A stretch of 64,000 nucleotides of DNA from Planctomycetota bacterium (GCA_018814045.1 JAHJAR010000203.1:1-64000), one strand, 5' to 3'. Shown: positions 1-64,000, counted from the first letter of the stretch. The notes: generated by a model not told the origin, from the letters alone. Program-made: numbers and translations.

Positions 1-2
1 GC

Positions 3-74
3 ATCGCCGCCATCCCCATCAGCCAACTCGGCACGCTCCTCCCCGACCGCTGGCAACCCACCAGCACCGCCTGA
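3..74 (+). CDS. 3' end of an unknown protein (partial)
   Basis: Frame 3 is open from the window edge and ends at TGA 72-74, giving a C-terminus that ends LLPDRWQPTSTA. The piece has ordinary composition and no internal stop, while the other two forward frames give Pro/Arg-rich strings typical of shadow frames. Only 23 residues are visible, so no family can be named. The gene starts upstream of the window. Confidence 0.45.
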   Translation: MAAIPISQLGTLLPDRWQPTSTA

Positions 75-288
75 TCCCACGCGGCAACGCCCCCGATCAC
101 GAGCAATTGCTCTGCCCCACGCTCAACCCCCAACAACGTGGTTCACCGAACGCTTACGATGACTCGGGCGGGTCGCAGCAGTTGCGGTTTTGGGTGGATA
201 CCGACGACGATGGGGATCAGAAGCTATCCCAAAACTGCCCAGAACTCGGCGCCAGCACCGATTTGCGCGCGTAGGCCAGCGGTTTCTT

Positions 289-318
289 CGCAATCGCTCC
301 CTGACGGTCGCGGCTCGG
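289..318 (-). repeat. Dispersed repeat family A, copy 1
   Basis: Read on the minus strand it matches the family core CCGAGCCGCGACCG..AGGGAGCG..TTGCG with one substitution relative to the copies at 37424 and 41126. It lies outside any gene. Confidence 0.85.
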
Positions 319-572
319 AAAGCGTTTGGGGTAGGTTCTAGAGTGATGAGAGTATGCCTACCCGCGACTGTGTCGCCTGAAGCCCGTGGCACCTGGCGCC
401 TGCCACCCGTCGTGTTGTAAGCTCTGCTGCGATGCCTGGTGACCACAGCGCGCGACGCCACGGGACAGACTGCTCGCTGGCACGTCCAGCGCTTCAACGG
501 CGGCAGCTCAGAGCGATGCAAGACACGATTAGGTCAGGCGCCTTGGAGAGTGCGCGCGACCCAATACAACAG

Positions 573-605
573 CGCCCGCAGGACAGCGCTGACTGCCTGC
601 GGGCG
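573..605 (-). terminator. Hairpin, probable terminator of the 657-2015 lipoprotein gene
   Basis: CGCCCGCAGG at 573-582 pairs perfectly with CCTGCGGGCG at 596-605 around a 13-base loop. It sits about 50 bases past the stop codon of the minus-strand gene. There is no U-run, so the termination role is inferred from position and strength. Confidence 0.5.
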
Positions 606-656
606 TGCTCTGGTGGAAGAACAGGAGGCCTGTTTATCTGGCTGTCGTGCGGCGCT

Positions 657-2015
657 TTACAACTCGTCCGGGTCGATGCCCGCCCAGACGCCGAGGAACG
701 GGCCGCCGAGTTGCTGGGGGGCGTTGTCCCAGCGTCCGCGCAGGATGCCCAGTTGCTCGCCGGCGTCGTTGTAGTAGTGGCCGCGGAAGACTGCTACGCC
801 GTGTGTGCCCCAGCCGTACGTACCGCGGATGAAGCCGCGGAACTGACCCTCCTCGTCCACGTACTTGGCATAGAAGACGCCCAGTCTGTGCGCGTGCCGC
901 CGGCCGGCGATGGTCTCGCCACTTGCGCTGGCCCTGTTACCGACGGCCAGTGCGGCACTGTCGTCATCGGCCAGCGCTTCGTAGCGCCCGAGCAGGACGC
1001 CGACCGCGTTTCCATTCCTGGTTCGCCAGTGGCCGCGCAGCCAGCCGTTGCCGTCGCTGGCCGCTTCGGTTTCATTTGGTGAATGGCCGGGCGCATGCCA
1101 GCCGCGCAGGAAACCATGGGGCGTGGTGGGATCGATGCAGAAATCATCCGCGGCCCGCTGCAATTGCAGGTCGGGCTCGTCGGCCAGCTCGGTCGCGTCC
1201 GGATCTATCGTCTCCGTCGCGTCGAGCACCTCGGCCGTGGCTGCGAATCCGCCGAAGTCAGCCGTCTCGAATTCGAATTCTGGCAGTGTGTCCGCTTTGT
1301 CACAGATGTTGAACGCCACCCACCAGCCGGCAAAGGTCCCGCCCTCGGTTTCCGGCTCGTCGGTCCAATGTCCCTTCAGGATACCCACCAGCCGGTTGTG
1401 CCGGTCGATCCAGTGTCCGAAGAAGAGCGTACGGCCGCCGTACGTGTGCCCATAGAAGCCGCGCAGCAACCCACGGAACTGCCCAGTATCGTCGATGAAC
1501 TTGCCCCGGAAGCGGCCCCCGCTCGCCAACCCGACCGGCCAGCCATCGGGCAACGGGCCGAACTCGCCGCGCAACACTCCCTGGGGCTCGTCGTCGTGAC
1601 TGAACCACTGCCCCCGGAACAGGCCGCCACTCGCATCCGAAGTGCTGTTCGGAATATCGTGCACGTACCGTCCGGCCAGTCGCCCCCAGTCGGCCGCCCG
1701 CCCGCCGAATTCCGTCTCGGCCTCGGCGAGGGCTTCTTCCTCGGTCAGTTCGACAGCGGTCGGCGCGACCTCGGTAAAGGCCTCGGCCTGTTCGCCGAAG
1801 AAGCCCGGTTCGTCATCGGTCGTTTCCGTCGCTTCCGTTGTGTCTCCCTCCACCAGGATCGCCAGCGCCTGATAGACATCCTTGTCGGCCAGTCCTTCAA
1901 GCCCGCCCAGGTTGTCGCCCAGTTGGTCGAGCAATCCTCCCGGCTGGCAGCCAATCAGCAGTATCGGTACTACCAGGACAGCGATCATCCTTGGCACAGC
2001 GCGCACCTTGACCAT
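657..2015 (-). CDS. Lipoprotein built of FRG/LRG-type repeats
   Basis: A 452-residue protein of unknown function, probably an outer-surface or periplasmic lipoprotein. The ATG at 2015 is chosen because TTGAGGAG lies 7 bases upstream; longer starts lack a site. The N-terminus has basic residues, a short hydrophobic stretch and the lipobox LLIGC, followed by an acidic Glu/Thr-rich linker. The body repeats a short unit of the form G-x-F/L-R-G-x-W/Y/F about ten times in two blocks (GRFRGKF, GLLRGFYG, GILKGHW, GWLRGHW, GFIRGTYG, GILRGRW). The regular aromatic and Arg-Gly spacing suggests a beta-solenoid or beta-barrel-like fold, which is inference. I do not recognise a named family. A hairpin follows at 573-605. 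Confidence 0.85.
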   Translation of the reverse strand: MVKVRAVPRMIAVLVVPILLIGCQPGGLLDQLGDNLGGLEGLADKDVYQALAILVEGDTTEATETTDDEPGFFGEQAEAFTEVAPTAVELTEEEALAEAETEFGGRAADWGRLAGRYVHDIPNSTSDASGGLFRGQWFSHDDEPQGVLRGEFGPLPDGWPVGLASGGRFRGKFIDDTGQFRGLLRGFYGHTYGGRTLFFGHWIDRHNRLVGILKGHWTDEPETEGGTFAGWWVAFNICDKADTLPEFEFETADFGGFAATAEVLDATETIDPDATELADEPDLQLQRAADDFCIDPTTPHGFLRGWHAPGHSPNETEAASDGNGWLRGHWRTRNGNAVGVLLGRYEALADDDSAALAVGNRASASGETIAGRRHAHRLGVFYAKYVDEEGQFRGFIRGTYGWGTHGVAVFRGHYYNDAGEQLGILRGRWDNAPQQLGGPFLGVWAGIDPDEL

Positions 2016-2458
2016 CTGCAATCTCCTCAACAAAGTAGCGGAGCCCGATCCTCTACACGTGACGGCCCCGGCCGGCACCGTCTTAACTTGCCCAACTCAG
2101 CCGTCTTGCTGTCGGGACAAACGAACCTCTCCAACGACTATTGCATATCTGTTCCGTTTTGCGGCCAGAGGGGAGCGGGGCGATCTGGTCGGCATCCGAG
2201 CCTGCTCCCACAACCATTCCATCGGCCGAAAAAAAGTCCGCTCTCGCCGGAATTCTGACATGCGCGTCAAGTCCCACAGGCGTCCCACTTAGCCAGCACA
2301 CCAACGGTCACTCACCGCGTTTACGTGACGGCCCGCAGCATGTTGCCGATTGATCCGCAGCAGCGCGCCGGCAGAACGTGCCGGTTGAATTGTGCTATTA
2401 TTCCGGCGGCGCGCTCGTCACCTGCCTGCGTGGCGCAGCGCTGCGAAGGAGTCACCGC
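2016..2458. other. Divergent promoter region between two exported-protein genes
   Basis: No credible coding frame in 443 bases. It must contain promoters for the minus-strand lipoprotein gene and the plus-strand metallopeptidase-like gene. A TATTAT hexamer at 2396-2401 is a possible -10 for the plus-strand gene, but no good -35 is seen at the usual distance. An AAAAAAA run lies near 2230. Confidence 0.5.
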
Positions 2459-4891
2459 ATGAAAGCTGCACTTGGATTGCTGCTGTCACCGCTGCTCGTG
2501 CTGCCCACCAGCGCCCAGAACGTTGTTCACGTCAAAAACCTCAAGATCGTCTGCGTGATATATCGCGGCGATGCGGACAGCCGGCATTATCTCGACGGTC
2601 ACGCCGTGCAACAGGCGAAGAACGGCGTCGAACTGGGCCGCCTCTTCTACTTCCGCAACAGTCACGCGCAGCTCAACTGCGAGCTGCACTGGCTCATCCG
2701 TGATCAGGCGCCACCCGACACGAGCGGCCCCACGATGGATCACATCGAGGCCGACCTGCGCGCCCACAACATCCGTCCCGGGCAGTACGACAGCGTCTTC
2801 GTCACCGGCGTTGGGCTGTCGGGCAATTTCGGCGGTTTCCGCTTTTCGGATGGCGCCGCCGGCTGCTTCGGACTACACGGCGTCCGCGGCAGCATGACGT
2901 GGTACCCCGAAGACGAGGCCGACGTAGCCTACGGCACGGCGTGGGTGTTCGTGCACGAATTTCAGCACGCGCTCGATCTTGTTACCGCCGAGGATTCCGA
3001 CCGCCCCGACCTGCTGCACGCCCACCCCTACGTCGATCGTCAGGAAAAGTTCTTCAAAGGACTCTACCAGGGCGGCGAACATTTCGATTGGATCGCGCTG
3101 ACGCTGCGCGAGTTCGACGGCTACGCCGATCTAAAGGGCATCACCAACGGCGTTCTCGAATGCGCCGACGCCGACGGCGATGGCCTGCCCGATCAGGACA
3201 AGCGTCTGCCAATGGACGAGAAGCGCTTCGGCTCCGACCCGACCAAGCAGGATACTGATGGCGATGGTCTCGACGATCTCGCCGAGTTTGTCGCCGGGCG
3301 CTATCGCAGCAGCGATCCCATGAACACAGACACGGACAACGATAGCCTGCTAGACGGGCGCGACCGCTACCCGCTGCTTCCCATCGCCGAGACTCTGGCG
3401 TATTCGCCGGGGGGGGGCAGCAGCGCCACCGTGCAGCCGTTGCTGCGAGGGGCGTTCGCACGCAACGACGCGGGCGGTGAGGTCGAGGTGCGCGGCGCAT
3501 GGAACGAGGACGGGCTCTACTTCTACTTTCTCGGGCCCCGTAAGTTCGTCGTACACGCCAAGATCGACGGGAGTGCCGGGACGGGCTTCTGGGAAGGCGG
3601 GGACACGTACGTTCTGCGCATCGCAGACGAGACCGTCCAATTCGCCGGCCTGGGCCTGACGGGCGACGCACACGGCTCGATGGCACTGGCTACGCCGCAG
3701 CGCGCTGACAGATCGGAACAATGGGGCCTGTTCGCCCACATCTATGCCGGGCTCGGCCAGGGAATCAGCAAGGAAATCAACTACGGCGGAAAACGCGATG
3801 CAGACGACATCGTCGACGGCCTGACGCTGGTCGCGGGCCGGTCCGTCGCATTCAACTTCATCTTCGAGTTCGAGGACGGCACGCGCGCCTGCCTGACGCC
3901 GCATCACACGATGTACGCCGTGAAGCTCGATAAACCGGCGGACGCAGCGGCGCACCCGGTTCTCCGCTGCCCCGAAGCAACCAGCACAGACGTGCCGGTC
4001 GCGGAGGTGCTCGGCGTTCACGCGCGGGCCCAGGTCCAGATTGTTCGGTCGAATGAAGTCGTAAGTGCACCCGACGCGGTGGAGCAGATCGTCGGCGCGC
4101 GCATCGGCCCAGGCCCGGTCCGTCTGACGAAGATCAGAGCTGATGGCACGTACAAGCTCACCGCACGCACCGGCGACCAAAGGAGCTGGCCGGTTTTGCT
4201 GACGGTCGATCGCACCGCCGCAGCGCCGCGATTAACGCGCGCCGGCGCAACATTGAAGGCTCAGTGTGAGCCGCGCGCCGCCTGCGAGTTATGGTGGGGC
4301 ATCGACGGCACGCCGGTCGCACCGCTGGCCGGCGCCACGGCGGACGAGAGCGGCACGGTCGAGTTCGCGCTATCCGACGACCTGCTCGCGGGCTGGCTCG
4401 TCACCGGCTTCGAGGGCAGCCGCTTCGAGAAGCCCGTGTTCGTTGAATCCTGGGATAAGATCGACCGCAATTTCCAGGGCGGCCCGGCCGACCCGCGTCT
4501 ACCGGCGGATGAATTCTCGTACCGCTTCGAGGGCTTGCTAATGATCGACAAGGCGGGCCCGTGGACGTTCGAACTCGGCAGCGACGACGGCTCCCGGCTG
4601 TGGCTCGATGACGAACCGGTCATCAACCACTGGGGCCATCACGGGTTCACCACGCGCACGGCCTCGGTCGAACTGGCCCCAGGACCGCACCGCGCCCGCG
4701 TCGATTACTACGAGCTCGATGGCTGGGCCGGGATCACGCTCCGCGCCGCGCCCCACGGCGAGGGCCTGAGTGCGGCACTCCCCATCCGTGGGGCGCCTCT
4801 ACCGCTGGACGACATACAGCTCTTCGGCCTGCAAACCGACCGGCTGGGAAACCGCTCCGACTTCAGCGCTCCGGTCGACGGCAAAGGGTAA
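2459..4891 (+). CDS. Secreted zincin-like protein with TSP3 and PA14-like domains
   Basis: An 810-residue exported protein. ATG 2459 follows AAGGAG by 7 bases and begins a clear signal peptide ending near PTSAQN. At about residue 165 the motif VFVHEFQHALDL carries HExxH, the zinc-binding helix of metallopeptidases. It is followed by Asp-rich calcium-binding units of the thrombospondin type 3 kind (DADGDGLPDQD, DTDGDGLDDLAE, DTDNDSLLDGRD) near residues 235-300. The middle resembles a sugar-binding beta-sandwich. The C-terminus (about 660-775) has the features of a PA14 domain (WTFELGSDDGSRLWLDDEPV, then ARVDYYELDGWAG), often carbohydrate-binding. A third zinc ligand was not assigned, so peptidase activity is probable rather than proven. 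Confidence 0.85.
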   Translation: MKAALGLLLSPLLVLPTSAQNVVHVKNLKIVCVIYRGDADSRHYLDGHAVQQAKNGVELGRLFYFRNSHAQLNCELHWLIRDQAPPDTSGPTMDHIEADLRAHNIRPGQYDSVFVTGVGLSGNFGGFRFSDGAAGCFGLHGVRGSMTWYPEDEADVAYGTAWVFVHEFQHALDLVTAEDSDRPDLLHAHPYVDRQEKFFKGLYQGGEHFDWIALTLREFDGYADLKGITNGVLECADADGDGLPDQDKRLPMDEKRFGSDPTKQDTDGDGLDDLAEFVAGRYRSSDPMNTDTDNDSLLDGRDRYPLLPIAETLAYSPGGGSSATVQPLLRGAFARNDAGGEVEVRGAWNEDGLYFYFLGPRKFVVHAKIDGSAGTGFWEGGDTYVLRIADETVQFAGLGLTGDAHGSMALATPQRADRSEQWGLFAHIYAGLGQGISKEINYGGKRDADDIVDGLTLVAGRSVAFNFIFEFEDGTRACLTPHHTMYAVKLDKPADAAAHPVLRCPEATSTDVPVAEVLGVHARAQVQIVRSNEVVSAPDAVEQIVGARIGPGPVRLTKIRADGTYKLTARTGDQRSWPVLLTVDRTAAAPRLTRAGATLKAQCEPRAACELWWGIDGTPVAPLAGATADESGTVEFALSDDLLAGWLVTGFEGSRFEKPVFVESWDKIDRNFQGGPADPRLPADEFSYRFEGLLMIDKAGPWTFELGSDDGSRLWLDDEPVINHWGHHGFTTRTASVELAPGPHRARVDYYELDGWAGITLRAAPHGEGLSAALPIRGAPLPLDDIQLFGLQTDRLGNRSDFSAPVDGKG

Positions 4892-4967
4892 CGGCACCCA
4901 CGGCGCCTCCCGGCAGGCGCGAGTCGAAGCCCGCGGCTGGTTGTGTTGCACAATCGCGAGCCGCCGC

Positions 4968-5600
4968 TCAATCCGCATACTCGGCCTTGACATCGTCGAA
5001 CCAAACCGTTCCCGGGCCGTAGATTTGCAGCCCAATGACAATCTTCTGCGTACCCTTCGGAATAGACAACGTGCCGGAGTAGCGTTTCCAATCGTGGCTC
5101 GCCGGCTCATCGCCGGCCTTTTTTGCGCCGATGTAGGCCGCCCATTCGTGTGACCACTTGCCATCCGCGTTTAGGAACTGCACATCCAGAATCGCCTTGT
5201 GCGCCTGGCGGGCCTTGACCAACGCGCTCAGCGCGAGCTTTGACGAGTCACCGCTGTGGGCAACACTCTGCGTCCACTGGGCAATTGGAAAGAAGCGCTT
5301 GGCGGTCTTCTTCAGGCACAGGCTGGACTTGCTCTTGTGGCCCACCTTCTTGTCCCAGATGTACGTCACCCCCGGAACCTGGGCGCCCTGCTGCCAACCG
5401 CTCGGCGCCTTGTCACCCTCCTCGAACCCGCAGTTGTCCAATGCGAGTTGCCGATCCGCCTGCGTCGAGCTTTCGCTCTCGGCCGCGCGATCCTGGGCGC
5501 GTGCATCCCACGGATACGAGAACGCCAGTACCAGGCCAGCCAGGCCAACACATGCGTGCAGCGTCTTGGTCGCCAGTGTCGAAGCGCTCCGATTACTCAT
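4968..5600 (-). CDS. Secreted protein with CBM_4_9-like beta-sandwich
   Basis: A 210-residue protein. ATG 5600 follows GGGAG by 6 bases. Residues 1-36 form a signal peptide ending near ARAQD. The rest looks like a carbohydrate-binding-module type jelly roll: it opens with LDNCGFEEGDKAPSGWQ and closes with GPGTVWFDDVKAEYAD, the usual first and last strands of CBM_4_9-like domains. There is no catalytic domain, so it is probably a binding or scaffold protein. The same N-G-F-E-E-G and T-x-W-x-D-D-V signature ends the kinase encoded at 6456-8990, two genes away on the other strand. The ligand is unknown. Confidence 0.8.
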   Translation of the reverse strand: MSNRSASTLATKTLHACVGLAGLVLAFSYPWDARAQDRAAESESSTQADRQLALDNCGFEEGDKAPSGWQQGAQVPGVTYIWDKKVGHKSKSSLCLKKTAKRFFPIAQWTQSVAHSGDSSKLALSALVKARQAHKAILDVQFLNADGKWSHEWAAYIGAKKAGDEPASHDWKRYSGTLSIPKGTQKIVIGLQIYGPGTVWFDDVKAEYAD

Positions 5601-5835
5601 GACAATCTCCCTTGCGAAGCTTGGTCACCCGGCCGTTACCCGGACACAGGTTGATCTTCCTTGCCGTCCGCATTCCGCGGCGTACTTGCCAGACGCGGCA
5701 GGCTTCCAGGTTCCGCGTCCATATCGTATAGGCGAGTTGTCGGCCCGTGGCGCCACGCGCAAGTGTCACGAATTTTCCGACCGCGCATGAACGAGCTATG
5801 ATGGGCGTGAGGAATACGCTCACCGGGTTGGCAAA

Positions 5836-6459
5836 ATGGGCACAGCCGAGCAACAACAGATAGCGCGCGCGATCGCCGGCGACCACGGTGCCTTGGGCGA
5901 TCTCCTGGGGCGGTTTGGCGGCCAGGTCGCCGGCCTGATCGAAGGGCAGATCGGCGCGCAGTGGCGCTCCGTGCTCGATGTCGATGACGTCATGCAGGTG
6001 ACGTACCTCGAGGCGTTTCTGCATATTGACCGGCTGGCCAAGGCCGACGAGCGTACGTTTCTCGCCTGGCTGCGGCGAATCGCCGAGAACAACCTGCGCG
6101 ACGCCCTCCGCGGCCTGCAATGCGAAAAGCGGCCCCCGCCCCACCGTCGACTGCGCCCGCCGCCCGAGTGCGACACCAGCCTGGATCTGCTTGAGCTGAT
6201 CGGCGCGTCGACGACGTCCGTGGGGCGCGAGGTGGGGCGCGGCGAAGTCGGGCACCTGCTGGAAGGCGCGTTGCGCCGGCTGCCGGTTGACTATGCCGCA
6301 GTTCTGCGACTCTACGATCTGGACGGGCTTTCCGCCCCAGAGGTTGCCCGGGAAATCGGGCGTTCACGTGGGGCGGTGCACATGCTGCGGGCCCGGGCGC
6401 TGGTGCGACTGCGCGAGCTGTTGGGTTCCGAGTCGAAGTTCTTTAGCGATGCACCGTGA
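5836..6459 (+). CDS. ECF-type sigma-70 family RNA polymerase sigma factor
   Basis: A 207-residue sigma factor with region 2 (about 15-95: DVDDVMQVTYLEAFLHIDRL, then FLAWLRRIAENNLRDALRG) and region 4 (about 150-200: LRRLPVDYAAVLRLYDLDGL, then EVAREIGRSRGAVHMLRARA with the helix-turn-helix). It should direct core polymerase to a private promoter set. Its stop overlaps the GTG of the kinase gene in GTGA, so the pair is probably translationally coupled; a sigma factor encoded with a Ser/Thr kinase is a known arrangement in planctomycetes. No zinc-finger anti-sigma gene is adjacent, so the kinase is the likely regulator. A TATGAT hexamer at 5797-5802 is a possible -10. The ribosome site is weak. 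Confidence 0.93.
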   Translation: MGTAEQQQIARAIAGDHGALGDLLGRFGGQVAGLIEGQIGAQWRSVLDVDDVMQVTYLEAFLHIDRLAKADERTFLAWLRRIAENNLRDALRGLQCEKRPPPHRRLRPPPECDTSLDLLELIGASTTSVGREVGRGEVGHLLEGALRRLPVDYAAVLRLYDLDGLSAPEVAREIGRSRGAVHMLRARALVRLRELLGSESKFFSDAP

Positions 6460-8990
6460 CTGAGCCGCCGCGAAACTCGCCTGCTGAAAGAAGCCCCGAA
6501 CGATCGAGAGCCACGATGCGCGACGAACACCAGCCTGCGAATGACACCTCCGCCGAGCAGCGCCGCAAGATGATCGACGCGGCCCGCCAGCAGGTCGAGC
6601 AGGCCCAACAGCAGACGGACACGCACGCCGCATCGGACGGAGCCCGGCTGGGAGCCGCCGACTCGAGCGCCGGCCAGCAGCTACCGCCCGACTCGTTCCC
6701 AGGGTACGAAATCGTGCGCGAGATTCACCGTGGCGGCCAAGGTGTCGTATACCTCGCCCAGCAAACCTCGACGCGGCGCGCGGTAGCCATCAAGGTCATC
6801 CGGGAAGGACCGTTCGCCGGGCAGCACGACCAGGCCCGCTTCAAGCAGGAAGTGCGTATTCTCGGCCAACTCAACCACCCGGCAATCGTCACGATTCACG
6901 ATAGCGGCCTGGCGGCCGGATCCGCGTATTTCGTGATGGACTACATCCCCGGGCAGCCGCTCGATGCCTACGTCGCCGACGAGAAACCCTCCGTCGCGGC
7001 CCTGCTAGAACTGTTCGCGACCATCTGCGACGCCATCAGCGCCGCCCACGTCAGCGGCGTGATTCACCGCGATCTGAAACCCAATAACATCCGCATCGCC
7101 ACAGACGGGCGTCCCAATGTCCTCGACTTCGGCCTGGCCAAAATCGCCGTTGACCAGCCCCGCGAACCCGCGCAGCCGCAGACCATGACGGCCACGGGCC
7201 AGTTCGTGGGCTCGCTGCCCTGGGCCAGCCCCGAGCAGGCCGCCGGCCTTCCGGCCCGGATTGACGTGCGTAGCGACGTCTATGCGCTCGGCGTGATTAT
7301 GTACCAGATGCTGACCGGCCGTTTCCCCTACCCCGTGACCGGTTCCATTCGCGACGTACTCGACCACATCCAGAACGCCCCCCCTACCCGACCCAGCACG
7401 ATCACGCGCCAGATCAACGACGAGATCGAGACCATCGTGCTCAAGTGTCTCAGCAAAGACCCCGAGCGCCGTTATCAGAGCGCTGGTGAGTTGGCTCGCG
7501 ACGTCCGGCGTTACTTGAACGGTGAAGCCATCGAGGCCAAACGTGACAGCGGCTGGTACGTGCTCTGCAAGACGCTCCGCCGCTACAAAATGCAATCCAC
7601 GATCGCCGTGCTCTTCCTGCTGTTCGGGATGGCCACCGGAATTGGACTGGCCGCACTGTACCAACAGGCGGTGGTCGCGCGGCGCGAGGCCGAGGAACAA
7701 GCCCGAATCGCCTGGACCCAGGCTGAGAATGCCGCCGCCATTCTGCAGCAGATGACGGCTGAGATAGACTCACAGGACGCCCCCGACGTCGCCGGCGTAC
7801 CGGTCCAGCCCCGATTGGCGGGCGACGACCCGGACCAACGCTACTTCCTCATCGGTCCCCGGCCGGGCGCTCCACCGCCGCCGCATGGCTACCGGCTCCT
7901 GATCGTCCTGCCCGGCGGAGACGGCAGTGCCGACTTCCTCCCATACGTTCGCCGCATATTCAGCCACGCTTTGCCCGACGGCTATCTGCTCGCCCAGCCG
8001 ACGGCCAAGGCCTGGACGGCGCAGCAGTTCGAGCAGCTCGTGTGGCCGACCCGGCAGAATCCCTGGCCGGACATGCGGTACTCGACCGAGGATTTCGTCG
8101 AAGCCGTGATCGAAGACATCCGCCAGACTCACCCCGTGGATGCGCGTTATGTCTTCGCCTTGGGTTGGTCCTCAGGCGGGCCTCCCACGTACGCGCTTTC
8201 GTTACAGGAATCGACGCCCATCACCGGGGCGTGCATCGCGATGTCCACCTTCCGGCTCTCAACCCTCCCGGAGCGAGCTGATTGTGCCGGCCGCCGCTTT
8301 GTCTTGCTTCACTCACCGGACGACCGCTTGATCCCCATTGAGGCGGCCCAGCGCGCCCGCGACGAGCTTCACCGCCGGGGAGCCAACGTCACGTTGATCG
8401 AGTATCCAGGTGGACACGGGTGGCACGGCGATGTGTACGGCAACATCCGCCGCGCAATCCGCCTGTTGGAGGGCCGTCCAAGCACCGCCGAAATGGAGCT
8501 GCGCATTGGCCCGGCGGCGCCGCAGCAGCCCACTGCACACGTGGGGAACCTGCTCCGCAACGGTGGGTTTGAGGAGGGTCTCGCGATTTGGCAGGTGCGC
8601 GACGACTCTGACCAACTGAACGTCAGTGTGGACAAGACTGCCGTCTGCGCGGAGCGGCAATCACTGCGAATCACGAAACCAGGTACTGCATCCAGCGCCA
8701 CGCTGCGCGATGACGCATCCCCTCTGCCAACCAGCGGAAGTGTCACAGTGTCCGCCGCAATCAAGGCCGATCAAGTCGGCGAAGCGTGGCTCAGGTTCGT
8801 GTTCTATGACCGGGCCGGCGCAGTGCTCACCCCGGTGGCGGATATCGCGCGCTTGCACGGCACTTTTGACTGGACCGAATTCGAAGACACCTTCGACGTG
8901 CCGCCTGCGGCCCACTCCGCCGCCGTCCTGTTCGTCATGATGCGCGACGGGACCGCCTGGCTGGATGACGTATCTGTGAAGCCAGAATGA
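6456..8990 (+). CDS. Transmembrane Ser/Thr kinase fused to an alpha/beta-hydrolase-like domain and CBM-like tail
   Basis: An 844-residue protein counted from GTG 6456, which overlaps the sigma-factor stop; ATG 6516 is an alternative. Residues 85-355 are a Hanks-type kinase with an intact core: glycine loop RGGQGVVYL, Lys113 in AVAIKVI, HRDLKPNN with Asp206, DFGLA with Asp224. One membrane helix spans about 380-403. Residues 470-675 resemble a serine hydrolase: GWSSGG around Ser572 (GxSxG), Asp622 or Asp623 in HSPDDRLIP, and His654 in GGHGWHG supply a complete possible triad. Residues 698-844 are a CBM_4_9-like sandwich. The hydrolase would lie outside the cytoplasm. It may sense or process an external substrate and signal to the neighbouring sigma factor, which is inference. 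Confidence 0.9.
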   Translation: MTEPPRNSPAERSPERSRATMRDEHQPANDTSAEQRRKMIDAARQQVEQAQQQTDTHAASDGARLGAADSSAGQQLPPDSFPGYEIVREIHRGGQGVVYLAQQTSTRRAVAIKVIREGPFAGQHDQARFKQEVRILGQLNHPAIVTIHDSGLAAGSAYFVMDYIPGQPLDAYVADEKPSVAALLELFATICDAISAAHVSGVIHRDLKPNNIRIATDGRPNVLDFGLAKIAVDQPREPAQPQTMTATGQFVGSLPWASPEQAAGLPARIDVRSDVYALGVIMYQMLTGRFPYPVTGSIRDVLDHIQNAPPTRPSTITRQINDEIETIVLKCLSKDPERRYQSAGELARDVRRYLNGEAIEAKRDSGWYVLCKTLRRYKMQSTIAVLFLLFGMATGIGLAALYQQAVVARREAEEQARIAWTQAENAAAILQQMTAEIDSQDAPDVAGVPVQPRLAGDDPDQRYFLIGPRPGAPPPPHGYRLLIVLPGGDGSADFLPYVRRIFSHALPDGYLLAQPTAKAWTAQQFEQLVWPTRQNPWPDMRYSTEDFVEAVIEDIRQTHPVDARYVFALGWSSGGPPTYALSLQESTPITGACIAMSTFRLSTLPERADCAGRRFVLLHSPDDRLIPIEAAQRARDELHRRGANVTLIEYPGGHGWHGDVYGNIRRAIRLLEGRPSTAEMELRIGPAAPQQPTAHVGNLLRNGGFEEGLAIWQVRDDSDQLNVSVDKTAVCAERQSLRITKPGTASSATLRDDASPLPTSGSVTVSAAIKADQVGEAWLRFVFYDRAGAVLTPVADIARLHGTFDWTEFEDTFDVPPAAHSAAVLFVMMRDGTAWLDDVSVKPE

Positions 8991-9175
8991 CGGCCGGTGG
9001 CGGGCCGTGCAGCGCGACATCCTCGATAGAGCGATTCGCCTTCAGAATATGGCGGCCGAACTCTGTCTCGGCCGTGGAAGACAAGTTGGTCTTCTATGTT
9101 CGGGACAGAGCCGGGACGTTACATCAACGAGGCCATGCAAGACGCTCCAGCTCTGCGGAGGCGACGTGAAGAAAC

Positions 9176-9208
9176 CGCACGCCCGGGCCGGCGTGGCTCG
9201 GGCGTGCG
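9176..9208 (-). terminator. Terminator between convergent genes
   Basis: CGCACGCCCG (9176-9185) pairs with CGGGCGTGCG (9199-9208) over ten bases. On the minus strand it is followed by GTTTCTTC, so it can act as an intrinsic terminator for the coiled-coil gene ending at 9250. It may also end the kinase transcript arriving from the other side. Confidence 0.65.
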
Positions 9209-9249
9209 GCTGGTGCATTTCCGACGGCAGCGACGCGGTGCCGCGTCGT

Positions 9250-10518
9250 TTACTCGATATCCTCGTCGATGTTCGTCGAGAAGGCCGACGACGTGGTATG
9301 CGCCGCGGCCGCTATCGGGCTGTCCTGCTCATCCGCCAGCGTGGGAATCTCCTCGTCGGCGTTCTCGTCCGCCAGATCGTCGAAGCTGGTACTCGACTCG
9401 CGCATGGTGGAGCCGATGCGCGGCCAGGAGGTGTTCGAACGCCGCCGCGCCCGCGTCTTCGTCTCGGACAGGGCGACACGCACCTCGGCGAAGGCCTTCT
9501 TGACGCTGGTCAGCGCCGATTCCGCGTCGCGGTTGACGTTCCGCAACGAGGTCATCTCGCATTCGTAGTACTGCCGCTGTTCGGACAGGCGCGCATTCTC
9601 GCGTTCCAGGTGCGTGATCTGGGCCTGCAAGCTCTTCTTCTCGTCGCGAATCGCATCCAGCTTGTCGGTCAGTGCCTCCTGCACGCGCAGCATCTGCTGA
9701 GCCCGATCGTCCGCGTTGCGCACGCTGATCTGGAGTTGATGCCGGCTGGCGATCGTGCCTTCCAGGGCCGCCTGCGTCTCCTGTAGCTTGCTGAGCAACT
9801 GCCCCCGCTCTTCCAGGGCGTCGCGCTGGGCGCGCTCCAGTTCATCCATCTTGGCACGCAGGTCTCTGACATCCGTGCGCAGACCGTCGCGCTCCTTGCG
9901 CGTCGCCCACAGGTCTTCCAACTGCTTGTTGGCGGCCTTGAGCTCGTTCCGCAAGCGCAGGTTCTCCTTCTCGCTGCGGTTAAGCTGCTCTTCCAGCCGC
10001 TGAATGCGCCCGTTGGCGTCGCCGACCTCTTCCTCGAGCTGCGAGACCTCCTGCCGCACCTGCTCCAGCGCGTCGGTGCGGGTCTGGAACGCGACTACCT
10101 GCCACTCCAGCTCCTGCACGCGCCGATTGGCGCTTTGCAGTTGCGCAGTGGCTTCCTTCAGATCGCGTTCGAGCGCCTCGCGGATCTCCTGGTAGCGATC
10201 GAGCTGGTCCTCGAGCTCGTTGATGACGGACAAGACGTCGTCTCGCTCGTCCAGGAAGGTCTCCTGCAACTTCTGCGGGGCGACCCGCGCTATCTGCTCG
10301 TCTCCGCGCAGCGCACGCAGAGGCTCTTGCTGCGACGCGTCCGCCGACTTCGCTTCCGTCGACCTAGCGATGCTAGCCTCCATCTTGCTCACCGCGGCAT
10401 CGATCGGGTTCTTGCCGTTGCCGGTCTGACCGATCGTATCCGCCGTCTCGCTCGTGCGTTCTTGCGACTCGTTGGACTCTTTCGAGTTTCGTCGTGAACG
10501 GGTGTTTATCCTGTCCAT
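9250..10518 (-). CDS. Long coiled-coil protein
   Basis: A 422-residue protein with no signal peptide or membrane helix. ATG 10518 (MDRINTRSRRN) is preferred; longer starts only add a Pro/Arg-rich tail. From about residue 85 to 350 it is nearly continuous heptad-repeat coiled coil rich in Glu, Gln, Arg and Leu (LQETFLDERDDVLSVINELEDQL and similar). Both ends are low complexity and polar, and the C-terminus is acidic (DDLADENADEEIPTLADE). The pattern fits a cytoplasmic structural, SMC-like or cell-division scaffold protein, but no family motif separates these. It stands alone between a convergent kinase gene and a divergent tRNA gene. No function is assigned. Confidence 0.8.
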   Translation of the reverse strand: MDRINTRSRRNSKESNESQERTSETADTIGQTGNGKNPIDAAVSKMEASIARSTEAKSADASQQEPLRALRGDEQIARVAPQKLQETFLDERDDVLSVINELEDQLDRYQEIREALERDLKEATAQLQSANRRVQELEWQVVAFQTRTDALEQVRQEVSQLEEEVGDANGRIQRLEEQLNRSEKENLRLRNELKAANKQLEDLWATRKERDGLRTDVRDLRAKMDELERAQRDALEERGQLLSKLQETQAALEGTIASRHQLQISVRNADDRAQQMLRVQEALTDKLDAIRDEKKSLQAQITHLERENARLSEQRQYYECEMTSLRNVNRDAESALTSVKKAFAEVRVALSETKTRARRRSNTSWPRIGSTMRESSTSFDDLADENADEEIPTLADEQDSPIAAAAHTTSSAFSTNIDEDIE

Positions 10519-10856
10519 TGCTTGCTGGTCCCTGAGGTACCGACGAGTGCCCACGGGTCCGCTTCCGGCTCGAGGCCGCGGCATTCCGTTGCCCACGGCC
10601 CATCCACGGAAACTGGTTCCGACTGGTGTAGACTATCGGCCCGGTCTGATGGTCGTCTTGACTCACCTTTTATCGCCCCGCCCGCCGTGCCTTTTCCTGG
10701 ATCATGTCGCCCCCGCCCACCCCCGCGCCGCTTCCCGGCAAACGACACATCATGGGCTGCCTTTACGCTGTCCGAACGGCTGCTATACTAGCGCTGACAG
10801 CCCCCTGTGCAGAGCGGGGCGCAGGACCTGCGTGGTGGATGCGACGCGGGCGAAAC
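10519..10856. other. Intergenic region upstream of tRNA-Met
   Basis: 338 bases between the start of the coiled-coil gene and the tRNA. Apart from a promoter-like pair at 10762-10789 I see nothing coding in it. It is rich in GGCCGC-type words and short C-runs. Confidence 0.5.
10762..10789 (+). promoter_or_regulatory. Predicted sigma-70-type promoter for tRNA-Met
   Basis: TTTACG at 10762-10767 and TATACT at 10784-10789, separated by 16 bases, about 68 bases before the tRNA. The same TATACT -10 recurs upstream of rpsU, the corrinoid protein gene and the second URO-D gene in this window. Confidence 0.5.
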
Positions 10857-10930
10857 GGTGGCGTAGCTCAGTTGGTTAGAGCGTGGGATTCATAACCCCA
10901 AGGTCGACGGTTCAAGTCCGTCCGCCACCA
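10857..10930 (+). tRNA. tRNA-Met (CAU anticodon), elongator type
   Basis: A complete cloverleaf. The acceptor stem GGTGGCG pairs with CGCCACC. D-arm GCTC/GAGC surrounds AGTTGGTTA. The anticodon loop TTCATAA has CAT at 10891-10893. The T-arm GACGG/CCGTC encloses TTCAAGT. CCA is not encoded; base 10930 is the discriminator A. The anticodon stem has one A-C mismatch next to the loop. It lacks the three G-C pairs expected of initiator tRNA, so elongator Met is preferred. A lysidine-modified tRNA-Ile(CAU) is the alternative. Confidence 0.93.
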
Positions 10931-11301
10931 TTAGCGCAACTCACTGCCTGATAGCCGCTTAGCCCCCACCCGCTATCACGGCCGGCCCTGCGCGGCGGCC
11001 CCCGTTTCCCGGACTATGAATGACCCAGGCGGGCCACCCCGGAGTCGTAACCGCAGGATCGCTGTGCCCCCCGCTATCGTCGGGCCGGCACCCATAAACG
11101 GCGAGCCGGGCGGCGATGCAACCGCCGCCCGGCCATCTTAACGGTTCAACGGATCCGTTACTACCAAGGATACACCAACACTGCCCCAGAAACAACGCGG
11201 ACAACGCGCTCACGCGGGTGCCTGCGCTCTGCTTCGCCGGCCTGTCCGTCGTTCCAATCTGTGACCGGGAACGTGGTTATCTGCGCCTCACGCTGTCGCG
11301 T
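10931..11301. other. Intergenic region between tRNA-Met and the HTH-EIIA gene
   Basis: 371 bases without a credible gene on either strand. The only strong element is the hairpin at 11105-11133. Confidence 0.5.
11105..11133. terminator. Strong G+C hairpin
   Basis: GCCGGGCGGCG pairs with CGCCGCCCGGC over 11 bases with a 7-base loop (ATGCAAC). It lies between convergent transcription of the tRNA and the HTH-EIIA gene and could terminate either. No U-run follows. Confidence 0.5.
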
Positions 11302-12009
11302 CTAACGCCGCTTGGTCAACACGGTCCCCTCATGCTCGAGGATCAACGCGAGCGCTTCTTCCGCATCATCGATCTCGCGCAGCCGAGCCGGCAGGTCGGT
11401 CGTCGTGAACATCAGCGCCAGCCGCGCCAGAACCCCCAGGTGGGCGCGCTCGTCGTGGCTAAGGATCAGCACGAACAGGTACGTAAGTCGGCCATCGGGA
11501 CCGCCGAATGGCAGACCTCCGGGGACTCGTGCCAGGCAAAGCAAGGGATCGGCCGTCGCGTAGGGCAGCGGGCGGCGCGGATGCGGCAGCGCGATGCCCT
11601 TTGGCAAGGCCGTCGTCCGCAGGGCCTCACGCTCCTCGATCGATTCGATCAGACCGGCCGGGTCGTAAACCAGTCCGGTGCGCTCGGCCAGCCGCACCAG
11701 CTCCCGCAGAACCGACGGCCGCGACCTGGCCGGCAAGTTCATATCCACCGCCTCTGGCGCCAGCAGGTCCCCCACTATCACTTCGTCGCGCCCACGGGCC
11801 ATGGCGCGCTCGAGATCACGGATCTGCTGCTCATCGAGCGTGTGCATCTCGCGCTGTAGCCAATCGAGCATCTGGGCCCGGTTGAAACGCCACTCACCAC
11901 GCACGCACTGTCCGGGCAGACGGCCCCGCTCAGCCAGACGCTTCACCTCGCGCACATCGATTCCGATATGCACCGCGAGTTCTTGCAGCGTCATGTTGCG
12001 GTACGGCAT
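11302..12009 (-). CDS. HTH (excisionase-type) plus PTS EIIA (PtsN-like) regulatory protein
   Basis: A 235-residue protein; ATG 12009 is chosen because the preceding Arg-rich residues are not conserved-looking. Residues 1-55 form a MerR/excisionase-type helix-turn-helix (MTLQELAVHIGIDVREVKRL, then GRLPGQCVRGEWRFNRAQML). Residues about 75-235 are an EIIA of the mannitol/nitrogen family, with the phosphorylatable His in KGIALPHPR. EIIA-Ntr proteins receive phosphate from EI-Ntr and NPr and regulate partners rather than transport sugar. A DNA-binding EIIA is known from memory in Chlamydia (ptsN_2), so the fusion suits a relative in the PVC group. No other PTS gene lies in the window. The target operator is unknown. 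Confidence 0.88.
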   Translation of the reverse strand: MPYRNMTLQELAVHIGIDVREVKRLAERGRLPGQCVRGEWRFNRAQMLDWLQREMHTLDEQQIRDLERAMARGRDEVIVGDLLAPEAVDMNLPARSRPSVLRELVRLAERTGLVYDPAGLIESIEEREALRTTALPKGIALPHPRRPLPYATADPLLCLARVPGGLPFGGPDGRLTYLFVLILSHDERAHLGVLARLALMFTTTDLPARLREIDDAEEALALILEHEGTVLTKRR

Positions 12010-12230
12010 CGCCGTTCCCCTACGTCTCACGCAAGCCCGTTCACCGCCCCGCAACTCCGCGCGACGGGCGCGGGGGCGGCCACATCATTACATTTCTCGG
12101 CCGGATATACCGGCGGCGTCAACTTCCTTCTGACTTGCGCTCACGCGCGACGCCGGGCCTAATCGGACGGTCAGCCGCGACACAACTCCGCTGCCCTGCC
12201 GTCACGCGCCAGAGGGTTACGATACAGCCC

Positions 12231-12995
12231 CTACAGCCGGCCAAGCCCGCGCAAATAGTCAGCCGAGGCGGCGACCCGCTCGCAGACCAGCCGCTCGGTC
12301 GGCGTCTCGCCCTCAATCCCCTCTATCTCCAGCGTACACGGCCCGGCAAAGCCAACGTCATCGAGTACTGCGAAGATTTCGGGAAACTTCACCACGCCCG
12401 TCCCCAACGCCGGGAAGTACCAATGCCGATAACCCCCATCCGTGTCCTTCAGATGCACGGCACCAACGAACTCCGCTACCTGGCGCAGCTCGTCCACTGC
12501 GTCCACGTCGCGGTTGTAGAAGTACACGTTCGCCGTGTCGAAGTTCACTCGCACCTGCGGGTGCGCCACCGCCTCCATCGTCCGCCGACCTACCTCTCCG
12601 TTCGTTAGCAGGTCGGGGTGCGTCTCGAGCACGATCGTCACACCGTTCTCGCCGGCCACATCTCCCGCCTCACGCAGCCGCTGGTACGCCGTCTCCAGCG
12701 GCGTGTCGCCGGCCTTCACCGACACAAACATGTACCGCGTGCCCAGCGCCGCGAACGCTGGCATCTGGGCGCGGATGGCGGCGGCAATGTCCGCCCGGGC
12801 GACATCGCATTCCCCGTGCAGAGTGCTGGCACTCAGGCCGAAACGCTCCAACTCGGCCTTGGTGGACTCGATGTTATCGGGCGCTGGCACCGGGATCTCG
12901 ACGCACTTGACGCCCAGCCCCGACAGGTGCTCGTAGGCCAGCGCTGCGAAATCGCCGTAGCTGGCCACCCTGCACGCGATCACGCTTCCTGCCAT
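12231..12995 (-). CDS. Sugar phosphate isomerase/epimerase-like TIM-barrel protein
   Basis: A 254-residue protein; ATG 12995 follows AGGAG by 7 bases. It belongs to the xylose-isomerase-like / AP endonuclease 2 TIM-barrel superfamily. Visible signs are VTIVLETHPDLLTNG (Glu metal ligand), VNFDTANVYFYN (Asp), GAVHLKDTDGG (His) and a terminal CTLEIEGIEGE (Glu), the usual divalent-metal ligands. Members isomerise or epimerise sugars and inositols, or act in their catabolism; the substrate cannot be read from sequence. It stands alone between the HTH-EIIA gene and a repeat-rich gap. Confidence 0.88.
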   Translation of the reverse strand: MAGSVIACRVASYGDFAALAYEHLSGLGVKCVEIPVPAPDNIESTKAELERFGLSASTLHGECDVARADIAAAIRAQMPAFAALGTRYMFVSVKAGDTPLETAYQRLREAGDVAGENGVTIVLETHPDLLTNGEVGRRTMEAVAHPQVRVNFDTANVYFYNRDVDAVDELRQVAEFVGAVHLKDTDGGYRHWYFPALGTGVVKFPEIFAVLDDVGFAGPCTLEIEGIEGETPTERLVCERVAASADYLRGLGRL

Positions 12996-13036
12996 GGCTT
13001 GCTCCTGGGAACCATGCGAGTCGTAACGAAGCACTG

Positions 13037-13102
13037 CAGCGGTTCCAGTTCTTCTGTAGCGGCCGAAACCTGCATCGGCGCAGGTGTAAACGTCCGGCAC
13101 GG
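13037..13102 (+). repeat. Dispersed repeat family B, right-truncated copy
   Basis: It aligns base by base with the left two thirds of the element at 60700-60801: CAGCGGTTCCAG against GAGCGGTTTCAG, then TCTGTAGCGGCC, ATCGGC and ACGTCCGG in the same order and nearly the same spacing. The right end with the inverted terminus is missing. Confidence 0.75.
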
Positions 13103-13223
13103 AAAGGGTGGCGCAGGCGTCAGGCCTGTTTGAACCTCGGGCGGGACGCCCGAGCCACCCATCAATTGAGCCTCGACAGAGCACCCGTGCTCTGCCACAG
13201 CTCATTTGCTGGAGTAGCCTGAA

Positions 13224-13303
13224 CCGAGCCGCGACCGTCAGGGAGTGGATACACGAGTTCCCCTGATACCGCAGCCAACCGCTTCCTGACGGGCGCGGCT
13301 CGG
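13224..13303. repeat. Dispersed repeat family A, inverted pair
   Basis: One copy (13224-13248, plus strand) starts CCGAGCCGCGACCGTCAGGG. A second (13275-13303) is its reverse complement with small changes, reading CCGCTTCCTGACGGGCGCGG. The two can fold into a hairpin with a loop of about 26 bases. Confidence 0.85.
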
Positions 13304-13347
13304 ATTACCCGTCGATTCACCTGTGACGGGGCCACCAGCCGTACCGG

Positions 13348-13509
13348 CTACTCCAGAATGCGTCTGATCAGATAGAAGACGCCGCCGGTTGTCAGACCGG
13401 AGAAGACCGCCGTCCAGACAGCGGCCGTTTCGGTGCAGCCGGGGACCTGCATCAGGAACGCCCCGCTACCGAGCAGCACCGTCCATTTTTGCCACGAAAC
13501 CTTGCGCAT
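13348..13509 (-). CDS. Small lipoprotein-like or membrane peptide (53 aa)
   Basis: ATG 13509 lies 8 bases after AGGA on the minus strand and the frame ends at TAG 13348-13350. The product starts MRKVSWQKWTVLLGSG, continues through a hydrophobic stretch to QVPGC at Cys25 (a plausible lipobox), and has a second hydrophobic segment (TAVFSGLTTGGVFYLI) ending in basic residues. It may be a tiny lipoprotein or a two-segment membrane peptide. It lies alone among repeats. I do not recognise a family. The coherent N-terminal targeting pattern and start site argue for a real gene. Confidence 0.6.
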   Translation of the reverse strand: MRKVSWQKWTVLLGSGAFLMQVPGCTETAAVWTAVFSGLTTGGVFYLIRRILE

Positions 13510-13620
13510 GGTTCAGTTCCTATCCTCGCCACCCAACTCGTCCACTCTGAGCCCGCAACTATTGCGCCCGCTGCGGCCTTCGTCAACCGCCCGGGCGGGA
13601 AACAAAGCTGGGTGTGGAAT

Positions 13621-13673
13621 GAGCCGCAGGCTTCAGCCTGCGCGGCGCCGCGCGGGCTGAAGCCCGCGGCTCG
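13621..13673. repeat. Imperfect palindrome (GGCTTCAGCC / GGGCTGAAGCC type)
   Basis: GAGCCGCAGGCTTCAGCC pairs with GGGCTGAAGCCCGCGGCTC around a GC-rich centre. Fragments of the same word (GAAGCCCGCGGCT) occur at about 4927, suggesting a dispersed element. Confidence 0.7.
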
Positions 13674-13784
13674 TCGACCAAACTTATGCGACGAACTCCT
13701 GAGACAGGACACTAGCAGGCCCCTTTCTTGCGGTCTGCTGATCCGGGTCGGCCACATCGACCGGGCGAACACAGCCCTTGCAAC

Positions 13785-13858
13785 TGGGTGCCATGGCCGA
13801 CGGCTGTTTGCGTCGGCATGCGCATGCCCACGCGAAAAGCCGATGGCATGGCACCCAA
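13785..13858. repeat. Long imperfect inverted repeat
   Basis: TGGGTGCCATGGCCGACGGC at the left pairs with GCCGATGGCATGGCACCCA at the right; an internal GCATGCGCATGC palindrome lies in the loop. It sits just upstream of the promoter of the beta-helix gene and could be a dispersed repeat or a transcript end. Confidence 0.65.
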
Positions 13859-13864
13859 GCCGGG

Positions 13865-13893
13865 TTGGGACCTAGCCCCGAACATGCTAGAAT
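13865..13893 (+). promoter_or_regulatory. Predicted sigma-70-type promoter
   Basis: TTGGGA (13865-13870) and TAGAAT (13888-13893) with a 17-base spacer, 51 bases before the ATG of the beta-helix protein gene. Confidence 0.5.
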
Positions 13894-13944
13894 AACGGCA
13901 GCATCCACCTCTCGCGGGAACTGGCTGGCAGGAGGGCAGAGGCC

Positions 13945-15675
13945 ATGCAAATCAGATTCGCACTCGCTTGTGCGAGGATCCCTTCTCGCACCGTGCTTAG
14001 CAGATTCTGGACAGCGATCCTGACGGCGATCTTCCTGGCGGCCGCCGCGCCGGGGCAGACCACCTGGTACGTCGATGACGACGCCCCGAACGACCCCGGG
14101 CCGGGCGATCCGACCGTGAGCGACCCGGACGAAAACGGCTCGCCAGATCACCCCTTCGACGCGATCCAGGACGGAATCGACGCCGCCGTGGACGGCGACG
14201 AGGTTGTCGTGCTCGACGGCACCTACACCGGCGTCGGCAACCGCGACCTCGACTTCGGCGGCAAAGCGATCACCGGGCGCTCGGCGAGCGGCGACCCGAG
14301 CACGTGCATCATCGACTGCGAGAACAGCGGCCGGGGCTTCTACTTCCACAGTGGCGAGACCCTCAACACCGTCGTGGACAGTTTCAAGATCACGAACGGA
14401 TCTGCGGGGGACGGCGCTGGTATCTACTGCTACCACAGCAGCCCGACATTCAAGAGTTGCGCCTTCGAATCCAATTCAGCCTATGACGGCGCGGGCATGT
14501 ACAACTACAGCGGCAGCAGTCCCCTGCTGATCGACTGCACGTTTGACGGAAACACGGCGACCAATTATGGCGGGGGGATCTTCAACGACAATGGCTGCAA
14601 CCCGACTCTGGTAGACTGCCGTTTCAGCGCAAATTCGGGTATCGGCGCTGGCGGGATGGCAAATACACACTCCAGCCCGACGCTGACCAACTGCACCTTC
14701 AGCGAGAACCTGGCGACGGGCGGGCACGCTGCCGACGGTGCCGGGATGTTCAATTGGGAATGCAGTCCGACGCTGACTAACTGCAGCTTCAGCGGCAACG
14801 GGGCCGACCGGACCGGCGGCGGCATGTGCACCTACAGCGGCAGCCCTACTCTGACCAACTGTACCTTCAGCGACAACGCTGCCACCGACGGCGGCGGCAT
14901 GTACAGCGACTGGGGCAGTAGCGGCCCAACGCTGATCAATTGCACGTTTGTCGGCAACTCAGCGGCGAATTACGGCGGCGGGATGTACAACTTTGTGGCC
15001 AGTCCGACGTTGGTCAACTGCATGTTCAGTGGTAACGCAGCTTTAAAGGGCGGCGGGATGTATAACATTGACTATCCTGGCGTCGTCCCAGCGATCACCA
15101 ATTGCACGCTCTCCGGGAACGCCGCCGATTCTGGGGCTGCCATCTTCTGCGGTTATAGCATCGCGACGATCACGAACTGCATTCTCTGGGGCGACACGCC
15201 AGAGGAAATCCATGTCGATTCCGGCAGCCCTGTCGTGACCTACTGCGACGTCCAGGGCGGCTGGAGCGGCACCGGCAATATCGACGACGATCCCCTCCTT
15301 GTTGATCCCGCCAACGACGACTACCACCTAGCCGCAAGCTCCCCGTGCATCGACACAGGCGACCCGAACTTCGTCGCCGCGCCCGACGAAACCGACATGG
15401 ACGGTGAATATCGACTCTGGGATGGCGACAGCGTCCTCGGTGCGCGCGTTGACATGGGCGCCGACGAATTCGGCTCGTACCGCTATGGCGACCTGAACTG
15501 CGACGGCACCGTCAACGGCTTCGATATCGACGCCTTTGTCGCCGCGCTCAAGGGGCCGGCGTACTACGATCCAGTCTATCCCGACTGTGACCTGGTTCTC
15601 GCCGACATCAACGCCGACGGCGCCGTGAATGGCTTCGACATCGACCCGTTCATCGCACTGCTGATCGGCGGATAA
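13945..15675 (+). CDS. Secreted right-handed beta-helix protein with dockerin-like tag
   Basis: A 576-residue exported protein; ATG 13945 follows GGAGGG. A long signal peptide ends near AAAPGQTTW. Residues about 70-440 are parallel beta-helix repeats of roughly 25 residues with a recurring SPTLTNCTFSxN core, as in pectate-lyase-like and polymorphic outer membrane protein folds. The N-terminal WYVDDDAPNDPG followed by FDAIQDGIDAAVDGDEVVVLDG is typical of planctomycete beta-helix exoproteins. The C-terminus holds two calcium-loop units (LNCDGTVNGFDIDAFVAAL and INADGAVNGFDIDPFIALL) like a type I dockerin. No catalytic residues of pectinases could be identified. A surface or matrix role is inferred. 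Confidence 0.9.
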   Translation: MQIRFALACARIPSRTVLSRFWTAILTAIFLAAAAPGQTTWYVDDDAPNDPGPGDPTVSDPDENGSPDHPFDAIQDGIDAAVDGDEVVVLDGTYTGVGNRDLDFGGKAITGRSASGDPSTCIIDCENSGRGFYFHSGETLNTVVDSFKITNGSAGDGAGIYCYHSSPTFKSCAFESNSAYDGAGMYNYSGSSPLLIDCTFDGNTATNYGGGIFNDNGCNPTLVDCRFSANSGIGAGGMANTHSSPTLTNCTFSENLATGGHAADGAGMFNWECSPTLTNCSFSGNGADRTGGGMCTYSGSPTLTNCTFSDNAATDGGGMYSDWGSSGPTLINCTFVGNSAANYGGGMYNFVASPTLVNCMFSGNAALKGGGMYNIDYPGVVPAITNCTLSGNAADSGAAIFCGYSIATITNCILWGDTPEEIHVDSGSPVVTYCDVQGGWSGTGNIDDDPLLVDPANDDYHLAASSPCIDTGDPNFVAAPDETDMDGEYRLWDGDSVLGARVDMGADEFGSYRYGDLNCDGTVNGFDIDAFVAALKGPAYYDPVYPDCDLVLADINADGAVNGFDIDPFIALLIGG

Positions 15676-16093
15676 CGTCTGCGTTGGAAGACCTGCATCT
15701 GTGCGCGGCTGAGCCGACCCGGCCCGCACAGCGGACCCTACGGAATGCCCCGCCGCGAGCGCGTCCGCCGGGCGCGGTTTCGGCCCGTTGCGGCCGGCCC
15801 GTCCGCCGGACCGCTGCGAGGTCGGAAATCGGGCCTTGCAGCCACCCCGCGGGCGGCTATACTACGAACAGAGCCGGCGTGTGCCGATTCTCTCCAGGTC
15901 GGTGGACGGCGACGGGGAGTGTGTGTAAACAGTCTCCCCCTGCCACGGCGGGTTCGGGCTGTGCGGGCGTGGTGTGGCCGCGCCGAACCGGCTCGCCCCA
16001 AAGCGGGCGGCGTCAGCCGGGCAGACTGGCCAGCGGCGCGCCGGTTGCGGTCGTAACGTCGTAAGCGAATGCGACAGAAAGGGTTGAGCGTGC
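15676..16093. other. Intergenic region with the rpsU promoter and long leader
   Basis: 418 bases without a credible gene. A promoter is predicted at 15836-15863, implying an rpsU leader of about 220 bases. An imperfect CTGTGC/GCACAG hairpin near 15699-15731 may end the upstream transcript. Confidence 0.5.
15836..15863 (+). promoter_or_regulatory. Predicted sigma-70-type promoter for rpsU
   Basis: TTGCAG (15836-15841) and TATACT (15858-15863) with a 16-base spacer. It is one of the best hexamer pairs in the window. Confidence 0.6.
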
Positions 16094-16282
16094 ATGATTA
16101 GGGTCAAGATTCGCAGTAACGAATCCATCGAGCAGATGGTCCGCCGCTTCAAGAAGCTGTGCGAAAAAGAAGGCCTGACGCGTGACATCAAGCGCACGAG
16201 CTACTATGAGAAACCGTCCGAGCGTCGCCGGCGCCGGGCCCGGAAGTCCATGAAGCGCATCGTGCGGGACACGGAGCCTTGA
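16094..16282 (+). CDS. rpsU: 30S ribosomal protein S21
   Basis: A 62-residue, strongly basic protein, starting MIRVKIRSNESIEQMVRRFK and ending in an Arg/Lys-rich helix (PSERRRRRARKSMKRIVRD). Length and sequence match bacterial bS21, which binds late on the small subunit near the anti-SD region and influences initiation. The gene has its own promoter and is closed by a hairpin at 16333-16376. Confidence 0.96.
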   Translation: MIRVKIRSNESIEQMVRRFKKLCEKEGLTRDIKRTSYYEKPSERRRRRARKSMKRIVRDTEP

Positions 16283-16332
16283 CCCAGACTTCCGACGCCG
16301 CTCTGCCCCCCCCCGAAATGGAAAGCTGATCC

Positions 16333-16376
16333 CCGCGGGCTGGTGGATGCTGCACATTGGCAATCCGCGCCCGCGG
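16333..16376 (+). terminator. Probable terminator after rpsU
   Basis: CCGCGGGC (16333-16340) pairs with GCCCGCGG (16369-16376), then CTTTGTTTG follows. The loop is long (28 bases), which lowers confidence. Confidence 0.45.
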
Positions 16377-16508
16377 CTTTGTTTGCACCCCCGTTTCGAG
16401 TAAATTGGCCGATTCTTCCGCGAGCCCCCGCGCTGGCGCGTCTGGTGGGTGTTCCGTGGAGATGTGTCTCCGTCAGCGTCCCTGATGAGCCGAACAAGGA
16501 GCCAAGCC

Positions 16509-19334
16509 GTGACCGGTTCGAGCCGTTTTCCCAGGACCACAATCTGTTGGGTTCTCATCGCTTTGGCGGCCGTCGTCGTGCTGCCGACCTTGGCGCTTGC
16601 CCAGGAAGGAGCGGAGGTCGGGCACGTTGCCCGTCCCAGCATTCCGATCTGGTGGTGGATCGCTCCGGTGGCCGCCATCATCGCCCTGGTCTTCGCGATG
16701 AAGTTCTACAAGGAGGTCCAGGCCAGCGACGAGGGTGATCCCGACATGATCGAGATCGCCGGGCACGTCCGCGACGGCGCGATGGCCTACCTGAAACGCC
16801 AGTACAAGGTGGTCACGGTGGTCTTCATCGTCCTGGCCCTGATCCTCGCCTTCATGGCCTTCGGGCTGAAGGTTCAGAACCCCATCGTGTGGTTCGCGTT
16901 TCTCACCGGCGGGTTCTTCAGCGGCCTATGCGGCTATCTCGGCATGCGCACCGCCACCATGGCCAGCAACCGCACGGCCGCCGGCGCCCGTAAGAGCCTG
17001 AACGATGGCCTGCGGGTCGCGTTCCGCGCCGGCGCGGTGATGGGACTGGTCGTGGTCGGCTTCGGCCTGATCGACATCACCGGCTGGTTCCTCGTGCTGT
17101 ACAAGCTCGCCCCGCAACTCGGCACAGAGCTGCACCTCTCGACGATCACCGTCATCATGCTGACGTTCGGCATGGGCGCGTCGACGCAGGCGTTGTTCGC
17201 GCGTGTCGGCGGCGGGATCTACACCAAGGCCGCCGACGTCGGGGCCGACCTGGTCGGCAAGGTTGAGGCCGGTATTCCCGAAGACGACGCGCGTAACCCG
17301 GCCACCATCGCCGACAACGTCGGCGACAACGTCGGCGACGTCGCCGGCATGGGCGCCGACCTCTATGAATCCTATTGTGGCTCGATTCTCGCCACGGCCG
17401 CACTCGGCGTAGCCGCTGCCGCGGCACTCTTCGGCTCTGAGACCAGCGCCCAAGCCACCGAGGCGGCGATCCGCTTCCTGGCGACGCCGATGGTCCTGGC
17501 CGGCATCGGCATCATCCTCTCGATCGTCGGCATCTACCTGGTCAAGAGCGAAGAGAAGGCCACGATGGCCGTCCTGATGAAGGCCCTGAACCGCGGCATC
17601 TGGGGCAGCAGCATCCTGATCGCCCTGGCTGCCGGCCTGGTCTGCTACCTCCTGCTCGGCGAGATCGAGGGCGTCAGATGGTACGGCGTGTGGGGCAGCA
17701 TTCTCGCTGGGCTGATCGGCGGGTTAATCATCGGCTTCTCCACCGAGTACTACACCAGCTACGACTACAAACCCACGCGGCAGATCAGCGCCCAGGCCAT
17801 CACCGGCCCGGCCACGATCATCATCGGCGGCATCGCCGAAGGCATGAAGAGCACCTGGGCCGCCCTGGCGACGATCATCGTCGCCATCCTGCTGGCCTAT
17901 ACGTTCGCCGGCGGCGGGCATGAGTTCACGCTGGGTCTGTACGGCGTCGGCATCGCCGCCGTCGGCATGCTGGCCACGCTCGGCATTACGCTTGCCACGG
18001 ACGCGTACGGCCCGATCGCAGACAACGCCGGCGGCAACGCCGAGATGACCGGCCAGCAGCCGCATGTGCGCGAGCGGACCGACGCCCTGGACGCCCTCGG
18101 CAACACGACCGCCGCCACCGGCAAAGGTTTTGCCATCGGCTCCGCAGCACTCACGGCCCTGGCCCTGCTGGCGGCGTATGTCGAGGAGGTGCGCTTCGGC
18201 CAGCTTTACGAGTCGCGCGACAGAGTCGTGGCGGCGTTTGAGGCGCCCACACCCGAGCAGGCGGTCTATCTCGGGTTCGGCAAGTTCGGAACGTGGGCCA
18301 AGGGTCGCGAGAAGGAGAACGAGCCCGGCCAGTGGGAGGAGTTGGCCACCGAGGAGGTCATGGCGTTCATGGCGCTCGATGTGCCAGCCGAGATCAAGGA
18401 CGGGCTGAAGCGCGGTGAGACGAAAGTCACGCTCGGTCCCGACGGCAGCAAGAACACCCAGTTCATCAGCACGGGCACGCTGCCCGACGGTAGCACGATC
18501 TCGCTCGTGCCCTCCCGGCGCGCCTCGTTGCCCCAGTTCATGTCGTTCTACGACGTGACGCTGATGAACCCGAAGGTGCTGTGTGGCCTCTTCTCGGGTG
18601 TGCTGCTGGCGTTCCTGTTCTGCTCGCTGACGATGAAGGCGGTCGGCCGGGCGGCCAACAGCATGATGATCGAGTGCCGCCGGCAGTTCGAGAAGGTCCG
18701 CCAGGCGCTGCGCAACGAGGGCAAGGACGAAGCCTTCGTGCAGAACACGGATAACTGGCCGAAGCACGTCGAGGTCGAGGGGCACAGGTACCCCGACTAC
18801 GCCAACTGCGTGCACATCTCGACCGCCGGCGCCCAGCGCGAGATGATCTTCCCGTCATTGCTGGCAATCATCGTGCCTGTGGTGGTGGGTCTGCTGTTCG
18901 GTGTGAGCGGTGTAATGGGGTTGCTGGCCGGCGGCCTGACCAGCGGCTTCGCCGTCGCGATCTTCATGGCGAATGCCGGCGGAGCCTGGGACAACGCCAA
19001 GAAACTCATCGAGACCTACGGCAAGATCACGGCACAGCAGGTAGTCGACGACAAGGCCATCCAGGACAAGCTGCCACCGACTATCCGGGCGGAACTCCTG
19101 AACCGGGCCAAGCTGGCCGTCAATGCCGGCCGCCCCAACGCGATTGTGTACGGTAAGGGCTCCGAGGACCACAAGGCTAGCGTTGTTGGCGACACCGTCG
19201 GCGACCCATTCAAGGACACCTCCGGCCCCAGCCTCAACATCCTCATCAAGCTGATGAGCATGGTGAGCGTCGTGTTCGCCGGCCTGATCGTGAAGTTCGC
19301 GCCGCAGATCGGCGCGCTGCTCGGGTTGGATTAG
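16509..19334 (+). CDS. hppA: K+-dependent membrane-bound pyrophosphatase (ion pump) with a large insertion
   Basis: A 941-residue integral membrane protein that hydrolyses PPi to pump H+ or Na+. GTG 16509 is chosen because AAGGAG lies 8 bases upstream and a signal-like segment follows; ATG 16485 and 16449 are longer options. The signature [20 protein letters not shown] and the repeated [19 protein letters not shown] are intact, as is the C-terminal [15 protein letters not shown]. The [10 protein letters not shown] motif has Ala where K+-independent enzymes have Lys, so K+-dependence is predicted. The protein is about 240 residues longer than usual family members: it has an N-terminal signal-like helix, a mostly polar segment of about 110 residues near 560-680, and a smaller insertion after [11 protein letters not shown]. 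Confidence 0.95.
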
Positions 19335-19518
19335 CGGCCCTGGCGCCTGAATGGTCGCCACGCGACAACGGCCTAGCGCCCCCCGCGAACCGTCGCGCCG
19401 CGCGATGTCGCACCTGCGTCCTGAAGCGGCTGGGCTCTGGCCCGGCCGCCGATCGCATTAAGACACGCGTCCCCGGCACAGTGCAACGCACCGAGAACTC
19501 GCGTGCAGTCTCGCGGCG

Positions 19519-19547
19519 TTTCCAGCGTCCCAGCGCCATCGTACAAT
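19519..19547 (+). promoter_or_regulatory. Promoter giving a near-leaderless rsfS mRNA
   Basis: TTTCCA (19519-19524), 17-base spacer, TACAAT (19542-19547). Normal spacing puts the transcription start at about 19554, one base before ATG 19555. There is no SD sequence. Confidence 0.5.
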
Positions 19548-19554
19548 CATGACC

Positions 19555-19992
19555 ATGAGCGAAACCGAGCAGAGCAAGCAACGACCCGATCCGGCCGGCG
19601 ATGCGAACGATGGCTTGCGCTTCGCCGTCGATGTGGCCCGCATCGCGGCCGACAACCGCACCGGGGCTGTCGCCGTGCTCGATCTGCGCGGGCTGAGCAA
19701 CCTCACGGACTTCTTCGTGATCGGCACCGGCACGTCAGACCGGCAGATGCGCGCCGTGCTCGACCTGATCGCTGAGCACGCCCGGCAGGTCGGCCGCCAG
19801 CGCTTCAATGTGGCCAACACGCGTGAGGCAACCTGGATACTGGCGGACTACATCGACGTCGTGGTGCATCTGTTTGACGTGCAACACCGCGAGTACTACG
19901 ACCTCGACAGCCTCTGGGGCGACGCCCCACAGATCGCCTGGCAACGTGATCCGGCGGCGGACAACAACGACCAATCACCCACAGGGCCGTAG
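19555..19992 (+). CDS. rsfS: Ribosomal silencing factor RsfS
   Basis: A 145-residue RsfS/Iojap protein that binds uL14 on the large subunit and blocks subunit joining when nutrients are scarce. The family core is clear: VAVLDLRGLSNLTDFFVIGTG with the TDFFVI signature, SDRQMRAVLDLI, and the final WILADYIDVVVHLFDVQHREYYDLDSLW. ATG 19555 is preferred over 19549 because the promoter places the transcript start at about 19554. The gene is monocistronic and is closed by the hairpin at 20061-20099. Confidence 0.95.
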   Translation: MSETEQSKQRPDPAGDANDGLRFAVDVARIAADNRTGAVAVLDLRGLSNLTDFFVIGTGTSDRQMRAVLDLIAEHARQVGRQRFNVANTREATWILADYIDVVVHLFDVQHREYYDLDSLWGDAPQIAWQRDPAADNNDQSPTGP

Positions 19993-20060
19993 AAGCTACG
20001 GCGCAACTGCCTGGCACAGGCTGCGATTTGAACTGCATTCGCGCGGTCGCGGCGGGAGAA

Positions 20061-20099
20061 GACGACCGCCCGGGCAGTGGAGTTGCCCGGGCGGTCGTC
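20061..20099. terminator. Bidirectional terminator hairpin
   Basis: A perfect 16-base stem: GACGACCGCCCGGGCA (20061-20076) with TGCCCGGGCGGTCGTC (20084-20099) and a 7-base loop. It lies between rsfS and the convergent coiled-coil gene. No U-run, but this is the strongest hairpin in the window. Confidence 0.65.
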
Positions 20100-20176
20100 G
20101 CGTTCTATGTGGGTCGATCCTAGGGGGCCGGTCACCCGACCCATGCGGCAATGGCTTGGGGGGTCGTCGCGGCGCC

Positions 20177-20446
20177 TTACTGCTGATTACCGGGATCCTG
20201 CTCCAGCATCTTCCGCAGGTACTTGTTCTCGCGGCGGGTCGCCTCGAGGTCGAACAACAGATACTTGATCGAGAGCCGCAGAAAGTCGATGCTCTCGTTC
20301 AGGCTACGAACGCTCTTCTTGATATCCTCGTGACGTTGCTTGGTCTCTGCGGCCAGTTGCCGCAACCGGTCGCGCTCGCCCTCCGGCAGACTCTCGATCT
20401 GCTCTACGAGTTCTCCCAGCTTCTTGTGGAACGTCGCCTCGTCCAT
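20177..20446 (-). CDS. Small coiled-coil protein (89 aa)
   Basis: ATG 20446 follows GGAGGA by 7 bases, one of the clearest SD sites here, which fixes the short form MDEATFHKKLGELVEQIESL; the longer upstream frame is not supported. The product is mostly charged helix with heptad spacing (EGERDRLRQLAAETKQRHED, then SIDFLRLSIKYLLFDLEATR). It has no signal peptide or membrane helix. The length and helical content suggest a small cytoplasmic dimer or regulator. No family is recognised. Confidence 0.75.
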   Translation of the reverse strand: MDEATFHKKLGELVEQIESLPEGERDRLRQLAAETKQRHEDIKKSVRSLNESIDFLRLSIKYLLFDLEATRRENKYLRKMLEQDPGNQQ

Positions 20447-20935
20447 GCTTCTTTCCTCCTCGGAAAATACGGGAGGCTGTGGGTCGATTACGGCCGAGCT
20501 CCCGGACGAACCCGCGTCGTCCAGCGTAGCGACGCCAGATTGTAGGCCGACATTTCGCCCCACGAGATCGATCCCGGCGTGAGTCGGACACTTGCTTTAC
20601 CAGGCGACGGCCGGTAGCGCATTGCGCCCGCGCGGACAGGCCAATTATGGGAAGGCCCGGTGCTTTTTTTGTGAGGGCCCCGCGTTTTCGCCGCCATTGG
20701 CGTGCGGCGCACTCGCTGCCGGCTTGTGATCCGGATCCGCGAGTGGGTCGCAACCGCGGCCAGAATCCGGTTCCAGACGCAGCCGGTTCGTCGCTTTTGG
20801 CGTCGGTCTTGTCATTATCGGGCGCGTCGTGACTGGCAGCGTGCGCGACAAAACTCAACCGCCGACGGTTTTCGCACTTGAGCGACGCGGCCACATCCGA
20901 TACACACACGCGTCTTGAGAATGCGAGGTGAGTCG
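20447..20935. other. Intergenic region upstream of pheS
   Basis: 489 bases with no credible gene. A run of seven T lies near 20664-20670 just after GGCCCGGTGC, but only a 4-base GGCC stem precedes it, so attenuation of pheST is not supported. The pheS promoter must lie here; no convincing hexamer pair was found. Confidence 0.5.
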
Positions 20936-22455
<1,520 letters not shown>

Positions 22456-22468
<13 letters not shown>

Positions 22469-24309
22469 ATACGCCCCTCGACGTGCTGATGCGTTATATC
22501 AATCTGCCCGGCGCAGAGCGGAAGATCAGCGAGCAGGAGCTGACCGCGACGTTACCGCAGATGGGCTGCCACATCGAAGAGTTCGCCGACACGCACCAGT
22601 ACACGTGCCAGCGCTGTGACAAGATCTTCGACCGCACCGAGGCCCAGGGCGTGCCCCTCAACTGCACGCAGTGTGGCACCGACTTTCGCCAAGCCCCCGA
22701 GTTGCTGGGTGATCTCGGACCCAACCGCGTCGCCCGCATCGAGCTGCTTCCCGTGCGGGCCGACATCTTCGATCCGGGCGGGATGGCGCGCTACGTCCGC
22801 AGCTACTTCGGCCTGCAGACCGGCCTGGCCGAATACGCCCTCTCCGCGCCGAAGATCACCGTCCAGGTCGCCCCCAACCTCGCGCAGGAGACCAGCCTGA
22901 GGCCATACATCGCCTGCGCCGTCTTCCGCAACGTGCGGCTCGATCACAGTCAGATCAAGATGCTCATGAACCTACAAGAGGATCTGCACTGGGCCCTCGG
23001 CCGTGACCGCAAGCTGGCGTCGATCGGCGTGTACGACCTGGATACGCTCGCAGGAACCACGTTCCAGTACGGCGCCGTCGCGCCCGACGGCCTCAAGTTC
23101 GTCCCGCTCGGCTTTGATCCGAACGACGCGGCCAGTGCGCACACACCCGGACAGATTCTCGAACGGCACAAGACCGGGCAGGCCTACGCCCATCTGCTGA
23201 GCGGTTTCTCGGCCTATCCGCTGCTTCAGGACGAGCGCGGCACGGTGCTCTCCATGCCGCCGATCATCAACAGCGAAGCGACACGCGTCACGATGCGCAG
23301 CCGCCAGTTGTTTTGCGACGTGACCGGCTTGTCGCAGCGCGTAGTCGATCGAACGCTGAACGTCATGGTCACCAGCCTCAAGGAGATCATGCCCGCCATG
23401 GAGGTGGAGCGGGTCATCATCGCAGCGCCCGACGGCCGCCGCGAGACGCCCGACCTGACGCCAACCGCGATGACGCTCGGCATCCAGGAAACCGCCCGCA
23501 CGATCGGCGTGACCCTGGAGGGCAGCACGCTCCAGTCACTCCTGGAGCGTATGGGCCATGGCGTGGCCGGCTTCGACAAGGACCGCACCGAGCTGAAGGT
23601 GCTTGTGCCGGCGTATCGCTCGGACGTGATGCACCCGGTGGATCTGATCGAGGATGCCGCCATCGCCTATGGCTACGACAACCTCCCGCCCGAGCTGGTG
23701 CCGACGTTCACGGTCGGGGCGCCGCGGGCGATCGAAGAGCATTCCGCCACGGCCCGCCGGGTGCTGGTCGGCCTCGGGTTCCAACAGGTTATGACGCTGG
23801 TGCTCACCAACGAGTCGGCCGCGTTCGCGAAGTGGCGCATCCCCCCCGATCCGCGCAGCGTGCTGATCGACAACCCGATCAGCACCGAACAGACGATGTG
23901 CCGCGTCTCGCTCCGTCCCGGCCTGCTCGAAACGCTGGCAATCAACAAGCAGTACGACCTGCCGCAGTCCATCTTCGAGCTGGGCGACTGCTGTTTCCTG
24001 GACGCGGAGGCCGAAACCGGAGCTAGCGAAGAGCGATATGTCGCCGCCGCGCTGATCGGCACGCACGTGGGCTACGCCGACATCCGGGCCGTGGCAGACG
24101 CGTTCGCGCACGAGCTGGGCGTCACATGCGCGATCGAGCCCATCGAATACCCGAGCTATATCCCCGGCCGCGCCGCCGGCCTGTTCGATGCCAAGAACCA
24201 CCGCCTGGGCACGATGGGCGAGGTACACCCGGAAGTGCTCGAGCACTACGGCCTCAAACACCCGGTCGCGGTCCTTGAACTGAGCTTGGCCAAGCTGCTC
24301 GAGGTCTAG
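22456..24309 (+). CDS. pheT: Phenylalanine-tRNA ligase beta subunit, archaeal/eukaryotic type, with zinc-ribbon insertion
   Basis: A 617-residue subunit, short compared with about 800 for the ordinary bacterial form, and lacking the N-terminal tRNA-binding OB domain and the C-terminal anticodon-binding domain. ATG 22456 has GGGAGGAG 5-6 bases upstream and lies inside the end of pheS. B3/B4-like editing segments and B5-like (LVPAYRSDVMHPVDLIEDAA) segments match the archaeal type. The unusual part is residues 51-73: CQRC, then LNCTQC, a four-cysteine ribbon (Cys51, Cys54, Cys70, Cys73) between the first two strands of the N-terminal domain. It may bind zinc and touch tRNA, which is inference. 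Confidence 0.95.
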
Positions 24310-24339
24310 CAACCGACCGCGTAACGAGGCCCAAGCCGC

Positions 24340-25407
24340 ATGCAGATCACGGAACTCGACTACGATCTGCCGCCGGAGTTGATCGCCCAGCGCCCCGCTG
24401 AAACGCGCTCCGCTTCGCGCCTGCTCGTGCTGAACCGCACCACGGGTGCCCTGAGTCACCGGCACTTCAACGACGTCGCCGAATATGTGCGCGCCGGCGA
24501 TTGCCTCGTCCTGAACGACACGCGCGTCATCCCGGCGCGTTTCTTCTGTCGCCGCGCCACCGGCGGACGCATCGAGGGCCTGTTTCTACGCGAACAGGAC
24601 GGTCTCTGGCGAACTCTGCTCAAGCCCTCGGCTCGGCTGAAGATCGGCGAGCGCTTGTCGTGCGAAGGAGCCGCCGCCGAGCTGGTTATCAGCGCCCGTC
24701 ATGAGCGCGGGGAATGGACGGTGCAACCCGAGCCTCCGTGCACGGCGATCGAGCTGCTCGGACGGATCGGCCAGACGCCGTTGCCTCCTTACATCAGACG
24801 CACAGCGCCGCCAGACGCCGCCGATGCCGAGCGATACCAGACCGTCTACGCCCGCCGCGCTGGTGCGGTCGCCGCCCCGACCGCCGGCCTGCACTTCACA
24901 CCGGAAGTGTTGCATCGGCTCGCCGCGGCCGGGATTCGCCGCGCTGACGTGACACTGCACGTGGGCCTCGGCACCTTCGCCGCGGTCGAGGTGAGTGATC
25001 TCGCGCGGCACCCGCTGCACGCCGAGTGGTTCGAAGTGACGGAGCTAGCGGCGCGGACGATCCGCGAAGTCAGCCAGGGTCCCGGCCGCATCGTCGCCGT
25101 CGGCACCACCAGCACACGTGTGCTCGAATCGCTCGTGGCACGGGCCAACGTCGCCGGGCAACCTCCGCATCCCGCGCCTGCCGGCGCCATCACCGCCCAA
25201 AGCGGTTGGGCTGACCTTTTCATCTACCCGCCCTACCAGTTCGGGCTCGTCGATGTGCTGCTGACCAACTTCCACCTGCCCCGCAGCACACTGCTGGCAC
25301 TGGTGATGGCCTTCGCCGGCGTAAACAACATCCGCCGCGCCTACCGGGCCGCAATCGAGCAGCGTTACCGCTTCTACAGCTATGGCGACGCGATGCTGAT
25401 CGTCTGA
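24340..25407 (+). CDS. queA: tRNA preQ1(34) S-adenosylmethionine ribosyltransferase-isomerase
   Basis: A 355-residue enzyme of queuosine synthesis. It transfers and isomerises the ribose of AdoMet onto preQ1 in the tRNA wobble position to give epoxyqueuosine. Family signs: the start DYDLPPELIAQRPAETRSAS, LVLNDTRVIPARF, GAVAAPTAGLHFTPEVL, HVGLGTFAAV and the end FYSYGDAMLIV. Length is normal. It lies 30 bases after pheT and is probably cotranscribed, grouping two tRNA functions. No other que gene is in the window. Confidence 0.96.
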   Translation: MQITELDYDLPPELIAQRPAETRSASRLLVLNRTTGALSHRHFNDVAEYVRAGDCLVLNDTRVIPARFFCRRATGGRIEGLFLREQDGLWRTLLKPSARLKIGERLSCEGAAAELVISARHERGEWTVQPEPPCTAIELLGRIGQTPLPPYIRRTAPPDAADAERYQTVYARRAGAVAAPTAGLHFTPEVLHRLAAAGIRRADVTLHVGLGTFAAVEVSDLARHPLHAEWFEVTELAARTIREVSQGPGRIVAVGTTSTRVLESLVARANVAGQPPHPAPAGAITAQSGWADLFIYPPYQFGLVDVLLTNFHLPRSTLLALVMAFAGVNNIRRAYRAAIEQRYRFYSYGDAMLIV

Positions 25408-25519
25408 GATGGACCAACCCGCCCGGAACTGGGCTGGACACAGCCGCCTCACGGGCTACGATGACGGCGGATGCGGCGTCTCACCCCGGGCTAATCCGCA
25501 CAGCTTGGTGCACTGCGGC

Positions 25520-26377
25520 ATGAAACCGCTCGTGATCATCCCGCCCTCGCCGGCACGCTGGCATTCGCTGCTTGCTCTCGTCGGCCACAAGGGCCCCTTG
25601 TGGCTCGAAGACATCGAGAAGCGGTTTGTTCAGGGTGTGCCCGGCAGCCAGGATGCCTTCGCCGTCATCGCCAACGGCGGGCAGTTCCTGGCCCACGCCT
25701 GCATCAACAAGAAGGCCAAGATAGGCATCCTGGGTAATGTCCATACGCGGAGCGATCATCGCGGTCGTGGCTATGCCCGGCTCGTGATCAAGGCCATGCT
25801 GGCGTGGTTTGACATGGTGGGCGGCAAGTGGCTCTATCTGGGGACGACCGCCGACCTGGCCGACGGCTTGTTCGGCAAGTTCGGCTTCAAGGTCATTCGG
25901 CGTAGCCCGCGCGAGCCGCACGACGGCATCACCATGCTCCGCACTGTCGCCGATGTTGGCTATGACCCGCTGGGCCGCTCTGACGCCGCAGCCACCACGC
26001 GCCCCATCAGCCGCGCGGACTGGCCCCTGATCGTCGCCCTGCTGCAACACCGGGCCGGGCCCGACCCGCGCCTGGCACTGGACGAATCCGCCGTCTCCGC
26101 TGAACTGACCGCGCTGGAATTGATCAGCCAGCACGAGCAAGGCACCTGCCACGTCATGGGCACCTTCTGCGCCGACCGGGCCCTCGGTGTGGGCAGTGTC
26201 GCCGCGGACCGGATTGGCCAGCGGACCTACGCCATCCTGATGCCGCACGGCACGGAACTGCCCGAGCTGCGCGAAGCGATCACCGCCCACGCCCGCAGCC
26301 AGGGCTACACGCAGGTCGATTTCCCGATGGAAACACTGGCGGATGGCGAGTGCCCCGCCAGCCCAACCCCCGGCTGA
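25520..26377 (+). CDS. GNAT-family N-acetyltransferase-like protein
   Basis: A 285-residue protein with an N-terminal GNAT fold. Motif A, which binds acetyl-CoA pyrophosphate, is VHTRSDHRGRGYARLVI (R-x-x-G-x-G/A form) near residue 80, followed by WLYLGTTADLADGLFGKFGF. The C-terminal half (about 155-285) may be a second, degenerate acyltransferase lobe. ATG 25520 is chosen since the upstream 37 residues are unlike a protein start, but there is no clear SD. It follows queA closely and is probably translated from the same mRNA. The substrate is unknown. Confidence 0.8.
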   Translation: MKPLVIIPPSPARWHSLLALVGHKGPLWLEDIEKRFVQGVPGSQDAFAVIANGGQFLAHACINKKAKIGILGNVHTRSDHRGRGYARLVIKAMLAWFDMVGGKWLYLGTTADLADGLFGKFGFKVIRRSPREPHDGITMLRTVADVGYDPLGRSDAAATTRPISRADWPLIVALLQHRAGPDPRLALDESAVSAELTALELISQHEQGTCHVMGTFCADRALGVGSVAADRIGQRTYAILMPHGTELPELREAITAHARSQGYTQVDFPMETLADGECPASPTPG

Positions 26378-26439
26378 AGCGAATTCACAGCGTCAGCACC
26401 CGGGCTCGGTTCCGCCCCCAGCAGCAACGTCGCCACGCT

Positions 26440-27039
26440 TCACGTGTGACTACGGTCACCTTCCCGTTCAACCGGTTCCGCCGCCGGCTCGGTGCGCGCG
26501 GTTGACTCGGAGACGCCGCTGCCCGCCCGCGTAGCGTCGTGATCGTAGCCGAGGAGCTGCTTGCTGAGCACGCCGTCGCTTTCCATCAGCGTCCAGGGGG
26601 GCGTGACGATGGCGCTCACCGGCAACATCAACCAGTTCAGCGTGAAGCGCGAGTAGCAGTACGGCATGGCAACGAAGTCTTCCCAGCCCCAGCGATACTC
26701 ACCCCGGCCGGCCCCCTTGTCCTCAAACGGATCCTCGAAGTACAGCGGCCAATGCGTGACCGTCCCGTCCGCTGACGCCACGCGCGCCGCGTCCCAGCCC
26801 CGCGACCGCTCGCCCGCGGGCTCGAAACGTCCCTTCACATCAGCCGCCGTCGGCGAGTCCCAATTAGCCGTCGTCGATGGCCCGTCCTCGCGCCACTGAT
26901 TGGGCACATGGGAACAACCGGCCGCCACTACCAACGGCAGGCTCGCAGCAACGACCGCCAGTACAGCCTTCGCGACCGGACCAGCGCCGGCGCTCTCGCC
27001 TTTCCGCATGCCCACGTTCTCGCGCTCCCTCGTTTTCAC
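26440..27039 (-). CDS. Lipoprotein of unknown function, downstream of guaB
   Basis: A 199-residue protein; GTG 27039 is preferred because GAGGAG, part of the guaB 3' end, lies 7 bases upstream. ATG 27054 and ATG 27009 are alternatives. A hydrophobic signal ends with the lipobox VVAAGC. The mature part is rich in Trp, Glu and Gly, with a conserved-looking block FEDPFEDKGAGRGEYRWGWE and RFTLNWLMLPVSAIVTPPW. The second block could be membrane-associated. The family is not recognised. Coupling to guaB by overlap suggests shared expression but not shared function. Confidence 0.75.
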   Translation of the reverse strand: MKTRERENVGMRKGESAGAGPVAKAVLAVVAASLPLVVAAGCSHVPNQWREDGPSTTANWDSPTAADVKGRFEPAGERSRGWDAARVASADGTVTHWPLYFEDPFEDKGAGRGEYRWGWEDFVAMPYCYSRFTLNWLMLPVSAIVTPPWTLMESDGVLSKQLLGYDHDATRAGSGVSESTARTEPAAEPVEREGDRSHT

Positions 27040-27043
27040 GGCG

Positions 27044-28528
27044 TCACTCCTCATCCATGCCCTGGACGGCGTAGTTCGTCGGTTCCTTGGTGATCATGAT
27101 ATCGTGCGGATGCGATTCCTGCATGCTGGCGGAAGTAATGCGGACAAAGCGGGCCCGGCTGCGCAGCTCGTCGACGTTCGCCACGCCGCAATAGCCCATC
27201 CCCTGCCGCACGCCGCCCACGAGCTGGTGGACGTACTCAGCCAGCGGACCGCGATAGGGTACGCGCCCTTCGACGCCTTCCGGCACCATCTTCTTGGGTT
27301 GATCGACCCGTTGGTTGTAGCGCTCGGCACTGCCCATGGCCATCGCCGCCAACGACCCCATCCCGCGATACTCCTTGAAACGCCGCCCCTTCCACAGCAC
27401 AGGCGTTCCGGGGGATTCATCCAAACCCGCAAACAGCGAGCCCAACATGATGCTGTCGGCCCCCGCCGCCAGCGCCTTCGTGATGTCGCCACTGTAGCGA
27501 ATTCCGCCATCGGCGATGATCGGGACTTCGTTGTCGGCGGCCTCGGCGGCAGCCATGACGGCGGAGATTTGTGGCACGCCGGCCCCGGTGACAACCCGCG
27601 TCGTGCAGATGGCGCCGGGCCCAACACCAACTTTCACCGCATCGGCGCCGGCCTCGATCAGGTCACGCACACCCGCGGCAGTCGCCACGTTGCCGGCGAT
27701 GATCTGGATCGCGCGTTGCTGGTGCAGCGTCTTGACCGTTTCGATGACGGCGTCGCTGTGCCCGTGCGCGGTGTCCACGACCAGCACATCCACACCGGCC
27801 GCGATCAGACTGGCGGCCCGCTCGTCGTCATAGACGCCGACCGCGGCTCCCACCCGCAGGCGCCCGCGGCTGTCCTTGCAGCGCTGGGGGAACTCGCGGG
27901 CGCGCTCGATGTCCCGCATCGTGATCAGGCCCGCGAGCTTGCCGTCTCCGTCGACCAGCAACAGCTTTTCGACCTTCGCCCGGTTCAGGATGGCACCGGC
28001 CTCGTCGAGCGTGGTATGCGGCGGGGCCTGGACGAGGTTCTCCTTTGTCATGACGTCGGCAATGCGTTGCTCCCCAGCCGATTCGAGGAATTTCAGGTCG
28101 CGGCGGGTCAGAATCCCGACGAGCGTATGGTCCGCTCGTATGATCGGTATGCCGGCCACGTTGTGCAGGCGCATGATCTCGAGTGCCCGCTGGACCGAAT
28201 CCTCCGGCCGTAGCGTGACCGGGTCGAGGATCACGCCGCTCTCGGAGCGCTTTACCTTGTGCACCTCGCGCGTCTGCGCTTCGATGCTGAGGTTGCGGTG
28301 GATGATGCCGATGCCCCCCTCCTGGGCGAGCGCGATTGCCAGGCTGCTTTCGGTCACCGTATCCATCGGGGCGCTGATCAGTGGGATGTTGATGCGGATC
28401 TCGCGCGTCAGCTTCGTGCTGACGTCGATGTCGCGCGGGTGCCGCGCGGCCCGGGCCGGCACCAGCAGAACATCATCAAAGGTCAGGGCATCAGCAACGA
28501 TCTTGGTGAGATAGTGTTGGTCTACCAT
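27044..28528 (-). CDS. guaB: Inosine-5'-monophosphate dehydrogenase
   Basis: A 494-residue enzyme that oxidises IMP to XMP with NAD+, the committed step of GMP synthesis. It starts with [12 protein letters not shown], has a tandem CBS (Bateman) module at about 95-205, the catalytic loop [15 protein letters not shown] with the active-site Cys, and the flap and terminal region [13 protein letters not shown] and [13 protein letters not shown]. Length is normal. There is no SD; the promoter at 28537-28564 implies a 2-base leader, so the mRNA is effectively leaderless. Confidence 0.97.
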
Positions 28529-28536
28529 GGGGTAAG

Positions 28537-28564
28537 ATATTACGAACCACCACTATGTCGTCAA
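28537..28564 (-). promoter_or_regulatory. Promoter giving a near-leaderless guaB mRNA
   Basis: Minus strand: TTGACG (28564-28559), 16-base spacer, TAATAT (28542-28537), then 8 bases to the guaB ATG. Expected transcription start is about 28530. Confidence 0.6.
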
Positions 28565-28605
28565 GACCCCGATCTGCCGAATTAACCCCCAAAGCGACCG
28601 CCCGG

Positions 28606-29397
28606 CTACTCCGCCGGCTGCCCCGGCGCGTGCCGATGGTGCGGTGCCCGGCGCTGCATGCAATCGGGATAGTCGCACAACTCACACGGGTAGGCCGCCG
28701 GACTGACCTTTTCCGCCGGCCCGATCCCGATCAGCCCCGAAACCGACTTCACCGGCACCATCAGACAACTTGGCGTCAGCCACACCCCAATTATCCGGCC
28801 CGGCAAGCTGGCGAACAGCGGCACTTGCTGCTGGACATCCATGCCGCAGTACCCGGGGCTGTAACGCGGCGTGATCTCCAACCCGCGCTGATGCGCCCAG
28901 GCTTGGACCACGTCCTGACAGCGACCGGCCGTGGCCTCGGCCGCCTCTGAGGCGATCGCATCGGCCAGCGTGCCGCGCAGCACGTCTCCGCGGCGCAGCC
29001 AGCCGCGGCTGAGTCGCTCCAGGGCCGACCCGATCGTGACGACAAACGTGGCCACCAACGTCGCATGCGCCAGGAACCGCCCGATCGCCCCGTGGTAAAC
29101 CGCACCGCTCGCTAAGGCCAGCCGCTCGGGTTCGAACTGCTGCACTTCATCGACGCGAAACACCGCCCGCGGGCGCATTACCCGCGGCAACGCGTCTGCC
29201 AACTCGCGCGCGGCCGCAAACCACCGCTCGTGCGCCGGCCGATCTCGCCGCAAATCCAACCCGCGGGCAATCTGCTCCAGGTCCAGGTCGACGCGCTCGA
29301 AGCGCTCGACCGCGAAATGGAGCGGTTCCCGCGCCGACACACCGCTCATATCGCTGGCCGCGGGGCGGCCTGATTCCTTGGGGTCAACTCGCTTCAA
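28606..29397 (-). CDS. Stand-alone MetH-type activation domain protein (corrinoid reactivation)
   Basis: A 263-residue protein. Residues about 125-235 match the vitamin B12-dependent methionine synthase activation domain: ASEAAEATAGRCQDVVQAWA, RYSPGYCGMDVQQQVPLFAS, LTPSCLMVPVKSVSGLIGIG. It has no substrate or corrinoid domain. In MetH this domain binds AdoMet and re-methylates oxidised cobalamin. After it comes YPCELCDYPDCMQRR, a C-x2-C-x4-C set that could hold an iron-sulphur cluster or metal, which is inference. TTG 29397 overlaps the mtaB-like stop as TTGA; ATG 29349 is the alternative start. Position directly after mtaB supports a role in keeping the corrinoid protein active. Confidence 0.82.
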   Translation of the reverse strand: MKRVDPKESGRPAASDMSGVSAREPLHFAVERFERVDLDLEQIARGLDLRRDRPAHERWFAAARELADALPRVMRPRAVFRVDEVQQFEPERLALASGAVYHGAIGRFLAHATLVATFVVTIGSALERLSRGWLRRGDVLRGTLADAIASEAAEATAGRCQDVVQAWAHQRGLEITPRYSPGYCGMDVQQQVPLFASLPGRIIGVWLTPSCLMVPVKSVSGLIGIGPAEKVSPAAYPCELCDYPDCMQRRAPHHRHAPGQPAE

Positions 29398-30779
29398 TCT
29401 CCGAGTCCGTATGTAGCCGGGTCGTACAATTCGCCATAGCGCGCCCGGGTCGTCTCGATCAGCTCGCCAGCGCTCTCCGGCAGGTCATTATAGGCGTTCT
29501 GCAAACGGTCGAGCCAACGCCGCTCGCGCTCCGACAGCTCCAGCGCACGCGCCTCCAGCCCCTCCTGAAGAATCTGGAACGCCGCCCCCCCCACCGCTAG
29601 CGCGCGGCGATACGGCTCGCGCTCTGCGCAGATTGCCCGCGCCAGCCTCAGCGTGGCCGCGGGGCTGAGCAGCGCTGCCTGGGCACTGAGGTGGGCGTCG
29701 CTCTCAACGTGCAGATCACGCAATTCAAGCTGCGTGCCGCGCGCCGTGGCCGCGTTCAATAAGCGGCAGTCGTAGGCCAGCGTCTCCAGGCTCGCCACCG
29801 GCGCCGGCCCCGAGAGGAGCCGCACGTCGGGCACCGATTCGTTGCTCCACAGATCGGCCATGGCGAGGGCAATGTTGCCGACCGGCGAGAGGTGTGCACA
29901 CGTGGCGCCACGCCCCTCCATGCTGATCGGACACCCGCTGATCGCCTTCAGCACCGGCCCCTCGTAGGCGCAATCCTTCGACGGCCCGACCGCACCCCGC
30001 TCAAACGCCACCAGACTCCGCACGCTCGCGACCGCCCGTACCAGCGCTGCCAGCCCGTCCGGCAACATCCCCTGTTCGCTGAGTTGCATCGCCGTGTTGG
30101 CGAAGCCGCAGGCCGTGTCGCCGCCCGCGACGATCCCGTGCTGGTTCGCCACGGCAACGAAGTGGTCCCACAGCCAGGCCATGTCGCGCGGCGCCAGGAC
30201 GCCCAGCGCCAGCAGGATCCCCGGCAGATCCGCACGGGTCAGGGCAACGTCGTGCACCTCCTTGCCACCGGTCGATTCGATCGACAGGATGTCGGCCCCG
30301 GCGGCGACACAGCACTCGAGTGCCTCCGCCATCTGCTCCCATGCGGCCCCTTCCCGTCGCCGGGGGGGCTTGGTCTCGTCCCGCAAATCGATGATCGTGA
30401 CGCGCAGAGCGGCGGCCAGCCCCCAGCGTTCGTGCGCCCGGCGCAGGTGGTCTTTCAACAGCGCGCTGAGTTCGGCCCCCCAGGCGGGATTCTTCGTCAT
30501 CGGCGGCAACTGCTCGAATTCGACGACCAGCCCCGGCAGAGCCAGCCGCTGGGCGCGTTCGAGCAACGCTGTGATCGTGTCCTCGTAGATCTGGCGAACA
30601 CGCGGCCACGTGCCGTGCTCGACCAACATGGGCGGCAATGTGAAGTTGATCTCGGGGTAGACCAGCCCCGCACCCAGCGTCAGCCCCAACCCGCACGTGA
30701 CCGGCGCCGGTGCCCAGCCGAACACCAGTCCCTCCGCGTCCCGGACAACCGGCTCACTGAATTCCCTGGCTTTGTGCAT
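29394..30779 (-). CDS. mtaB: Methanol:corrinoid methyltransferase-like protein (MtaB family)
   Basis: A 461-residue protein over its whole length like MtaB, which moves the methyl of methanol to a corrinoid protein. Diagnostic stretches: LTLGAGLVYPEINFTLPPM, LPGLVVEFEQLPPMTKNPAW, ADILSIESTGGKEV, GIVAGGDTACGFANTAM, GAVGPSKDCAYEGP and GCPISMEGRGATCAH. The three zinc ligands known in Methanosarcina barkeri MtaB (Glu164, Cys220, Cys269) have exact counterparts at Glu168, Cys224 and Cys270. Start ATG 30779. It is divergent from the corrinoid protein gene and precedes the activation gene with a 4-base overlap. The methyl donor may be methanol or another small methylated compound. Confidence 0.92.
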   Translation of the reverse strand: MHKAREFSEPVVRDAEGLVFGWAPAPVTCGLGLTLGAGLVYPEINFTLPPMLVEHGTWPRVRQIYEDTITALLERAQRLALPGLVVEFEQLPPMTKNPAWGAELSALLKDHLRRAHERWGLAAALRVTIIDLRDETKPPRRREGAAWEQMAEALECCVAAGADILSIESTGGKEVHDVALTRADLPGILLALGVLAPRDMAWLWDHFVAVANQHGIVAGGDTACGFANTAMQLSEQGMLPDGLAALVRAVASVRSLVAFERGAVGPSKDCAYEGPVLKAISGCPISMEGRGATCAHLSPVGNIALAMADLWSNESVPDVRLLSGPAPVASLETLAYDCRLLNAATARGTQLELRDLHVESDAHLSAQAALLSPAATLRLARAICAEREPYRRALAVGGAAFQILQEGLEARALELSERERRWLDRLQNAYNDLPESAGELIETTRARYGELYDPATYGLGD

Positions 30780-30822
30780 CGTTCGTGCTCGTCCTTCCGG
30801 GGCCGTGTGTCCTTCCTACTCT

Positions 30823-30851
30823 CTTATACCCTGAAGCGGTTCATCCTCGAA
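30823..30851 (-). promoter_or_regulatory. Predicted promoter for the mtaB-like gene
   Basis: Minus strand: TTCGAG (30851-30846), 17-base spacer, TATAAG (30828-30823), 43 bases before the mtaB ATG. It overlaps the opposing promoter at 30840-30868. Confidence 0.45.
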
Positions 30852-30868
30852 GCGCGATTGGCTATACT
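30840..30868 (+). promoter_or_regulatory. Predicted promoter for the corrinoid protein gene
   Basis: TTCATC (30840-30845), 17-base spacer, TATACT (30863-30868). It is back to back and overlapping with the mtaB promoter, so one bound regulator could control both sides. The leader of about 108 bases shows no B12 box. Confidence 0.5.
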
Positions 30869-30981
30869 GGTCCAGTTAGGCGCCGTCGGGTGGCCGCCTT
30901 ATCGGCCACCGTCCAGCGCCTGGTCCGCCGCCCGGCGATCCGGGCCAGGGGAGCGCTGCTCCCGGTTTGTTGGAGATACGG

Positions 30982-31626
30982 ATGCCCACACTCGAACAGA
31001 TTGCCAACGCGGTCATCGACGGCGACGAGCAAGCGACGCCGCAACACGTCGAGGCGGCACTCAAAGAGAACATCCCCTCCCGGCAAATCCTGAACGAAGG
31101 TTTGCTCAGCGGCATGACCGAGGTTGGACGCCGCTTTCGCGAGGGCGAGTTCTTCGTGCCCGAGGTGTTGATCGCGGCCGAAGCGATGAAGGCCGGCCTG
31201 GCCGTGTTGCGCTCGGAACTGGTGGCCCAGGGCGTGAAAGCGGCCGCCACCGCTGTCATTGGAACCGTCAGGGGAGATCTGCACGATATCGGCAAGAACC
31301 TCGTGGCCACCATGCTCGAAGGGGCCGGCTTCGAGGTGATCGACCTGGGCGTCGATGTGCCTCCCGAGAGGTTCGTCGAAGCCTGTCGCGAACACAAAGC
31401 CCATGTGGCCGCCCTGAGCGCCCTGCTAACCACGACCATGCCCGAGATGGAAGGCGCCGTGCGGCTACTGCGCGAACAGGTGCAGCCGACACCCGTGGTA
31501 TTGATCGGCGGTGCCCCCGTGACCGATGACTACGCCCGCCAGATCGGCGCCGACGGCTACGGCCGCGATGCCGCCAGCGGCGCTGAGCTAGCCAAGCGGC
31601 TCTGCCAGAAGAAGGCCCCGTGGTGA
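30982..31626 (+). CDS. Corrinoid (cobalamin-binding) methyl carrier protein, MtaC/MtbC-like
   Basis: A 214-residue protein; ATG 30982 follows GGAG by 7 bases. Residues 1-88 form the four-helix cap of B12-binding methyltransferase proteins (IPSRQILNEGLLSGMTEVGR, then FREGEFFVPEVLIAAEAM). Residues 90-214 are the Rossmann-like cobalamin domain with the base-off motif GDLHDIG, where His101 (with Asp99 and Gly104) would replace dimethylbenzimidazole on cobalt. The later ALSALLTTTMPEM and VVLIGGAPVTDDYARQIGADGYGRDA complete the fold. It would accept the methyl group from the MtaB-like protein encoded divergently and pass it to a URO-D-type or other acceptor enzyme. Confidence 0.93.
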   Translation: MPTLEQIANAVIDGDEQATPQHVEAALKENIPSRQILNEGLLSGMTEVGRRFREGEFFVPEVLIAAEAMKAGLAVLRSELVAQGVKAAATAVIGTVRGDLHDIGKNLVATMLEGAGFEVIDLGVDVPPERFVEACREHKAHVAALSALLTTTMPEMEGAVRLLREQVQPTPVVLIGGAPVTDDYARQIGADGYGRDAASGAELAKRLCQKKAPW

Positions 31627-31634
31627 TTTCGACC

Positions 31635-32762
31635 ATGACCTCCCGCCAGCGCGTGGCGCGCACGCTTCGCCGCCAGGAGGCGGACCGCGTGCCGATCTAC
31701 GACAAGTTCTGGTTCGAGACCGAGCGGGCCTGGCGCGAACAGCTCGGGTGCGCGTGGGAGCTCGACCCTCGCCGCTCGCATTTCGACTGGGAAGCGACCG
31801 CCCCGGAAACCCAGATGCGTACGCTCGGTGATGTCTTCGACCTGGACATCGTCGAGGTCGCCTGGCCCGACTACCGCCTGCGCCTGGTCGCTCCGGAGGT
31901 GCTCGAAGAGACGAACGAATCGATCCTGCAACGCGACGGCAATGATGCTGTGCTGCGCTGGTGGAAGCACAAAATGGGCACGCCGGAACACGTCTCGTAT
32001 GGCATCGACACGCCGGAGAAGTGGGCCCGAGTCAAGCCGCTGACAACGACGACGCGCGCGCGCGTGCGCTGGCACGAGTTCTGGCCGCTTTATCGCCGGG
32101 CGCGGGCCGCCGATCGCTTTCTCTGCTTCTGTAGCGTCGAGCCGTTCGAGATCGTCAAGGACATTCTCGGGCATGAGATCATGCTCAAGGCGATGCTCAA
32201 GCAGCCCGAGTGGGTCCACGACGTCTTCGACACTTTCACGCGCCAGATCATCGGCATGTTCGAGCTCGTCGAGGCCGAGGGCATGACCTGCGACGGCGCT
32301 TTCATCTATGGCGATATGGCGTACAACACCGGGCCGTTCATGAGTCCGCGGCACTACCGCGAGTTCCTCTGGCCCTGTCTCAAACGCATCTGCGACGAGT
32401 TCAACCGCCGCGATATGCCCGTGATCTTCCACTCTGACGGCGACATCCGCCTGGTCATCGACGATCTGATCGAGGCCGGCGTGGCCACCCTCCAGCCGCT
32501 CGAGGCCAAGGCGAATCTGGACGTCCGCGAGTTGGCCCCGCAGTACGGCGACCGCGTCGGCTTCATGGGCAACATCGACGTGCGCGTCCTGATGACCAAC
32601 GATACGGAGCAGGTGCGCGCGGAAGTGCGCTCGAAGCTCGCCGCCGCCATGCCCTACCACGGCTACATGTACCACTCCGACCACTCGGTCCCACCGGGGG
32701 TTACGCTCGAGACCTACCGCCTGTTGCTCGAAGAACTGCGCGAATACGGGCAATACCGGTAG
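31635..32762 (+). CDS. Uroporphyrinogen decarboxylase-family protein in the C1 cluster (copy 1)
   Basis: A 375-residue (beta-alpha)8-barrel protein of the URO-D superfamily, to which MtaA, MtbA and CmuA methyltransferases belong. It begins TSRQRVARTLRRQEADRVPI, typical of the family. ATG 31635 is used; GTG 31623 overlapping the corrinoid stop is possible. At the place where MtaA has the zinc motif H-x-C, this protein has His266-Ser-Asp268 (IFHSDGD), and the late Cys is replaced by YHSDHSVPPGV. It is therefore either a methyltransferase with changed metal chemistry or a non-MtaA subfamily. Immediate proximity to the corrinoid gene implies it works on that protein. Confidence 0.87.
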   Translation: MTSRQRVARTLRRQEADRVPIYDKFWFETERAWREQLGCAWELDPRRSHFDWEATAPETQMRTLGDVFDLDIVEVAWPDYRLRLVAPEVLEETNESILQRDGNDAVLRWWKHKMGTPEHVSYGIDTPEKWARVKPLTTTTRARVRWHEFWPLYRRARAADRFLCFCSVEPFEIVKDILGHEIMLKAMLKQPEWVHDVFDTFTRQIIGMFELVEAEGMTCDGAFIYGDMAYNTGPFMSPRHYREFLWPCLKRICDEFNRRDMPVIFHSDGDIRLVIDDLIEAGVATLQPLEAKANLDVRELAPQYGDRVGFMGNIDVRVLMTNDTEQVRAEVRSKLAAAMPYHGYMYHSDHSVPPGVTLETYRLLLEELREYGQYR

Positions 32763-33084
32763 GCGGGCGGAAGGCGCGCCTTTTGCGACACAGGAGCTCA
32801 ACTTTGTCTTCCTTTCCAAGGCTGGAGCGGATACACTAGGTAATAGCCCAATCACCGTCGGCGACTGAGCCGGTCGCAGGACCGGCATCACCGCGGGAGG
32901 CGGGCGGCGATCGGATGCCCGGAACCGGGAAGGAAGCGCAATTCGATCGCACAGGGCGGAAGAGAGGAGTCAATCCAGGCAAACGGGCGCGCTGCAAGCA
33001 CATTCGCGCTGCCACGTGGTCGCTTTGTGTGGATTGCGGGAATGTGAGCGGCGCCCGTGCAAGTAACGATGGGAAGGACCGATC
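32763..33084. other. Untranslated leader region of the dockerin-tagged exoprotein
   Basis: 322 bases with no gene. A 7-base hairpin, GCCGGTC/GACCGGC, lies at 32869-32886. A longer-range 8-base pairing, ACGGGCGC (32983-32990) with GCGCCCGT (33051-33058), encloses 60 bases just before the ribosome site. The region may be a structured leader. No known riboswitch consensus fits. Confidence 0.45.
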
Positions 33085-35481
33085 ATGAAGCGCACTTCCG
33101 CAGTCGCCCTCATCCTGGCGCTTTTTGCGCCACTCGCCGTGGCAGATACGTTCACCTGGGCTCAGGCGTTCGACGGCAACTGGGTCTACGGATCTTTCTG
33201 GGACCTGCCGGGATACCCGCAGAACGCCGGCGACTCAGCGGTCATCGGCGTTGCGGGGGCTTACACAGTCTCGCTGGATACGTCGCCGTCGATTGACTGG
33301 CTGAACATCAGCAACGCCTACGCCACCCTTCACATTAGCTACAATTATACGTTGACGCTGCGCGAGGCCGCCGGCCTGACCAACAGCGGCATGGTTTACG
33401 CCACCGGGGGCAGTGCGATCGTCGGCGCCGTCAACAATCACGCCACCATTTGGTCCAATAGCGGCACGTGCACAATCACCGGCGACGTCACTAATCACGC
33501 TGGGGCGGAGATCCTCGCCGTTGGCACTCCGACGACCCTGGTGCTGAACGGCCCCACGGTCACCAACGAAGGCACCATCCTGGTACAGTGCTCCAGCTTC
33601 TACACTGCCGAATTGCGTTTCGACGACAATGTCACCCTCCAGGGCGGTGGTACACTCGAGCTGGACGACACGCTTGGCGAGGCTCATCTGACGACGGGCG
33701 GGGGTTGCGCACTGACACACGCGGCGAATCACACCGTCGGCGGACACGGCCGGGTTCTCGCCAATGTGATTAACGAGGGCCTGATCCAGGCTGACGTGGC
33801 GGGCACGATACTCGAGCTGCAAACCGAGCCGAAAACCAACAACGCGACGATGAAGGCGACGGGCGGCGGCAGGCTGAGGATAAACGCAATCACGATCACG
33901 CAGGGACCGGGCGGCGTGCTCCAAGCCGACGCCGGCAGCGTCGTCGAATTGCTCAGTCAGGTCACCATTGTCGGCGGCACGTTGAACACGCTCGGCGATG
34001 GCGTGCTCGACTGCTGGGCCGGTACGAAGACGCTGACCGACGTGGCCAACCTCGGCCGTTACGAGCTCAACCGCATGTCCACGAACGTCGTCACCGGTGC
34101 AACGTTCGTCAACGACGGGACCATCGTGGTGAACGGCGACGACTACTACAGTTCGTACCTGCGCTTTGACAGCGCGGTCGATTTCCAGGGCAGCGGCACA
34201 ATCATCTTGAACAGGCGCGTTAGCGGCGCCCAGTTGAATACCGGCGACGGCGTTACGCTGACGCACCCATCCGGTCACACCATCCGCGGCATGGGCCAGA
34301 TCAATGCTGCCATGGTCAATGCAGGCGGAATCGACGCAGATGTTTCGGGGGAAGCACTGACCCTACAGACGAACAACAAATCCAACACGGGCACCATGAC
34401 GGCCACCAATGGCGCGATACTGTCCAGCAGCGGAATCGACATCGACAATACCGGCGGCGCGATCCTCGCTGATGGTGGCGCCGTGCAGCTCACGAACACT
34501 ACTATCACCGGCGGCACGCTCGGCAGCGCTGCCGGCTCTGAGATCATCGGCTACGCCGGCGTCACGCTGTCCGACGTTACGTTGCCGGAAGGCACGACCT
34601 ACGCGGTCGACTACTACGACACCACCACGGTCGCCGGAACGCTGAGCACGAACAATGGCATGATGGAATGTCGCTCGCACGGGACACTGGATGTTCTTGC
34701 GGATGTGGATGGAACCGGTGGCTGGTACGCCAACGACGGCGTGATTAGGTTCAACAGTGGTGTGAACGTAACGACGGCCGGGCCGATCCAAATTGACCAG
34801 GACGACGGTCGCGTCGAAGTCATTGCGGCCGACGTCGGTGCTTCAGACCTTAGATTGGACAAGAGCGGTCGACTGACGGTCGGTGGCTCGCTCACGCTCT
34901 CCGGCGATTTGGACTTCGCCGCGACGAACGAGGGGAAGTGGATTTGGGACCCTGCGGCAACACTGACGATGACGGGCACCAGCGACCTCAACGGCTGCCA
35001 TACGCTGTTTTGGAGCACGCTGGAGGTCGGTGACCGCGACAACGGTACGGGCGGCCCCGACTCGAATCGTTTCGACATCACGAACCTGGCCCTGGCCACG
35101 AACGCCGTCGTCACACTCGTCGACAAGCGCGACAACGGCAATGGCCTGCTCGAGTCCCTGTACGTCGAGACTCTCACGCTCGCCACGGACGCCGTTCTGA
35201 ACCTCAACGGACTGCACCTGTACGTCCACACAGGGCCGGATTACACGCTGATGGAGGTGGGTCCCTACGGCAGCGGCGAGATCATCGATCAACCGGTACT
35301 GCTCATCGGCGATGTCAACACTGACGGCGTGGTCAATGGCTTCGACATCGACGTCTTCGTAGCGGTGCTGATCGGCGAAGACACTGATCCCGACCATGTC
35401 TGTGCCGCCGACTGCAACGCCGACGGCGACGTCAACGGCTTCGACATCGACCCGTTTGTGGCGCTGCTGCAAGGCGGTTGA
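33085..35481 (+). CDS. Large secreted beta-rich protein with dockerin-like tag
   Basis: A 798-residue exported protein. ATG 33085 follows AAGGA by 7 bases and a signal peptide ends near LAVADTF. The body is made of short beta-strand repeats rich in Gly, Thr, Asn and Val (units such as GGTLNTLGDGVLDCWAG and TNEGTILVQ), of the beta-solenoid, autotransporter-passenger kind. It contains two related blocks, one near 125-290 and one near 345-460, both of the form ELRFDDNVTLQGGGTLELDD / YLRFDSAVDFQGSGTIILN. The C-terminus has two calcium-loop units (VNTDGVVNGFDIDVFVAVL and CNADGDVNGFDIDPFVALL). It separates the two URO-D genes and is unlikely to take part in C1 chemistry. Confidence 0.9.
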   Translation: MKRTSAVALILALFAPLAVADTFTWAQAFDGNWVYGSFWDLPGYPQNAGDSAVIGVAGAYTVSLDTSPSIDWLNISNAYATLHISYNYTLTLREAAGLTNSGMVYATGGSAIVGAVNNHATIWSNSGTCTITGDVTNHAGAEILAVGTPTTLVLNGPTVTNEGTILVQCSSFYTAELRFDDNVTLQGGGTLELDDTLGEAHLTTGGGCALTHAANHTVGGHGRVLANVINEGLIQADVAGTILELQTEPKTNNATMKATGGGRLRINAITITQGPGGVLQADAGSVVELLSQVTIVGGTLNTLGDGVLDCWAGTKTLTDVANLGRYELNRMSTNVVTGATFVNDGTIVVNGDDYYSSYLRFDSAVDFQGSGTIILNRRVSGAQLNTGDGVTLTHPSGHTIRGMGQINAAMVNAGGIDADVSGEALTLQTNNKSNTGTMTATNGAILSSSGIDIDNTGGAILADGGAVQLTNTTITGGTLGSAAGSEIIGYAGVTLSDVTLPEGTTYAVDYYDTTTVAGTLSTNNGMMECRSHGTLDVLADVDGTGGWYANDGVIRFNSGVNVTTAGPIQIDQDDGRVEVIAADVGASDLRLDKSGRLTVGGSLTLSGDLDFAATNEGKWIWDPAATLTMTGTSDLNGCHTLFWSTLEVGDRDNGTGGPDSNRFDITNLALATNAVVTLVDKRDNGNGLLESLYVETLTLATDAVLNLNGLHLYVHTGPDYTLMEVGPYGSGEIIDQPVLLIGDVNTDGVVNGFDIDVFVAVLIGEDTDPDHVCAADCNADGDVNGFDIDPFVALLQGG

Positions 35482-35627
35482 AGCACGGCCGGCACACAGC
35501 AGGCGACCACCTGCGCGACTCCGCGGCCGCGCAGCCGCGTGCCGCGCGCACGCGGTCCCGCCACGATTTCCCGGAAGCCCCTCTCCGTCAGGCAAGTCGC
35601 GGTATACTCCGCACACGGAGGCGTACC

Positions 35628-36761
35628 ATGGAACGACGCGAAATCGTCGAACGTGCCATCACCTTCGGCCGACCGCCGCGGCTGCCGCTGAAGTTCGACA
35701 TCGTCGGCGTGAACGACTGTTACGATGTCTGGACACACGATCCGAGCGGCTGGTCCTGGGATTTCGCTGTTCAGGCCACCGACGAATGGGGCTGCGTCTG
35801 GCGGCGGACGGGCGTCGACAACACCGGGCAGGTCGTCGGCCACCCGCTCCAGGATCTCGCCAGACTGCCCGCGTTCTCCTGGCCCGACCCCGAAGAGCCC
35901 GCCCGCTATCGCGATTTCGAAGAGCAACTAGCCAAGGCGGACGATCGGTTCGTCATGCTCTGCTTTGGCCAAGGCATCTTCGAGCGGCTGCACATGCTGT
36001 GCGGCATGACCGAGACGCTGATGGGCTTCTACCGCCACCCCGCCCAGATGCACGAGATCCTGGATCGCATTCTCGATCATCACCTGCGCGTCCTCGATAA
36101 CTGCTTGAGAATTGCGGCGCAACACCGGCGCGGCGCCGGTGCCACACAGGCGATGCATGCGGCGGCGATGGCCGACGACTGGGGCTTGCAGGACCGCGCT
36201 TTCATCAGCATCAAGCTCTTTCGCGAGTTCTTCAAGCCGCGCTACCAGCGCTGGTTCGACGAGATCAAGGCTGCCGGCCTGCACCCCTGGATGCACTCCT
36301 GCGGCCGGATTAACGACATTCTCGAAGAGCTGATCGACTGCGGCCTCGAGGTCATCAATTCCCAGCAGCCGAACACGGTGGGCATCGACGAAATCAGCCG
36401 GCGTTTCCGCGGTCGCATCTGCTTCGAATCCATCGTTGACACGCAGTCAACCTTGCCGCACGGCACGCACGACGAAATCCGCGCCCAAGCCCACCAACTC
36501 GTCGACGCCTGGGGCACGCCCGAGGGTGGCTTCATCGCCAGCGACTACAACGACGCCGCCGCGATCGGCGTCACCACCGAACGCCGGCGGGTGATGTTCG
36601 CAGCCTTTGCCGAGAAAGGGCACTACCCGAATTATCGCGCTGTCCTGGACCGGACGCACCCCCACCCCGCGGGTCATTCGTGGGGCCGCGCGACCACCAG
36701 GTCGCACGACCTAGCGCGAGGAACCGAAACCGAGCCGCGACCAGGCGAACCTGAGCCGTGA
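35628..36761 (+). CDS. Uroporphyrinogen decarboxylase-family protein (copy 2), 3' end formed by a repeat
   Basis: A 377-residue URO-D superfamily protein; ATG 35628 follows GGAGG by 7 bases, and TATACT at 35603-35608 is a likely -10. Here the zinc motif H-x-C is present (His223-Ser-Cys225 in WMHSCGRIND), as in MtaA-type methyltransferases, but the expected late Cys is absent where GGFIASDYND occurs; Cys265 is nearby in sequence only. The barrel ends near residue 342. The last 35 residues (THPHPAGHSWGRATTRSHDL and on) are low complexity, and the final part is encoded by a family A repeat, so the original stop was probably lost. A methyltransferase or related role is inferred from the cluster. 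Confidence 0.85.
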   Translation: MERREIVERAITFGRPPRLPLKFDIVGVNDCYDVWTHDPSGWSWDFAVQATDEWGCVWRRTGVDNTGQVVGHPLQDLARLPAFSWPDPEEPARYRDFEEQLAKADDRFVMLCFGQGIFERLHMLCGMTETLMGFYRHPAQMHEILDRILDHHLRVLDNCLRIAAQHRRGAGATQAMHAAAMADDWGLQDRAFISIKLFREFFKPRYQRWFDEIKAAGLHPWMHSCGRINDILEELIDCGLEVINSQQPNTVGIDEISRRFRGRICFESIVDTQSTLPHGTHDEIRAQAHQLVDAWGTPEGGFIASDYNDAAAIGVTTERRRVMFAAFAEKGHYPNYRAVLDRTHPHPAGHSWGRATTRSHDLARGTETEPRPGEPEP

Positions 36762-36801
36762 AACAGCTAAACCGAGCCGCAACCGTCAGGGAACGGTTGC
36801 C
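36730..36801 (+). repeat. Dispersed repeat family A, partial copy within the CDS end plus full copy
   Basis: CCGAGCCGCGACC at 36730-36742 lies inside the last codons of the URO-D gene. A fuller copy with three substitutions lies at 36772-36801, after the stop. Confidence 0.85.
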
Positions 36802-36975
36802 CAAGCCGCCCGTTCGCTCACGCGCGGTCTGGTCCAAGCTGAAGGCGCGCTTGGGGCCGCACGACTGCGCGCAGCGAACGGATTATCCCGCCCACTCGCC
36901 CCCATATCAGCGTAACATATGCACCGAGTTGATGATGGTACGCTGGGGGTGCTGGTGCGGTAGACGCCGACGGCT

Positions 36976-37395
36976 ATGACGGCACGCAGTTTCGATATCG
37001 ACCGCTTGTCCCTCTGGATCGACGTGCACTTCACGCGCGCCAGTGGGCCGGGTGGGCAAAACGTCAACAAACTCAACACGCGCGTGACACTCCTGCTCGA
37101 TTTCGAGTCCTGCCCAGAATTCTCCGCCGACCAGCGCGGCCGCCTGCGGCGTAAACTGGCGACGCGCTTGTCACGCGACGGGCGGCTGCGCGTCGTATCA
37201 CAGCGTGAGCGCACGCAGGCCGCCAACCGCCGCCTGGCAGAGGAGCGTCTGGGTGAACTGCTCGCCGAAGCGCTGCAACGCCGCCGACCGCGGCGGCCCA
37301 CGCGGCCGACGGCAGCCGCGCGCGAGCGGCGTCTGCGTGCCAAGCGGCAGCAGGCGGAGCGCAAACGACAGCGCGGCAAGGTCGACGACAACTAG
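36976..37395 (+). CDS. arfB: ArfB/YaeJ-like ribosome-rescue peptidyl-tRNA hydrolase
   Basis: A 139-residue protein with the class I release-factor catalytic domain: FTRASGPGGQNVNKLNTRVTLL contains the GGQ motif that hydrolyses the ester bond of peptidyl-tRNA. There are no codon-recognition domains. The C-terminal tail is very basic (LRAKRQQAERKRQRGK) and in ArfB enters the empty mRNA channel of stalled ribosomes. Length matches ArfB (about 140). No SD is seen at ATG 36976. Flanked by family A repeats on both sides. Confidence 0.92.
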   Translation: MTARSFDIDRLSLWIDVHFTRASGPGGQNVNKLNTRVTLLLDFESCPEFSADQRGRLRRKLATRLSRDGRLRVVSQRERTQAANRRLAEERLGELLAEALQRRRPRRPTRPTAAARERRLRAKRQQAERKRQRGKVDDN

Positions 37396-37423
37396 TGTGC
37401 TGTTTCGCAATCAGCGCGACTTT

Positions 37424-37505
37424 CCGAGCCGCGACCGTCAGGGAGCGGTTGCGCAGAGAACCCGGCGCAATCCGACTAGCCCGCTCCCGAACGGTCGCGG
37501 CTCGG
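37424..37505. repeat. Dispersed repeat family A, inverted pair
   Basis: A full plus-strand copy at 37424-37453 and a minus-strand copy at 37481-37505 (CCGCTCCCGAACGGTCGCGG in plus reading) are separated by 27 bases. This is the same arrangement as at 13224-13303. Confidence 0.88.
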
Positions 37506-37572
37506 GTCAACAGATGTCGCAGTTCCTGCAAGACAGCACGCTAGTGCGGTGACTCGCAGCGACTTCAACCTT

Positions 37573-37625
37573 GGTGGAACGGGCGTCTCGCCCGTTGCCA
37601 TGACAGACGAGGCGCCTGTCCCACC
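37573..37625. repeat. Palindromic intergenic repeat (GGTGGAAC..GTCCCACC type)
   Basis: GGTGGAACGGGCGTCTCG at the left is matched by the inverse of GACGAGGCGCCTGTCCCACC at the right with a few substitutions. It resembles in style, but not in sequence, the element at 45584-45638. Confidence 0.65.
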
Positions 37626-37849
37626 CTGGTAACGTTCAGTTTTCAACGAGTCGCTAGACCAGTACTCGCCCTGATTCAGATTGAGAGCGCCTGTTACAAC
37701 TGCCTGTGACACTGGCCAATGGCCGGTGCTGCACGGGCCATTAGCGTGCCACACACGTCTTGTTGGGCGCTTCAAGAACACCTACACCGCTGCTGCGAGA
37801 TTCTCATCTCGCACCCACCCCCCGGGGCGAGCCGCCGCGCACCGGCGCC

Positions 37850-38833
37850 CTAACGCGGGGTGGCGTAGGAGACGTCACGCGTTGCCAGCAAGTAGAAGAA
37901 GAACGCCGCCCCCAGGATATTCGTCAGCACACCGACCGGAATCTCGTACACGCTCAGCGCCCGGGCGAACCCGTCGCAGACCGCCAGGAAGGCGCCGCCG
38001 ACGAAGGACGAGCCGAGCACCAGCGGCAGTGTGCGCATGCCGACGAGCGTACGGGTGATGTGCGGGATCATCAGCCCGACAAACCCGATCGGTCCGCAGT
38101 TGGAGACGATCACCGCCACGAGCAGGCCGACCAGGATGTAGCAGGTCCAGACGGTGGTCCCCACGGCCACGCCCCGAGTGGCGGCCAGTTCGTCGCCCAG
38201 CGCCAGCAAATCCAGGGCCCGGTGTGAGTAAAGGGCGTAAGCAACGACAGGAACAAGGATGATGGCGATCTCCAGCCAGGCTCGCGGCCGCAGGATCGCC
38301 AGCGAGCCCATCATCCAGATAACGATGTCGTTGGTCACCGCCTGCTCGGCCAGGTAGGTGATCAATAGGATGCCGGCGGCGGACATATACGCCACGCACA
38401 CGCCCGCCAGCAACAGGCGCGTCAGATCGCGGCCGGCTCGCAGGCGGGCCATCAGATAGACCACGCTCATCGCCGCGGTTGCACCGCCGAACGCGCCGAG
38501 GGCCAGCCGCGGCACGCCCAGCCAGTAGCCGGTCACGCCACCCAACATAGCCGCGGCCGCCCCCAGCGAGGCTCCGCTGGCGATGCCGAGGGTATAGGGG
38601 GTGGCAAGCGGGTTGCGGAAGAGCGCCTGGAAGATGACTCCGCCGAGCGCCAATCCAGCACCGGCGCAGGCCGCCAGCGCGGTGCGTGGTGCCCGAAACT
38701 GCCAGTAGACGTCGCCGCGCAGCCCGCCCGCGTGGTCTTGCCCGGGTGGCCCCAGCAACGACGACGACGCGATCAGAAGCAAAGTCACGGGAATCAGGAG
38801 CGCGAAGCGCACCAGCATCGAGCGCGTGCCCAT
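37850..38833 (-). CDS. FecCD/BtuC-family ABC transporter permease
   Basis: A 327-residue integral membrane protein with about nine or ten hydrophobic helices. Family signs: LALGGVIFQALFRNPLATPYTLGIASGASLGA, GPIGFVGLMIPHITRTLVG and DGFARALSVYEIPVGVLTNILGAAFFFYLL. Such permeases import iron siderophores, haem or vitamin B12. No ATPase or typical solute-binding protein gene is adjacent in the window; instead two lipoprotein genes precede it on the same strand. B12 uptake would suit the corrinoid cluster 5 kb away, but nothing in the sequence fixes the substrate. Confidence 0.9.
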   Translation of the reverse strand: MGTRSMLVRFALLIPVTLLLIASSSLLGPPGQDHAGGLRGDVYWQFRAPRTALAACAGAGLALGGVIFQALFRNPLATPYTLGIASGASLGAAAAMLGGVTGYWLGVPRLALGAFGGATAAMSVVYLMARLRAGRDLTRLLLAGVCVAYMSAAGILLITYLAEQAVTNDIVIWMMGSLAILRPRAWLEIAIILVPVVAYALYSHRALDLLALGDELAATRGVAVGTTVWTCYILVGLLVAVIVSNCGPIGFVGLMIPHITRTLVGMRTLPLVLGSSFVGGAFLAVCDGFARALSVYEIPVGVLTNILGAAFFFYLLATRDVSYATPR

Positions 38834-38837
38834 GGCC

Positions 38838-39488
38838 TCAGGGTTCCTTTGGCACGGGCTCTTCGCGGTCGAACTCTGTGAAGAACCGCGCGACGAGTTG
38901 GGCCGTGTCCCGGCCCAGCTTCACTGCCGCCGCGTCGACGATGTCGGCGTCGGTCGCTTCCTCTGTGGGACGCGCACAGGTGACTTCGCGTCCCTCAGAT
39001 TCCTCGGGCCACAGGCGGGCGTGGAGGGCCGGGACGTCGGTCCCGACGACCTTCACCCGCAACGAGACGTGCGGAGAAACAACCGGGGTGTCTGCTCCCT
39101 CGCGTAACTGTAACTCGTCGATGCGCAGGTAAAGAACCTGCGCGGCTGACAAACGCCGGCCGATGCGCTGAATGCTCCAGGAGGAGAACTTGGGGTCGCT
39201 GTGCCGCAGGTCAGTTATTTCACCGGCCGGTACGACCTCGGCCAGGACCTTCTTCTCACGCAGAATTTCAACCAGTTTGTCGAACAGGGCCTGGTTGAAA
39301 ACGGGGTTTTCCTCGTCCGGACGCGCTGCGTCGATCACGATCGCCAGCAGGCCCTTCGTCAGCTCGAATTCCGCCGGCTCTATCTGGCGCGGGCTCAAAA
39401 GGTACAGAATCGAGCCGAATTGCCGACAGCCGAGCAGCGCCGCCAGCCCAACCAGCAGCAGTACAGCAACACCTCGCCGAGCACACAT
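38838..39488 (-). CDS. Lipoprotein, second of a related pair
   Basis: A 216-residue lipoprotein; the signal ends with the lipobox ALLGC (Cys21). The mature part has alternating strands and helices (LLAIVIDAARPDEENPVFN, then FDKLVEILREKKVLAEVVPA, GRRLSAAQVLYLRIDELQL). The order strand-helix-strand, with an AQVLYLRIDELQ strand, resembles the neighbour's AERVLMIELTQY, so the two are probably paralogues of a CsgG/LpoB-like fold; that link is inference. It lies 4 bases before the permease gene and directly after the other lipoprotein gene. Confidence 0.8.
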   Translation of the reverse strand: MCARRGVAVLLLVGLAALLGCRQFGSILYLLSPRQIEPAEFELTKGLLAIVIDAARPDEENPVFNQALFDKLVEILREKKVLAEVVPAGEITDLRHSDPKFSSWSIQRIGRRLSAAQVLYLRIDELQLREGADTPVVSPHVSLRVKVVGTDVPALHARLWPEESEGREVTCARPTEEATDADIVDAAAVKLGRDTAQLVARFFTEFDREEPVPKEP

Positions 39489-39489
39489 T

Positions 39490-40155
39490 TCATTCCACCT
39501 TCACCGTGCGATCGTAGAACTTGCCGGCCACATCGCTGGCGAAGGCCTCCATCGTGCCACGCCGGATGCTGCGATCATCCGAGCCCCACTGCCCGACCGA
39601 GTCGGGTGGGTAGACCGTTTCCACAACGGTCCGGTAGACCGGGGCGGTGTTTGGGCGCGCGGCGTTGTAGACCTTGACGTTGGCCGAGATGCGCCCCCGG
39701 TAAAGATGCGGGCTGTCCGGCTCACGCGTGCCGTACTGCGTCAGTTCGATCATGAGCACGCGCTCGGCCCCAAAGCGCGCCCCCAGCACGACCGGGTCGC
39801 TGCGCTCCCACTCCGGTGTGCGGCGTTGAAAATCAACTACCTGCCGGTTGGGAATGAACGAGATGCCAGGGACCGTGCCCTCCAGCGCGGCGCGTACATG
39901 CTCCGACAGTTCATATTGGACCTGCGGGTACTCGAAGAGCGTGTCCATCTCCGCCCAGACCAGCGTACAGACCTTCTTGTTCTGGAGGTGCGGAAACTCG
40001 GCAGGGATCTGTTTCGTGGGTTCAGAGCCCCAAAGCAGGATCGGGGTGGCCAACAGCCTGCAGCCGGCCATCGGCACCAGGAGCGCAGCCAACAGCAGCG
40101 GGATGCCCCAGGCAACGATGCGTCGATGAGTCTGTGCGAGTCGCAGCGGGTTCAT
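39490..40155 (-). CDS. Lipoprotein, first of a related pair
   Basis: A 221-residue lipoprotein with lipobox MAGC. ATG 40155 is used; GTG 40170 is an alternative. After the Cys come KKVCTLVWAEMDTLFEYPQV, a helical segment, and AERVLMIELTQYGTREPDSP, then a strand with NVKVYNA. This is a compact alpha/beta domain like the N-terminal domain of periplasmic assembly lipoproteins. It heads the three-gene unit with the second lipoprotein and the permease. TATACA at 40201-40196 (minus strand) is a possible -10. Function not established. Confidence 0.8.
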   Translation of the reverse strand: MNPLRLAQTHRRIVAWGIPLLLAALLVPMAGCRLLATPILLWGSEPTKQIPAEFPHLQNKKVCTLVWAEMDTLFEYPQVQYELSEHVRAALEGTVPGISFIPNRQVVDFQRRTPEWERSDPVVLGARFGAERVLMIELTQYGTREPDSPHLYRGRISANVKVYNAARPNTAPVYRTVVETVYPPDSVGQWGSDDRSIRRGTMEAFASDVAGKFYDRTVKVE

Positions 40156-40300
40156 GTCATCAATTGGCACACACGATACCGGTCTGCGGGCGGTTTGTAT
40201 AGCCGGCTGCGTCCGTCCGCCAGCCCGTTACAATACACACAGGCAAACCCGCCCCCCCTGACCGCGGGGGGGCGGTCCCGCCAGGCCTTCGAGATGGTCA

Positions 40301-41071
40301 TTGTCCGCGCGCAACGCACAACCCGCCGATCATTTCACCATACTGTGCTCGCGCTGTGATCGCCCGGTGATCGCCAAACTGGCGTGGGTCGGCCGAGCGG
40401 TGGAGTGCCCGCACTGCGCCAGCGCCCTGCGCGTGCCTCCGCCGCCGGACGACGACCAGCAACCGGTTCGCGCTATGCCGGCGGTGCTGGGCGCCCAGCA
40501 GCGCTTCAATTTCCCGTGCCGGCAATGCGATTCGTTGCTGGAAGGGCACACCGGAATGTGCGGCCAGGCGGCCCGCTGCCCCACCTGCGGAGCCGGCCTG
40601 ATGGTGCCGTACCTGGACGCGCGCGGCATGCCGTTGGGAGCTTCTGCCCGCGACGGAGCACAACCTCCACAGGATCCGGTGCCGGTGCATGCCTACGGCG
40701 CCAGCGGCGGCGCGGCGCCGCGCATCGTCCGCCGGCCGGACGGTTCGCAGGTGATCGAGTGCCCCAGTTGCAGTGCGCACTGCGCCGTCGATGCGGACAA
40801 CTGCCGCGCTTGCGGCGCCCCGTTCACGATGGAGGGGGCGCCCACGATGAGTGGTCTCAGCTATGACGCCCGCGCGCTGGCCGCCTTGTTCCTCGGTATC
40901 GTCGCGTTGCCGACCTTCTTCGTCTTCCTGCCCGGCGCGTTGGCTGTCGTGCTCGGATTGGCGAGCCTGCAACACGCGCTGCGCGGCAACCGGCGCCCGA
41001 CCGTTGCCATCGTCGCGATCGTGCTCGGAATCATTTCACTGACCGGCGGCGTGCTCAACTACGCGCTCTGA
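40301..41071 (+). CDS. Zinc-ribbon membrane protein (DUF4190-like C-terminus)
   Basis: A 256-residue protein with three cysteine ribbons: LCSRCDRPV with ECPHCA, FPCRQCD with CPTCGA, and ECPSCSAHC with CRACGAP. The C-terminal 75 residues hold two membrane helices (LAALFLGIVALPTFFVFLPG and VAIVAIVLGIISLTGGVLNY) separated by LASLQHALRGNRR, the DUF4190 pattern common in planctomycetes and actinobacteria. The cytoplasmic part probably binds zinc; function is unknown. The start is uncertain: TTG 40301 is the first in-frame option that keeps the first ribbon, and no SD is visible. Confidence 0.75.
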   Translation: MSARNAQPADHFTILCSRCDRPVIAKLAWVGRAVECPHCASALRVPPPPDDDQQPVRAMPAVLGAQQRFNFPCRQCDSLLEGHTGMCGQAARCPTCGAGLMVPYLDARGMPLGASARDGAQPPQDPVPVHAYGASGGAAPRIVRRPDGSQVIECPSCSAHCAVDADNCRACGAPFTMEGAPTMSGLSYDARALAALFLGIVALPTFFVFLPGALAVVLGLASLQHALRGNRRPTVAIVAIVLGIISLTGGVLNYAL

Positions 41072-41125
41072 CCCGACGGCAGCGCCCGCGGCTGCATGAG
41101 TTGGTTGAACCGCGACCCAAGAAAC

Positions 41126-41155
41126 CCGAGCCGCGACCGTCAGGGAGCGGTTGCG
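41126..41155 (+). repeat. Dispersed repeat family A, full copy
   Basis: Identical over 30 bases to the copy at 37424-37453. It lies between convergent genes. Confidence 0.9.
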
Positions 41156-41195
41156 TGTATTCGTTGTGTCAGCCGTGACGCCTCCCGAGTAGGTG

Positions 41196-41705
41196 TCAGC
41201 GCTGATACCGAAAGTGCACGCTGACACCCCCACGCGAACCGCCACGATAGCAGTCTCTACTGCGATAGTACCGCACGTGACCGTGATACCCAGACGTGCG
41301 ATGGTAGCCGGTGCGGTAATACCCATGCCAGCGGGGGAAGTAACGCTCGCGCGCGTCCGTGCGGTAAACATGCCCGGATGAGCTGTTACAGGTAACACGC
41401 GGCGTCACCGCGCGGTATACCACGGTCCGCGGCGAGCACTGTCGCTGGTACGTGACGACGCGCGCTGCCGGTTCGGGACAGACCACCACCCGCGGCGAGC
41501 TGCTGCGATAGAACACCGTTGGGCGGCAGGTGTAGTCGTGGCGGACGTACGTATGACGATACGTCGGCTGGTAGTAGTAGCACGGTTGGCTGGCCAGGTA
41601 GCTGAAGCGAATGCCAAAGCTGAAGTCGCTGGCCAGCGCGGTCTTGGCGGGCAGCATGACCAGCATTAGCCCGGCCACGGTCAACAGCAGTCTTCGCAGT
41701 GTCAT
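41196..41705 (-). CDS. Small secreted Tyr/Arg/Ser-rich protein
   Basis: A 169-residue exported protein. ATG 41705 follows GAGGAG by 7 bases, which rules out the longer frame. A signal peptide ends near KTALASDF. The mature part is unusually rich in Tyr, Arg, His, Ser and paired Cys (PCYYYQPTYRHTYVRHDYTC, then RTSGYHGHVRYYRSRDCYRG). It has no known domain. The composition fits a cell-surface or matrix protein that could be cross-linked through Tyr or Cys, which is speculation. It is divergent from pabB. Confidence 0.72.
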   Translation of the reverse strand: MTLRRLLLTVAGLMLVMLPAKTALASDFSFGIRFSYLASQPCYYYQPTYRHTYVRHDYTCRPTVFYRSSSPRVVVCPEPAARVVTYQRQCSPRTVVYRAVTPRVTCNSSSGHVYRTDARERYFPRWHGYYRTGYHRTSGYHGHVRYYRSRDCYRGGSRGGVSVHFRYQR

Positions 41706-41977
41706 GGGCACGCTCCTCGTGCAGTACGCGTTTTCGGGCGCAGTTACACCCACCACAGGGCACTCCGTATATAGGGACACGGCGACGCGGGCCTGGTTTG
41801 CCGTTCGTTTCGGCGGCGGCCGGGAGCGGTTGTGGTCCACCGTCATCGTAACGCACCACGTGTCCGCGACCAACGAAAAACCACTCGTTCGGCCGGTATG
41901 CGGAGCGTATTGCAGCTATCATACGCGGCCTCGGAGCCGAAGGACGCGCCTCCCACGAGCGCTATGAAAGGTCCTCT

Positions 41978-43417
41978 ATGGGCATGCAATGGCAGATCCA
42001 GGAAGTCCCATGGCCGCGGTGCAGCGTCACTGCGGCTGGACTTTTCGCCGGCGCGGATGAGCTGGCCTGGCTGGACAGCGCCGTCTCGGAGGAACTCGAC
42101 GCACCCAGCGCCCGGTACAGTCTGCTCTGCACCGCGCCCCTGGCAGGCGTGGAACAGTTCGAGGGACGCGAAGCGACGTTTGCCGTCGGCGGGCGGGTGG
42201 TCGCCCGGGATAGCAGCGGCTGGAAGCTGTGGCGCAGCGCGGTGGCGCGCTTGCCCCGCTGGCCCGAGTTGCCGCACGGTCTGGCGCCCGGGTGGGTGGG
42301 CTACGTGGCCTTCGAGATGGCCCGCCAATTGGAGCGACTGCCACAATCACGCCACGAGGATCTGGGACTGCCCTGGTTGCGGATGGGGCTTTACGACCGC
42401 GGAATCACCTTGGATCACCACACGCGCTGCGCATTCGCCGTGTTTACCGAGGACGTTACGTCTGCGCTGGATGCGGGCGGGCCGGACCACGCGCGGCTAT
42501 CGAATAATGCCTGGCTGGAACGGTGGCGTGCAGCGGCGGAGGCGGAACCACGCCCGCAGACCGCGGTGGCTGGCGTGCTGCGTTGCGAGCTCGAGCAGCG
42601 CGAGTATGAGGCGATGGTGACCCGCGCGCTCGAATATGTCGCCGCGGGAGACATCTACCAGGTCAACCTTGCTCAGCGAATGTGGCTGGAGAACGTGGGC
42701 GATCCGTTCGCGGTTTACGCTGCGCTTCGTCACGTGAACCCGGCGCCCTACGCCGCCCTGCTGAACTGGCCGGGCGGGGCGATCGCGTCAGTTTCGCCGG
42801 AGCTGTTCCTGCGGGCACGTGGCCGCGAGGTGCTCACGTGCCCGATCAAGGGCACGCGCCCGCGGACGCGTGACTCGCTGCTGGATGGGATTCGGCGGCG
42901 GGACCTGCTCGCGTCCGAGAAAGACGCGGCCGAATTGGCGATGATCGTGGACCTGCACCGAAACGACCTGGGACGCGTCTGCGAGTACGGCTCGATTCGG
43001 GTGGCCGAGCCGCGGCGGGTGGAAACGCACCCGACCGTCCTGCATACTGCCGCCGACATCATCGGGCGACTGGCGCCTGACCGCGACGCACTCGACCTGC
43101 TGACGGCCTGCTTCCCGGCCGGGTCGATCACCGGCGTGCCCAAGATCCGGGCTTGTGAGATCATCGACGAACTCGAACCGGCCGCACGCGGGGCCTACAC
43201 CGGCACTGTGGGCGCGCTGGGCCTCGACGGCAGCCTGACCTGCAACGTGGCCATCCGCACCATCCAGTTGCGCGCCGGCCGGGCCGCACTGTACGTCGGC
43301 GGCGGAATCGTGGCCGATTCGGATCCGACGGACGAGTACGAGGAGACGCTGGCGAAGGGGCGCGGCATTCTGGAAGCACTGCACGCGGCGCGCGATGGCG
43401 TGGGCACCGCCGAGTAA
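41978..43417 (+). CDS. pabB: Aminodeoxychorismate synthase component I
   Basis: A 479-residue chorismate-utilising enzyme. It converts chorismate with ammonia to 4-amino-4-deoxychorismate for folate. ATG 41978 follows AAGG by 6-7 bases. Core motifs: VAAGDIYQVNLAQRM, CPIKGTRPRTRD (Lys in PIKGT marks PabB, whereas TrpE has Ala), LAMIVDLHRNDLGRVCEYGS, FPAGSITGVPKIRACEIIDE and YTGTVGALGLDG. Next comes a class IV aminotransferase gene, which supports the folate rather than tryptophan assignment. No pabA amidotransferase is in the window. It is probably the first gene of pabB-pabC-nif3. Confidence 0.93.
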   Translation: MGMQWQIQEVPWPRCSVTAAGLFAGADELAWLDSAVSEELDAPSARYSLLCTAPLAGVEQFEGREATFAVGGRVVARDSSGWKLWRSAVARLPRWPELPHGLAPGWVGYVAFEMARQLERLPQSRHEDLGLPWLRMGLYDRGITLDHHTRCAFAVFTEDVTSALDAGGPDHARLSNNAWLERWRAAAEAEPRPQTAVAGVLRCELEQREYEAMVTRALEYVAAGDIYQVNLAQRMWLENVGDPFAVYAALRHVNPAPYAALLNWPGGAIASVSPELFLRARGREVLTCPIKGTRPRTRDSLLDGIRRRDLLASEKDAAELAMIVDLHRNDLGRVCEYGSIRVAEPRRVETHPTVLHTAADIIGRLAPDRDALDLLTACFPAGSITGVPKIRACEIIDELEPAARGAYTGTVGALGLDGSLTCNVAIRTIQLRAGRAALYVGGGIVADSDPTDEYEETLAKGRGILEALHAARDGVGTAE

Positions 43418-43508
43418 GCCGGCCGCCCGGCGACCGCCGGCAATGACTGCAATACTCCGGCGTACGCGGTGCACGCGTCTGTCAACGCGCACTGACAAGG
43501 AGAGAATC

Positions 43509-44372
43509 GTGAGAGAATGGGCCAGCCTGAATGGCCGCCTGATGCCCGCCGATGAAGCTCAGATCAGCGTCTTTGATTCCGGCTTCATGCAAGGCGTGGG
43601 GCTGTTCGAGACGATGCGCGCTTATGGCGAGCGCGTATTTCGGCTCGATCAGCACCTCGAACGGCTGGTGAATTCGGCCCGTCGGCTGGGTTGGTCGATC
43701 CTGCCCGCACTGGAGGAGTTGCGGACCAACGTGATGCAGGTGGTCCGGGCCACGCCGCAGCAGGACGTCAGCGTGCGGCTGACGGTGACAACCGGCTCAC
43801 TCCGCAGCAGCGCGCAGGATCCGCCCCAACTGACCATGGTGGCCACGGCGACACCAGGCACCAAGTACCCGGAAGAGCTCTACACCAAGGGCGTGGCCGT
43901 GGTTATCTCCGAGTATCGCCAGAGTCGCTTCGATCCAACCGCCGGACATAAAACGAACAGCTACTTCGCCCGTCTGGCATCGTTGCGTGCCGCGCACGCC
44001 AAGCAGACCTTCGAGGCGTTGTGGTTTACGCCCGAACACAATCTCGCCGAGGGGGCGATCAGTTCCGTGTTCCTGGTCCAGGATGGGCAATTGCTGACGC
44101 CGCCCCTGCACACGCCCGTGCTGCCGGGGATCACGCGGGCAGTCGTGATCGACCTGGCTGTAGCACAGGACATACCGGTGCGCGAGCAGCCGCTGACGGT
44201 TGACGACCTGCTGAATGCAGACGAAGTCTTCTTGACCGGCAGCTTGATGGAAGTGATGCCGGTGGTGCTGATCGAGCGCGAACCGGTGGGCCTGGAGAAA
44301 CCCGGGGAGGTCACCCAGGAGCTGGCGCTCGCGTACAAGCGGCTCGTGATCGAGGAGTGTGGCGATGAGTAG
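43509..44372 (+). CDS. pabC: Class IV aminotransferase-fold protein, probable aminodeoxychorismate lyase
   Basis: A 287-residue PLP enzyme. GTG 43509 is chosen because AAGGAGAG lies 6 bases upstream. Fold type IV signs: FDSGFMQGVGLFETMRAYGE, AGHKTNSYFARLASL with the PLP-binding Lys, LAEGAISSVFLVQDGQLLTP and LPGITRAVVIDLA. Context after pabB suggests it removes pyruvate from aminodeoxychorismate to yield p-aminobenzoate. Branched-chain and D-amino-acid aminotransferases share the fold, so the symbol rests mainly on the neighbour. Its end overlaps the next gene by 8 bases. Confidence 0.82.
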   Translation: MREWASLNGRLMPADEAQISVFDSGFMQGVGLFETMRAYGERVFRLDQHLERLVNSARRLGWSILPALEELRTNVMQVVRATPQQDVSVRLTVTTGSLRSSAQDPPQLTMVATATPGTKYPEELYTKGVAVVISEYRQSRFDPTAGHKTNSYFARLASLRAAHAKQTFEALWFTPEHNLAEGAISSVFLVQDGQLLTPPLHTPVLPGITRAVVIDLAVAQDIPVREQPLTVDDLLNADEVFLTGSLMEVMPVVLIEREPVGLEKPGEVTQELALAYKRLVIEECGDE

Positions 44373-45537
44373 CGCGCGCGGCCGGACAGCGAAACACCGT
44401 CGCAAGCCAGCCGGCGGGGCCACGCCACCTACGGTGGGTGAGGTCTACGCCGCCCTGGACGCGTTCGCCCCGTTCGCGCGGGCCGCCGACTGGGACAACG
44501 TCGGCCTCCTGGCGGGTCGCATGGAGTGGCCGGCCCGGCGTGTCTTGCTGGCGATCGACCTGACGGACGCCGTGGCGCGCGAAGCTCTGGCCGGCTCGGC
44601 CGACATTGTGCTGCTCTATCATCCGCCGATCTTCAAAGGCATCCGGGCGGTCACGCCCGATGCTCGTGGGCCGACCGGGCTGCTGCCGGACCTGCTGGCG
44701 GCCCGCGTCGCGCTGATCGCGGTACACACGGCGCTGGACGAAGCGGTGGGCGGGACAAACGACATCGTGCTCGATGTTTTCGAGCCCGTGCGGCGTTGGC
44801 CACTGGAGCCGAGCCGTGAGGACGGGCGGCAGTACAAGCTGGTTGTCTTCGTGCCCACGGCAGAGGTGGACGCCTTGCGGGAAGCCCTGTCCGGCGCCGG
44901 CGCCGGCCACATCGGCCACTATTCCGAGTGCAGCTTCGAGTTAGCCGGGCGGGGCACGTTTCGGGGCGACGACAGCACGCAACCGACGATCGGACGAAAG
45001 CAGCGGCTCGAGCATGTCGCTGAGGTCCGGCTGGAGATGGTCGTTCCGGAACCGCGCCTGGGACCGGTCGTACGAGCGCTGTACGAGCGGCATTCGTATG
45101 AAGAGCCGGCGTTCGACCTCTATCCCACACGGACACTTGCCGGCCGGGGTCAGGTCGGTGGCGGACGGGTGGGAGAGCTGCGCCGGCCCCAACGCGGCCA
45201 GGCGCTGATTCGCAAACTGCGCGGCCATATGGACCTCACGGGGGCCACCGTCGTGGGCAACCTGAAAGGCTCGTTCCGGTCGGTGACGGTGGCGGCCGGT
45301 GCCTTCGGCGTACGGGGTTTGTGTGATCCCGCTTCGCTCGTGTTAACGGGCGAGTTCAAACACCACGACGCGCTGGAGTTGCTCCGCCGTGGCGTGACAG
45401 CGGTTCACCTGGGCCACTTCGCCAGCGAACGACCCGTGCTCGAGGTGCTGCGCCAGCGCCTGGTCGCGGGCGTGAAGGGCGTGCAGGCCACGCTGGCGCG
45501 CGCGGATCGGACCCCCTACCAACCACTGCCGGCGTAG
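44365..45537 (+). CDS. Nif3-like dinuclear metal centre protein
   Basis: A 390-residue protein of the NIF3/YbgI family (GTP cyclohydrolase I type 2 homologues). ATG 44365 follows GAGGAG by 7 bases, both inside the end of pabC. Metal-site motifs are visible: WDNVGLLAG, LLYHPPIFKGI (His), HTALDEAVGGTND (His, Asp) and near the end LTGEFKHHDAL and VHLGHFASERPVLEVL (His, Glu). The middle insertion (about 150-275) is the PII/CutA1-like domain of the longer form. It assembles as hexamers with two metal ions per subunit. Its true substrate is unsettled; coupling with pab genes hints at pterin or folate metabolism. Confidence 0.9.
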   Translation: MSSARGRTAKHRRKPAGGATPPTVGEVYAALDAFAPFARAADWDNVGLLAGRMEWPARRVLLAIDLTDAVAREALAGSADIVLLYHPPIFKGIRAVTPDARGPTGLLPDLLAARVALIAVHTALDEAVGGTNDIVLDVFEPVRRWPLEPSREDGRQYKLVVFVPTAEVDALREALSGAGAGHIGHYSECSFELAGRGTFRGDDSTQPTIGRKQRLEHVAEVRLEMVVPEPRLGPVVRALYERHSYEEPAFDLYPTRTLAGRGQVGGGRVGELRRPQRGQALIRKLRGHMDLTGATVVGNLKGSFRSVTVAAGAFGVRGLCDPASLVLTGEFKHHDALELLRRGVTAVHLGHFASERPVLEVLRQRLVAGVKGVQATLARADRTPYQPLPA

Positions 45538-45583
45538 GTGCTGCGGCGGCAAGGGGCTTCGCCGGGATGTACCGCAAAACTCT

Positions 45584-45638
45584 GGCGGGCAGGGACGCCC
45601 GCCCCACCCGACAAGTGGGGCAGGCCTCCGTGCCTGCC
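45584..45638. repeat. Palindromic intergenic repeat (GGCGGGCAGGGACGCCCGCC type)
   Basis: The left arm GGCGGGCAGGGACGCCCGCC, extended by CCAC, is matched by the inverse of GGGGCAGGCCTCCGTGCCTGCC at the right. It lies between nif3 and the parvulin gene. Confidence 0.7.
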
Positions 45639-45750
45639 ATTCGCCAAGATCCAGCGGTACACCTCTTCGCCGCGGTTCATGCGCAAGACGGCTGTCACAC
45701 GCCGCCGTGCTCGGTTTACAATGCCCGTCTGGTTGGCAGGAGACTTTGCT

Positions 45751-46725
45751 ATGCGCGCGTGTTCTAGGCGGCTGATGGGGGTTGTGGTGGCTGGCGTGGT
45801 TGGCCTCGGTGCCGTCACGCCCGCGGCGTTGGCTGGCGACGGTGACGCCGTGGTCATGGTAAATGGCCAACCCATCTCCAAGAGGCAACTGGTCGACTTG
45901 TTGATGGAAGCGCATGGCCTGGCGGCGATGCAGCAGTTGATCGTTTTGGAACTCGCCCAGCAGGAAACACGGCGACGCGGAATTGTCGTGACCGAAGCGG
46001 ACGTGCACGCCGAGTTTCAGCGCTCGCTCGACCGCATCGCTCCGGAGGCCGGAGCGGACGACCGAACGCTCACCGAGGAGCAACGGCAGAGTGCTTTGAA
46101 TCTGGTACTGGAACAGAAGGGCATCTCGCTGCCCGAGTTCATGATCGGAATGGAGCGCAATGCGCACCTGCGCAAGATCGTTCAGCAGGATTTCCAGGTC
46201 ACCGAGGCCACGTTGCGCGAGGAGTTCGCCCGCACGTATGGTGAAAAGGTGCTGATCCGGCACATCCAGGTCGAGGATCGCCGGCTTAACGAGGTGCTGC
46301 AAGCGCTACAGTGTGGCAAGGACTTCGCCGAGGTCGCGCGCACTCTGAGCCAGAACACCGAGTCGGCGGCCCGCGGCGGCGAGTTGGCGCCCTTCACGTT
46401 TCTGGAGGAGACCCTTCCCGCCGGCATGCGCGAAATGGCGTTTTCGCTCGCGCCCTCCGAGGTTTCGCCACCGATTCGCCTGGGCAAGTGGAACCACATC
46501 CTCAAGCTGGAGAAACGCATCCCGCCCGAGAACCAACGCTTTGAGGACGTGCGCGCCGAGGTGCGCCAACGCCTGTGCGGGCGCGTAATCCCGCACGAGA
46601 TGAGCCGCATGGCGACGCAACTGTTTCAAAAAGCGAAGATCCGCGTTCTGGACCAGAGCCTGCGACGACAGTACGAGAAGCTGCTGCAACGCAACGCCGA
46701 GGCCGATGTACTCGACCAACCCTGA
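45751..46725 (+). CDS. Exported parvulin-type peptidyl-prolyl isomerase (SurA/PrsA-like)
   Basis: A 324-residue protein. ATG 45751 follows AGGAG by 9 bases and gives a signal peptide ending PAALAGDGD. The N-terminal part has the SurA/PrsA chaperone helices (VVMVNGQPISKRQLVDLLM, then VTEADVHAEF). The parvulin domain (about 160-255) includes VLIRHIQVEDRR, CGKDFAEVARTLSQNTESAARGGELAPF and PPIRLGKWNHILKLEKRIP. It would assist folding of outer-membrane or secreted proteins. A second gene for the same function is not in the window. TACAAT at 45717-45722 is a possible -10. Confidence 0.9.
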   Translation: MRACSRRLMGVVVAGVVGLGAVTPAALAGDGDAVVMVNGQPISKRQLVDLLMEAHGLAAMQQLIVLELAQQETRRRGIVVTEADVHAEFQRSLDRIAPEAGADDRTLTEEQRQSALNLVLEQKGISLPEFMIGMERNAHLRKIVQQDFQVTEATLREEFARTYGEKVLIRHIQVEDRRLNEVLQALQCGKDFAEVARTLSQNTESAARGGELAPFTFLEETLPAGMREMAFSLAPSEVSPPIRLGKWNHILKLEKRIPPENQRFEDVRAEVRQRLCGRVIPHEMSRMATQLFQKAKIRVLDQSLRRQYEKLLQRNAEADVLDQP

Positions 46726-46751
46726 CGAGGATACCCACCGCGGGGGTCAGG

Positions 46752-48548
46752 CTACTCCAGATCAGGATCGGCGTGTTGCACGCCGCTTTCATCGATCAGC
46801 AGCGTTTCCGTGGCCAGGCGCAGTTGCAGCAGGGCGTTCCAACGGGCCGTCTTGGCCAGGTTCAGCCGGTTGCGGGCATTGGTCCAGTTGTCTTCGGCTT
46901 CGATCAGGTCGCGGTTGCTGATCAGTCCATCGTAGAACTGCAGACGCGCGAACTCCCGTCGCCGCTCGGCACCTTGCAGGTTACGCTGCTGAATCTCGAC
47001 CGACCGCTCTTCGAGGTAGATGGCGTTGACCGCCCGCCGCACCTCGGCCCGCACACGCTCCACCGCTTCCTCGCACTGTCGCTGTGCGCGGCGGACATCG
47101 ATTAGCGCAGTGCGCTGGCGGTTGCGCTCGCGTATTCGTTCGAGCGGCAGGGAGAGCAGGATCTCCGAACGCCAGTTGGCCCGGGCGACCTCGAAACCGC
47201 CCAACCGGTAGTGCTCGGGATCGCTGTCGAACGTCAGCGAGGAGTTCCAGTCGAGATCAGGCAGCATCGCATTCCGGGCGATTGCCACGCCACGCTTCGC
47301 GTCGTCGATCTGATCGTGTCGGTTGAGCAAATCCAGGCGGCGCTCGATGGCGACCCGCACGGCGTATTCCTGGTCGTCGACGGCGGTGGGTCGCAGCAGC
47401 AGGGGGTACTTGCCCCTCTCGATCTGGCGCTCGATCGAGTCGATGTCCTCCAGGTCGTCGAGCCACAGCGCGTCATCCACCGGCATACCCAGCAACAGCT
47501 TGAAATCGTCACTCTGAGAACGGAACGACTCGCGCTGATCCGCGACGCCGTTCTCGGCCGTGAGCAACCGCTCTTCAGCACGCAGAGTGTCGAGGAGCGT
47601 GCCAGTGCCGGCCTCTTCGAGCGCCACGGCGCGGGCGTAGTCCTGGCGGAAGTTCTCGAGGCTCTTCTCATCATCGATCACGCGTTGCTTGGCCCGCAAG
47701 AGGTTGAAGTAGGCCTGCGCCACGTCCACCAATTGCCGGCGGCGGAACCGCTCGAAGCTGCGCACCGCGTAGGTCAGGTCGCGTTCCAGTTGGATCAAGT
47801 CTTCCTGGCTCACGTGGCCAGCGCCGCGCAGGAAAGGCACGCGCAGCGTCAACTCCACCTGGCTGCCTTCCGACACCGTCGCCGTGTGCTTGACGTCGCG
47901 GATCAGCGTGCTGATCGCGGCCGCCGTGAATTCACCCCCGTACGGCAGCCGCTGCGTTAGCGACAGGTCCGCCACGAAACGCATGGCCTGGTCGAAGTCG
48001 GTGATCTCGCCGAAGTTGCCGTAGACCGTGCGCAGGTTGGCGGCAAACTGCGGCGTCCAGAGGTGCCGTTCCAGCGTCAGAGCCAGGGCGCCCAGGTAGA
48101 GGTCTTCCTGGGCCGTCTGGTAGTCGCGTTTGTGCTCCTGGGCGTAGGCCAGAGCGTCGGTCAGGCTGAACAACTCGCCGCGGCGTTTCATCGGGCGCAA
48201 CGAAGCGGAATGCCCCAGCGCCCGCGTCGCCAGCGAGGTGGTTGTGGCCGGCTGAGAGGCGCTCGGCGGCGGCGGCTCGAAACCGCTGGGAACGCCGGCT
48301 GATGTGAGCCCAGGGTTGCGCGCGTATGCCGTTCGGTCGGGGTGAGCATCGCGCGGCTGTGCGGCGGATAATTCGACCGCCCGAGAGGCCCCCAGGACGG
48401 TGCGCTGTCGCTCGGCGATAGCTATGGCAACCTCGCGGTCGGCGTCCCGCAACGACTGCCGGCAACCGGCGGCGGCCAGCATGGCGCTGGCCACGAGGAG
48501 CGCCGCACCGCTGCGCCGCACGACATTGCTGGTTCGCGTGTTTCTCAT
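46752..48548 (-). CDS. TolC-family outer membrane efflux protein
   Basis: A 598-residue lipoprotein-type outer-membrane factor. ATG 48548 starts MRNTRTSNVVRRSG and the signal ends with lipobox LAAAGC. Residues 130-590 form two repeats of the outer membrane efflux protein family, with long coiled-coil helices (ALALTLERHLWTPQFAANLR, LVDVAQAYFNLLRAKQRVID, AVNAIYLEERSVEIQQRNLQ, DNWTNARNRLNLAKTARWNA). It would form a trimeric exit duct working with an inner-membrane transporter. No membrane fusion protein is adjacent. It lies downstream of the hybrid kinase gene on the same strand. Confidence 0.9.
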   Translation of the reverse strand: MRNTRTSNVVRRSGAALLVASAMLAAAGCRQSLRDADREVAIAIAERQRTVLGASRAVELSAAQPRDAHPDRTAYARNPGLTSAGVPSGFEPPPPSASQPATTTSLATRALGHSASLRPMKRRGELFSLTDALAYAQEHKRDYQTAQEDLYLGALALTLERHLWTPQFAANLRTVYGNFGEITDFDQAMRFVADLSLTQRLPYGGEFTAAAISTLIRDVKHTATVSEGSQVELTLRVPFLRGAGHVSQEDLIQLERDLTYAVRSFERFRRRQLVDVAQAYFNLLRAKQRVIDDEKSLENFRQDYARAVALEEAGTGTLLDTLRAEERLLTAENGVADQRESFRSQSDDFKLLLGMPVDDALWLDDLEDIDSIERQIERGKYPLLLRPTAVDDQEYAVRVAIERRLDLLNRHDQIDDAKRGVAIARNAMLPDLDWNSSLTFDSDPEHYRLGGFEVARANWRSEILLSLPLERIRERNRQRTALIDVRRAQRQCEEAVERVRAEVRRAVNAIYLEERSVEIQQRNLQGAERRREFARLQFYDGLISNRDLIEAEDNWTNARNRLNLAKTARWNALLQLRLATETLLIDESGVQHADPDLE

Positions 48549-48682
48549 CGGCGGCCTGCCTTCTCCACCAGTCGTGTCCATCGAACCCCGTCAATACCGG
48601 GAGCCTTCGAGTGGCAGGATAAGCGACGGCTGCTGCCCTTGCCGCCGCTGGGGCGGGCCCATTTCACGCGGACCGGCCGACG

Positions 48683-51600
48683 TCAGTTCCGGGCCAACGC
48701 CGCACTGAGCCGTTGAACGAGGGCTTCGGCCGTGTAGGGCTTCTGCACGAAGCCGGCCAAGGCGGCCTGGCCGAGGCGGGAAACGGACTGCTGCTCGCTG
48801 TAGCCGCTGGAAAAGATCACTCGGGTTTCCGGGCGCAGAGCCGTGATCTCCTTGAATACCTCTTCGCCATTCATCCCGGGCATGGTCATGTCGAGCAACA
48901 CGACATCGATATGCTCGGCGTTCTGCTTGAACAGCTCGACGCCGCGCGCCCCATCCTCCGCCGTCAGCACGCGCACCCCGCGCCCCTCGAGTATCATCTG
49001 CACGACTTCGCGGATATCTTCCTCGTCGTCGATGACCAGCACCGTCAATCCGGCCGGCAGCCGATGGCGCGGGATGGCTGCAACCTTGCGACGCGGCATT
49101 TGCTTGAGGGCCGGAAACAGCACGGTGAACAGCGTGCCGTTGTCCGGTTTGCTGTGCACGCGCACCGCGCCCCCGTGCGCGCGGACGATCCCCAGCATTG
49201 ACGCCAACCCCAGGCCGCGACCGGTCGATTTCGTGGTAAAGAACGGATCGAAGATCCTGGCTTGGGTCTCGGGCGACATGCCGCAGCCGTCGTCCCGCAC
49301 TTCCAGACGCACATACTTCCCGGGCGTCAGTTTCTGACCGGCGTACTCGCGGCTGATCCGGGCGGTCTCGAGCTGGCAGATCGACGTCGAGACCGAGACC
49401 CTGCCGGCGCGATGGCCAATCGCCTCCGAGGCGTTCATCAGGAGATTCATGATCACCTGCTCGATCTGCCCACTGTCCGCTTCGATCGCAGGCAGGCCCG
49501 CATCCAGGTTGATCTCCAGCGTGACGGTGCGCGGCACGGCGGCGCGCGTGAAGTCCGCCATCTCCCGGATCAGCTCGTTCAGGCTCATGGGGTGCGCGTC
49601 GCGGCTGGCCCGGCCCGAGTAAGCCAGCATTTGCCGCGTAACCTCGGCGGCCCGACGCCCGGCGTTGATGATCTTTTGCAGGTGCGCCCGAACCGCAGAG
49701 TGTTCCTCCAGCGCTTCCCGGGCCAGGGAGGCATTGGCCAGGATGCTGACCAGGAGGTTGTTGAAATCGTGGGCGACACCCCCCGCCAGCAGGCCGAGGC
49801 TCTCGAGCTTCTGGGCCTGCTGCACCTGGGCTTCGAGTTGGCGGCGCTCTTCTTCCGCCTGTTTACGCTCCGTGATGTCGCTCAGGAATCCTTCCAGGAA
49901 CAGCAACTGCTCGTCGCGAAAAACCCCGACGCCGATGCCCTCGATCCAGCGCCACTCGCCCGAGCGGTGCCTGATGCGCGAGACGTGACGATAGGGCCGA
50001 CGCGCGGCCAGCGCCTGGTCAACTTCGCTGCGCAGCGCAGCCACGTCTTCGGCGTGGCAGAGATCGATGACCTGTCGCCGACCTTCGAGGAACTCCTCCT
50101 TCGGGTAACCAGTCAGAGCCGCGATCGCATCGTTGAGGTACAGGACGGTGAACTGCTCATCATGCCGGCACAGGTAGATCACCCCCGGGATGCTCTCGGC
50201 CAGCGTGCGGAATCTCTGCTCGCTTTCACGTAGCGCCTCTTCAGCCTGCTTACGGGCGGTCACATCGCGAAAGACCGTCACGGCGCCAACCAGTTGCCCG
50301 TGCTCGCGGATCGGCGTGCTGACGTAGTCGACCGAGAAACTGGTCCCGTCCTTGCGCCGAAAAGCCTCATCCATTCCGTGATGGGCGGTGCCGTCGCGGA
50401 AGACCGCCATCAAAGTGCAGTGCACCCGCGCGTGTTCCGGATCGTTCGGGTGCGTACCATGCAGCAGCTCGTGTTGCGAACGACCGATGAGTTCATCAAT
50501 CTCCCAACCCAGCATCCGGGCGGCAGCCGGATTGGCAAAGGTGATGTACCCGGTCTCGTCCACGCCGCAGATACCTTCACCGGCCGAATCCAGGATGAGC
50601 TTGTTCTGTCGGCTGAGCCGCTCGAGGGCTTCCTCGGCCAGCTTCCGCTTGGTGACATCGGTCGCCGAGCCGCGATAGCCGATCAGATTACCATCGTCGT
50701 CCACGATCGGCACGGCGCTGGTCGAGAGCCAGACCACCTTGCCGTTCCGGTGCACGTTGCGCGTCACGATCTCGCGCATCGCCTGCCGGCGACGCAACAT
50801 CCGGAACGTCAACTGCGTCAGACGCTCGCGCTCTTCGGGGTGGAACCAGTCGTAGAAGTAGCTGTGGCCGACCAGCTCTTCCGGCTTCGCGCCCAGCACC
50901 TTCTCCACCACGGGGCTGGCGTACGTGTACCGGCCCTCGGTGTCCACCTCCCAGACCCACTCCTGCGAGTTCTCCACAACCTGCTGGATGCGTTCCTCCG
51001 ACAGACGCAGCTCTTCCTCGGCCCGCCTACGCTCGGTGACATCGCGCACGATTCCGGCGGCGTGCCACTTGCTGTTGATTTTCAGAGCCGACGTCGAAAC
51101 TTCGATGGGGAACGACGTGCCGTCCTTGCGCACGGCAAGGAACTCGATCGTCTGACCAACTACCGGCCCGTGCCCCTTTGTATGGAACGCCCCGAAACCC
51201 GTGCGATAGGCTTCGTGGTATTGCTCCGGAGCCAGAAAAATGTGCAGCTCCTGGCCGAGTGCTTCCTGACTTGTATAGCCGAAGATACGTTCGGCGGCGG
51301 GGTTCCAGTAAGAAATCAGCCCGCGATCGTCCATCAGGATGATGGCGTCCGTGGCCGAGCCGGTGATGGCGCGGAACTTCTCCTCGTTCTCACGCAGGGC
51401 GGCTTCGGCCCGCACCCGCTCGGTGACGTCCCGGGCGAAACCAACCAGGATCTTCCGCCCCTCGTCGCGCAGCACGACGACACTGATCTCGAGCTGGATC
51501 GGGTGTCCGTCCTTGTGCCGGTGAGCGGTGGGGAACTGGTGCAGCCCCGTGCGCGGGTTGGCCACACCCAAGCCGTGGGCCGGCTCATTCAACTCCAGAT

Positions 51601-52210
51601 CGGAAATCTTCATCTGGAGCAGTTCATCGGACGAGTACCCCGTCATGCGGCAGAATGCATCGTTTACTTCGACGAACCGGCGATCCTCGCCCACGACAAA
51701 AAAACCGTCCATGGCGCTACGCAGGATGGCCTCGCTGCGAGCAGCCAGCTTGCCCAGGCGGCTGGCGGATTGCTCCTGGTCGGTGACGTCCGCGACGACC
51801 ACGGCCGCGACCGGCTCCGGAATCTCATCGGTTGCCACCGGATGGATCCGGGCCTGATAGCGGCGCGCGCCCGACTCGAAGCGGAACTGCTGCGGCTCGT
51901 GGGAGCTCAGCACTTGCTGAAGCTGTTGCGTGAACCCGCTGCGGGTCTCGGCTGACAATTGCCCAAGTAGATCACTGACGCGATGGTGGTCGTCCGGGCC
52001 GAACTCGGCCAGGCAGACCCCCTCCGGCGAAATCAGCGCGGCGCCGTCCGTCAGGCTCTCCACCAGGTGTTCGAGCTGATGAGCACGCTCGCTGTCCCCC
52101 TGCGCGGCGCGCAACGCCCGGCGGCTTTGCCCCAGCTTGCGCGCCACCCAGACCAGGGCAGCGGTTGCCAAGGCGCTCGTTGCCACGAGTACGGCGTCCA
52201 GAACCGGCAT
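48683..52210 (-). CDS. Hybrid histidine kinase with multiple PAS domains and C-terminal receiver
   Basis: A 1175-residue sensor kinase. ATG 52210 is chosen since GGAGG lies 6 bases upstream. One N-terminal membrane helix (about 5-25) is followed by a degenerate PAS and five clear PAS/PAC units between about 160 and 790, each ending with the D-V-T-E/A-R type junction (FARDVTERVRAEAALRENE, IVRDVTERRRAEEELRLSE, FRDVTARKQAEEALRESE). The HisKA domain carries the phosphoacceptor His (about 814) in GGVAHDFNNLLVSI, a type common in hybrid kinases. HATPase boxes N (NLLMNASEA), G1 (DDGCGM) and G2 (GRGLGL) are intact. The receiver has phospho-Asp at about 1106 in VVLLDMTMPGMNG. Its input signal is unknown. 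Confidence 0.95.
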   Translation of the reverse strand: MPVLDAVLVATSALATAALVWVARKLGQSRRALRAAQGDSERAHQLEHLVESLTDGAALISPEGVCLAEFGPDDHHRVSDLLGQLSAETRSGFTQQLQQVLSSHEPQQFRFESGARRYQARIHPVATDEIPEPVAAVVVADVTDQEQSASRLGKLAARSEAILRSAMDGFFVVGEDRRFVEVNDAFCRMTGYSSDELLQMKISDLELNEPAHGLGVANPRTGLHQFPTAHRHKDGHPIQLEISVVVLRDEGRKILVGFARDVTERVRAEAALRENEEKFRAITGSATDAIILMDDRGLISYWNPAAERIFGYTSQEALGQELHIFLAPEQYHEAYRTGFGAFHTKGHGPVVGQTIEFLAVRKDGTSFPIEVSTSALKINSKWHAAGIVRDVTERRRAEEELRLSEERIQQVVENSQEWVWEVDTEGRYTYASPVVEKVLGAKPEELVGHSYFYDWFHPEERERLTQLTFRMLRRRQAMREIVTRNVHRNGKVVWLSTSAVPIVDDDGNLIGYRGSATDVTKRKLAEEALERLSRQNKLILDSAGEGICGVDETGYITFANPAAARMLGWEIDELIGRSQHELLHGTHPNDPEHARVHCTLMAVFRDGTAHHGMDEAFRRKDGTSFSVDYVSTPIREHGQLVGAVTVFRDVTARKQAEEALRESEQRFRTLAESIPGVIYLCRHDEQFTVLYLNDAIAALTGYPKEEFLEGRRQVIDLCHAEDVAALRSEVDQALAARRPYRHVSRIRHRSGEWRWIEGIGVGVFRDEQLLFLEGFLSDITERKQAEEERRQLEAQVQQAQKLESLGLLAGGVAHDFNNLLVSILANASLAREALEEHSAVRAHLQKIINAGRRAAEVTRQMLAYSGRASRDAHPMSLNELIREMADFTRAAVPRTVTLEINLDAGLPAIEADSGQIEQVIMNLLMNASEAIGHRAGRVSVSTSICQLETARISREYAGQKLTPGKYVRLEVRDDGCGMSPETQARIFDPFFTTKSTGRGLGLASMLGIVRAHGGAVRVHSKPDNGTLFTVLFPALKQMPRRKVAAIPRHRLPAGLTVLVIDDEEDIREVVQMILEGRGVRVLTAEDGARGVELFKQNAEHIDVVLLDMTMPGMNGEEVFKEITALRPETRVIFSSGYSEQQSVSRLGQAALAGFVQKPYTAEALVQRLSAALARN

Positions 52211-52262
52211 CACTCGCCTCCGCCTCCGCTGACTCTTGGCCTTGTCCTGCGCACGGCATCGT

Positions 52263-54734
52263 TCAGGTCGATACCGGAGGTTTCACCGCCGTGGCCCGCT
52301 CCGCCCTTTCGAAGCAGGCTGCGGCCTCGTCAGTGTGACCGGCTATTCTAAGCGCGTCTGCCTTCTGACGCCAAGCCGCGGCCTCCATTCGCCGATTGCC
52401 ATGCAGCCGAGCCAACTCGACGCGCTTATCGGCACAACGCGCGGCTTCTTCGCCGTTTCCGAGCCTGATGTTCATCTCCGCCGTGCACTCGTAGGCGCGG
52501 GCCAGCGCGTTCCAGAAGCTGGTCTCCTCAAGCGCGTTGAGCGCCATGGCGAATTCGCTCTTGGCTTCGCCAAAGCGGCCCTGAAACGAGTCGCACTGTC
52601 CCAGATGCATGTGCGACAGGCCAACCTGCGTGCGGTCGCCGAGCTCGTCGGCCAGCGCCAGGGCCCGCTGATAGTAGTCGCGGGCCTCCTTGTAGCGCTG
52701 TTGCTGAAGCAGCACATTGCCCATGCCATTGTAGGGGCCGACGAGCGACGCCAGCGAGCCGAAGGCTCTGTGCGTCTCGATCGCCCGTAGGAAAGCCCGC
52801 TCCGCCTCGCCCTGGCGTCCTAGACGAAAGAGTGCGAAGCCGAGATTATTGTCGATCTGGGCCAGTTCCGTTGTCAGGCCAGCCCGCTCGGCGGTGGACG
52901 CTGCCTTGGTGTAGTGCTCGTAAGCGGTTTCGTACTCGCCTTTGAAGTAGTACATCGCACCCATATTGGCGCCAGCTTCAGCCAAGAGACGCATATCGCC
53001 GCGCTGCGTCGCCACCGCTTCTTGCCGGTGGTGATATTCAACGGCTTCCTCATAGCGTCCCAGACGCGCGTAACAGACGCCGATACGCCCCACGGGTTCG
53101 ATGAAATCCGGGTCGAGCTCGATGGCCTCCGTCGCCAGGCGGATGGCCACTTCGTAGTCGCCGCGGAGGTAAGCCTGCTTGGCCAACACGTGCTTTTCCT
53201 GGGCCGCGGGGCCGACCGGGCCGGTGGTCGAGGCCGGGGCAGCTTCATGCGGGGGAATATGCAGTATGTCGAGTACGCCTGCCAGCAGCTGCGCCTGCAA
53301 GTCTACGAGCTTGGAAAGCGGTCCCTCGACGCGCGCGATCGGGACCGGTTCCGGATGGCCAGCCTGCAAGGCTTCGGCCGAGAACGTGACTAGGTCATTC
53401 TGCCGCCTGAATGCCCCCTCGACGATCACGCTGGCCCCCACCAGTCGGCCGGCTTCCAGGATTTGCGCGGTTCGCGAGCCGCCGACCCGGGCTGCGACAT
53501 ACGCCAGCCGGGACGTCAGCTCGTCGTGGTGGGCGACGTACACCCCTGGAAGCTGCGAGAGCGCGCGCACCAGGTATTCGGCGACCGCCAGTCCGAGCCA
53601 GTCGTCGGCGGCGACGGCGGATTCGTTCCGCAGCGGCAAAACCGCCACGCCACGCGGCTCCAAAGCCTCGTCGGCTTCCGGGGCGGTTTCAACTGCCGAC
53701 TGCGGCGCGGTGGGACGCTTGATGTACTCAACAAATGCTTCGGGCGACGGGAGCCGGTCCTGCGGGTCTGTCGCCAGCAGACGCAGCACAGCCTCGACAA
53801 ACCATCCTGGCACTCCCGCCGGTGCCGCGGCCGGCCACTGAACCGGTCGATTCTGCGCGTCGATCAGAGAGGTCAGCGCCCCACCCTCGCGGCCGTGGGG
53901 AAGCTGACCAGTCAGAAGCTGGAACAGCGTGGCTCCGAGCGAGTAGAGGTCGGTCGCCGGTCCGATCGGCACATCGGGCAAGAAGACCTCCGGAGCGGCG
54001 TAGTCCAGCGTGCCGACGGCTTCGGCGCGTCTGGCGCCGATCAATCCGGGGCCAGACTCCGCCAGGCCCGCCACGCCCAGATCGGCCACGCTGACGCGGC
54101 CACTAGCCGCCAGGATCAGGTTGCCGGGCTTGATGTCGCGATGAACCAGGCCGGCGCGGTGGATGGCGGCCAACCCGTGTGCGACGTCGAGAGATATCCC
54201 CACGGCCTGCTGCCAACCTATGCTCAAACCGGCTTCCACGACGGCGGCCAGGTTCACGCCATCCACGTACTCCATCACGAAGTACCACACGCCCTCGATC
54301 ACGTCGCAATCCAGCACGCGTACGACGTTGGGATGGTTGACGCGGAATCCGGTTCGGGCCTCGTGCCGCAATCGTCGGGCAGCCGTATCCGATGAATGCG
54401 CGATGCGATGGGGGAGAATCTTCACCACGCAGGGGTGATTGAGGAACTCGTGCTCGGCGAAATACGTGCATCCGTGCGGCCCTTCGCCCAACAACTCGGC
54501 GAGCCTGTAGCGATCACGCAAGATGCCCCCAGGCGCTATGGACGCCAACAACTCCGAGTCCACCACGAACGCGGCCTGCTCGGGGCAGCGCGGCGTTGGG
54601 GACAGATACTGGCATGCGGAGCAGCAGACCAGTCGGTCGGCGACAGGATGAGTGCCCCCGCTCTCGCCACAGTGTGGGCAACGGGCGAGTGCATTCGGAG
54701 CGACAGGGTGGGAAACCTGGTCTGAGCCGATCAT
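52263..54734 (-). CDS. Ser/Thr kinase with zinc ribbon, TolB/FlgO-like and TPR domains
   Basis: An 823-residue soluble protein. Residues 19-41 form a zinc ribbon (CPHC, CSAC). The kinase (about 76-340) has Lys105 in VVKILP, HRDIKPGN and a DLG variant of DFG (VADLGVAGL), usual in some active kinases. A domain near 360-500 resembles FlgO/TolB-like N-terminal folds (VAVLPLRNESAVAADDWLGL, then LVGASVIVEGAFRRQNDLVT). From about 525 to 800 there are seven or eight TPR units (GDYEVAIRLATEAIELDPDF, YEEAVEYHHRQ, ARDYYQRALALADELGDRT). A near-leaderless start is predicted: TATAAG on the minus strand at 54750-54745 leaves 10 bases to ATG 54734. It precedes the hybrid kinase gene by 52 bases. Confidence 0.94.
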   Translation of the reverse strand: MIGSDQVSHPVAPNALARCPHCGESGGTHPVADRLVCCSACQYLSPTPRCPEQAAFVVDSELLASIAPGGILRDRYRLAELLGEGPHGCTYFAEHEFLNHPCVVKILPHRIAHSSDTAARRLRHEARTGFRVNHPNVVRVLDCDVIEGVWYFVMEYVDGVNLAAVVEAGLSIGWQQAVGISLDVAHGLAAIHRAGLVHRDIKPGNLILAASGRVSVADLGVAGLAESGPGLIGARRAEAVGTLDYAAPEVFLPDVPIGPATDLYSLGATLFQLLTGQLPHGREGGALTSLIDAQNRPVQWPAAAPAGVPGWFVEAVLRLLATDPQDRLPSPEAFVEYIKRPTAPQSAVETAPEADEALEPRGVAVLPLRNESAVAADDWLGLAVAEYLVRALSQLPGVYVAHHDELTSRLAYVAARVGGSRTAQILEAGRLVGASVIVEGAFRRQNDLVTFSAEALQAGHPEPVPIARVEGPLSKLVDLQAQLLAGVLDILHIPPHEAAPASTTGPVGPAAQEKHVLAKQAYLRGDYEVAIRLATEAIELDPDFIEPVGRIGVCYARLGRYEEAVEYHHRQEAVATQRGDMRLLAEAGANMGAMYYFKGEYETAYEHYTKAASTAERAGLTTELAQIDNNLGFALFRLGRQGEAERAFLRAIETHRAFGSLASLVGPYNGMGNVLLQQQRYKEARDYYQRALALADELGDRTQVGLSHMHLGQCDSFQGRFGEAKSEFAMALNALEETSFWNALARAYECTAEMNIRLGNGEEAARCADKRVELARLHGNRRMEAAAWRQKADALRIAGHTDEAAACFERAERATAVKPPVST

Positions 54735-54773
54735 CGCGGTACGTCTTATATATCACAAACCGCCAGATATTTC

Positions 54774-54802
54774 TTGACGACACCACAAATTATCGGTACT
54801 GT
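54774..54802 (+). promoter_or_regulatory. Predicted promoter for the 31-aa peptide gene
   Basis: TTGACG (54774-54779), 17-base spacer, TACTGT (54797-54802), pointing away from the kinase gene. The -35 is good, the -10 poor. Confidence 0.4.
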
Positions 54803-54985
54803 TCCGCGCATCGAGCGAGAAGGTCTCAAGTATCAAGGGTTTATCGGAAGTGGAGTTGCCGGCCCACATGGAACGGGCTGTGCGAGCGGCGTCGTCTGTT
54901 TCCCTCCTGCGTCGCGCGCATGCTGTTGGGTTGTCGTGGGCGGCACGTTGCTCTGGCGCGGATCTAGTTGGTCAGGAGGAAGACC

Positions 54986-55081
54986 ATGGGTGAGCTTCTC
55001 AAGCTTCTGTTTCAGTTTATCGGCTTCATAACCTTTGACATTGATCCTATCGTCGACGACATCGACCCGATCGTTGACTGA
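54986..55081 (+). CDS. Putative 31-residue micropeptide with acidic repeat
   Basis: ATG 54986 is preceded by AGGAGGA with a 5-base gap, among the strongest ribosome sites in the window, and the frame ends at TGA 55079-55081. The product begins MGELLKLLFQFIGFITF, an amphipathic or hydrophobic helix, and ends in a direct repeat DIDPIVD-DIDPIVD. Codon third positions are less G+C-rich than in neighbours. The placement 184 bases after a predicted promoter supports expression. It resembles no family known to me. A small membrane-associated regulator or toxin-like peptide are possible roles; neither is shown. Confidence 0.5.
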   Translation: MGELLKLLFQFIGFITFDIDPIVDDIDPIVD

Positions 55082-55400
55082 GCGCCGTGTGGCCATGATT
55101 GACGTAATCACAGAACTGGACGACCTGGCCGTCGTCGCACGCTAACAGGCGAACGCAGTTCCCGGGAGCCGGGATTCGCCCAGCGCGTCGTGACCAGCAT
55201 CTGGCAGCGCCAACCTGCACGGTTGGCCCTGTATGTGGCTTGCCTGCGCTATCGAGCAAAACCACGCCCAACCCGCCGGCTGGGCGCTGGCCACGGGGCT
55301 TCCTTGTGGCCGCGCGCAACCCGGCTTGGCGTTCTTACCTCTGCCGCAACCGGTCGTATAATCACTCCACGCTTACACCAATGTTGTCCGGAAACGGCTG
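55082..55400. other. Intergenic region before the haem-motif sensor kinase gene
   Basis: 319 bases. A 16-codon frame at 55095-55145 (MIDVITELDDLAVVAR) has no ribosome site and is not called. GCCAACC/GGTTGGC at 55209-55227 forms a 7-base hairpin that may end the micropeptide transcript. A perfect TATAAT at 55357-55362 is a likely -10 for the downstream kinase gene. Confidence 0.5.
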
Positions 55401-57014
55401 ATGCGTCTTGTGCGTATTTCCCTCGCGGCAAAGTACCGGATCCTGTTCGGTCTGGCCGTCCTTCTGATCATCGGGGCCGCCTTGTACGTCCCCTGGCGGC
55501 GCATGGAGACGTTGGTAGATGAGCCCCTGTTCCGCGAAGCGCAGCGCGTGACCGACGACTACTTCCGGCTGGTCCTGCCCGAGCCCGGGAAACCCACTGG
55601 ACCCGCCGGCGGGTTGCACGGCAAGGAGCTCAGCCTGCTGCCCACCGAACGCCAGCAGCGCGAGGCCCGGTTTATCCGGCTCGATCGCAACCTGAACGAC
55701 CCGTCTTCGATAGCCAGCCAGGATTTTTCGGATTCGTTTGTGGCGGATACGCTGCGGACATTCCTCAGGCATCCTACCCGCGAGCAGCATCACATGGCAC
55801 GCTATGAGGACGATGGCCGGCGGTTCTACTACGCTCACGCGGTGCGCGTGACGAAACGCTGCCTCGCATGCCACGACGAGGGCAAGACGGCCCGGCCGTA
55901 TCGCGAGAACGAACTGGCCGGCATCATCACCGTGAATCTGCCCGCCGATCTGAGCGCCCAGGAACTCGTCGTCAACCGCCTGGTAATCGTGGCCGCCGGT
56001 GCGCTGGCGGGCATCCTGGCCATCCTGGTCTTTTACATTATCACGCACAAGTTCATCCTCTCGCCGGTACACGAGCTGCGCGAAGTGGCGATTCGCGTCG
56101 GCGAGGGCGACCTGACCGTACGCTCGGCGATTCAGACGGGCGACGAGTTCGAGCAACTCGCCGACAGTTTCAATACGATGCTGGAGCGTCTGCGCTTGTC
56201 GCAGGATGAACTCAAGAAAGCCAACCTGTCACTGGATCAAAAGCTGGGCGAGATGGCGGAGCGGAACGTTGCCCTGTACGAATCGAACCGCATAAAGAGC
56301 GAGTTCCTGGCCAATGTCTCGCACGAGCTGCGCACTCCATTGACGAGCATCATCGGTTTCGCGGAGCTGCTGCGCGAGGGGCCACAGGCAACGGGCAGCG
56401 AGCGTGCCATTCGCTACACCGAAAACATCCTCATCTCGGGGCGCATCCTGCTGGAGATCATCAACGACCTGCTGGATCTGGCCAAGATCGAAGCCGGGAA
56501 GATCGAGCTGCACGTGGAGACCGTCCGGTTGCAGGAAGCCTGCACCGCGCTGCTGGACTTCGTCCGGCCGCTGGCTGACAACAAGAAGCTGGACGTCGAG
56601 CTGGTCAGCGGAGACGGTCTGCCGGTCGTGTTCACGGACCCCGGCCTGCTGCGGCAGATCCTGTTCAACCTGCTTTCGAACGCGGTCAAGTTCACACCCG
56701 AGGGCGGTCATGTTCGCCTGGTGGCCCGGCGGGAGGGTGAGACGCACGTGCGCCTGGCGGTCTCGGATACGGGGCCGGGGGTGGCGCCCGAGCATCAGGA
56801 GGTGATCTTCGAGAAATTCCGCCAGATCGACCAGTCCGCCACGCGCGAACACCACGGAACGGGCTTGGGGCTGGCGATCGCGAAGGAATTGACCACGCTG
56901 TTGGGAGGAGAGATCGGGGTCGAGAGCCAACCCGGGCATGGGGCAACGTTCTGGGTAAAGCTGCCGCTCACGGCGCCGGAGCCTGGTGAGAGACCGTTGA
57001 TATCACTGGTTTGA
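55401..57014 (+). CDS. Membrane sensor histidine kinase with haem-binding-like CxxCH sensor domain
   Basis: A 537-residue kinase. Two membrane helices (about 12-31 and 193-214) bracket a periplasmic Tll0287/DUF3365-like domain with RRFYYAHAVRV and then Cys154-Leu-Ala-Cys157-His158 (RCLACHDEG), a c-type haem attachment motif. HAMP follows (LSPVHELREVAIRVGEGDLT), a coiled coil, HisKA with ANVSHELRTPLTSIIGF, and HATPase boxes NLLSNAVKF, DTGPGV and GTGLGLAI. It probably senses redox state, oxygen or NO through haem, based on the motif. No response regulator gene is next to it; the adjacent genes encode an ABC exporter. A TATAAT -10 lies 38 bases upstream. Confidence 0.93.
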   Translation: MRLVRISLAAKYRILFGLAVLLIIGAALYVPWRRMETLVDEPLFREAQRVTDDYFRLVLPEPGKPTGPAGGLHGKELSLLPTERQQREARFIRLDRNLNDPSSIASQDFSDSFVADTLRTFLRHPTREQHHMARYEDDGRRFYYAHAVRVTKRCLACHDEGKTARPYRENELAGIITVNLPADLSAQELVVNRLVIVAAGALAGILAILVFYIITHKFILSPVHELREVAIRVGEGDLTVRSAIQTGDEFEQLADSFNTMLERLRLSQDELKKANLSLDQKLGEMAERNVALYESNRIKSEFLANVSHELRTPLTSIIGFAELLREGPQATGSERAIRYTENILISGRILLEIINDLLDLAKIEAGKIELHVETVRLQEACTALLDFVRPLADNKKLDVELVSGDGLPVVFTDPGLLRQILFNLLSNAVKFTPEGGHVRLVARREGETHVRLAVSDTGPGVAPEHQEVIFEKFRQIDQSATREHHGTGLGLAIAKELTTLLGGEIGVESQPGHGATFWVKLPLTAPEPGERPLISLV

Positions 57015-57224
57015 TCGCTCCCGGGACACATCACCCGCTTGCGCTCTGCCAGCGCACGGTACCCAGCCGGGTTGCGAATGAGATCCGGAGGACGGCGATT
57101 CTCGGTTGGGTGCGTGGTCAGTGCCGCGACCGTCCGATACTCTACGTTGGCGGCGCGACGCGGTGCCTGCCGCCCGCGAGCCCCCGGCACCGTGTGATCC
57201 ACCGGAGACGGTCGTGGAGCGTGC

Positions 57225-57977
57225 ATGATCCGCATCGAAGGATTGACCAAGGTTTTCCCGAATCCTGATGGGACCGAGAAGACCGCCGTGGATCGCATCA
57301 GTTTCCGTATTGCCCGCGGCGAGATCTACGGTCTGCTCGGTCCGAACGGGGCGGGAAAGACGACCACGTTACGCATGGTCAGCGGGCTGCTGCGGCCAAC
57401 GGCCGGCTCGGTGTTTATCGGAGGTATCGACGTCACAGGCCACCCGCAGGAGGTCAAGAGGCAGATTGGCTACCTGACGGCCAACACCGGGCTGTACATG
57501 CGTCTGACGCCGTTCGAGCTGCTCGAATACTTCGCCACGCTGTACAGCATCCCGCGCGCGCCGGCTCGCCAGCGCATCGCGGAACTGGTCGCATGGCTGG
57601 GGATGGAGGATTTCCTGAAGCTGCGCTGCGGGGCGCTCTCGACCGGACAGAAGCAGCGCACCAACATCGCCCGGGCCCTGATCGCCGATCCGTCGGTACT
57701 GGTGCTCGATGAACCGACGCTGGGGCTGGACGTATTGAGCAACCGGCTCATCCTGACTTTCGTGCGCAAACAGGCCGAGGCCGGCAAGACCGTCCTGCTC
57801 TCGACGCACGCGCTCGATGAGATCGAGACGATGTGCCGCCGCATTGGGCTGATCCACAACGGGCGGCTGATCGCCGAAGGCGACCTGGAGACTCTGAAGA
57901 GACAGACAAACCGGCAGCGGCTGAGCGAAGTCTTCCTCAAGCTGGTGGGAGCGGATGAACCGGTTATCGCGGATTAA
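57225..57977 (+). CDS. natA: ABC transporter ATP-binding protein (NatA-like)
   Basis: A 250-residue ATPase: Walker A GLLGPNGAGKTTT, Q-loop in IGYLTANTGLYMRLT, signature LSTGQKQRTNIARAL (LSTGQ in place of LSGGQ), Walker B VLVLDEPTLGLD and the switch His in LLSTHALDE. ATG 57225 has GGAG 7 bases upstream. It overlaps the permease gene by 23 bases and forms a two-gene exporter of the NatAB type, which in Bacillus extrudes Na+. Substrate here is not proven. Confidence 0.92.
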   Translation: MIRIEGLTKVFPNPDGTEKTAVDRISFRIARGEIYGLLGPNGAGKTTTLRMVSGLLRPTAGSVFIGGIDVTGHPQEVKRQIGYLTANTGLYMRLTPFELLEYFATLYSIPRAPARQRIAELVAWLGMEDFLKLRCGALSTGQKQRTNIARALIADPSVLVLDEPTLGLDVLSNRLILTFVRKQAEAGKTVLLSTHALDEIETMCRRIGLIHNGRLIAEGDLETLKRQTNRQRLSEVFLKLVGADEPVIAD

Positions 57978-60315
57978 CACCGTTTGGCGGAAGGAGCTGA
58001 AGGACACCCTCCGCGACCGACGGACCGTCATCGCGATGGTGTTGGTGCCGATGGTGCTGTATCCAGCGTTGATGCTTGGTTCGTTGCAGGCGTTCGAGTT
58101 GCAGACGACACGTCTGAAGCAGGAGAGCTACGATGTCGGTGTGGCCTCGGAACAGGCGGCACGCTGGCTGCGCAAGCTGGTGGACGCCGACCCGGCCCGC
58201 CGGGCCCTGGCCGCGGGCCTGACACCCGAGCAGCTTTCGGCCGAGCAGGTGGTCGAACAAGCGGAGGCGGAGGGGTTCGGGAGCGAGGCCAAACCGGCGG
58301 TCACGCAGGGCGAAAGCGCGACAGAGGCAGCGCGCTCAGACGTTCGCCGGGTGCCGCCCGCGTACCGGATCGTGATCGTCGCCGATGTTGTCGCGGCAGT
58401 GGAAGGCGGGCAGACACACGCGGGCATCCTGGTCGAAGGGGGGCTGCCGGCGCCGGACAACGTGCGTTCGGCGCACATCACGCTGGTGTCGGATCAGAGC
58501 GAGATTCGCAGTCAGATCGCGGCCGCGGGCCTGGACGGCATTCTGCAAAGGGCCAACGCCCAGATGGTGCTGCATCGTCTGCGTGAGCTGGCGCTGGATC
58601 CAGAGCTGCTCAGACCGCTCGACCTCACCGAGCAGGACGTGGCCACGCCCGAGAAGCTGGGCAGCTCAGTCATCGGACAGATAGTCCCCCTGATCCTGAT
58701 CGTCATGACGATCACGGGAGCGATCTACCCGGCGATCGACCTGACGGCCGGGGAGCGCGAGCGCGGTACGCTCGAGACGCTCATGGTCGCACCAGTGCCG
58801 ACGGTGGACCTGATTGCGGGTAAGTTCGTGGTCGTAACGGCGATCGGGATGCTGAGTGCCGTGCTCAACCTCGTATCGATCGGAGGCACGATCTACCTGG
58901 GGGGCCTGGGTGACATGCTGACGCAAGGGAACGGCGTGGCCTTTCCCCTGTGGGCGCTGCCGTGGGTGCTGTTGCTGCTGTTACCGCTGGCGGTGATGTT
59001 CAGCGCGCTGCTGCTGGCGGTGTGCAGTTTTGCGCGGAGTTTCAAGGAAGCCCAGAACTACATCATGCCAGTGATGATCGCCGCCTTGATACCGGCTGTG
59101 GCGGGGATTCTGCCCGGGATGCGTTTGGAGGGGCCGGTCCTTGTGATTCCGGTCACGAATGTGGTCGTGCTGACGCGCGAGCTGTTCATGGGGCGGTTCA
59201 ATGTCGTGGGGGTCCTGTGGGTCTCGTTCTCGACCTGCATCTACGCCGGAGCGGCGGTGGCCGTGGCGGCCAAGCTCTTCGGCCAGGAAGCGGTGCTGTT
59301 TGCCGACAGCGGCTCGGTCAAAACGCTCTTCCTGCGGCGGTTCTTCAAGCCGCGGCTGCGGCCGAGCGCCGCGCAGGCGTTTCTGTTGCTCGCGTTGGCC
59401 TACCCGCTGCACTTCTTCATTCAGGTGGCGATCATGCGCTCGCCGGCGCTGATGGGCAACGTCGCCTATTTCTGGGCCTTCGGGGCGAACTTGGTGTTGT
59501 TGTTCGTGCTGCTGCCGGTGGTGGCAGCGAAATACATGCGCGTGGACATCGTGCAGACGCTACGCCTGCCGCGACCATCCGCAGCAGCGTTGCTCGCGGG
59601 GTTGTGTTTCGGCTGTTCGACGTGGATTCTGGGCAAGGCCTGGTTTGTCCTCCAACAGAACTGGATGCCGTTCGACACGGCGTCGCTGCGCGCCGTGGAG
59701 CAGCAATTCGCCTGGCTCGAGAACGTCAGTCCGTTCGCGGTAATCTTCTTCATGGCGGTGTTGCCCGCGGTATGCGAGGAGGTGTTCTTCCGCGGCTACG
59801 TGCTGAGCGGGCTGCGAAGGGCACTGAAGCCGGCGGGGGCCGTGCTCGTGGTCGCGATCGCGTTCGGCATCTATCACCAAAGCCTGCACCGCCTCGCGCT
59901 GACGGCGATGCTGGGCCTGGTGCTGGGATTGCTGGTAATCCAGGGCAGGTCGATCTGGCCGGCGATGCTGGCTCACATGATGCACAACGGCCTGTCGCTG
60001 GCCACGGCCACCGTGCCGGCCTGCCGCGATCTGGCCGCGCGTTTCGGTTTCGAGGCCGATCCCTTTGCCTTGCCGCCCATGCCGTTCCTGGTCGGCGCTG
60101 GAGCGCTATTCGGCGCAGGCCTGACGCTGTGCGCGCTGCTGGGCCGTCAGTCGCTCGCGTCCGAACCCGACGACGTCCCCGCGGAGCGGGGGGAAACCCC
60201 TGACATAGGCCAAGTTTCTCCGCTCACGCCCGATCTTACGCCGACCGAGGGCAAGCCCGTGGCCTCCGTCCTGAGACGGGCTGATGCCAACTCCGGGGCG
60301 ACCCCCGGGCAGTGA
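57955..60315 (+). CDS. ABC-2 type permease (NatB-like) fused to a CPBP intramembrane protease
   Basis: A 786-residue membrane protein. Residues 1-430 are an ABC-2 permease: basic N-terminus WRKELKDTLRDRRTVIAMV, first helix, a large extracytoplasmic loop, then TAGERERGTLETLMVAPVPT and five helices. Residues about 465-720 add eight or so further helices containing the CPBP (CAAX protease/bacteriocin-processing) motifs: CEEVFFRGYVLSGLRR with paired Glu at about 608-609, FGIYHQSLHRL and MLAHMMHNGL with the metal His residues. The C-terminal tail is soluble. The fusion suggests that exported material, or a partner peptide, is cleaved in the membrane; that is inference. Confidence 0.9.
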   Translation: MNRLSRINTVWRKELKDTLRDRRTVIAMVLVPMVLYPALMLGSLQAFELQTTRLKQESYDVGVASEQAARWLRKLVDADPARRALAAGLTPEQLSAEQVVEQAEAEGFGSEAKPAVTQGESATEAARSDVRRVPPAYRIVIVADVVAAVEGGQTHAGILVEGGLPAPDNVRSAHITLVSDQSEIRSQIAAAGLDGILQRANAQMVLHRLRELALDPELLRPLDLTEQDVATPEKLGSSVIGQIVPLILIVMTITGAIYPAIDLTAGERERGTLETLMVAPVPTVDLIAGKFVVVTAIGMLSAVLNLVSIGGTIYLGGLGDMLTQGNGVAFPLWALPWVLLLLLPLAVMFSALLLAVCSFARSFKEAQNYIMPVMIAALIPAVAGILPGMRLEGPVLVIPVTNVVVLTRELFMGRFNVVGVLWVSFSTCIYAGAAVAVAAKLFGQEAVLFADSGSVKTLFLRRFFKPRLRPSAAQAFLLLALAYPLHFFIQVAIMRSPALMGNVAYFWAFGANLVLLFVLLPVVAAKYMRVDIVQTLRLPRPSAAALLAGLCFGCSTWILGKAWFVLQQNWMPFDTASLRAVEQQFAWLENVSPFAVIFFMAVLPAVCEEVFFRGYVLSGLRRALKPAGAVLVVAIAFGIYHQSLHRLALTAMLGLVLGLLVIQGRSIWPAMLAHMMHNGLSLATATVPACRDLAARFGFEADPFALPPMPFLVGAGALFGAGLTLCALLGRQSLASEPDDVPAERGETPDIGQVSPLTPDLTPTEGKPVASVLRRADANSGATPGQ

Positions 60316-60331
60316 CGCGCGGCGTTGCCGC

Positions 60332-60406
60332 CTAGCAGAGTGCGATATACGCCGCCACGAAGTAAATCGCCAGGCGTATCCTGTGTGGTGTCCACGCAAA
60401 CAGCAT
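60332..60406 (-). CDS. Putative 24-residue membrane micropeptide
   Basis: ATG 60406 is preceded on the minus strand by GAGGAGG with a 7-base gap, an ideal ribosome site. The frame ends at TAG 60332-60334. The product starts MLFAWTPHRIRL and continues as a hydrophobic helix (AIYFVAAYIALC). A positive patch before the helix predicts N-in insertion. The gene lies convergent to, and 16 bases from, the end of the CPBP-fused permease gene. No family is recognised. A chance SD before a chance ORF cannot be excluded. Confidence 0.45.
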   Translation of the reverse strand: MLFAWTPHRIRLAIYFVAAYIALC

Positions 60407-60911
60407 TCTTTCGCCTCCTCAGGCATGGACGCGCACCCCATCGGTGCCCGTCCAATAAAGCGGGCTGTTTCTCAACGTGTCCCACCGTCATTTAACTCTA
60501 CGCCAGCGCGCCAACCATAATCAACTAACCGGCGGCAGATCGCGCGCACCGATAATGGCGGAGTCCCGAGCCGGATCCCGTCGGGTCCAGCAGTCGGCTC
60601 GGACGCACGCCGAGCCAGTCTTTTTTCGGGCGAGCGGCTTGGCAGTTGGGATCACGATGCCGGCGCGATTCTCGGCGCGCCTGGCTGCATCGCGGAATTA
60701 GAGCGGTTTCAGTTTGTCTGTAGCGGCCAAGCTCCGTATCGGCCGACAACGCCAACGTCCGGTGCGGGGCCCGGACGCTACACCGAATCGAAAAACGCTC
60801 TGGACATGCCTTTTTTGAGCCGGCATCAGTTCTTGCCGGGTGCTACGTCCTATAAACCAAGCGTTACCCCCCCGCCCTCGATGGTCACGCCGGCCTCCAA
60901 CCCGGACGCCG
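60407..60911. other. Gap with a complete family B repeat
   Basis: 505 bases between the micropeptide start and the CAP-domain gene end. It contains the 102-base element at 60700-60801 and no credible gene. Short frames on both strands are Arg/Ser-rich and lack ribosome sites. Confidence 0.6.
60700..60801. repeat. Dispersed repeat family B, complete MITE-like element
   Basis: The element has nested inverted ends: AGAGCG (60700) with CGCTCT (60796-60801), and TGTAGCG (60719-60725) with CGCTACA (60776-60782). A truncated relative lies at 13037-13102. No target-site duplication is obvious. Confidence 0.7.
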
Positions 60912-61529
60912 TCAGAGCCCATTCCCCTCAGCCGGGCGACCGAATTCCTGCACCCAGTACACGCCGTAGTCTCCCCCATGGCGAACAGCCACGCCCAACT
61001 CTGTGAAACGCTCGTCTAGGATGTTCTCGCGGTGCCCGGGGCTCTCCATCCAGGCGTCGAAGGCCGCCGTTGCGGTCTGCTGTCCAGCCGCCAGGTTCTC
61101 GCCGATCACGAGGAAGTCATAGCCGACCTGCTCGGCTCGGTCAGCCAGGTTTGTTCCCGTGTGAGGATCGACGTGGTCGAAGAAGCCGTAGTGGATCATT
61201 TCGCAGGCGTACAGAGCGGCCTGATTCGCCAGGATGTCGCTGTGCACCACGGCCGGTAAGCCGCGGGACGAACGCTCCCTGTTGACCAGGAACAGCACCT
61301 CCGCTTCGATCGATTCCGCGGAGTCTGGGATGCTACAGTCCGAGAACTGCGGGGGCTGCTCGCGTCCTGAGCCATCGGTGACTCCGCCCGGGGCCACCAA
61401 CGCGGACCCCTCCAGTCCACTTCCGCCAGTGCTCGTAGTCCCTCCGGTCAGCGATGCCAGGGGGCAGCCGCCCAGCAGAAAAAGGACCGCACCGATCGCC
61501 GCCATCCTGATTCTGAAGCCCGGTTCCAT
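60912..61529 (-). CDS. CAP (SCP-like) domain lipoprotein
   Basis: A 205-residue lipoprotein; ATG 61529 follows GGAGG by 6 bases. The signal ends FLLGGC and is followed by a Gly/Ser/Thr linker. Residues about 70-200 are a CAP/SCP domain: FLVNRERSSRGLPAVVHSDI, YGFFDHVDPHTGTNLADRAE, IGENLAAGQQTATAAFDAWM, SPGHRENILDERFTELGVAV and YWVQEFG. The two His and two Glu of the usual CAP cavity are present. Bacterial CAP proteins are extracellular with mostly unknown activity. The gene is divergent from the PKD/WD40 gene. Confidence 0.92.
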   Translation of the reverse strand: MEPGFRIRMAAIGAVLFLLGGCPLASLTGGTTSTGGSGLEGSALVAPGGVTDGSGREQPPQFSDCSIPDSAESIEAEVLFLVNRERSSRGLPAVVHSDILANQAALYACEMIHYGFFDHVDPHTGTNLADRAEQVGYDFLVIGENLAAGQQTATAAFDAWMESPGHRENILDERFTELGVAVRHGGDYGVYWVQEFGRPAEGNGL

Positions 61530-61732
61530 GCGAACCTCCAACCGAGGGTGAGCGCGGCGTATCCGTTCCGCGTGTCCCCTTCGCAACGAATGCCAACTTC
61601 CGTCCGCCCATGGAGGCCCGGCAAGCAGCTTTGGACCGATCGGACCTCACGCTCGCCCGCTCGCGAGCATCGCTCCGTCCGGAACCTGTCCTATCATCGG
61701 TCCGAACCACCAGATGATCGCCGGACAACCCC

Positions 61733-61761
61733 TTGATACGACTCCTTGCCGGTCCCATACT
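61733..61761 (+). promoter_or_regulatory. Predicted promoter for the PKD/WD40 lipoprotein gene
   Basis: TTGATA (61733-61738), 17-base spacer, CATACT (61756-61761), 51 bases before the ATG. Confidence 0.55.
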
Positions 61762-61812
61762 AACGATGAATGGACAATTAGGCAATCGGTGAATCCGCTC
61801 GAGGAGCTTCGC

Positions 61813-64000
61813 ATGCAGCGCTCGCGCTCTATCGTTCTAACGGCCCTGGTGACTCCCTTGCTGCTAATGCAGGTGGACCTGTCCGGCTGCCTGCCGATAT
61901 CCGCCACCGGGGGCACGACCTCAACAGCCAACGCCTTCAACTTACCGCCCACGGTCGTGATCAGCGCCGATCTGGTACGCGGCATCGCGCCGCTGACGGT
62001 GCGCTTCAGTTCCGTGGGCAGCTCGGACGACGGACTGATCGTCGCCCGCTTGTGGAACTTCGCGGACGGCCAGACCAGTCAGGATATCTCGCCTTCGCAT
62101 ACCTTCGCCAACACCGGCGTGTACGCTGTGGCGCTCAGGTTGACCGACGACCGCGGGGCACAATCCACGCGCCGGCTGACGATCTACGTCACGGAGGCGC
62201 CCGTCGCCCGGATCAGCGTGGACCACCGCACGGCCGAATCGGCGCCGGCGATCTTCACCTTCGACGCCTCGCAATCCTATGACCCCGACGGCGAGATCGA
62301 GGAATACCAGTGGGATTTCGGCGACAGCTCGCGCGAACTGCTGCCGGTCGTCACGCACACTTACGCCACTTCCGGCACCTACCGGGCGCGGCTCACGGTA
62401 ACCGACAACAACGGAGTGACCGGTACCGCCGAAGTGGTCATCGAGGTCGGCATTCGCACGCCCGAGATCGCCTTCCGCACTCCCCCCGCGACCATCACCA
62501 ACATTGTCTGTTCGAACGACTCGCCTCTCTGGGTGTACACGGTCTTCGAGGTCGAGCCGAACGTACCCCGGACGATCAGTGCCGGGCTCGATGGTGACGA
62601 TGACCCCTGCAACGCCCAAGCGGTGCTGTTCGACGCGGCGACGGGGGCGCGCGTGCGCACTCTGGCCGGTCACACCGACCGGGTCCTTGACGCGGTCTTC
62701 TCCGCCGACAGCACCATGGTGTTGACCGCCAGCGATGACCGCACCCTGCGCCTCTACGACACGGCCACAGGCCAGCACGTGGAAACATATGGCGGCAATC
62801 TCGGCTCGATCACGTCCGCCGCCTTCTCGCCGGATGGTGCGACGCTTGTCTTCGGCGAAGACACCGGTGCGGTCATCCTGCGGAACGTGAGTTCTGGTGC
62901 CATCGTGCGGCAGTTTGTCGGACATACATCGACCGTCAACGCCGTCGCGTTTTCGCCCGACGGGACGCAGATCCTGTCCGGCAGCGACGACCGCAGCGCG
63001 CTGCTCTGGAATGTCGCGGACGGGACGATCATACGGACGCTCACCGGGCACGCGTTCGGTGTGACATCCGTGGCGTTTTCGCCAACCGACGCGACCCTGG
63101 TGCTGACTGGCAGCGTTGACCAGGCGGCCAAACTGTGGGATACGAACAATGGGACGGTGTTGGTCTCGTACGAGCCGGTCCGCGATGGTGATCAGCTTGT
63201 TTCCGGGCACGCCAACAGCATTTCGGACGTGGCCTTCTCACCCGACGGCACCATGATCCTGACCGGGAGTGACGACCGCACTGCCAAGCTGTGGAGCGTG
63301 GCTGGCGGCCCCGAGTTGCGGACCCTCAGCGGGCATGGCGATCGGGTCACCTCGGTCGGCTTCTCACCCGACGGAACGCAGGTCGTCACCGGCAGCGAAG
63401 ACGCGACCGCGCTGATCTGGGATGCCACGACCGGTGAACCGGTCATGAGTTCGCTTCGGCCGGTGCGTGTCGTCGACGCCGGCGGAAACCTCCAGGCCAC
63501 CTCGGACACCTGTACATCCGCGGTCAGTTCCGTGGCGTTCTCTCCCAGCGGTGCGTACATCCTGGCCGGCGTCGCCGCCCGCAACGACATCAAGCTGGAC
63601 AGCAGCACCAGGCCCGCAGGCAACGACCTCAACCTCACCGTGCCGACACCGCTCGATCTGACCAACGTGGACATCGGCGAATACTATCTGTGGGCTGAGA
63701 TCGACACCGACCGGACCGCCCCATCACGAACGTACTCCGGCGCCCTCGTGAATGTGATCGCGCCCTTCACCGAAAGCGTCGACAACTTCACGCCGCGCGT
63801 CCCGCTTCGCAACGACCGCGCCTCGGTCATCGTCGCCCCCACGGACGACCGCCAGATATTCGACCTGGGAACTATGAGTAAGGGCGACCGACTGTACATC
63901 AGCCTGCTCTCCACGCCAGGCTACGGCGACTTCTACGATGACGATGAATACAGCCTGCTGATCATGGATGCCGACGAGAAGGTCTTCGCCTGGTATCAGG
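61813..64000 (+). CDS. Lipoprotein with PKD and WD40 repeats (runs off window)
   Basis: ATG 61813 follows GAGGAG by 6 bases. The frame is open to the window end (729 codons, no stop). A signal peptide ends with a lipobox-like DLSGC. Two PKD domains follow at about 45-130 and 135-220 (LWNFADGQTSQDISPSHTFA and YQWDFGDSSRELLPVVTHTY). From about 275 to 605 there are seven or so WD40 blades (GHTDRVLDAVFSADS, GHTSTVNAVAFSPDGTQILS, SGSDDRSALLWN, GHANSISDVAFSPDGTMILT). The last visible part is a beta-rich segment (SKGDRLYISLLSTPGYGDFY) like the pre-peptidase or bacterial-domain sandwich. It is probably a surface-exposed scaffold. Extracytoplasmic WD40 arrays are uncommon outside a few bacterial phyla. 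Confidence 0.9.
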   Translation, partial: MQRSRSIVLTALVTPLLLMQVDLSGCLPISATGGTTSTANAFNLPPTVVISADLVRGIAPLTVRFSSVGSSDDGLIVARLWNFADGQTSQDISPSHTFANTGVYAVALRLTDDRGAQSTRRLTIYVTEAPVARISVDHRTAESAPAIFTFDASQSYDPDGEIEEYQWDFGDSSRELLPVVTHTYATSGTYRARLTVTDNNGVTGTAEVVIEVGIRTPEIAFRTPPATITNIVCSNDSPLWVYTVFEVEPNVPRTISAGLDGDDDPCNAQAVLFDAATGARVRTLAGHTDRVLDAVFSADSTMVLTASDDRTLRLYDTATGQHVETYGGNLGSITSAAFSPDGATLVFGEDTGAVILRNVSSGAIVRQFVGHTSTVNAVAFSPDGTQILSGSDDRSALLWNVADGTIIRTLTGHAFGVTSVAFSPTDATLVLTGSVDQAAKLWDTNNGTVLVSYEPVRDGDQLVSGHANSISDVAFSPDGTMILTGSDDRTAKLWSVAGGPELRTLSGHGDRVTSVGFSPDGTQVVTGSEDATALIWDATTGEPVMSSLRPVRVVDAGGNLQATSDTCTSAVSSVAFSPSGAYILAGVAARNDIKLDSSTRPAGNDLNLTVPTPLDLTNVDIGEYYLWAEIDTDRTAPSRTYSGALVNVIAPFTESVDNFTPRVPLRNDRASVIVAPTDDRQIFDLGTMSKGDRLYISLLSTPGYGDFYDDDEYSLLIMDADEKVFAWYQ

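Follow-up and report, generated by a model that had tools for sequence, protein, structure and literature searches.

The MtaB-containing module described here is real and conserved in three genomes, and what is new about it is the combination of MtaB and MtaC with a MetH-type reactivase (Rea) and a non-thiol URO-D partner (UroD1), the usual downstream enzymes being absent. It lies within a 64,000-nucleotide stretch of a Planctomycetota MAG (GCA_018814045.1, JAHJAR010000203.1:1-64000), the whole of which is referred to below as the window. By sequence, the cluster is a C1 methyltransferase module that depends on cobalamin, and its first enzyme belongs to the MtaB family. In a search of open-licence papers, MtaB modules of planctomycetes were nowhere described. 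We tentatively favour a four-step explanation, in which MtaB would load MtaC, Rea would repair MtaC, UroD1 would act on MtaC and the methyl group would pass to homocysteine, and as a whole we give it somewhat less than an even chance of being right.

Organization of the module

The core genes are arranged as two facing pairs, mtaB-rea and mtaC-uroD1 (Table 1). mtaB overlaps rea by 4 bp. With a uroD1 start at GTG 31620, mtaC and uroD1 share 7 bp; with a start at ATG 31635, a gap of 8 bp separates them. The mtaC reading frame extends from 30967 to 31626 (+), and ATG 30982 was taken as the best start. The initial annotation of this DNA, which had named an MtaB-like protein, a corrinoid carrier with DLHDIG and a stand-alone MetH-type reactivation protein, was upheld on all three. 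It had also placed two URO-D-family proteins together; both are present, but uroD2 is 2.9 kb from uroD1, past the dockerin-protein gene, and the core is not contiguous with it. The dockerin protein is probably outside the module. Approximately 1.1 kb past uroD2, a FecCD-type ABC transporter permease is encoded at window positions 37850-38833 (-), scoring under all curated BtuC/Fhu cut-offs. GC and GC3 of the module are the same as those of its surroundings, and the GC of contig C37 (see below) equals that of the window.

Table 1. Coordinates of module features and neighboring genes in the window
Feature	Coordinates	Strand	Description	Family match
rea	28606-29397	-	stand-alone MetH-type (AdoMet) reactivation-domain protein, 263 aa	PF02965
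mtaB	29394-30779	-	methanol:corrinoid methyltransferase family, 461 aa	PF12176, 488.6 bits
mtaB/mtaC divergent intergenic region	30780-30981			
mtaC	30982-31626	+	stand-alone corrinoid protein, 214 aa, DLHDIG	
uroD1	31620-32762	+	URO-D superfamily, H271-x-D273 and possible third ligand H355	PF01208, 87.9 bits
dockerin-bearing secreted protein	33085-35481	+	798 aa	PF00404
uroD2	about 35628-36761	+	URO-D superfamily, HxC, third position without Cys	PF01208, 50.5 bits

Divergent overlapping promoters had been proposed between mtaB and mtaC; a scan for one promoter type returned no sigma-70-like site in 30600-31150, and an Rfam search of the window returned no riboswitch, cobalamin type included. 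Both a cobalamin riboswitch and a sigma-70 divergent promoter were dropped as candidates for this region. ORFs antisense to mtaC and uroD1 (P0003, P0004 and P0009) and a long frame (P0013) were judged spurious.

Identification of MtaB and MtaC

MtaB was matched by PF12176 over its full length (profile positions 9-459 of 460). Its zinc ligands Glu168, Cys224 and Cys270, correctly named in the initial annotation, align with E164, C220 and C269 of the M. barkeri enzyme (alignment to 2i2x_A), and the E-C-C set is invariant across 22 aligned MtaB proteins. The NCBIfam MtaB equivalog cut-off was missed (391 bits versus 720), as it was by three further bacterial MtaB proteins (416-443 bits), so that this model looks tuned to methanogens; identity between the present MtaB clade and the methanogen enzyme is 37%. 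In an MtaB tree sampled without a characterised acetogen MtaB and with M. barkeri as a long branch, the window protein pairs with that of locus L042 (97/88) and then with that of L043 (100/100), deeper branches being weakly placed. MtaC is the best PF02310 match in the genome, its best PDB match is 1y80, which we take to be a Moorella corrinoid protein, and it is 49% identical to the corrinoid protein of contig C37.

In the first proposed step, methanol or a comparable small O-methyl compound would be the donor, and the Zn site of MtaB would move its methyl group onto Co(I) of MtaC. This step is well supported by the family assignment, the catalytic ligands and the conserved partner, from which activity and substrate are predicted; methanol itself is the presumed substrate on grounds of family membership.

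Occurrence and conservation

The module is rare. mtaB is single-copy in this genome and, in a sample of 392 genomes from across the phylum, was found in 6, this one among them. The phylum of the host was assigned from its nearest homologues. The arrangement of mtaB-rea facing mtaC-uroD1 is also present in two Phycisphaerae MAGs (L042 and L043), and because of this recurrence it is far beyond chance gene grouping. These two loci supply the closest MtaB proteins (68-69% identical to that of the window), with identities to the window proteins of 66-70% for MtaC, 61-64% for UroD1 and 54-55% for Rea. L042 has one extra URO-D gene between mtaB and mtaC, L043 has a uroD2 orthologue near the module, and no pterin methyltransferase, RACo or homocysteine S-methyltransferase (HcyMT) was detected within 10 kb of either. 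More distant MtaB proteins, from Acidobacteriota (L044, 54%) and Neomarinimicrobiota (L045, 51%), both have mtaC directly upstream, L045 as a uroD-mtaC-mtaB operon. In the stretches covered around many other bacterial mtaB genes (L046, L047, L050, L051, L054, L056 and L028-L031), no corrinoid gene was detected, and at L027 and L028 a predicted P-loop protein (GFLGSGKT) adjoins mtaB.

The MetH-type reactivation protein

The sequence of Rea matches the C-terminal half only of the MetH activation family. Its AlphaFold model (mean pLDDT 85.8) was best matched by TM0269 of Thermotoga and was also matched by the AdoMet-bound MetH domain, and both its fold and its AdoMet-binding motif are those of the MetH activation-domain family. 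Among Rea relatives, SPG in the AdoMet motif never varies, and a CxxCxxxxC at the C terminus is almost fully conserved. Such relatives were found in 30 of the 392 sampled genomes, the protein at mtaB being the sole match in this one.

At seven planctomycete loci (L107-L112 and L123), Rea is encoded beside or one gene from a stand-alone corrinoid protein, together with URO-D (L107-L110) or MttB (L111, L112 and L123), and five of the seven (L109-L112 and L123) also carry HcyMT. Lower-scoring relatives (e.g. L113, L115-L120) are without a nearby corrinoid gene and may have another function. Since RACo and Rea are carried together by L122 and L123 (the L122 call coming from a profile that had included L122), Rea is no strict RACo substitute elsewhere.

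In the second proposed step, Co(II)-MtaC would be reactivated by Rea through AdoMet-dependent reductive methylation in the manner of the MetH activation domain, in place of the RACo/RamA that methanogens and acetogens drive with ATP. The fold, the SAM-type motif and the absence of RACo from this genome are consistent with such a reaction.

The URO-D proteins

UroD1 carries H271-S-D273; around the third position it has HSDHS, in which H355 is a candidate ligand conserved in all three modules. UroD2 carries HSC and lacks the third-position Cys. Neither protein has the His-Cys-Cys site of the thiol-type URO-D enzymes MtaA, MtbA and Mlp. Thiol-methylating URO-D enzymes are marked by His-Cys-Cys, and O-type enzymes have carboxylates or other residues instead of Cys (PMC10418091). 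The metal motif of UroD1 would thus be a better fit to an enzyme for O-methyl donors than to one of the CoM acceptor type, and UroD1 as a CoM-type thiol methylase was disfavoured by its H-x-D. The fold of UroD1 is not decisive, since its model, of moderate quality (pLDDT 75.9), matched both URO-D and MtaA.

Elsewhere in the genome, which yielded 12 URO-D matches and 21 B12-binding matches, a His-Cys-Cys URO-D is encoded on contig C229 and another adjoins a corrinoid protein on C136. The two C136 genes (L037:8157-10000) overlap and constitute a second, thiol-type corrinoid methyltransferase pair; a similar URO-D adjoins a corrinoid protein and Rea at L107.

In the third proposed step, UroD1 too would use this MtaC, its likeliest role being that of a second enzyme for O-methyl donors. 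The opposite assignment, in which UroD1 takes the methyl group from MtaC and delivers it to H4-folate or a thiol, is unlikely in our judgement. It draws on UroD1 being the sole candidate adjoining mtaC in all three modules, on the L045 operon and on the MTHFR of this genome, but it has to be set against H-x-D in place of the His-Cys-Cys of thiol methylases and the lack of any pterin-binding family match in UroD1. The acetogen MtaA also speaks against it, being in Moorella a 29.7-kDa protein that carries the methyl group to H4-folate (PMC13391211), as does a recent tree in which bacterial MtaA is in one group with the pterin-type MtvA, MtqA and AcsE (PMC13222342).

The donor might instead be a methoxylated or otherwise O-methylated compound (e.g. 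plant or algal polysaccharide products) rather than methanol, with MtaB and UroD1 as two donor enzymes sharing MtaC, a reading suggested by the O-type metal site of UroD1, the several URO-D genes around the module and the low identity of this MtaB clade to the methanogen enzyme. It is rather improbable, as all characterised MtaB-family enzymes act, to our knowledge, on methanol and no linked polysaccharide gene was shown.

Fate of the methyl group

No acceptor enzyme was recognisable within the cluster. On contig C37 (L032:9765-12815), MttB, a corrinoid protein and HcyMT are encoded in one operon without Rea and without a pterin subunit, which may constitute a methionine synthase that needs no folate and is supplied by some MttB substrate. 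This operon is 59-73% identical to operons of the planctomycetes G019 and G192, in which Rea sits between MttB and the corrinoid gene. The gap is reciprocal, the C37 operon having no Rea and the sole Rea being at mtaB, and suggests that the two systems may share parts, with Rea contributed by one side and HcyMT by the other.

In the fourth proposed step, the methyl group would most likely be passed to homocysteine by the unlinked HcyMT of the C37 operon or by MetH, giving methionine; MetH and UroD1 are possible alternative exits. HcyMT next to corrinoid genes was looked for in the L042 and L043 genomes and not found, and because their HcyMT genes lie away from corrinoid genes the claim of a homocysteine exit was lowered. 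Corrinoid-HcyMT pairs turned up in G187 and G314, two further genomes that carry MtaB. On the strength of the planctomycete loci that place Rea beside corrinoid-protein and HcyMT genes, and of the unlinked C37 operon, the homocysteine exit appears better supported than an H4-folate exit and is still unproven. A folate-independent path from methanol to methionine, in which MtaB loads MtaC, Rea uses SAM rather than ATP and RACo, the stand-alone HcyMT accepts the methyl group directly and neither acetogenesis nor methanogenesis takes place, is a distinctly doubtful proposition.

Clusters of URO-D, a corrinoid protein and HcyMT were observed in other planctomycetes (L109:5283-9162, L110:2537-5883 and L162:2-2597), with Rea in L109 and L110, and are possible URO-D-fed methionine synthases. 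Each of the three genomes with mtaB-rea has a stand-alone HcyMT that adjoins a similar gene resembling a TIM-barrel sugar isomerase/epimerase (L149:8901-10631, L152:9335-11084 and L153:8991-10780).

Enzymes absent from and present in the genome

Whole-genome searches, for which control genomes were positive, returned no MtrH, no acetyl-CoA synthase CdhC, no methenyl-H4MPT cyclohydrolase (MCH) and no RACo/RamA activase. The initial annotation had seen no CoM pathway in view; on these genome-wide searches the methanogen and acetogen routes are absent. Of the H4-folate C1 genes it had suggested looking for, MTHFR and a complete MetH were recovered and a dedicated H4-folate exit enzyme was not, pterin-type searches of the whole genome yielding only MetH and dihydropteroate synthase (DHPS; 257.8 bits, above the curated cut-off); the acetyl-CoA synthase it had also listed is the CdhC missing above. 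Neither the pterin-type MtaA and acetyl-CoA synthase of acetogen MtaABC nor the MtrH of the Mtr complex and H4MPT enzymes of the methanogen system were found. With MtrH, CdhC, RACo, MCH and pterin MT2 all missing, an acetogen or methanogen route was rejected, for a MAG that is 94.8% complete with 7.35% contamination in 365 contigs, where absences and between-contig linkage are not absolute. Simple loss of the acceptor and activase genes from an incomplete MAG, concealing an ordinary MtaABC of acetogen-like or methylotrophic type, is scarcely credible: the completeness, contig number and MTHFR would allow it, but joint chance loss of MtrH, CdhC, RACo and pterin MT2 is unlikely and the sister modules are likewise without pterin methyltransferase, RACo and HcyMT nearby.

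One proposal in the literature is to use mtaB as the marker gene of strictly anaerobic methanol users (PMC5770442). Here MtaBC occurs in a genome lacking acetyl-CoA synthase, RACo and any dedicated acceptor methyltransferase, which suggests that methylotrophic energy metabolism should not be read from mtaB alone. Two questions become directly testable: whether a stand-alone MetH-type domain can repair a corrinoid protein that is substrate-specific, and whether the methyl group of methanol can pass straight to methionine.

Comparison with known systems

With MtaBC of Methanosarcina (MT1) and MtaABC of Moorella and Acetobacterium, the module has in common the Zn ligands and, as partner of MtaB, a corrinoid protein bearing DxHxxG; it differs in its MetH-type reactivase and in a genome without RACo, pterin-type MtaA, and a CoM or acetyl-CoA route. 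The mlp gene clusters likewise combine several URO-D proteins and a corrinoid protein without an H4-folate methylase, but theirs are a Ram/RACE activase and a His-Cys-Cys URO-D, in place of the MtaB, Rea and H-x-D UroD1 found here (PMC10418091).

The split methionine synthase/MtgBCDE of marine bacteria likewise has a stand-alone corrinoid protein and HcyMT in one genome, with a donor methyltransferase feeding the corrinoid (PMC12478193, PMC5764234). The principle is illustrated by such published systems: in marine bacteria, a dual role in demethylating betaine and in making methionine has been proposed for MtgC (PMC12478193), and in Phaeobacter genetic work demonstrated a split methionine synthase (PMC5764234). 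The first enzyme here is MtaB and not the MttB-type MtgB, RamA is absent, no MtgD-like separate pterin-binding subunit was found in the genome besides DHPS and MetH, and HcyMT is on another contig, the pairing of corrinoid protein and HcyMT being that of C37, outside the window cluster. As for the reactivase, TM0269 of Thermotoga maritima is a stand-alone MetH activation domain needed for TM0268 reactivation, according to a title cited in PMC7857596. Rea has the same fold, also as a separate polypeptide, but is paired with MtaB and MtaC and bears the C-terminal CxxCxxxxC that is conserved in most of its relatives.
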